Origin: a virus
Reading direction: 5' to 3' (one strand)
IMG/VR virus record: IMGVR_UViG_3300046090_000054
Span: 1-24,801 of that record
DNA: 24,801 bases
Of this stretch, positions 1 to 24,801 are shown one piece after another; positions within the stretch are counted from its first letter, which is position 1; each line of letters begins with the position of its first letter. A model generated the notes under the pieces. It saw only the letters and a list, made by a program, of their open reading frames with translations, was not told the DNA's origin and did no database searches. Both the position numbers and the translations under genes were made by a program.

Positions 1-384
1 ATTATCAACTGTCTTTTCTAATGACAAACATAGCTTAAGTTCATCCGAGCTTACTCCAAATCGTTTCATAAGTGCTACAAAATAAGTTTCATTTGTGACA
101 GCAAACTTCTTTTTGACAACTACTTTTGAAATATTAACAGGTATTGCTTGCTCAAGCTTTTCAACATCAAACACTGGCTTTTGTGGCTCAACAAGTTTAA
201 GTGAAAAGCCCATATTCTCATCAGTATGCTTTTTGTTTTCACACGTCTTCAACAAGTCTTGCAACTTATCTGCCTTGCCTTTCAAGTCTTGTTCAATCTT
301 TTTTATATCTGCCTTTGCTTTTGTGTGGAATGAATAATATTCTCTTGCGACTTGTTCGAACTCTTCACATTGTTGTATTGTCAT
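1..384 (-). CDS. Hypothetical phage protein, C-terminus cut by window edge
   Basis: Open from the ATG at 384 to the left edge (128 codons, no stop), so the C-terminus is missing. The ATG is preceded by GGGAGG 9 nt upstream. Residues about 8-50 are rich in Lys, Glu and Gln with heptad-like spacing, which suggests a coiled coil. The second half is a mixed, probably folded region with the stretch ISKVVVKKKFAVTN. I do not recognise the family. Its start overlaps the stop of the 32-aa ORF upstream (ATGA arrangement), so the two are probably translationally coupled and transcribed from the promoter module at about 611-655. No catalytic motif is visible. Confidence 0.75.
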   Translation of the reverse strand, partial: MTIQQCEEFEQVAREYYSFHTKAKADIKKIEQDLKGKADKLQDLLKTCENKKHTDENMGFSLKLVEPQKPVFDVEKLEQAIPVNISKVVVKKKFAVTNETYFVALMKRFGVSSDELKLCLSLEKTVDN

Positions 385-479
385 TTTATTTTACCTCCCT
401 CTCTTTTTAGCCATTCATGTATTGCATTTCTGTTTTTTGTCCTTTTAGGTTGCTTTTGCTGTTTTGTTTTTTTAAACAT
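381..479 (-). CDS. Basic 32-aa microprotein, coupled to next gene
   Basis: Short ORF starting MFKKTKQQKQPKRTKN and ending HEWLKREGGKIK. Its ATG at 479 follows an AAAGGAGT Shine-Dalgarno with about 8 nt spacing, in the same TTTTAAAGGAG context as two other genes of the window. About half of its residues are Lys, Arg or Gln. The stop TGA overlaps the ATG of the downstream gene (ATGA). The RBS of that next gene (GGGAGG) lies inside this ORF and encodes its Gly-Gly. It could be a real basic, nucleic-acid-binding peptide or a coupling leader; nothing in the sequence separates these. The strong RBS and the overlap are the reasons to annotate it. Confidence 0.55.
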   Translation of the reverse strand: MFKKTKQQKQPKRTKNRNAIHEWLKREGGKIK

Positions 480-584
480 TATAAAACACTCCTTTAAAAT
501 AATTTGTATCGTGTTCCCAGCTTTATTCCGATACCACCGCAAATGCATCATTTACCATAATGTACTTTTATATCGTCTGCCACG

Positions 585-655
585 GTGTTTTGTTTGATTG
601 GTATATTTATAGTATACACAATTTCATCGCTTGATGTGTGAACACAATGTAAACA
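585..655 (-). promoter_or_regulatory. Promoter/leader module, copy C
   Basis: Minus strand reads TGTTTACATTGTGTTCACA (637-655), then exactly 20 bp, then TATACT (611-616), then a conserved AATATACCAATCAAAC initially transcribed segment. It is one of four copies in the window (others at 3697-3785, 6282-6371, 7129-7199). It should drive the 32-aa ORF and the 128+ aa gene. Here the leader between the module and the RBS is longer (about 90 nt, 496-585) than in the other copies. I saw no ORF with a credible RBS in that leader. Confidence 0.7.
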
Positions 656-657
656 AA

Positions 658-849
658 TTAAACAAAGTTTTTACTAACAGCCGCCATCACTTCTGGAACT
701 TCATAAACAATAGTAATTGTTTTATCTATAACACTTACATCAACAGAAACAACCAAAACCTTTAAACAATTTCTGCGCAACCACTCATTCGCTTGTTTTT
801 CTGCCATCTTGTGATGATCCTTATGAAAAAAAGATATTAATTGTTTCAA
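658..849 (-). CDS. Small hypothetical protein (63 aa)
   Basis: TTG start at 849 with GGAGGG about 10 nt upstream; that SD lies in the last codons of the preceding gene (856-1116), so the two look coupled. An in-frame ATG 14 codons later has no RBS. The protein has a His/Lys-rich start (FFHKDHHKMAEKQANEWL), then two hydrophobic beta-like strands (LKVLVVSVDVSV and TITIVYEV). The layout, a helix with acidic and basic faces followed by two strands, loosely recalls small phage/sporulation proteins such as Cse60, but this is a shape comparison only. Function unknown. Confidence 0.6.
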   Translation of the reverse strand: MKQLISFFHKDHHKMAEKQANEWLRRNCLKVLVVSVDVSVIDKTITIVYEVPEVMAAVSKNFV

Positions 850-855
850 CAGTTT

Positions 856-1116
856 TCACCCTCCAACACTTGCATCAAGCCACCAATACCGAACTGCTTT
901 TTCTTTTTCAAGTGCTAACGCATTGCTATAGTTCTGCCAATGCGCAATATAACTATACCCGTTTTCTCTAACATAAACAACATAAGCTTTCTGCTGCGTC
1001 AATGCAAAAGAATTTTCATGTTGTATCAAAACTTTTACTATTTGTTTTGGCTCTGGCAACTCGTAATCAACATCTATCCAAAATCCAGAACAACCACAAA
1101 GTTCACAATTTTTCAT
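856..1116 (-). CDS. DUF551-like small protein
   Basis: The ATG at 1116 is chosen (an upstream in-frame TTG at 1128 is possible); its SD is weak. The 86-residue product starts with a Cys pair (CELCGCSGFW). It then has the pattern of DUF551 phage proteins: W-x-DV at the start, LPEP-x-Q followed by a VKVLI strand, a tyrosine-rich middle (KAYVVYVRENGYSYIAHW) and a closing VRYWWL. DUF551 proteins are common in phage early/accessory regions and have no known function. The match is from remembered family layout, not alignment. The stop region supplies the RBS for the 63-aa gene. Confidence 0.6.
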   Translation of the reverse strand: MKNCELCGCSGFWIDVDYELPEPKQIVKVLIQHENSFALTQQKAYVVYVRENGYSYIAHWQNYSNALALEKEKAVRYWWLDASVGG

Positions 1117-1230
1117 TCTGTTTACCAACTTTCATATTTAACAAATAATTTGAATGACTGCAGTATTGCTTGTGCTTATACTGTGAAACGACCTGCAAAG
1201 TATGAATAAAAATCAAATACTTTAACATAT

Positions 1231-2106
1231 TTACAAAATAAAACTAAGAATATGTGCAATTACATCAACTGTAAAACCATTTCCAAGCGCCTTGTATCTG
1301 TGTGTGTCTGCAACACCGTAAGTATACCCATCTGGGACAGTCTGCAACCTCTCATACTCCATTGGCATTAGTTTTCTACATTGCCCATCTTGATACACCT
1401 TTCGCTGTGAGCATCCTCCAACAGAGCATAATAACGTATTGCATTTGCTTTTTACATTATGTACCTCCTTTAGCATCCTAAACCATGAATCTTTTTTAAG
1501 AATACACTGGATTTTTGCATCATCCCCTTTATATTCAAAATCAACATTCAACCAATATTTCAAAGGAACGTTTTGTGCTTCTTCAAGAATATCAATCAAC
1601 AATAATCCTTTGTCCTGTGGCTGTTCTACTCCTTTTATATTTGTCCAGTAGTTGCGCCTCCTGTGAGCAGCGCACACCAACGATGAATCGATCTTTATTG
1701 ATTCAACACCTAGATCATTAGTTATTCCGTCTTCCCATTCTCTTTTCATCATTACATTTTCTAATATAAAATACTTTGGCTTAACAAAATTAAGCACCCT
1801 AAGATATTCATAATATAGACTGCTTTTGTCGCCATCAAGCCCCTTGCCCTTTTCTGCTTTCATCCTGCTTAGATCCTGACAAGGGCTTCCACCAATCAAC
1901 AAATCAATATCGCCTATCTCTTTTAATTGTTCCTCTGTGATTTCTGTAACACTTCCCAAATTGATTATATCAGAATAATTATTATTCAATATTTTAATTG
2001 CATTTTTATCAATTTCACTTGAATAATATTTGTGAACATGGATACCCGCACGATCAAGTGCAATTCTTGCACAACCTATCCCATCAAATAAACTTAAAAC
2101 TCTCAT
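1231..2106 (-). CDS. C5-cytosine DNA methyltransferase
   Basis: A 291-residue phage-type 5mC methyltransferase, predicted to transfer a methyl group from SAM to C5 of cytosine. Motifs in order: motif I SLFDGIG (5-11), with the acidic SAM contact in SSEID near 29-33; motif IV GGSPCQDLS with the catalytic Cys at about 76; motif VI ENV (116-118); motif VIII AHRRRNYWTNI (about 147-157); the motif IX region MPMEYERLQTVPDGYT; and motif X ALGNGFTVDVIAHIL at the C-terminus. The target-recognition region between VIII and IX is short, as in compact DNMT3-like phage enzymes. All catalytic motifs are present, so it is probably active. No restriction endonuclease is adjacent, so an orphan anti-restriction or regulatory role is likely. 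It begins 3 nt after the lipoprotein gene. Confidence 0.93.
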   Translation of the reverse strand: MRVLSLFDGIGCARIALDRAGIHVHKYYSSEIDKNAIKILNNNYSDIINLGSVTEITEEQLKEIGDIDLLIGGSPCQDLSRMKAEKGKGLDGDKSSLYYEYLRVLNFVKPKYFILENVMMKREWEDGITNDLGVESIKIDSSLVCAAHRRRNYWTNIKGVEQPQDKGLLLIDILEEAQNVPLKYWLNVDFEYKGDDAKIQCILKKDSWFRMLKEVHNVKSKCNTLLCSVGGCSQRKVYQDGQCRKLMPMEYERLQTVPDGYTYGVADTHRYKALGNGFTVDVIAHILSFIL

Positions 2107-2109
2107 AAA

Positions 2110-2694
2110 TTACACACTTTCTTTTTTAACTGGTATTTTGGCAATCCCCGAAACATTCATGTTGTTAAATTCAATGAAATAATCACCGTCACCCTTATAT
2201 TCAAAATGAATGCTTGTTGTTGCTGTTCCTCCTGCCATCATCTTGCCAACCCCGAAAACGTCATCAGCCATGAAAAGAATTCCAAAATGCTTTGTTTGTG
2301 TTCCGTCTGGCGCATATATAGTCATATACATAGAATTAAAAAGCCTGATATCGTTAGAAACGTTTGTAACAGTTATCGGCAATACAACAATATTTTTGCC
2401 ATCATGTTCCGAAAATTGATTATCAACTATCTTGAATTCATCAAGTTCATTACCAATAGATACATTAAACCCATCAAAACCAAAACTATCGCCAAAAGTT
2501 GGAACAAACTGCTCCGTTTCAGATTCAGACTCAGACTCAACAACAGGAGCTGGCATAGTTACTACATCAGTTGCCGACTCATCTTGACTCTGTTCGCTTA
2601 CGTCACTTGTGCTATCTTTGTCCCCTACTGCAACAGCACATGATGTAAGCATTAGCGTTCCAACTAGCAGAATTACACTGATTTTCTTTTTCAT
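2110..2694 (-). CDS. Lipoprotein with DUF4352-like extracellular domain
   Basis: The ATG at 2694 (MKKKISVILL) is preferred over an upstream in-frame GTG at 2706. Residues 1-19 form a lipoprotein signal peptide: KKK, a hydrophobic core, then lipobox LTSC with the modified Cys at 19. An acidic/Ser-rich linker (about 23-65, with ESESESETEQ) follows. The remaining 130 residues are beta-rich with FKIVDNQFSEHDGKNIVVLPITVTN..., the layout of DUF4352 immunoglobulin-like domains. It should be anchored on the outer face of the cytoplasmic membrane. Phage-encoded lipoproteins in such positions can block superinfecting DNA entry; that role is inference here. The methyltransferase gene starts 3 nt downstream, so they are one operon. 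Confidence 0.8.
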   Translation of the reverse strand: MKKKISVILLVGTLMLTSCAVAVGDKDSTSDVSEQSQDESATDVVTMPAPVVESESESETEQFVPTFGDSFGFDGFNVSIGNELDEFKIVDNQFSEHDGKNIVVLPITVTNVSNDIRLFNSMYMTIYAPDGTQTKHFGILFMADDVFGVGKMMAGGTATTSIHFEYKGDGDYFIEFNNMNVSGIAKIPVKKESV

Positions 2695-2749
2695 AATATT
2701 TCTCACTTTCTTTTGTTGATTATTTGTTGTCTATTGATAAATAATAGCG

Positions 2750-3193
2750 TTAATCATAACTCTTCAGAAGTTCACACAAAAACATCGCATTACACGCAAC
2801 ATGCTTATAGTGTTCTAGGCCACTTTCTTTATCCTTGCTATGCATATCACCTACCATTTCTAATAAGTGCCTATATAGTGCGTCAACATATCGAGATGGT
2901 TCGACTTTTTTCCACCCATCAGCCCCATTATATTTTTTTATGCCATACGCCCGTACTTCAGATACGTCAAGTATCCCCTGAACAGGAACAAGAGTTGGCT
3001 GTGCCTTTCCCAAATCATGCTTAAAAGTATGTTGTTCAACTATCTTTTCAGAACATTTACACCCATTACCCATATTGCAATCTGTGCAGTTTATGAGGGT
3101 TTTCGAAAATGTATTGACTTGCTCATCGGTAAATCGATCAATTGAAAATCGGTTGTTATTATCGCCAACATAGAACCCATTTGCTGTTTTCAC
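2750..3193 (-). CDS. DUF5664 family (dATP/dGTP diphosphohydrolase-like) with Cys cap
   Basis: A 147-residue protein with a GTG start at 3193; no other in-frame start exists before an upstream stop. Residues about 58-146 match DUF5664, the all-alpha MazG-like family annotated as dATP/dGTP diphosphohydrolase N-terminal domain: KHDLGKAQPTLVP, then EVRAYGIKKYNG, SRYVDALYRHLLEM, and DKESGLEHYKHVACNAMFL. The conserved E, D, H and N positions of the fold are visible. Residues 1-40 (YVGDNNNRFSIDRFT...LINCTDC) are nearly the same as the N-terminus of the Cys-triplet protein at 3284-3688, an unusual addition. A role in nucleotide-pool modification is possible. Its own SD is weak; a 10-codon ORF with a good SD ends 4 nt before its GTG. 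Confidence 0.82.
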   Translation of the reverse strand: MKTANGFYVGDNNNRFSIDRFTDEQVNTFSKTLINCTDCNMGNGCKCSEKIVEQHTFKHDLGKAQPTLVPVQGILDVSEVRAYGIKKYNGADGWKKVEPSRYVDALYRHLLEMVGDMHSKDKESGLEHYKHVACNAMFLCELLKSYD

Positions 3194-3197
3194 GGCG

Positions 3198-3230
3198 TCA
3201 CCATTTCTTTATATGGAAACAAGGCAGCAT
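3198..3230 (-). CDS. Possible 10-aa leader ORF before DUF5664 gene
   Basis: ATG at 3230 follows AGGAGG with 8 nt spacing and encodes MLPCFHIKKW before TGA at 3198. The GTG start of the DUF5664 gene, which lacks a good SD, is 4 nt further on. This layout suits translational coupling. Alternatively, a one-base indel in the AAAGAAA run could fuse this ORF to the gene. The neighbouring paralogous N-terminus aligns with the GTG start, which favours a separate leader. Confidence 0.35.
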   Translation of the reverse strand: MLPCFHIKKW

Positions 3231-3283
3231 CACCCTGTCCTCCTTTTATGTTAGATTCTGTTTTTATCTTATTCTCAATCTTC

Positions 3284-3688
3284 TCAATTTACACAACATT
3301 TGCAAGCTTCGCAATCTTCGCAATATTTGCAATATTTGCATTCTTTGCACTCTTCACACTCTTTGCATTTTGTGCAACTAAGGCAATTTTTACAACACGC
3401 ACAATCTTTGCAACAAGCGCAAAAACAACAATTTTTATATTGGTCACAGTTCAAACAACTCTCACAACTTCTACACTTCACACTAAAGGCGCAATCTATA
3501 CAATCTGTACAATTAAAACAATTTTCGCAATATTTGCAATCTGTGCAATCTGTGCAATCTGTGCAATCTGTGCAATCTGTGCAATTTATCAGAGAACTTG
3601 CCATTGATATCGCAACCTCTTCTGTAAATCGTTTTTTTGAAAAACGATTGTTATTGTCATCGACATAATAAAGTTCTGTCTTTTTCAT
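3284..3688 (-). CDS. Cysteine-triplet (xxC)n repeat protein
   Basis: The ATG at 3688 is set by AAAGGAGA 9 nt upstream and by the shared promoter/leader module. The 134-residue product has two parts. Residues 1-34 are a non-repetitive cap (YYVDDNNNRFSKKRFTEE...LIN) shared with the DUF5664 gene downstream. Residues about 35-132 are a nearly uninterrupted array of three-residue units ending in Cys (TDC five times, then KYC, ENC, KEC, EDC and similar), with only two units lacking Cys (AFS and DQY). I count 35 Cys. Such regular short periods suggest a narrow solenoid with a stacked Cys ladder, or a metal/thiol-rich protein; which one is inference. Function unknown. Proteins of this look occur in other gut phages, from memory. 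Confidence 0.85.
   Translation of the reverse strand: MKKTELYYVDDNNNRFSKKRFTEEVAISMASSLINCTDCTDCTDCTDCTDCKYCENCFNCTDCIDCAFSVKCRSCESCLNCDQYKNCCFCACCKDCACCKNCLSCTKCKECEECKECKYCKYCEDCEACKCCVN
3541..3585. repeat. 9-bp tandem repeat (CTGTGCAAT)5 in Cys-triplet gene
   Basis: Five exact, head-to-tail copies of CTGTGCAAT (plus strand). On the minus strand they encode the run of Thr-Asp-Cys units. Because 9 bp equals three codons, gain or loss of a unit keeps the frame and only changes the length of the Cys array. Confidence 0.95.
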
Positions 3689-3696
3689 TTGTTTAA

Positions 3697-3785
3697 TCTC
3701 CTTTAAAATAATGTTTGGTTTGTTTGTTTGGTATATTTTTATTATACACAAATTCTTTTGAAAGTGTGTGAACAGAATGTAAACA
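3697..3785 (-). promoter_or_regulatory. Promoter/leader module, copy B
   Basis: Minus strand carries TGTTTACATTCTGTTCACA (3767-3785), 20 bp, TATAAT (3741-3746), then AATATACCAAACAAAC and CATTATTTTAAAGGAGA up to the SD of the Cys-triplet gene. The whole leader down to the SD is nearly the same as copy A in front of the plus-strand gene at 6380. Confidence 0.75.
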
Positions 3786-3797
3786 GTTCAACACAAT

Positions 3798-3849
3798 AAA
3801 AAGCAAATACTACACATGATCGCAGTAGTGGTTGCGTGTAGTATTTGCT
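3798..3849 (-). terminator. Rho-independent terminator of Gly-rich gene
   Basis: A perfect 14-bp inverted repeat, AGCAAATACTACAC (3802-3815) with GTGTAGTATTTGCT (3836-3849), loop of 20 nt. On the minus strand it is followed by a short T run. It lies downstream of the gene at 3957-4511 and just upstream of promoter copy B, so it insulates the two units. Confidence 0.8.
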
Positions 3850-3956
3850 AATTACCTAGTTAGATTTTGTCTTGTCTTTTGTCTTTGCTTTCTGCGTTAT
3901 GTCATCGCTGGATTGACTTGCGGGCGTTTTGTCAATGCATGTAGCACTCCCGCTCG

Positions 3957-4511
3957 TTACTTCCCCCCATGTCCACCACGGTTGCAAGAGTTGCAAGCAA
4001 GTGCCTCGATAGTTTTATATCTGTTTACTTCTGCCTCAAGTGCGCAATTAGCAGCTGCAAGCTGTTTGCTTTCCAATGCTGCGAACTTTTCAACAATCAG
4101 CGTTTGTGTGTCCTTTGCTGTTGCCTGTTGTGCATAGGCTAGTGTTGTTAACTTGTCATTAATATTATAAAATCCACCTGTCACTTTGTCCCCAATGTCT
4201 GCATTACCAGCAGTAATCGTTGCGGTAATTGCGTGCCCCATCTCGCAAATTTCATGCTGTGTTTGGTTTGCTGTTGAAAGAACGTCCTTGTCTACATTGC
4301 ATACGCCCTCTTGTGTAGCTGGTGCGCAACAACAGTTGTCATCACGTCTGCGACCTCCAAAAAGATCACCATTTGAAACCATTCCTAAAGCTAAGATATC
4401 CCAAATACCACCACCGCCACCAAATCCGCCACCAAATCCGCCACCATAGCCACCACGTCCTCCAGATTGTCCAAGGAATACGCTTTCAGTTTCATTGCTA
4501 ATATGTTCCAA
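3957..4511 (-). CDS. Gly-rich phage protein with Cys cluster and coiled coil
   Basis: The TTG at 4511 is the best start: AGGAGG is 7 nt upstream, whereas the ATG at 4538 lies upstream of that SD. The product has 184 residues. After an N-terminal EHISNETESVFLGQ there is a glycine tract (GGRGGYGGGFGGGFGGGGG), then IWDILALGMVSNGDLF, an Arg/Asp-rich turn and a CCC cluster. A helical, Ala/Gln/Lys-rich region follows, likely coiled coil (about 75-170), and the tail is CNSCNRGGHGGK. I recall this layout, with CCCAPATQEGVCNV and AGNADIGDKVTGGFYNINDKLT, from uncharacterised gut phage proteins. It has its own promoter (4587-4615) and strong terminator, so it is an independent, probably well-expressed unit. 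Function unknown; a structural or surface role is a guess. Confidence 0.75.
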   Translation of the reverse strand: MEHISNETESVFLGQSGGRGGYGGGFGGGFGGGGGIWDILALGMVSNGDLFGGRRRDDNCCCAPATQEGVCNVDKDVLSTANQTQHEICEMGHAITATITAGNADIGDKVTGGFYNINDKLTTLAYAQQATAKDTQTLIVEKFAALESKQLAAANCALEAEVNRYKTIEALACNSCNRGGHGGK

Positions 4512-4586
4512 TATATAACCTCCTGTACAGTGTAGCATATAATAGGCTAGATATATATGCCTAACTTGTTTTTACTAGCCACCTAT

Positions 4587-4615
4587 ATTATACCATATAT
4601 GCACCCAAAAAACAA
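4587..4615 (-). promoter_or_regulatory. Sigma-A type promoter for Gly-rich gene
   Basis: TTGTTT (4610-4615), 17-bp spacer ending in TGG (extended -10), TATAAT (4587-4592) on the minus strand. It lies 76 bp upstream of the TTG start of the 3957-4511 gene. The rest of the 290-bp gap up to 4804 is AT-rich and shows no credible gene. Confidence 0.75.
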
Positions 4616-4633
4616 GGAAGATATTTCCTTTGT
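4606..4633 (-). terminator. Possible weak terminator upstream of promoter 4587-4615
   Basis: Minus strand ACAAAGGAA-ATATC-TTCCTTGT forms an 8-bp stem with one bulged A and is followed directly by TTTTTT. It could end the operon of the genes at 5240-5475 and 4805-5182. The -35 of the next promoter lies in its T run. Confidence 0.4.
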
Positions 4634-4804
4634 AAATTGCTATAGTTTCATTGCTTTTTGTATTTTTGACATGTATTTTCTTGTATATCTTGATTTTTGT
4701 GCGTTCTCGCAACATAACTGGCGTAAAATAACAATTTATTGAGGTTGTAAACAAGGTGTAAATAATAACAACAAATTGTAAAAGTTTATGCCATTGCTTT
4801 TTAA

Positions 4805-5182
4805 TTACAAAATAATTTTACTATACTCTTTTTTGTTTCTTGTGTCTAACCCCCAAACGTCAAGAATCATCCCAAGCTTATCACAAGGCTTGAACACCCC
4901 ATTAAGATATATAACAAAGTATACGTCTTTTGACTTTGCTTGTGGCTTTTCTGTGCGTGTGTAGTTCTTTCTGCCATATGCGTACACTTTGCCATCCTTT
5001 GGGTTGTATATAATCAAATCTCCTTTGTTTCCTGTTGCATATCCGCCAGAGTACTTGCCAACTTTTTTTTGTGATTCACCCCCAAAGATGATATTACCAA
5101 GTATGTCAACCTCTGCAACCCATGGTGTACCATGTTGTTTTGGAGAATATGCTCCATAACTTCGTATAATAGTTTTACACAT
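4805..5182 (-). CDS. Hypothetical protein (125 aa)
   Basis: ATG at 5182, AGGGGG 7 nt upstream. The protein looks beta-rich: an N-terminal KTIIRSYGAYSPKQHGTPWVAEVD, then GNIIFGGESQKKVGKYSGGYATG, GDLIIYNPKDGKVYAYGRKNY, and a C-terminal VYFVIYLNGVFKPCDKLG. No signal peptide, membrane segment or catalytic motif is visible. Several short strands with basic loops could make a small barrel-like domain. I do not recognise it beyond 'uncharacterised phage protein'. It is probably co-transcribed with the small ORF at 5240-5475 from the promoter at 5527-5555. Confidence 0.8.
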   Translation of the reverse strand: MCKTIIRSYGAYSPKQHGTPWVAEVDILGNIIFGGESQKKVGKYSGGYATGNKGDLIIYNPKDGKVYAYGRKNYTRTEKPQAKSKDVYFVIYLNGVFKPCDKLGMILDVWGLDTRNKKEYSKIIL

Positions 5183-5239
5183 AAATAAACCCCCTAAATA
5201 GAAACAGTTTAATATAACAAAGCTCGTAATTGATAATCT

Positions 5240-5475
5240 TTACACACATATCCCACACTCCAAGCGTTTTATGGCTTCAAATGGAATTCTGTGCCTTAAC
5301 CCATCGCCGTCTCGATATACGTCGTCCCATGCCCCGCTTTTCATGTGTAATAGTCTATCCACGAAAAATATAGGATTTTTTGTAACTTGAGATTACTAAT
5401 CGGATTATTTTTATTTGTGCAATACTTCAAGATATAATTTGCTACTTCAAGCGCATTATATGGTTTATGTGTCAC
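5240..5475 (-). pseudogene. Frame-broken small gene with Panacea/SocA-like N-terminus
   Basis: GTG at 5475 with AGGAGG 10 nt upstream. The first frame reads YNALEVANYILKYC... then ISNLKLQKILYF, the hallmark N-terminal helix pair of Panacea (SocA-like, DUF4065) proteins, which act as antitoxin or adaptor domains. It stops at 5341 after SWIDYYT. If one base is added in the T5 run (5364-5368 on plus), the frame continues as VDRLLHMKSGAWDDVYRDGD then GLRHRIPFEAIKRLECGICV to TAA at 5240. This second block does not look like the rest of a Panacea domain. The gene may therefore be a deletion fusion, a decayed gene or a sequencing indel. Promoter at 5527-5555. Confidence 0.55.
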
Positions 5476-5526
5476 GAAGATCACACCTCCTACATTTATC
5501 ATCTGATAATTTGTTCGTATGGATAC

Positions 5527-5555
5527 ACTATAATATAATATATCATATAAAACAA
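5527..5555 (-). promoter_or_regulatory. Putative promoter for 5240-5475 and 4805-5182
   Basis: Minus strand TTGTTT (5550-5555), 17-bp spacer, TATAGT (5527-5532) in a very AT-rich stretch directly downstream of the candidate structured RNA and about 50 bp upstream of the GTG start. Confidence 0.5.
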
Positions 5556-5589
5556 TATTTAATATTTTACTTATTCTTTTGTTTGTTTT

Positions 5590-6038
5590 TAAGTATGTGC
5601 ATTCGGCATGAGAGCCTTTTGCATACAGTTACCCCTACAAAGAGTGGTTATAGTGCATTTTCTTTGTAAAGATAACTGTAAAACACGGTTTATATACATT
5701 CGTATATGAGCCGCCTCAAGCAATACAGAACCTCAATCTACTATCGCATACTTTCCTGCCCAGCATGCTATACAGTGCTTATCACTGTGCTAATAGATCC
5801 CCACATCAGGAATCCCCCACGATGATTTATATACCGCGTCACGTTTAGCGGTTGACGAACAGGACACACAAAGAGGATGTGTATACCCGCCGTTCCATTT
5901 TATGCGTCGGCTGGAAGAACCTACCCGATTTATTAAAGTGTCCATATATACGGGTGCAGGATGACACTATTATTTAATTGTTTTGTGATATACGCTAGAG
6001 GTCGGTTCGCTCGCCCCATCACGTGTAATATCTTTGTT
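5590..6038 (-). ncRNA. Candidate large structured phage RNA (about 450 nt)
   Basis: No ORF with an RBS exists here, yet a consensus promoter (6045-6073) fires into it. Stems seen (plus coordinates of the two arms): 5987-5991/6028-6032; 5920-5927/5951-5960, 8 bp with a 2-nt bulge; 5893-5897/5912-5916; 5865-5870/5878-5883; 5833-5837/5848-5852; 5753-5758/5807-5812 enclosing 5772-5777/5783-5788; 5692-5697/5702-5707 inside 5686-5688/5711-5713; 5625-5631/5673-5679 enclosing 5636-5642/5662-5668 (7 bp each). GC content is locally higher than in the flanks. Size, position and complexity recall ROOL or GOLLD RNAs of Firmicutes phages, but I cannot confirm membership. The 3' end is uncertain: no classical terminator is seen before the AT-rich stretch at about 5590. 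Confidence 0.65.
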
Positions 6039-6044
6039 ATACCT

Positions 6045-6073
6045 ATTATATACCATTAGAATGGTTTTGTCAA
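6045..6073 (-). promoter_or_regulatory. Consensus sigma-A promoter of the candidate RNA
   Basis: Minus strand TTGACA (6068-6073), 17-bp spacer, TATAAT (6045-6050): a full 12/12 match with optimal spacing. Expected start near 6038. It points away from the plus-strand genes and into the gene-free structured segment. Confidence 0.85.
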
Positions 6074-6120
6074 CTATGTAATTAAAAATATATTTACATA
6101 CATGCAACAAAACAATTACC

Positions 6121-6260
6121 AACGCACTATGCATCGCCTACAATGCGCCTGTAATGCAAGTGAACACCGTTGTAGTGTGTTAGCCTTGTAATTGTATGCC
6201 TAAGCATTAGAACGCATTAGAACGCATTAGAACGCATTAGAACGCATTAGAACGCATTGC
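6121..6260. repeat. Iteron-like repeats between divergent promoters
   Basis: Four exact head-to-tail copies of AACGCATTAG (6211-6250), flanked by one imperfect copy on each side (6201-6210 and 6251-6260). The 10-bp unit is close to one helical turn. Just left lie two 11-bp near-copies, GCCTACAATGC and GCCTGTAATGC (6136-6157). An inverted pair AACGCACTA (6121-6129) / TAGTGTGTT (6173-6181) is also present. A related AACGCATAA occurs at 7010-7018. The array sits between the RNA promoter (minus) and promoter copy A (plus), as expected for a replication-initiator or regulator binding site. Which of these it is cannot be read from sequence alone. Confidence 0.8.
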
Positions 6261-6281
6261 ACAACAGAGAACATTAATAAA

Positions 6282-6371
6282 TGTTTACGTTCTGTTCACA
6301 CATTAAAGGCTATGGCGTGCTATAATATAAACATACCAATCAAACAACCACAAACATTATTTTAAAGGAGG
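6282..6371 (+). promoter_or_regulatory. Promoter/leader module, copy A
   Basis: TGTTTACGTTCTGTTCACA (6282-6300), 20 bp, TATAAT (6321-6326), then AACATACCAATCAAAC and CATTATTTTAAAGGAGG (SD 6364-6371). It drives the frameshifted gene at 6380. Confidence 0.75.
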
Positions 6372-6379
6372 TTAAACAA

Positions 6380-7005
6380 ATGGCTACAAGATTAGAATTA
6401 TCAGAGGGAAAACTCATAAGACTGGTAAAAGAACGTGACGAACTCACAAAAAAGGCGATGGATCAGGTGAGGAAAGCGAATGGGCAACCAATGAACGACA
6501 AAAGAGGAGGGGTGCTTGGCTCAAAAAGTGCGATAGCAATGATAAAAGAATATTCAATAAACTTGATGAGATAGAAAAGCAAGAGGAACGCATCGAGTGC
6601 ATAAAGGATAATCAATCTAAAAAAGACAACGGATTAACGGCAAGTTGTGGTTTACAAACTAGTGTACAAAATATCGAAAGCCTAAAAGAAAGGGTTCAAA
6701 ACAAACAACAAAATGGGTCAGCAAGTAGCAGTATTTCATCAGACAAAAAGAAAATAGCAACACTAGAGGCAATTGTCGAAAAAGAACAGAATGACAATAA
6801 GATAATGACGGACAAAGCAAGAAAACTGATAGAACGTGGAGATGTTACTAAGTGGAACAAAAAACCAATATACTACTTTGTTAAAGGATGTCGCAAGGTA
6901 GCGCTTGTTATACAAGAAGAAACAGGAGAGTTTATAATATCTAAAAAATATCCTGCCTTGTGTGATGTGGATAAAGCAAAAGTTAATTCTTTACTTTGTG
7001 AATAG
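6380..7005 (+). CDS. Hypothetical coiled-coil protein split by a -1 frame change
   Basis: ATG at 6380 with AAAGGAGG 8 nt upstream. Frame 0 gives a 64-residue product (MATRLELSEGKLIRLVKERD...NDKRGG...) ending at 6574. The -1 frame is open from about 6440 to the TAG at 7005. It reads KCDSNDKRIFNKLDEIEKQE, a charged coiled-coil middle with GLQTSVQNIESLKERV, and a folded C-terminus KWNKKPIYYFVKGCRKVALV then ETGEFIISKKYP. The two halves clearly belong to one protein of about 208 residues. The switch may be an indel at the A5 run (TCAAAAAG, about 6524-6530) or programmed -1 slippage at A AAA AAG (6448-6454), which is in the right phase. I do not know the family. A nested hairpin follows the stop codon. 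Confidence 0.7.
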
Positions 7006-7020
7006 CCGTAACGCATAATG

Positions 7021-7097
7021 TAACGTCACTTATCCTCTGTCAATAGGTGAATTAATGCAACGTTGCACACCTTGCAAACAGAGCCTAAGTGGCGTTA
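7021..7097. other. 77-nt nested inverted repeat (long hairpin)
   Basis: Arms: TAACGTCACTTA (7021-7032) with TAAGTGGCGTTA (7086-7097), 12 bp with one G-T wobble; a 2x2 internal loop; CTCTGT (7035-7040) with ACAGAG (7078-7083); AGGTG (7045-7049) with CACCT (7068-7072); and at the tip the perfect palindrome TGCAACGTTGCA (7056-7067). It starts 15 nt after the stop of the 6380-7005 gene and ends about 30 bp before promoter copy D. No T run follows, so it is not a standard terminator. It may be a processed 3' UTR structure, a protein-binding DNA site or part of an origin. Confidence 0.8.
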
Positions 7098-7128
7098 TAT
7101 CATGCTAACAAAAGTAAGAAGGAAATAA

Positions 7129-7199
7129 ATGTTCATACATTATTAACACAGTGTAGGGTTTTGTGTGTTATACTGTAAATATACCAATCAAACAAAACA
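7129..7199 (+). promoter_or_regulatory. Promoter/leader module, copy D
   Basis: The most divergent copy: ATGTTCATACATTATTAACA (7129-7148), again 20 bp, TATACT (7169-7174), then GTAAATATACCAATCAAAC. It drives the gene at 7240. Confidence 0.65.
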
Positions 7200-7239
7200 T
7201 TACAACAATAAGCAAACAAGATTGCACAGTGAGGAAGTT

Positions 7240-7488
7240 ATGAAAGTGTTTTTAAATGACAATGGAACAAATTCTAAAAATAGAAGTGAATATGAAGAAC
7301 TTGGTTTTGCTATCGCTGAACAAGCTGCAATAGATTTTATTACGTTACATAGGGTTAAGAAGTCTGATTTGAAGGGAAAATATGAAAGTGAGTTAAAAAG
7401 ATTTTTCGCTTCTGATTGGTGTTTTATGCTTTGTGGAATAGAAGAATCAGATTGGGAAAGATTTATTGAAAAGTATGATATAAAATAA
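7240..7488 (+). CDS. Hypothetical small protein (82 aa)
   Basis: The ATG at 7240 (MKVFLNDNGTN) with GAGGA about 5 nt upstream is preferred over the longer reading starting at 7165, which would begin inside the promoter module. The 82-residue product is acidic and probably helical: EYEELGFAIAEQAAIDFITL, KKSDLKGKYESELKRFFASD, then WCFMLCGIEESDWERFIEKY. No catalytic motif or membrane segment. I recall similar short proteins with a closing 'SDW..L' helix in Firmicutes phages, without a known function. It ends 5 nt before a bidirectional terminator and is convergent with the end of the structural operon. Confidence 0.8.
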   Translation: MKVFLNDNGTNSKNRSEYEELGFAIAEQAAIDFITLHRVKKSDLKGKYESELKRFFASDWCFMLCGIEESDWERFIEKYDIK

Positions 7489-7493
7489 AAGTA

Positions 7494-7512
7494 GGGCGAC
7501 ATTACGTCGCCC
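7494..7512. terminator. Bidirectional Rho-independent terminator
   Basis: GGGCGAC-ATTAC-GTCGCCC: a perfect 7-bp GC-rich stem and 5-nt loop between two convergent genes (plus stop at 7488, minus stop at 7521). T-rich tracts follow on both strands (ATTGATTTTTATTT on plus; TACTTTTATTTTA on minus). Confidence 0.9.
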
Positions 7513-7520
7513 ATTGATTT

Positions 7521-7997
7521 TTATTTACTTATTTCTGAAAGTGCGTCAAGCGTTCTTTGTGTTATCTCTTGTATTGATTCTTGTGTATAGTCACCGTCAT
7601 AATTTCCGCTGTCTGCTGTTGTGTTAGCTCCATACACCACATCATTTTCGAAAGATTCCAATGCTTTTTTTATTTCGTCCTTGCTTGATTCGTCAACTTC
7701 GGAACTTAACAAAAGTATATGAACCGCTCTAGTTATAATAGAGATATCATTTTTCATTTCATCAAGCTCTTCGTGACTTTTGTCGATTGTTTCCTTATTT
7801 TCATGCAACGCCTTAGTTAGTTCACTAATGCTTGTTTGCATCTCATAATATGGCTTAACTACGACGGTTACGGTTATAAACAATACAATTATCGCTGTAA
7901 TACCTCCGACAATTGTAAAAATTACCTTCCAAATGTCAAATGAGGTAGGCATCTGTTTTCTTTTGTTTTTGTTTGTATATTGCTTTTTGCGTTTCAT
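7521..7997 (-). CDS. Membrane-anchored coiled-coil protein (lysis-region candidate)
   Basis: The ATG at 7997 (MKRKKQYTNKNKRKQ) is set by GGAGG 7 nt upstream. The product has 158 residues: a strongly basic N-terminus (1-20), one transmembrane segment of about 25 residues (VIFTIVGGITAIIVLFITVTVVV), a long heptad-like region (EMQTSISELTKALHENKETI to about 90), and an acidic C-terminal part. It is the last gene of the structural operon, where many phages keep holins or other lysis-membrane proteins. One TM with a coiled coil would suit a holin-like or spanin-like protein, but family residues are not recognisable and no endolysin is in the window, so this is only a candidate role. Confidence 0.75.
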   Translation of the reverse strand: MKRKKQYTNKNKRKQMPTSFDIWKVIFTIVGGITAIIVLFITVTVVVKPYYEMQTSISELTKALHENKETIDKSHEELDEMKNDISIITRAVHILLLSSEVDESSKDEIKKALESFENDVVYGANTTADSGNYDGDYTQESIQEITQRTLDALSEISK

Positions 7998-8077
7998 TGG
8001 GTCGCCTCCGTGCATGACGGAATTATCAAAACGATAATTTATTACCAATGATAGATACTAAAATTATTTCTTTTACG

Positions 8078-8461
8078 TTACACCCGATTAACAAGGAATG
8101 TGGGTAATGGTGGGATAATTTTCGTTTCTGGTGCTGCAAGCCATGCTGTATGCCATGTTTTCAACTCTTGCAACTGTTGTTGCGTTATGCTGTCATACCA
8201 TAACTTGCCCCTATCTGTAACAACAAAGCATTCAACGGTTCGTCTTATTCTTATTTCTTCTTCAAGTTGCTTTGTTTTTGCTGTGTCGTGTTTTGCTTTG
8301 TCATATATTGGTTTTGTGTTCTCATCAATGTATAATAAATATCCTGTTTGATCTTCGTTGTCGAGAAGATCAATGAATGAGTCCACAACAGTGATACCGT
8401 CTTTGAACCCTCCTTGTGTAGAGTATCCAGTTATATAGCCATTAATAATTTGTAATTGCAT
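8078..8461 (-). CDS. XkdW-like tail-fibre-associated protein
   Basis: The ATG at 8461 (MQLQIINGYITGYS) has GGAGG 9 nt upstream; a longer reading from 8518 would overlap the upstream fibre gene. The product has 127 residues. The start 'INGYITGYSTQGGFKDGITV' followed by a short acidic segment and YLLYIDENTKPIYD resembles PBSX XkdW-like proteins, which sit next to tail fibre genes and may help their assembly. The middle is helical (KHDTAKTKQLEEEIRIRRTV), and the C-terminus (LKTWHTAWLAAPETKIIPPLP) resembles the closing Trp-helix of tail-assembly proteins. It is the penultimate gene of the operon. Confidence 0.6.
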   Translation of the reverse strand: MQLQIINGYITGYSTQGGFKDGITVVDSFIDLLDNEDQTGYLLYIDENTKPIYDKAKHDTAKTKQLEEEIRIRRTVECFVVTDRGKLWYDSITQQQLQELKTWHTAWLAAPETKIIPPLPTFLVNRV

Positions 8462-8483
8462 TTTGTTAGCCCTCCATATTTTG

Positions 8484-9131
8484 TTATAATGGGGATAGCA
8501 TAGTTCTAGGCACTTCACCCCAAATATTTGTAATTGTTAATTGTGATGAATTGCTGTGGCTTCCTGGTGCGGTGTGTGTTGTGTTGTTTGCAATTACCAT
8601 TGTAAGGGTGTCTGTAACTGCATCAAATGTTCCAGTAAATTGGTAAGTTAATGCTGTGGGAACTGTCGTGCTGTAACCACCAACGCCACGAACCTGAACA
8701 CCGTAAATATAGGCTTGTATTAGTGTTCCATGTGCTTGTGCTGACAAAATAATACTTCCGTATTTGCTTATAGATGGTACAACTATAGCCCCGGTTGTCC
8801 AGCTACCATTCCAAAGCAATTTGTGGTATCCTGCGAACTGTGTTGTCATTGCTGTGTATATGCTGTTGCCTCCTGCGACGCTTAGTGCTTGCGTGGCGTC
8901 AGCCTCTGTTACTGTGTTGTTTAGTTGTACAATACCAGAATTAGCAGTCGAGGCTGCTGGAAGTAATTCAGGAGAAAACACCCCAGTAACTACGTCCACT
9001 GCGTCGTGTTCATGATGGGGGATTATCATGCCTGTTCCGCCAAAAGCTTCCTCAATCGTTTGGGCGTTCTCATTTAACGGAATATGCCAATCAGGTTGCC
9101 CTTTTGTTAATCTGTTTAAAGTTATAGACAT
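8484..9131 (-). CDS. Tail fibre / collar-type protein
   Basis: ATG at 9131 behind AGAAAGG. The product has 215 residues: an N-terminal part MSITLNRLTKGQPDWHIPLN with a short helix (ENAQTIEEAFGG), a His-rich turn (PHHEHDA), then the classic fibre repeat STANSGIVQLNNTVTEADAT with QALSVAGG, as in phage tail fibre repeat (Phage_fiber_2-like) segments. The C-terminal 110 residues are Thr/Ser/Gly-rich beta structure, which would form a trimeric tip. It should lie at the distal tail and take part in host contact. It follows the 42-aa ORF by 13 nt. Confidence 0.75.
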   Translation of the reverse strand: MSITLNRLTKGQPDWHIPLNENAQTIEEAFGGTGMIIPHHEHDAVDVVTGVFSPELLPAASTANSGIVQLNNTVTEADATQALSVAGGNSIYTAMTTQFAGYHKLLWNGSWTTGAIVVPSISKYGSIILSAQAHGTLIQAYIYGVQVRGVGGYSTTVPTALTYQFTGTFDAVTDTLTMVIANNTTHTAPGSHSNSSQLTITNIWGEVPRTMLSPL

Positions 9132-9144
9132 AATATCAACCTTT

Positions 9145-9273
9145 CTAAATATACACTATATACGACACGTAGAGGGGGGCATTAAGCCATTGGGTGTCAT
9201 TGTATACCTTAACGCTCCAACGCACGCTGTGCGTGCCGTATGGTGTGTGTGGCGACGTGTTGTTTATTGCCAC
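9145..9273 (-). CDS. Small 42-aa fibre-type ORF
   Basis: GTG at 9273 overlaps the last 10 bases of the large adhesin gene and the frame runs to TAG at 9145, leaving a 13-nt gap to the next ATG. The product (AINNTSPHTPYGTHSVRWSV, then KVYNDTQWLNAPLYV) has the 'KVYN.(T/S).W' ending typical of baseplate or fibre C-termini. The SD is weak. The segment could instead be the true C-terminus of the 9264-10919 protein, cut off by a frameshift near 9270. The tight fit between neighbours supports coding in either case. Confidence 0.5.
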   Translation of the reverse strand: MAINNTSPHTPYGTHSVRWSVKVYNDTQWLNAPLYVSYIVYI

Positions 9274-10919
9274 TGAATTCTAACACCGCTCAAGTGGCAT
9301 GGGTCGTATGATAAGCTGTTTCCACGATGTACAACAACATGAACATTTATACCCCATGTTTGCGCCTGTTTTTTTTCTGTTCTGAATACGTGCGCTAGGT
9401 TTGAAAGAGTTGCCTGTGTTGCGTCCTCCCATATTGGTGCTTCATCGTTCCCTGTGCATGTAACAAAAACTTTGTAAAAACTACCAGCAGGGAACGCTCC
9501 ATATGGTACTACATTTACACGTGCTGGACGTGTTTCACTTTCCTTTGCTTGTGTCCACTTAACAGACATGCCCTGCGTTACTTTTTCAAAGGTTAGTGTT
9601 CTATGGTATTCTAGCCCTGTGCTATCAACTGCTGTTATACGTAACGTATGCCCGCCAGAGGGTAAGCTGTGAAACGTATCACCTGATACATCAAAGAATT
9701 GTTCTGCGCCTAATTCTGCGGTATATGTTCTGATTGTGTTGCCGTTAAGTTTCTCCGTTACAGTTGTTACGTGCATATCTGGATCATATACAATATAATT
9801 ATGCTGAAAACCGTCCCATTTTGTCCCCAAGTCTTTGTCTTCTCCGCTTATCGTTGGTGGGCTACTGTGCACAACTGATTTTGTAACGCTGGTTCTCCAC
9901 TCGCTTGACATGGTGCCTGCTTGTGCGTTTACCCGCCATTGAACAGTATCTACAGTGCGTGGCACTAGATCGTTGTATTCAAGCCCTGTGCCTTGGTATT
10001 TAGTTACAAAAGAACCGTTGTTGTCTGCACGTTGCAAATTGTAGGTTATGGTTGCGCCGTCAGAATGGGTAGACGCTCCCCATTCAATTTTTGTATTTTG
10101 GTAACTAGTTACAATTGACGGCACAGTGATAGATGGCGGAACAGTTGGCGCTGCATCGAACAATGAATATATTCCGTTTGCGTCTGCTGAAGAGGAAACA
10201 ACGGAAGTATTTTGTATGTTGCATAGAGGGCGAATTGCCATGGATGAAATTGCTGTATGAATTGCCAGTTGGTCGCCGGCTTTGTGTATTCTGTATGTAA
10301 AGCTTGACGTATTGTAGGCTGGTGTTCTGGTGCACCATATAGACGAATAACTTCTTGATGCAGTTGTATTAAAATAGGCTAAGCGAGTACCCTGTGCTGT
10401 AATATAATCATGTAAAAATCCTATTTCAGTGATAGACGCTAAGAAAACCTGTCTTGCGAAAGTTTCTGTTCCTCCGCCGTCAAGAACAGTACTCTTTGAA
10501 ACAACTAAATTTGTTGTATATACACTATTGACAAACTTTGTCGACAGGTTGCGCTTAAAACCATCTCTGTCATAATACGGGTTGCTGTCAACATTAGCAG
10601 CAATTGGTGGGGCGTCATATGAGTGCCGTGCACTATACCAGTTGTTGGCTGTGCCATTGCTGTTTAACCACTGGTCTATGTTGCTGTGTATGTACCTGTT
10701 ATTGCCAAATACGGTCCTGTTACTGTCTGGGTTTGTTGGCTCTTTTGCGTCAACGGCAAAATTCCCTAGATCGCCTCGTGTCATAAGCGTTGTGGAGTTC
10801 GCTGGATATCCTACGTGATTTTGTGCAACTACACGCCACACGATAGGTGTACCATTAAATTTAGTTGAATCATCCCGAACAAGCGCGCCAATTGGCAGAT
10901 TAATTATTGGTTGTGGCAT
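9264..10919 (-). CDS. DUF6273-like tail adhesin with Ig/Fn3-like repeats
   Basis: ATG at 10919 with AGGAGGGG 6 nt upstream; 551 residues. Residues 1 to about 240 match the layout of DUF6273: IVWRVVAQNHVGYPANSTTL..., NNRYIHSNIDQWLNSNG, NNWYSARHSYDAPP, a middle FARQVFLASITEIGFLHD, and a closing SSMAIRPLCNI resembling sulfatase-modifying/C-type-lectin-like folds. After it come two or three beta-sandwich domains (about 255-345 VPPSITVPSIVTSYQNTKIE; 350-450; 455-551) with Fn3/Ig-like strand patterns. It probably binds host surface glycans at the baseplate. No reverse transcriptase or template repeat was seen, so there is no sign of a diversity-generating system. Confidence 0.75.
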   Translation of the reverse strand: MPQPIINLPIGALVRDDSTKFNGTPIVWRVVAQNHVGYPANSTTLMTRGDLGNFAVDAKEPTNPDSNRTVFGNNRYIHSNIDQWLNSNGTANNWYSARHSYDAPPIAANVDSNPYYDRDGFKRNLSTKFVNSVYTTNLVVSKSTVLDGGGTETFARQVFLASITEIGFLHDYITAQGTRLAYFNTTASRSYSSIWCTRTPAYNTSSFTYRIHKAGDQLAIHTAISSMAIRPLCNIQNTSVVSSSADANGIYSLFDAAPTVPPSITVPSIVTSYQNTKIEWGASTHSDGATITYNLQRADNNGSFVTKYQGTGLEYNDLVPRTVDTVQWRVNAQAGTMSSEWRTSVTKSVVHSSPPTISGEDKDLGTKWDGFQHNYIVYDPDMHVTTVTEKLNGNTIRTYTAELGAEQFFDVSGDTFHSLPSGGHTLRITAVDSTGLEYHRTLTFEKVTQGMSVKWTQAKESETRPARVNVVPYGAFPAGSFYKVFVTCTGNDEAPIWEDATQATLSNLAHVFRTEKKQAQTWGINVHVVVHRGNSLSYDPCHLSGVRIQWQ

Positions 10920-10932
10920 ATATTGCCCCTCC

Positions 10933-12282
10933 TTATGTGTACAAATGTTGTCTTTCTGCGTTCCATGCGCCTGTAATATCTACATCATCGAGTGTATCAA
11001 ATAATATTTCTGCTTGATTATCTTCGAATGTGTTTAATATCATAGCTTCAAGCAAATTTATTTTGTCTAATACGTCAATTGGAACGCCTGCTTCATGCTC
11101 ATCAAAGATAACAAGAACACTTCTGTCACTGTTTGTAAAGTTAATAACCCACTGTGTGCTATTTAGCTGTAGTACGGATTCAACAATACCTAAACCAATG
11201 CGTCCCCTTATAACAACTCGATGCTTTTCATATAGGTCATAACTTGATTGGCTTGACGTTAGTTCTGACCCTCCTGCTCCTCCGATGCCTGCTCCGCCTA
11301 TTCCTGCTCCATGCTCAAGCTCATATAAATTGCATGAAACGTATTTGTTAAGTGTATGTTCAATTGTTGCTAATTCTTCGGTTGGTTGTAGTTCTTCAAG
11401 TTTTATAATGCGCAAAAGTAGGTCGCCTATTGGTTCACCTGAAACTAATGCTTCAAGCTCGTAAAGTAGCTGTTGCACTCTGTCCGTGCTGTCTATCCTT
11501 AACATTTGTAAGAAGTCGATAAACTCATCATGGCTTAACTGTGCGCTAGCGTGTAGTGACAGAAGGTACGATATAAACGTTGCAAGTTCACTGTCTGCTG
11601 CTGTCCTCAAGCTTGCAAGGTATACCAAAAACTCATTATACGCCTGCAGGGCAAGCGCTCTTAAATCTGCAAGCCACAACAAGAATTCTTCATAGTCCGC
11701 ATTAAATTGCGCCTTATATTCGTCAATGAATGTTTGTAATTGTAACCCCAAAGTTGTGGTATCTATCTGATCAATAACGCCATGCACCCACCCACAAACT
11801 TCACTTATTGGGCGTGTGTCTGTGATGTCCTGTTGCTGTATGTTTAAGCTTCCTGCACGCACGTAAACGGTTGCAAGTTGCAATTCATAAGCATCAGCGT
11901 CACGCTGCAATGGCGGGGCTGTTGGAGTTATTGCTGGAGTGCCTGTTTTTATTTTTAACGTTATATCTCTTCCTACTGTGCTATAGCTAACGACAACGCT
12001 ATCGATACGAGGCATAACACCATCAGGCAACGCTATAGACATAGCGTAAGGCTCACCATCCAATGCGAACCAGTACCCATTAATCCACGCTTGCCCCATC
12101 TGAACAAGGACGGCAAAATCTGCTGTGTTCATCTGTGTAACCTGCAGGGAGCTGCTAATGCCTGCAAACACTCCGTTTCCGATAAAGCTTGAAAAATATC
12201 GGGCAAATGTTTCAGCCAAATACACCCTATCAAATTCACCCTCAATGACTTTTGCATTAAAAAACCCTGATTCTTGCGACAT
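10933..12282 (-). CDS. Baseplate / upper fibre structural protein
   Basis: 449 residues. The first 170 match a domain very common in Clostridia phages: GFFNAKVIEGEFDRVYLAET, YFSSFIGNGVFAG, 'MGQAWINGYWF', RIDSVVVSYSTVGRDITLK, and LQRDADAYELQLATVYVRAG ending in DITDTRPISEVCGWVHGVID. That domain plugs a fibre into the baseplate. Residues about 175-290 are long Leu/Ala-rich helices (repeated FLLWLADLRALAL, FLVYLASLRTAAD, FISYLLSLHASAQ), probably a trimeric coiled-coil shaft. A Gly-rich hinge (GAGIGGAGIGGAGG, about residues 328-341) separates a C-terminal beta domain. It lies between the Gp37-like gene and the adhesin. Confidence 0.8.
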   Translation of the reverse strand: MSQESGFFNAKVIEGEFDRVYLAETFARYFSSFIGNGVFAGISSSLQVTQMNTADFAVLVQMGQAWINGYWFALDGEPYAMSIALPDGVMPRIDSVVVSYSTVGRDITLKIKTGTPAITPTAPPLQRDADAYELQLATVYVRAGSLNIQQQDITDTRPISEVCGWVHGVIDQIDTTTLGLQLQTFIDEYKAQFNADYEEFLLWLADLRALALQAYNEFLVYLASLRTAADSELATFISYLLSLHASAQLSHDEFIDFLQMLRIDSTDRVQQLLYELEALVSGEPIGDLLLRIIKLEELQPTEELATIEHTLNKYVSCNLYELEHGAGIGGAGIGGAGGSELTSSQSSYDLYEKHRVVIRGRIGLGIVESVLQLNSTQWVINFTNSDRSVLVIFDEHEAGVPIDVLDKINLLEAMILNTFEDNQAEILFDTLDDVDITGAWNAERQHLYT

Positions 12283-12307
12283 TGTTTAAACTCCTTTCTG
12301 TGTTGTG

Positions 12308-13468
12308 CTATATTGCGTTTTTGATTCTATCTAGCAACGTCATTGGGTTAAAACCAAATAATAAATTTAACTTGTATTCTTCACCGAATGTTTCTTCTGC
12401 TCCAGTGATTGCTGCACTCATTGATATATCGATACGCTTGTCTGTGATTGTAATAGTATCACCAATTTTGTAATCAACACCATACTTATATAATGTATCT
12501 CCGTAAATTCTAATACTTGCTTCAACTGTTTCTGTTGCGCTTGCTTGTGATAGTTTTTCGTTTCCACGTTGTCGCAATACATTCAAATAATCTGACGGCG
12601 AAAGTACTGTTGTGCTTCCATTGTCGTCACTTGTTTCGCTTTGTAAATCTCTTGCATCAACATACATCTCCTTAACGTCAAGTCCTGTCAATGAAGTATT
12701 ACCGACTGTGGTTGTGGTTCTGCTTCCTCCCTCGCCCTCTCCTGCAATAAAAGCAAAAGTTTTCATGTCGCTTATGCTTCTGTAATGCTCACTTTCCAAA
12801 ATGTCATCAAGATCACTAGCGAATTCAATTGGGAGAACGGTTGATTGATTTATTGTTCTGTCAACACCTTTGTACACATCGAACAGTAACATTTTATTTT
12901 GTGGGTTAAGCTTTACCCTGTACCCAAGCTCCTGTTCCCTTGCTAACTTGTCTATGTGATCATACACGATACCCCCTGTTTGCTGCATTGTAATTAAGTC
13001 GCCTAATTGTAAATTTTGTGTGCTTGACAAATAGGGAATTTTGCGTTTTGTGTCTGTTGGGCTTAGCATAGTTCTAGAAACAAGTTCATACATTATTGTG
13101 CTGGCTCTTTTGTTTGTTGCTGTGTATGTTCCAAATATAATGCGTTGTGTCAACAGCTTAGCAAGGCTACGCCCTGTTACATGGTACATTAACGCACCTG
13201 AAGAGGTTACGCTACTGCGCAAACTTTCTATAACATAGCCATAATCTCCGCCTGTCCAGATAAGGTTTCCAATCTTTAAAATGTCTGTTGTTTGTGGCAG
13301 AATAGGGGTAAAGAACTCAAAACGCCCGCCGCCTTGCATATTAACGCTAAAAAAAGCATTTTGATAAACGTCAAGTTCTCCGACCGGGTAAAATTCTGTA
13401 TTATTGAATTTAAAAATCAACAACAATAATTGTGGCTGTTGTATTGCATTGTTTAAATGTCGTAACAT
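12308..13468 (-). CDS. Siphovirus ReqiPepy6 Gp37-like tail protein
   Basis: 386 residues starting MLRHLNNAIQQPQLLLLIFK. The pattern 'FNNTEFYPVGELDVYQNAFF', GGGRFEFFTPILPQTTDILK, LIWTGGDYGYVIES and YHVTGRSLAKLLTQRI is that of the ReqiPepy6 Gp37-like / prophage tail-hub family. The C-terminal part (YGDTLYKYGVDYKIGDTITI) is the beta domain seen in gp27/Tal-type hub proteins. It should form the tail hub below Dit and close the tail tube. It lies immediately downstream of Dit, the standard order. Unlike many Tal proteins, no lytic domain is appended. Confidence 0.85.
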   Translation of the reverse strand: MLRHLNNAIQQPQLLLLIFKFNNTEFYPVGELDVYQNAFFSVNMQGGGRFEFFTPILPQTTDILKIGNLIWTGGDYGYVIESLRSSVTSSGALMYHVTGRSLAKLLTQRIIFGTYTATNKRASTIMYELVSRTMLSPTDTKRKIPYLSSTQNLQLGDLITMQQTGGIVYDHIDKLAREQELGYRVKLNPQNKMLLFDVYKGVDRTINQSTVLPIEFASDLDDILESEHYRSISDMKTFAFIAGEGEGGSRTTTTVGNTSLTGLDVKEMYVDARDLQSETSDDNGSTTVLSPSDYLNVLRQRGNEKLSQASATETVEASIRIYGDTLYKYGVDYKIGDTITITDKRIDISMSAAITGAEETFGEEYKLNLLFGFNPMTLLDRIKNAI

Positions 13469-13491
13469 GATTAACTTAGCCCGCCCCTCTT

Positions 13492-14412
13492 TTATTGTTG
13501 TACCTCTAAGTATCTGTTGTAATAGTGAATGTAAATGTCCAGATTGTCAATGCCATCATCAGCGCTATAGGTAAAAACATTGTCCCCAACTTCAAGTTGC
13601 AACCAGCTGCTTTCAATATCACGATATGGAAACAAGTTTTGAAACACGCCGTCAATTGTACCAGTTACACGTTTTTGCCCTAGCTCTGTAACAATGGTTG
13701 CATTATCTCCTCCATGCATTTCGATGTTAAGCCCAAAGAATTCGCCTGTGGTTACATTAATCAAACGTGGGTTTGTTAGTGTTCCATATGCCCTGAATAC
13801 TATGCGCATGCCAACTGGAACGCTTGAGTTATTGCGTATAGTAATATATAGGTTTGGTTGTCTGTACCCAAACACTACGCCGTTAGCGGGATATGGCGGG
13901 GTTGGTGGCGTGTCGTGTGGTTCTGGTACGATTATCAAAGGAAAATGAAAGGTAGGTATTGTTGCTGCTGCTGGTACTGTCGTTTCGTCTTTGTCTGCCC
14001 AACGTGGATCAGGAGCAAGCCCTATTATTGAAAAACGGCAAACAACTTCATTATTCGTTGTCCAGCTAGGCGTGTACCGTATCGAGCTTGTCGGAAGAAA
14101 CGTCAAGGAATAATCTAAATAATTAAGCTCTATCGGTTGCCGTGGATTTACAAAACTATTTAAAACTTGTTTTCTGCTTGCCATTAAGTGTTCCGACTCT
14201 GAGGCAATCCACCCCTGTATCTCTATGTCACGTTCTTCAAGGCTTGTGCTGCTTACGCTTGCCCCAACCTGATTAAAAAACTTATGTGTGTGATGTTTGC
14301 CTGTGACACTCTTCCAATCTGTTTCACCCAAAACAAAATAAGGGGTTTCAGTTGTATCAAGTTCAAGGTTTGCCCTGCTAACTGTATTCAATAGCTTTAT
14401 TGTATTTACCAT
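13492..14412 (-). CDS. Distal tail protein (Dit)
   Basis: 306 residues, ATG at 14412 behind AAGGGGG. The N-terminal half has the Dit layout: LDTTETPYFVLGETDWKSVT, an EERDIEIQGWIAS strand pair, SRKQVLNSFVNPRQPIELNY, then VCRFSIIGLAPDPRWADKDE (the conserved end of the belt domain). The C-terminal half (RQPNLYITIRNNSSVPVGMR, GEFFGLN, VFTYSADDGIDNLDIYIHYY) is the galectin-like domain of long Dits. Dit hexamers join the tail tube to the hub. Gene order TMP-Dit-hub supports the call. Confidence 0.88.
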   Translation of the reverse strand: MVNTIKLLNTVSRANLELDTTETPYFVLGETDWKSVTGKHHTHKFFNQVGASVSSTSLEERDIEIQGWIASESEHLMASRKQVLNSFVNPRQPIELNYLDYSLTFLPTSSIRYTPSWTTNNEVVCRFSIIGLAPDPRWADKDETTVPAAATIPTFHFPLIIVPEPHDTPPTPPYPANGVVFGYRQPNLYITIRNNSSVPVGMRIVFRAYGTLTNPRLINVTTGEFFGLNIEMHGGDNATIVTELGQKRVTGTIDGVFQNLFPYRDIESSWLQLEVGDNVFTYSADDGIDNLDIYIHYYNRYLEVQQ

Positions 14413-14491
14413 TCAAAAGAACCCCCTTTGTGTTGTTGTGGCAATTAATATATCGTCTGCACTTTTGCACGAAACAAACGATATATTATCA

Positions 14492-17400
14492 TTATGCAAA
14501 ACCCAACTCAACGTCACGCTTTACCGCTCGAACAAGGCGGGCAACCATATCAGGCTGCAACCCTGTTTCATTAAATACAAACGTGTCCCCTTGTTGTTGC
14601 GCTTGCGTTGCTTGTTCATGTTGCGTTGCTTGTTGTGTCGCCTGGATTGCTCCGCCAGATATAGACGCTTTATTTAGTTCGTGTATGCTATCGCTTAAGC
14701 CGTCACGGCTTGCCTCTACAAGGCTCTTTATACGCTCATACACGCTTGTAAAAGTATCGCCTATGTCTGACATTACACCAACTTCTACATCAGTATCAAG
14801 CGACTTTGTACCGTCCGTTAAAGCTTTCTGCATGTCCTTTGTGGCTTGAGGCATAGCCCTTTCCATTCCAACTGCTATGCCTGCGGGTATCCATCTCCCT
14901 ACTTCGTCACGCATTACAGTAGATGGAGAGTTGACGCCTAACGCCGCTTGAGCAGAAGACAGCGCTTGTTGTGCTGCACTAGTTGCTGCGCTACTAATTA
15001 CACCAGTGTTTGCAGTTATTCCGCCTGCTATTCCTCTCGCAACTGCTGCGCCTAATGAATCCCACCCGCCAACGCTGCTGAACCCGCTTGAGACGGCACT
15101 AGCCATGGAAGAACCAGCACTGCGCATTGAAGAAGTGGCATTACTTGCAAACGCAGATATAGCGGAAAGGGCTCTGCTTAACTCTGCTTGTAGGCTTGAC
15201 GTAAGCCCAGAGATGCCGCTTTTAAATGAATCTGTAAACCCTTTGCCCGTTTGTTGTCCTGCTGTTCTCATCGCTGTAGTAAAAGCGGTTGCCGCTGTTT
15301 TTGCCTTGTTGAATTCTGCTTGTATGTTTGAAACCATCGAGGCAAGCCCTGCCTTTATAGCCGTTGTATATCCTTGCCCTGCTTGTTGTCCTTGTGCTTT
15401 GAATGACGATGTAAACGCTGTAGCTGTTGTTTTTGCCTTGTTTAATTCCGCTTGTACGTTTGACGTTGCTGCTACCATTCCAGACTTTAACCCATTACTA
15501 TAGCCTTTCCCAGCCTGTTCCCCTGATTGTGTTAATCCTTGCGTTGCAACTTTAGCAGCCCCAACTATACCTGTCATAGCAGCACCAACGGCGGTCACTG
15601 CTGTTTTAAGCCCTGCATTTAGCCCTGTGGAGAACCCTGTTCCTGCTTGCTGTCCTGATTGTGTCATTGAGGCGGTGGCTATTTGTGTAGCTCCTGTTAT
15701 CCCTGCCATCGCTGTGCCAACGGCTTGTGTCGCTGTGCTTAACCCTGTTGTCAATCCTGTTGAGAATCCTGTGCCTGCATTTGTTCCTGCTAACGTCATC
15801 TCAGCCGTTGCCTGTTGTGTCTGGTTTAACATTGCTGTTGTTGCCGTTTGTGCTGCTGTTGTAGCTCCACTAAAGCCTGTGTCAACTCCAGTCGAAAAGC
15901 CTTGCCCTGCTGCTGTTCCCTGCATTGTTGCGTCTGTTGTTGTTTGCGTCAACGATGTTGCAATCTCTGAACCAGTTGTTTGTGCTTTTGCTGTCGCACT
16001 TGTAAGCCCTTCATTTAGCCCTGTGTCGTATGCAACACCCGCTGTCGTCCCCTCTGTCGTAGCTGTTGCTGTAGTTTGTTGGAGTGATGTAGCTATTGCA
16101 TCGCCTGCTGTCTGTGTTTCGGTCTGTGCCTGCGTCATGCCTGCTGCTATTGCTGCGCTGTAACCATCACCAGCAGTTGCACCCTCCGTTGTTGCTGTTG
16201 CGGTAGTCTGTTGCAATGTTGAAGAAACACCATCGCTCATTGCAAGGGTAGCAGCTTTGACGTCATCATATCCTGCATTAATGCCTAAGCTATATCCTTC
16301 TCCTGTGCTTGCTCCCTCTGTAATTGCATTTTCTTTAAGGTTTGCAAACTTCTCCGACATTGATTGCGTTGATTCGCTTGTGTCTGCTTCAGCTTGCTTA
16401 AGGTTGCTTGAGATACCATCCCCCATTGTGCCCATCGCATCCACTACTTCGACGCTATCTGATTTTATTTTATCTTTACTACCACCAAATAACCCGCCAA
16501 TCGCACCAAAAACACCGCCTACAGTGTCAGCAATATCCGTAATCTTGCTAACAAAGTTGTCAACAACACCCGTGATTATGCCAATAAATGAATCGATTGC
16601 ATCGGTTATGCCACCCCAAACAGTATCTACAATGCCACCCAATGCGTCCCATGCCCCTTGCCAATCTCCAGCAAGCACCGACGTAAATACGTCAATTATA
16701 CCCTTAATGACGTCAATAGCTGTTCTAATTGTAATTGTCACCAGAGAGAACACCCCAGAAATGGTGCTTACAAACAATTTGAAACTGCTAGCAACACCAG
16801 ACAAAGCCCCTGAGAAAAGCGGCCCCAATATTGAGGTTAGCCCCTCCCATGCTGCACCTGCAACTTGCCCAAAGTTTTCAAAGTCAAAACCTAAACTGTT
16901 TATATTGTCAACTATACCGCTAGTCAATTGCGAGAAAGTTTCTTTTATTCCAGTCCAAATTGCGGTTACTTTGTCCCTAAATTCTTCGTTTGTTTTCCAA
17001 AGATGGACAAAAGCAGCAGCAAGAACAGCAACAATGGCAACAATAATAATGATAGGTGCGCTAATGCCAGCAAGAACAGGGATAAGCTTACCAAAGCTTG
17101 AAAGAAGTCCGCCAATTCCTGACGTTAGCTTACCACCAACCACAAGGAGCGGCCCAATCGCTGCAGCAACAAGCCCAATCTTAACGATTGTGTCTCTCAT
17201 GGGTGTGTCTAAGCTTTCCCACCACTCGCCAAGCTTGCCGATTGCTTCCCCTGCTTTTTCTATGTAAGGCACTAGCATTGTTAACAACGTTTGCCCAATT
17301 AGGATAAAACTGTCCTTTGCAGTAGCCATCGCTACAGCCATTTTAAATCCAGCGGTATCCATCATTATAGCAGCTGCTTCTTCTGTCTGCCCGCTTTTTG

Positions 17401-18418
17401 TGTAGAATTCATCAAGGCTTGTGTTATATTCGCCTTGCTCTGTTGTTAACAACGACACACCCGCTTTGGCTGCTTCAGAACTGCTAAAAACTTCGTTAAA
17501 TGCCACACCTTGCTCTGTTGCTCCATCGTTAACTATTTGTAGCACGTCCCGCAATGACGCCCCGCCATCAGATAGTTCCTTAAAGCTTTTCCCTGTTTGA
17601 TCTTGTAAGATTTGTGCGCTTTTAGAACCACTGTCACCTAGCTCGTCAAACATGGAAGTCAACCTAGTGGTTGTTTTTTCTGTGCTCACACCTTTGGTTG
17701 TCATAACGCTATATGCTTGCCCCAATTGTTCAAGGCTAACGTTATAATCATTTGCCGTTGGTATTATATCTCCTAAACTTCCGGCAAGTGCATCAACGTC
17801 TGTTTTGCCTTTGTTTTGTGTGTCGACAAGCACATCCATCACATGAGTAGCATCGGCTGCTTCTAGTCCATAAGCGTTGATCGCTGTCGTTGTTACATCT
17901 ACTGCTTTTGTAACGGACGTGAACCCACCAAGGGCAAGTTTGTTTGCTTGTGCGACAAAAGCAACACTATCTCCAGTGTCTACCCCTGCTGATATCGCTT
18001 GGTAGGTTGCTTCTGCTATGTCTGTCGCACTTGTACCATAGGTTTTAGCTACGTTGCGGATCTCTTTTTCCATCTCTTTAATGGGCTTTTGTGTACCGTC
18101 TGCGATGGTACTAACTTTTGCCATGCTTGTTTCGAACTGTGCGGCGCTCTTAAATGATACCGTACCAATAGCAGTGAGCGGAACTGTTAGCCCTTTCGTT
18201 AGCGTTCCGCCTACGCTTACCGCTTTGTCACCGACAGATTTCATTTTTGAACCTGCTGTTTCAAATGACTTGCCTAGTGCTTGCCCCGCTGTGTCTGCTG
18301 ATTGTTTGATGCCATCCATAGTGGTTTTTGTTTGTTGTTGTGCTGTGCTCAATGCACTTGACAATTGCGAAAAATCAAGCTCTATTCGCCCAACCGCTGA
18401 ACCCATATCAACCGCCAT
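14492..18418 (-). CDS. Tape measure protein (TP901 family)
   Basis: The ATG at 18418 (MAVDMGSAVGRIELDF) is chosen because AAAGGTGG lies 8 nt upstream; the upstream GTG at 18430 overlaps that SD. The product is 1308 residues. The N-terminal coiled coil is followed by the TP901 core (about 60-420; FETSMAKVSTIADG, MEKEIRNVAKTYGTSATDIA, VMTTKGVSTEKTTTRLTSMF). A hydrophobic segment at about 445-475 (PIIIIVAIVAVLAAAFVHLW) may enter the host membrane. Residues 702-1101 are nine tandem repeats, eight of exactly 44 residues. The C-terminal GVNSPSTVMRDEVGRWIPAG is the common end motif of tape measures. It sets tail length and is ejected with DNA. It follows the chaperone pair. Confidence 0.93.
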   Translation of the reverse strand: MAVDMGSAVGRIELDFSQLSSALSTAQQQTKTTMDGIKQSADTAGQALGKSFETAGSKMKSVGDKAVSVGGTLTKGLTVPLTAIGTVSFKSAAQFETSMAKVSTIADGTQKPIKEMEKEIRNVAKTYGTSATDIAEATYQAISAGVDTGDSVAFVAQANKLALGGFTSVTKAVDVTTTAINAYGLEAADATHVMDVLVDTQNKGKTDVDALAGSLGDIIPTANDYNVSLEQLGQAYSVMTTKGVSTEKTTTRLTSMFDELGDSGSKSAQILQDQTGKSFKELSDGGASLRDVLQIVNDGATEQGVAFNEVFSSSEAAKAGVSLLTTEQGEYNTSLDEFYTKSGQTEEAAAIMMDTAGFKMAVAMATAKDSFILIGQTLLTMLVPYIEKAGEAIGKLGEWWESLDTPMRDTIVKIGLVAAAIGPLLVVGGKLTSGIGGLLSSFGKLIPVLAGISAPIIIIVAIVAVLAAAFVHLWKTNEEFRDKVTAIWTGIKETFSQLTSGIVDNINSLGFDFENFGQVAGAAWEGLTSILGPLFSGALSGVASSFKLFVSTISGVFSLVTITIRTAIDVIKGIIDVFTSVLAGDWQGAWDALGGIVDTVWGGITDAIDSFIGIITGVVDNFVSKITDIADTVGGVFGAIGGLFGGSKDKIKSDSVEVVDAMGTMGDGISSNLKQAEADTSESTQSMSEKFANLKENAITEGASTGEGYSLGINAGYDDVKAATLAMSDGVSSTLQQTTATATTEGATAGDGYSAAIAAGMTQAQTETQTAGDAIATSLQQTTATATTEGTTAGVAYDTGLNEGLTSATAKAQTTGSEIATSLTQTTTDATMQGTAAGQGFSTGVDTGFSGATTAAQTATTAMLNQTQQATAEMTLAGTNAGTGFSTGLTTGLSTATQAVGTAMAGITGATQIATASMTQSGQQAGTGFSTGLNAGLKTAVTAVGAAMTGIVGAAKVATQGLTQSGEQAGKGYSNGLKSGMVAATSNVQAELNKAKTTATAFTSSFKAQGQQAGQGYTTAIKAGLASMVSNIQAEFNKAKTAATAFTTAMRTAGQQTGKGFTDSFKSGISGLTSSLQAELSRALSAISAFASNATSSMRSAGSSMASAVSSGFSSVGGWDSLGAAVARGIAGGITANTGVISSAATSAAQQALSSAQAALGVNSPSTVMRDEVGRWIPAGIAVGMERAMPQATKDMQKALTDGTKSLDTDVEVGVMSDIGDTFTSVYERIKSLVEASRDGLSDSIHELNKASISGGAIQATQQATQHEQATQAQQQGDTFVFNETGLQPDMVARLVRAVKRDVELGFA
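15116..16315 (-). repeat. Nine tandem 132-bp (44-aa) repeats in tape measure gene
   Basis: Units begin with G-x-x-(A/T)-G-x-(G/A)-(Y/F) followed by a Ser/Thr/Ala-rich helix. Eight units are exactly 44 residues and the ninth is 48. 44 equals four 11-residue (hendecad) periods, which favours a helical rod. DNA copies have diverged, so the array is old. The Gln/Thr-rich early units grade into Lys-containing late units. Confidence 0.85.
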
Positions 18419-18445
18419 AAATTGCACCACCTTTATTGTCGTTTT

Positions 18446-18652
18446 TTATTTATACGATAAGTTTCCTAAACTTTTGTAATAATCACTAGCGCTTGTATAT
18501 TTTGTTTGATATTTTGGTTGATCTCCGTTTTCCATCTTTAATATTATGTAGGCAACCGCCTCATCGAAACAATAAGCGTCGTATTCTTCCGTAACGCCTA
18601 TGATCTCGCTTGGGCGTTTGCCGTACATCTTACTCATGGTTATAGCTGTCAA
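18446..18652 (-). CDS. Tail assembly chaperone, T part (expressed as GT fusion)
   Basis: This frame begins with TTG at 18652 and has no SD. It lies +1 relative to the chaperone gene upstream and is open only back to TAG in ATC-TAG-AGC (near 18681), so ribosomes must enter in the roughly 20 nt before the G stop codon. A +1 shift at TTT-C (18671-18674) would yield a fusion of about 226 residues ending here. The T part (SKMYGKRPSEIIGVTEEYDA, YCFDEAVAYIILKM) resembles the C-terminal domains of GT chaperones that recruit tape measure. Position directly before the tape measure gene supports this. Internal ATG at 18637 also lacks an SD. Confidence 0.75.
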   Translation of the reverse strand: MTAITMSKMYGKRPSEIIGVTEEYDAYCFDEAVAYIILKMENGDQPKYQTKYTSASDYYKSLGNLSYK

Positions 18653-18659
18653 TGATTCT

Positions 18660-18680
18660 TTAGACGTTAGGAAATCGCTC
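18660..18680 (-). other. Probable programmed +1 frameshift site (G to GT)
   Basis: Minus strand reads GAG CGA TTT CCT AAC GTC TAA. Slippage of tRNA-Phe from TTT to TTC gives the +1 frame, which continues AACG-free into the T ORF. The +1 frame is closed just upstream by TAA and TAG, so the shift window is only this segment. Confidence 0.65.
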
Positions 18681-19127
18681 TAGATCTTTTACCCCGCTTT
18701 GTGAGTGTGCAAAAATAGCTGCAAGCTGTAAGTCTGTGAGCTCAACACCTACATCTTGTAGCTCTTGGTATGTTGGCTCAACTAAGGACGTTTTGGCAAA
18801 CAGCTCTAGCATTTCGCTTGTGCTTTTCAATGAGTCTTTGTTGTTTTTGTCATCTGACGTCATCTTGCCAGAATTGAACAATGATGTTGCGGTTGCCATC
18901 AATTGATTGGGTATCCTGCCAGACTTAATTAAACCCAATAAGCTTAATCTTTTCAACTTAACAACGCAAGGCATATCTACCCCAAAAGGTGGTAACGTTA
19001 CAACTTGCCCTGAAGTAAAAGCTAGCATCTCATGTACTGTAGTTATTGTTTGCATTGCTGTTGAAAATGATTTATTATCAGCGTTTGCCTCTGTGCTTGT
19101 TTCTCCACTTTGTAGTTTTGCGTTCAT
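18660..19127 (-). CDS. Tail assembly chaperone G
   Basis: 155 residues, ATG at 19127 with GGAGA 8 nt upstream. Lys/Ser/Thr-rich N-terminus, then VVTLPPFGVDMPCVVKLKRL and 'LLGLIKSGRIPNQLMATATSL', the pattern of Firmicutes phage tail chaperones located between tail tube and tape measure. The C-terminal half is helical and ends AIFAHSQSGVKDLERFPNV. It should coat the tape measure during tube assembly. A longer GT form is expected by frameshift at residue 152. Confidence 0.82.
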   Translation of the reverse strand: MNAKLQSGETSTEANADNKSFSTAMQTITTVHEMLAFTSGQVVTLPPFGVDMPCVVKLKRLSLLGLIKSGRIPNQLMATATSLFNSGKMTSDDKNNKDSLKSTSEMLELFAKTSLVEPTYQELQDVGVELTDLQLAAIFAHSQSGVKDLERFPNV

Positions 19128-19176
19128 CGTGGTAATCTCCTTTATCTCTTAAGGTTTTGGTTGATGTATGTTGGAT

Positions 19177-20034
19177 CTAGTCTGTTGCCGTTACTGTTGT
19201 TTGCCCTCCTGCAACGGCTCTGTTGTCTGTGTCAACTTCTACAACTGCGATATATTGCCCTGTGATCGCCGTGATATCTATTGTCCCGTCCCAGACTGTG
19301 TATTCTGTAACCGTTTGTCTGTCTAATGGCAAAGTAATCGCATTAGTGTCTAGCTTGTACATATATGAATTATTAGCACTTGCCGTTGGTGTAACCGTAA
19401 TTGTTGTTTTGCCTCCTGCTGCGCCTGCAACGCTGGTTACTGTTAGAGCTGGTAACAAGACTTGCCCAACAATCACAGGAAGATCAGGAACATAGGTAAG
19501 TGTATAAGGCGCCTCGCCAACACGTGGTGCGCTAAATATTGTATATTCTGGCGCTCTGAACGCCCCGTCTTCGCTAGAGAACGATACAGGTCTACCTTGA
19601 CAGTTAGGATAGCTCAATCGCTCGTATTGCACTACCTGGCTAGATGTGTCAAACTGTGCTGTATAGGCGTGTAAAGTAAATATCTCGCCCTTGTCCCTGC
19701 TTCCTGCTAGAGGAGGGGTATACCCTGTAATAATGCTTGGATCTTGTGGGTCATGCGTAACTGTTCCGCCCTGTAGAATAGCAATCAATTCAGGGTTAAA
19801 CAGATTATCACTTAAAGTAATCTCATGTCCTGTCAAAGTATCTTTCTGTGCTTTTTGCGCCCTCAAAACTCCTTTGACAATCAATGTTACTGCGTCCTCT
19901 GTTTCAATTTGCGGTTCAACTTGTATTTGGTTCGCTGTGTCAAACCCGAAATGATTGCCACCCTCTGTTTCAATTGTTATCAATGTACAGTCAATTGTTG
20001 CAATCTGCGCAATCGCTGCTCTTACATCGCCCAT
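19177..20034 (-). CDS. Major tail (tube) protein with C-terminal Ig-like domain
   Basis: 285 residues, ATG at 20034 behind AGGAGG. The N-terminal two-thirds have the tail-tube pattern (GNHFGFDTANQIQVEPQIET, LIVKGVLRAQKAQKDTLTGH, EITLSDNLFNPELIAILQGG, then RLSYPNCQGRPVSFSSEDGA and FRAPEYTIFSAPRVGEAPY). Residues about 210-285 (LPALTVTSVAGAAGGKTTIT ... GQYIAVVEVDTDNRAVAGGQ) form an added beta-sandwich resembling Big/Ig-like decorations often displayed on siphovirus tails. It follows the tail terminator and precedes the chaperones, the standard order. Confidence 0.88.
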   Translation of the reverse strand: MGDVRAAIAQIATIDCTLITIETEGGNHFGFDTANQIQVEPQIETEDAVTLIVKGVLRAQKAQKDTLTGHEITLSDNLFNPELIAILQGGTVTHDPQDPSIITGYTPPLAGSRDKGEIFTLHAYTAQFDTSSQVVQYERLSYPNCQGRPVSFSSEDGAFRAPEYTIFSAPRVGEAPYTLTYVPDLPVIVGQVLLPALTVTSVAGAAGGKTTITVTPTASANNSYMYKLDTNAITLPLDRQTVTEYTVWDGTIDITAITGQYIAVVEVDTDNRAVAGGQTTVTATD

Positions 20035-20050
20035 AGTGTTAACCTCCTGT

Positions 20051-20434
20051 TTAGTGTGTTAGTTTTGTGTTCATTCGTTTGTAGGTTTTGTAATCCGTTG
20101 CTATCTGATAGCATTTCATTTTGTCATCATACACAGGGCTACTACCGAAATCATCATACAGAACATTTGGGTAAAGCTTGCGCATTGTGCGGTCAATTTC
20201 ATTTTGATGATATTGTAACTCGCTGTATAAATTATGCGGCAAGAACATTATGACGCTATACCTTTCAATGATAGTTGAAAAGCTTTGGTGCTTTGCGCCA
20301 CCTAAGTATATAACAACTACATACGGCTCTTTGACAATTCCAATGGCATTAGTTGGCGCATACACCGTGTAGCCGTCATGTTGTAACACATCCATGATTT
20401 TCTGTAATATCGTTTTGCCATCCATTACATACAC
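20051..20434 (-). CDS. Tail terminator / tail completion protein
   Basis: 127 residues starting at GTG 20434 (AGGTGG 5 nt upstream); ATG at 20425 is an alternative. The helix-strand layout (KTILQKIMDVLQHDGYTVYA, EPYVVVIYLGG, TIIERYSVIMFLPHNLYSEL, EIDRTMRKLYPN, DDKMKCYQIATDYKTYKRMN) matches gp17-like tail terminators that cap the tube and join it to the head. The gene lies between the gp10-like neck gene and the tube gene, the position expected for this role. Confidence 0.75.
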   Translation of the reverse strand: MYVMDGKTILQKIMDVLQHDGYTVYAPTNAIGIVKEPYVVVIYLGGAKHQSFSTIIERYSVIMFLPHNLYSELQYHQNEIDRTMRKLYPNVLYDDFGSSPVYDDKMKCYQIATDYKTYKRMNTKLTH

Positions 20435-20444
20435 GCCCCCCCAC

Positions 20445-20789
20445 CTATAAGCTGTTTAGTAACCCTGCCATCTTTGCCATTACCTGTGGCGCTTGTGTTG
20501 TCAAAGTTGGTTTAATGATTGCATAGCGTCCACTCCATCGCAATTCTAACCACTGCCCATATTCTACGCCGTGTGACAGCGTCATTATAAGGCTGTTGCC
20601 TGCGCGTGCTGTTGTAGTTGATAGCGTGCGTTTGGCTTGCCCTGTGCGGTCTGTCCATGGTCTGTTTGCCTGCATTTGCCCTTGTATGCGTTGCGCCTCC
20701 TGTTCCATCTTTATATGCGCACCCGCAATAATGCGATCAGGGTTTAACTCCTTAAATAACGTGTCTTGTGTCCAACTAAAACTTGCCAT
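20445..20789 (-). CDS. HK97 gp10-like neck/tail protein
   Basis: 114 residues, ATG at 20789 with GGAGG about 9 nt upstream, overlapping the previous gene by 14 nt. The segment ANRPWTDRTGQAKRTLSTTT followed by LIMTLSHGVEYGQWLELRWS and 'GRYAIIKPTL' is the standard core of HK97 gp10-like proteins, including the 'R-P-W-x-D-x-T-G-x-A' motif. These act at the head-tail joint. Confidence 0.85.
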   Translation of the reverse strand: MASFSWTQDTLFKELNPDRIIAGAHIKMEQEAQRIQGQMQANRPWTDRTGQAKRTLSTTTARAGNSLIMTLSHGVEYGQWLELRWSGRYAIIKPTLTTQAPQVMAKMAGLLNSL

Positions 20790-21153
20790 CGTCCAACACC
20801 TCCAGCGTTATCGTGCTAATAATGCCCCACTGTTGAACGTCCACAATCCCGCCTATCGTATGCACTGTGTCACCAACCGTACACCAATCATCAACCTTTA
20901 AGTCTAGAGTGTTGATATCTTCAAGTAGTGCTGTTACATATGGACTGCGAATGTTACGCCAAATACTCACCCCGCTACGGTCAATCTCAACACGACCATT
21001 GTTTTCATGGTATAGACACTTTAACTGACCAATGCTTTCAGATTCATCTGCCTGTTCTCCATATGCGTTGCGTGCATTTCTGAAGAACTCAACACAAACG
21101 CCTGAACGCTTTATAACCCTTCGCAATTTGTAGGCTTCAAACCGATTATTCAT
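20776..21153 (-). CDS. Head closure / head-tail connector protein
   Basis: 125 residues. Its ATG overlaps the stop of the preceding gene (TGATG). The beta-rich pattern (SGVCVEFFRNARNAYGEQAD, ESIGQLKCLYHENNGRVEID, LDLKVDDWCTVGDTVHTIGG, VQQWGIISTITLEVLDDGKF) fits small head-closure (gp16/HCP-type) proteins. The position between the preceding adaptor candidate and the gp10-like gene supports it. Assignment is by order and general shape rather than a named motif. Confidence 0.65.
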   Translation of the reverse strand: MNNRFEAYKLRRVIKRSGVCVEFFRNARNAYGEQADESESIGQLKCLYHENNGRVEIDRSGVSIWRNIRSPYVTALLEDINTLDLKVDDWCTVGDTVHTIGGIVDVQQWGIISTITLEVLDDGKF

Positions 21154-21407
21154 CAGCGCAACACCCCGCTGTTATGTGGACGGTAATGCCCTGCAAGCCT
21201 AAGAAAGTAATTGCTTGTATCTGTTGTGCTTAGTCCGCTAACCCTTACTGTGCTATCTTCTGACTTGATCACAAGCATTTCATAAATGGTTGCGTTTATC
21301 TTACCACGATTTTTTAAATAATAGTGCTCAATGTCACCATCTTCAAAATATGGGCTTTGATGTTCACGCAACTCAATTGAAATAAATCCCCTTGTTGCTT
21401 CATCCAT
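21153..21407 (-). CDS. Head completion / adaptor candidate (84 aa)
   Basis: 84 residues (MDEATRGFISIELREHQSPY ... FEDGDIEHYYLKNRGKINAT). It is short for a gp15-like adaptor, with one helical region and two beta segments (YEMLVIKSEDSTVRVSG). GGGGTG lies 12 nt upstream of ATG 21407. It lies where the first head-completion gene is expected and is coupled to the next gene by a TGATG overlap. The role is inferred from order. Confidence 0.5.
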   Translation of the reverse strand: MDEATRGFISIELREHQSPYFEDGDIEHYYLKNRGKINATIYEMLVIKSEDSTVRVSGLSTTDTSNYFLRLAGHYRPHNSGVLR

Positions 21408-21432
21408 TCGGGCAATTCACCCCACTTTCTTC

Positions 21433-21711
21433 TTACTCCGCTGTTTCGTTCATATGCTTCAAAACCATTCTCCGTAAATCATCCGTCTTTCCGTCTGCCT
21501 TAGCCCCTTGTTTCGCAAAGTAAGACAACAACTCTTTTCGTGTCCACTGGCTTATAGGCTTGATAGGTGGCAACGGTGGCGCTTCTTTATTTGCTTCTGG
21601 TTCGCTCTTTGGTCTATCAGCATAAACAGTATACCCAGCACGCTTGAACACCTCATCAAAGGCGTTATGCGTTACTGTCAACACGTCTTTGCCGTTTGTA
21701 ATTTGTACCAT
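21433..21711 (-). CDS. SAP/HeH-domain protein downstream of capsid gene
   Basis: 92 residues, ATG at 21711 behind GGGGAGG. The N-terminal VQITNGKDVLTVTHNAFDEV with FKRAGYTVYADRPK is the short domain common in proteins encoded next to phage capsid genes. A Pro-rich linker (EAPPLPPIKPIS) leads to WTRKELLSYFAKQGAKADGK then TDDLRRMVLKHM, a SAP/HeH helix-extension-helix fold that can bind DNA. It is probably virion-associated; the exact role is unknown. Confidence 0.75.
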   Translation of the reverse strand: MVQITNGKDVLTVTHNAFDEVFKRAGYTVYADRPKSEPEANKEAPPLPPIKPISQWTRKELLSYFAKQGAKADGKTDDLRRMVLKHMNETAE

Positions 21712-21726
21712 ATAACCTCCCCCTCT

Positions 21727-22752
21727 TTACAGAGTGCCCAAAATATAAACGTTGTCCGCCTGTTCAAACGATGGTAGACAAATCTGCGAAACGATAGTTT
21801 CAACCGTGACAGGATCTGCCTTGGTGGTTGTTGTAATAGCAACCCCTAGGTCACTGATTGTAACATTGCTACCCATAGCGCCCATTAAGTCTGCTTCTGC
21901 TGGTGTAGTTCCGAACCATGTCGACCCCAACGCACCATCTGGAAACATAACAAAAGTACCCTCTGCAACATATCTTGTGTCAACTCCATCAAAAGACTTA
22001 TACCGCTTGTCGTTGACTTCAATCATTAATCCTACTTCATCTAAGAAGAACGATTTAAGCATTGTGTCAGATACATTGCCAATCCCTGCAGTAGACACTA
22101 ACAGAGTCGCCCTGATCTTCTGGCTGCGTCGTAGATGTCCCCATGTCTTGCCGTCCGTGATCGCTCTGGCAGGCGCTGTTCCTGTCACCATTGTAATAGC
22201 GTCCTTTGCTTGTAAAATATCTTCAATTGGATCTGCTGTTGCGTGATTATCCCATGTGATAGGAACACTAGATTTATGCGTTACGCCATAATCAAAGCTA
22301 TAGTTTTGCCCATTGCCAAAGATTGAAACAACCCCTGTCGTTAGCGCCATCATCCGCATAGCTTCCCTTGCTGCACTTGCACCACGCAAAAGCCGTGTTG
22401 CGTCATCCATAATGTTCATCAATATCATGGATGCATAAGCGTCGTTCTGTTGCACAATCAAAAGCTTTTGTCTTAGTTCCTCATCAATGTAATAAGATTC
22501 TTTGAAATAGGGCATTTGTGTCTTTAAGATGTCTGCCCCAATACGTGGGCGTGGCACTGCTTGTGCGTCAAACGCAGATGGCTTCAGCGCTACAGGCACA
22601 CCCTTAGCTCCTTTAATCCATTGTAGGTTTAACCCCATTTGTTTATTCGCTGGAAAAAGCTCCTCGCCAATGTGCGGGGCTTCGTTCAGCAAGTTCTCCG
22701 CCCAATATGCTGCTACCGTTTGCGAACATAGCAAATCAAAAATACTAGCCAT
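21727..22752 (-). CDS. Major capsid protein (lambda gpE type)
   Basis: 341 residues, ATG at 22752 behind AGGAGGAG. The opening IFDLLCSQTVAAYWAENLL, GEELFPANKQMGLNLQWIKG and AVPRPRIGADILKTQMPYFK with ESYYIDEELRQKLL is characteristic of the Phage_cap_E family. The middle (LLRGASAAREAMRMMALTTG, GTAPARAITDGKTWGHLRRS) and C-terminal segments (FVMFPDGALGSTWFGTTPAE) fit the HK97 fold of that family, at normal length. It follows the decoration-like gene, the usual lambda-D/E order. Confidence 0.92.
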   Translation of the reverse strand: MASIFDLLCSQTVAAYWAENLLNEAPHIGEELFPANKQMGLNLQWIKGAKGVPVALKPSAFDAQAVPRPRIGADILKTQMPYFKESYYIDEELRQKLLIVQQNDAYASMILMNIMDDATRLLRGASAAREAMRMMALTTGVVSIFGNGQNYSFDYGVTHKSSVPITWDNHATADPIEDILQAKDAITMVTGTAPARAITDGKTWGHLRRSQKIRATLLVSTAGIGNVSDTMLKSFFLDEVGLMIEVNDKRYKSFDGVDTRYVAEGTFVMFPDGALGSTWFGTTPAEADLMGAMGSNVTISDLGVAITTTTKADPVTVETIVSQICLPSFEQADNVYILGTL

Positions 22753-22765
22753 TGTATCACTCCTC

Positions 22766-23143
22766 CTATTCCTGTGTTAAAAATGTAATTAGTTTGGTTG
22801 CATCTGCATTTGTAGTTGCTGTTTCAATCGCTGGAACAACAGCGACGTCAACACGTGCTTTGTTGATGAACCCGAAAATGCAAGCCGTGCCGTTGCCGTC
22901 GCCATGTGTCACGTCTACATCATGCACAAGTACGGCATTCATTGCGACTGTTGCGTCTGCCTTTTCTGCCCCTGCTGTGCGGTCGTCAAGGTCTATCTTC
23001 AATGGTGTGCCTGCCAGCGCTACCAGTCTTCCATCTGCCGTTACCCCCACAGTCTGCGGGATGACACACCCTACCGATTGGTGCAACACTGGATTAAACA
23101 GAATTTGCCTTGTAATTGCCTGGGTTGTTGATTTAATAATCAT
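22766..23143 (-). CDS. Head decoration-like protein
   Basis: 125 residues. Its ATG overlaps the scaffold stop (ATGA) and its SD (GGAGGAGG) lies inside the scaffold gene, so the two are coupled. The core NAVLVHDVDVTHGDGNGTAC followed by IFGFINKARVD is the pattern of lambda gpD-like or related decoration proteins that stabilise the expanded capsid. Placement just before a gpE-type capsid gene supports this. Confidence 0.72.
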   Translation of the reverse strand: MIIKSTTQAITRQILFNPVLHQSVGCVIPQTVGVTADGRLVALAGTPLKIDLDDRTAGAEKADATVAMNAVLVHDVDVTHGDGNGTACIFGFINKARVDVAVVPAIETATTNADATKLITFLTQE

Positions 23144-23790
23144 TGCTTGTTTCCTCCTCCAAAAAATTGTTGTTGTGTTCTCCCTGCGTTCCTTGCTTGC
23201 GCCAATTGTTTTCCAAACTCTGACGCTGTTTTGGGTGCGCCCTGTACGCTTGTTCCTAACCCTCCGACCAACTGCCCTGTGGTTTGCTTTGCCTGTGCGA
23301 ACAATGTGCCGTGCTTTGCTTTAAGTGCGTCAATCTCTGTCTGTACCTGTTCCGACTTCTCCACCTTGCTTAGTACCAACGTCAACGCATCGTCTAGTAG
23401 TTCGGGTTGTACCCCTGCCCCTAGCAGTGCAATCTTTGCTTCTGCTCTTACTACTGCGTTTATCTGCGGTGCTTGTGCTGGTGGTGCAGACTCTGCCTTT
23501 TCTGGTGCTTGTGCTTGCTCCTGTTTATCGCTTACAGGTTGCGGTGTTGACTGCTGTCTTTGCTGCGTTAGCTTTGCTCTCGCTTGCTCTATTGCTGTCT
23601 TGTCCTTTGGATCAACCCCAAACGCTCTGTATACGCTATCCTTACCCTCATGCTTCTCTCTTGACATAAGTGCGTTCATCTGATCTTGCGTGAACGTTAG
23701 CATCTTATCGGGTGTTGCTACTGGTGTTACTGCTGGTAGCGGCACAACTGCTGGCGGTGTTGCTTGTGTGCTGTTTCCTTTTGCGTCCAT
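23140..23790 (-). CDS. Capsid scaffold protein
   Basis: 216 residues, ATG at 23790 behind AGGAG. Low-complexity Ala/Pro/Gln-rich N-terminus; then MLTFTQDQMNALMSREKHEG, a motif typical of scaffolds ('FTQ-x-(Q/E)-(M/L)-N-x-(L/I)-(M/I)'); a long Gln/Ala/Lys helical middle; VVRAEAKIALLGAGVQPELL; and a basic, Gln-rich C-terminus (ARNAGRTQQQFFGGGNKQ) that would contact the capsid. It should direct procapsid assembly and be lost afterwards. Confidence 0.82.
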   Translation of the reverse strand: MDAKGNSTQATPPAVVPLPAVTPVATPDKMLTFTQDQMNALMSREKHEGKDSVYRAFGVDPKDKTAIEQARAKLTQQRQQSTPQPVSDKQEQAQAPEKAESAPPAQAPQINAVVRAEAKIALLGAGVQPELLDDALTLVLSKVEKSEQVQTEIDALKAKHGTLFAQAKQTTGQLVGGLGTSVQGAPKTASEFGKQLAQARNAGRTQQQFFGGGNKQ

Positions 23791-23792
23791 GT

Positions 23793-24558
23793 TTATTCTC
23801 CTATCGTTCCTATAGGTTTATTACGTTCATATGTTGCCATACGTTCAACGGCTGTATTGTAGTGGTGGTCTGTTAACTCTATGCCTGTTGCGTTCATGCC
23901 CTCGAGTTCTGCAGCGTGGATTGTTGAGCCGCTGCCCATGAATGGATCTAGTATGCTTGAGTCTGGGCGTGCAATACGTGCAAGCTCTCGCATTAGTTCC
24001 AACGGTTTCTCTGTCATGTGTAGGCGTTTGGCGTTTTGTATACTTGCATGATTAAACTTCCCGAAGCTGTACGTGCTATCTTTTGTTTTCTTCGGCATCT
24101 TCCCATTGCTTGCCCAAACAATAAACTCTGTTGTCTGTGCTATACCATCACTTGTTGGGCGTGCGCTTCCTTTGCACCATACGGCAACCCCTCTCCATGT
24201 CCACCCCCGCCATCTGCACTGCGTCCGTCATTGCTGGCAACTGTCGCCAATCGATAAACGATAATATCAGCCCGCTTGGCTTTGTGACTTTACGTGCAAG
24301 CGTCATCCATTCTTCTGTGAACCGTGTCCACACTCTTTGGTCAAGGTTGTCACCTGCGAATGTGGCTTGGCTTTTCTCCTGCTCTGTCTTGCCGTCGTGC
24401 GCTTGGCTGTACTTATTTGTAGGGTCTTGCCTGCGCTCTGAGAACGTTCTCCCTCCGCTGCTATACGGTGGGTCTGTTAGCACCATGTCGAACTCTTGCC
24501 CCTGCTCTTTTAGTTTCTGTAGTTCTTGTAGCGCGTTGCCGTGTATTAGATTATACAT
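23793..24558 (-). pseudogene. Phage DNA methyltransferase (DPPY, beta-class), frameshifted
   Basis: ATG at 24558 with AGGAG 5 nt upstream. Frame one (24148-24558) carries the catalytic LTDPPYSSGG (motif IV) and then loses sense after DAVQMAG. The -1 base reading of a C5 run (plus 24204-24208) restores WTWRGVAVWCKGSARP then TSDGIAQTTEFIVWASNGK, which leads straight into the second frame (23793-24098) with HMTEKPLELM and motif I DPFMGSGSTI. Motif order IV then I is that of beta-class N6-adenine/N4-cytosine methyltransferases, and the repaired length of about 254 residues is normal. As read, the enzyme is truncated and lacks the SAM-binding motif. The cause may be a sequencing error or a real mutation. 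It is placed between the head-morphogenesis and scaffold genes. Confidence 0.85.
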
Positions 24559-24594
24559 TGCTGCTCCTGTTCTTTGTGTGTGCTGTGTGTGTTG

Positions 24595-24801
24595 CTATAC
24601 CTCATAGCCTAGCTGTCTTGCGTACGCCGTGACTTCCATGTCTTCTTCCCCTCGCATCCATGCCGCCAACCGTGCGTCTGTGCCGTCCTCGTCTATCTCT
24701 GGTACTAACACGCACATGCCGTTCGGGTGGTCTAACGGTGCTGTACCCTTTGCGTATACATTGCCGTCACGCTCTAAACATAATGGACACGGTCTTGACC
24801 C
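24595..24801 (-). CDS. C-terminus of minor head / head morphogenesis protein
   Basis: Open from the right edge to TAG at 24595; 68 residues remain. The pattern CPLCLERDGNVYAKGTAPLD followed by HPNGMCVLVPEIDEDG matches the C-terminal Cys/His-rich end of Mu gpF / SPP1 gp7-type minor head proteins ('C-P-x-C ... PLH-P-N-C-R-C'). The second usual Cys pair is reduced to 'NGMC', so a metal site may be altered. It lies upstream of scaffold and capsid genes as expected. Portal and terminase should lie to the right of the window. Confidence 0.78.
   Translation of the reverse strand, partial: GSRPCPLCLERDGNVYAKGTAPLDHPNGMCVLVPEIDEDGTDARLAAWMRGEEDMEVTAYARQLGYEV

Follow-up and report, generated by a model that had tools for sequence, protein, structure and literature searches.

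A minus-strand segment of a tailed-phage contig (positions 5590-6040) probably gives rise to a non-translated RNA of ~440 nt from its own promoter, and would represent a divergent phage relative, lacking the conserved core, in a superfamily of GEBRO-like RNAs. The window referred to throughout is the full 24,801-nt virus record IMGVR_UViG_3300046090_000054. Four properties of the segment are computed directly: a promoter match, the absence of a gene, a 5′ domain of hairpin and pseudoknot shared with other mobile elements, and a shared 3′ terminal hairpin. Sequence comparison makes homology of the phage segment to the superfamily very likely. Its members are most likely the GEBRO RNAs of streptococcal plasmids and the RNAs of Exiguobacterium plasmids, a Jeotgalibacillus megaplasmid and Lactobacillus phage Lb338-1. 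Three predicted elements, the PK-A hairpin, the PK-B pseudoknot and the terminal hairpin (Table 1), agree in order and strand with these relatives.

Table 1. Positions in the window of the promoter, the RNA and its structural elements
Feature	Position	Strand	Basis
Candidate sigma-70-type promoter, TTGACA-N17-TATAAT	6045..6073	-	Consensus scan, 12/12 matches
Inferred non-coding RNA	5600..6038	-	Promoter, no plausible ORF, homologous 5′ domain and terminal hairpin
5′ H-type pseudoknot candidate	5923..5968	-	Read directly from the sequence
PK-A: hairpin UUCCA/UGGAA, loop GCCGACGCAUAAAA	5889..5916	-	88% identity over 42 nt to Exiguobacterium plasmids
Hairpin UACACA...UGUGUG, between PK-A and PK-B	5864..5884	-	Counterpart hairpins in relatives
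PK-B: pseudoknot CGUCA/UGACG with ACCG(C)/(G)CGGU, UAAA between	5833..5857	-	Topology kept in relatives
3′ terminal hairpin, 3′ arm AGGGGUAACUGU (from 5636)	5624..5680	-	20-nt arms 5624-5643 / 5661-5680, 85% complementary

Capsid, tail and tape-measure-like genes lie on the minus strand of the window, and the segment is situated beyond them. The promoter reads into the segment on the minus strand and is the sole perfect site among 22 promoter-like sites in 4400-7500. A sequence-only reading of this DNA had pointed to a perfect promoter, to a lack of plausible open reading frames and to a G+C content above that of the flanks, and all three observations hold. Only one frame of more than 20 amino acids has a Shine-Dalgarno-like site, a 44-aa minus-strand frame from the TTG at 5723 that is not a credible gene, and pseudo-protein scans of the RNA region gave no matches. 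The G+C fraction is 0.39-0.48 in the segment vs 0.25-0.32 in the nearest flanks. The 5′ start of the RNA is placed ~7 nt past the -10 box, and the 3′ end is approximate.

Several other features of the record were observed. Directly after the RNA, a 53-aa minus-strand frame (5341-5502) matches PHROG 1281 over its N-terminus only and seems to be a gene that has been truncated or frameshifted. On the other side, GCATTAGAAC is repeated perfectly in tandem (5.5 copies, 6204-6258) just upstream of a plus-strand gene. Two 72-nt copies that are 74% identical (6276-6347 and 7124-7195) are each found just upstream of a plus-strand gene as well, and are a putative duplicated promoter/leader. Two minus-strand proteins are also of interest: one (3284-3751) is cysteine-rich, with CTDCTDCTDC repeats from 9-bp tandem repeats, and the other (2750-3193) matches the N-terminal dATP/dGTP diphosphohydrolase family PF18909. 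In a related locus (MT837771, 4015-5181) a reverse-transcriptase-like frame directly precedes a gene whose product is related to the 551-aa tail protein of the window; the arrangement is that of diversity-generating retroelements, but no such gene was seen in the window.

Relatives of the segment were found in plasmids. When 7.3 Gb of plasmid sequence was searched with the region by BLASTN, there were two matches, both in a conserved non-coding region of Exiguobacterium plasmids. This first link is a single match of 42 nt (window 5930-5890, 88%, E = 3e-3). A profile built solely from Exiguobacterium sequences matches the window with 17 bits (E = 2.4e-4 over 1.2 Mb), the next best score being 2.4 bits. 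The matched region of ~650 nt is conserved, unannotated and non-coding, and is carried by small plasmids. The two plasmids are 85-87% alike there over ~800-930 nt, and the region is also present in two more plasmids (the four plasmids with the RNA are NC_010549, NZ_CP040673, NZ_CP109618 and NC_010607) and in two further genomes of the genus. A 9,951-base sequence labelled as a Stutzerimonas stutzeri plasmid, CP077642, contains the Exiguobacterium region twice, at a distance of 5,009 bases; this double copy may be a dimer or a contaminant. Two Exiguobacterium plasmids (L091 and L094) each encode one protein with a weak, below-cut-off match to DUF5710, and the L091 protein also resembles Arc-like repressors.

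The 603-kb plasmid CP009417 of Jeotgalibacillus malaysiensis carries at least four paralogous copies (L092, L108, L109 and L110) that are far apart. The gene beside one of these copies matches a phage DNA polymerase exonuclease family, and the plasmid may be partly phage-like. A search with the conserved-core pattern led to one phage contig (L129), whose RNA shares 96% identity with part of Lactobacillus phage Lb338-1, an unannotated stretch situated between two divergent gene blocks. Another relative is carried by the L. taiwanensis plasmid NZ_CP059278. A model termed R1, built from Exiguobacterium and Jeotgalibacillus sequences only, detects the L. taiwanensis RNA (E = 8e-11), L129 (7e-10), J4 (2e-9) and Lb338-1 (3e-9); across 398 genomes of the phylum it detects only Exiguobacterium and one RNase P RNA. 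The relatives are unannotated and are not overlapped by any annotated gene. In Lactobacillus phage Lbab1 (L132, 2500-2975) the Lb338-1 RNA is preserved over its first 60 nt, at the same site beside an RNase H gene, and the remainder of that stretch is DNA different from that of Lb338-1. A swap of RNA bodies behind one leader is a possible explanation of this difference.

Closer relatives of the phage segment were not detected. Searches of the IMG/VR, phage and genome collections gave no close homologue. Nor did searches of IMG/VR with two proteins encoded nearby, that of 4805-5182 and the tail protein of 551 aa. Relatives of the capsid gene at 85-88% are found only on 5-7-kb fragments without the RNA region, and the RNA is absent from 80 distant tail-protein loci. 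One BLAST match (L077/L079) was rejected as a relative; it falls inside a coding frame.

The 5′ domain is where the phage segment and its relatives can be compared most closely. MAFFT alignments of the three lineages are unusable for this domain, and pairs were therefore counted element by element. At the 5′ end of the domain, the H-type pseudoknot candidate interleaves AGUGUC (5968-5963)/GACACU (5942-5937) with ACCCG (5955-5951)/CGGGU (5927-5923), and the latter stem corresponds, as compared by eye, to an Exiguobacterium hairpin ACUCG/CGAGU. When the PK-A hairpin is aligned with Exiguobacterium, all pairs hold and two are changed on both sides (UA/AU and CG/UA); the covariation count is four cells with both sides changed and no broken pairs. 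A CGG directly after this hairpin can pair with a CCG of its loop, a candidate pairing that is invariant across the alignment and thus shows no covariation. The hairpin that follows PK-A has counterparts of at least five pairs in Exiguobacterium (by descriptor) and Jeotgalibacillus (by eye), with sequences that differ from the window's.

PK-B played no part in finding the matches. Exiguobacterium, Jeotgalibacillus, Lb338-1/L129 and L. taiwanensis all keep its topology while the paired bases change in compensatory fashion; their stems are, among others, CGU/ACG with CAGGG/CCCUG, CGUC/GACG with UGGG/CCCA, and GUAG/CUAC with GCGGG/CCCGU. The first stem is imperfect in one of eight sequences (J2), and the window's PK-B is without an AAG linker present in most relatives. 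A full descriptor of hairpin, hairpin and pseudoknot fits the window site and all four Exiguobacterium RNAs tested. J1-J3, which have another type of first stem-loop, are not matched by it, and in Lb338-1 and L. taiwanensis a different pseudoknot occupies the first position.

At the 3′ end, the AGGG-R motif in the 3′ arm of the terminal hairpin occurs once in the window, at 5636. Motif and arm are common to the phage segment, Exiguobacterium, J1-J3 and both GEBRO plasmids (pUA140 and pSt0); the pattern missed the RNAs of J4, Lb338-1 and L. taiwanensis. Chance rates of the descriptors are optimistic because these were written after the window sequence was known: 4.7e-5 per nt for PK-B (2.35 Mb), no occurrence of the full 5′-domain descriptor in 2.35 Mb of other viral DNA or in 20,000 shuffles, and 0.0016 expected per 456 nt for the terminal hairpin.

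Folding energy is a different matter. Against shuffles, the segment as a whole scores z = -3.0 to -3.55, but without the terminal hairpin the value is -0.59 (5691-6040) or 0.08 (5800-6040). The excess comes entirely from the hairpin at 5624-5680, and most of the stems listed in the sequence-only reading are therefore no more than chance would give. Those stems do exist, and the long arm at 5624-5643 / 5661-5680 is borne out; an ornate fold as an energy signal is not. The useful structural pieces, the pseudoknots, came from homology and not from a count of stems.

The connection to GEBRO (RF02988) runs through the L. taiwanensis RNA, which matches the family model partially, with 57 bits at model positions 255-338. 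The consensus of the family led to genuine GEBRO RNAs, which score 347 bits in Streptococcus mutans pUA140 and 290 bits in S. thermophilus pSt0. R1 compared with GEBRO gives 3.9 bits, which is not significant although at the right place; the superfamily therefore rests on the L. taiwanensis bridge and on shared motifs. GEBRO was found in none of 399 Bacilli and in none of 247 genomes of a probable Streptococcus genus. The phage segment resembles GEBRO in being non-coding, G+C-rich and on a mobile element, GEBRO comprising ~350 nt plus a terminal hairpin on small elements. Both carry AGGGR..A(G/C)U in the 3′ arm of a terminal hairpin, which lies 3′ of the model in pUA140 and pSt0, and by eye a GCCGAC..AAAA stretch in the 5′ domain.

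The phage segment differs from GEBRO in its setting, a tailed-phage contig beyond the tail genes, and in lacking a recognizable core: RF02988 gives no match to the window at the gathering threshold and no candidate at E <= 10, and the best score of R1 is -0.4 bits (E = 1.7). A place between rolling-circle replication origins or near a tyrosine recombinase is expected of GEBRO members; no such gene was recognized among the proteins scanned of this 24.8-kb fragment. The Exiguobacterium, Jeotgalibacillus, Lb338-1 and L. taiwanensis RNAs share with the segment the 5′ order of hairpin, hairpin and PK-B, and several share the terminal hairpin, but they keep the core GUACG(A/U)C..hairpin..UUCCUCGUARGCGGC, which the phage segment does not. 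Also absent from the segment is an 11-nt motif resembling a GAAA-tetraloop receptor, CCUA(A/C)G..UAUGG, present in Exiguobacterium and most Jeotgalibacillus copies.

ROOL (RF03087) and GOLLD (RF02032), which occur in phages and prophages, are large structured non-coding RNAs with no assigned function (PMC12286853), and the phage segment is like them in kind. It is shorter, however, and has no tRNA nearby, whereas theirs are often near phage tRNA genes; ARAGORN found no tRNA or tmRNA in the window. With cmscan, no Rfam family reaches its gathering score in the window and no plausible one appears to E = 10 in 5200-6360, ROOL, GOLLD, HEARO and OLE included. The suggestion that the segment might belong with ROOL, GOLLD or HEARO thus finds no support, the relatives being GEBRO-like instead; the broader proposal of a large phage non-coding RNA is probable, given distant homologues with covarying helices. 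Kinship with RNase P RNA was considered and rejected. The cross-match of R1 (L122) is a genuine chromosomal RNase P RNA, probably reached through the shared tetraloop-receptor motif. The shared letters are those of CCUA(A/C)G/UAUGG, RF00011 misses the plasmid RNAs, and neither RF00010 nor RF00011 matches the window or the Jeotgalibacillus plasmid.

An alternative is that the segment acts at the level of DNA or replication, as a folded single strand or primer RNA, in the manner of a rolling-circle single-strand origin or an RNA-primed replicon. Like ssoA and ssoU, it is a strand-specific, hairpin-rich non-coding segment, of a type seen in small Gram-positive elements; a TAGCGT, a motif of ssoA, lies near its 5′ end, and no replication protein was recognized among the proteins scanned of Exiguobacterium plasmids L090, L091 and L094. 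Some relatives, however, are on elements whose mode of replication is not rolling circle. A Rep_trans protein is encoded by the L. taiwanensis plasmid itself, and predicted promoters read into the RNAs, with promoter-like sites also upstream of those of Lb338-1, J1 and Exiguobacterium. Since the RNA occurs in a large lytic phage, Lb338-1, and in at least four distant copies on one megaplasmid, a role tied only to plasmid origins is disfavoured. A replication role is unlikely for the phage segment and remains the main rival for plasmid members.

It is rather improbable that the segment is a decayed remnant without function in this phage. Decay would explain the core missed by R1 and RF02988 and fits the weak folding outside one hairpin, and a decayed fragment of the plasmid RNA is known in a chromosome (L121); yet the promoter is perfect, the pseudoknots are intact and compensated, and the terminal hairpin spans 20 bp. 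Slighter still is the likelihood of a long cis-acting 5′ leader of the next minus-strand genes. Same-strand genes do follow (5502 and below), with a ribosome site before ~5480, and no U-run terminator was found in the stretch that separates the terminal hairpin from the next gene. The next frame is short and looks truncated, however, and the genes beside the homologues are unrelated: no neighbouring gene is common to the Exiguobacterium, Lb338-1, Jeotgalibacillus and L. taiwanensis RNAs. A cis leader is disfavoured because neighbours differ in every lineage. Equally improbable is a chance resemblance, in which a spacer of higher G+C content, or what is left of an old coding sequence, has an accidental promoter and no kinship with the plasmid RNAs; the first match has only E = 3e-3 and one hairpin carries the z-score, but three separate elements are shared in the same order and on the same strand.

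The phage form is thus best regarded as a truncated or divergent member that is probably a free, non-translated RNA. Transcription of the minus strand from the promoter would yield an independent RNA of ~440 nt, which would fold through its pseudoknots into a compact shape. Such an RNA might bind a host or element macromolecule in trans, as proposed for ROOL and GOLLD, rather than serve as template or leader. Action in trans as a folded RNA is put forward with slightly less than even confidence. More tentative is a wider proposal, that GEBRO represents one branch of a large, fast-evolving superfamily of RNAs with a tertiary fold, present in plasmids, in a megaplasmid with multiple paralogues, and in phages, lytic ones among them. 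Its members would have in common a 5′ pseudoknot domain and a 3′ terminal hairpin, and the domains around these would be interchangeable; the segment described here may be a minimal phage form.

Few large bacterial RNAs without an assigned function are found on mobile elements. With GEBRO linked to the unannotated RNAs of Exiguobacterium plasmids, to the four paralogues of a megaplasmid and to the RNA of a lytic lactobacillus phage, an Rfam family that stood alone would become widespread, and the extended family includes genetically tractable members. To this the phage segment adds a short form without the core that, if the superfamily reading is true, shows which parts are dispensable.
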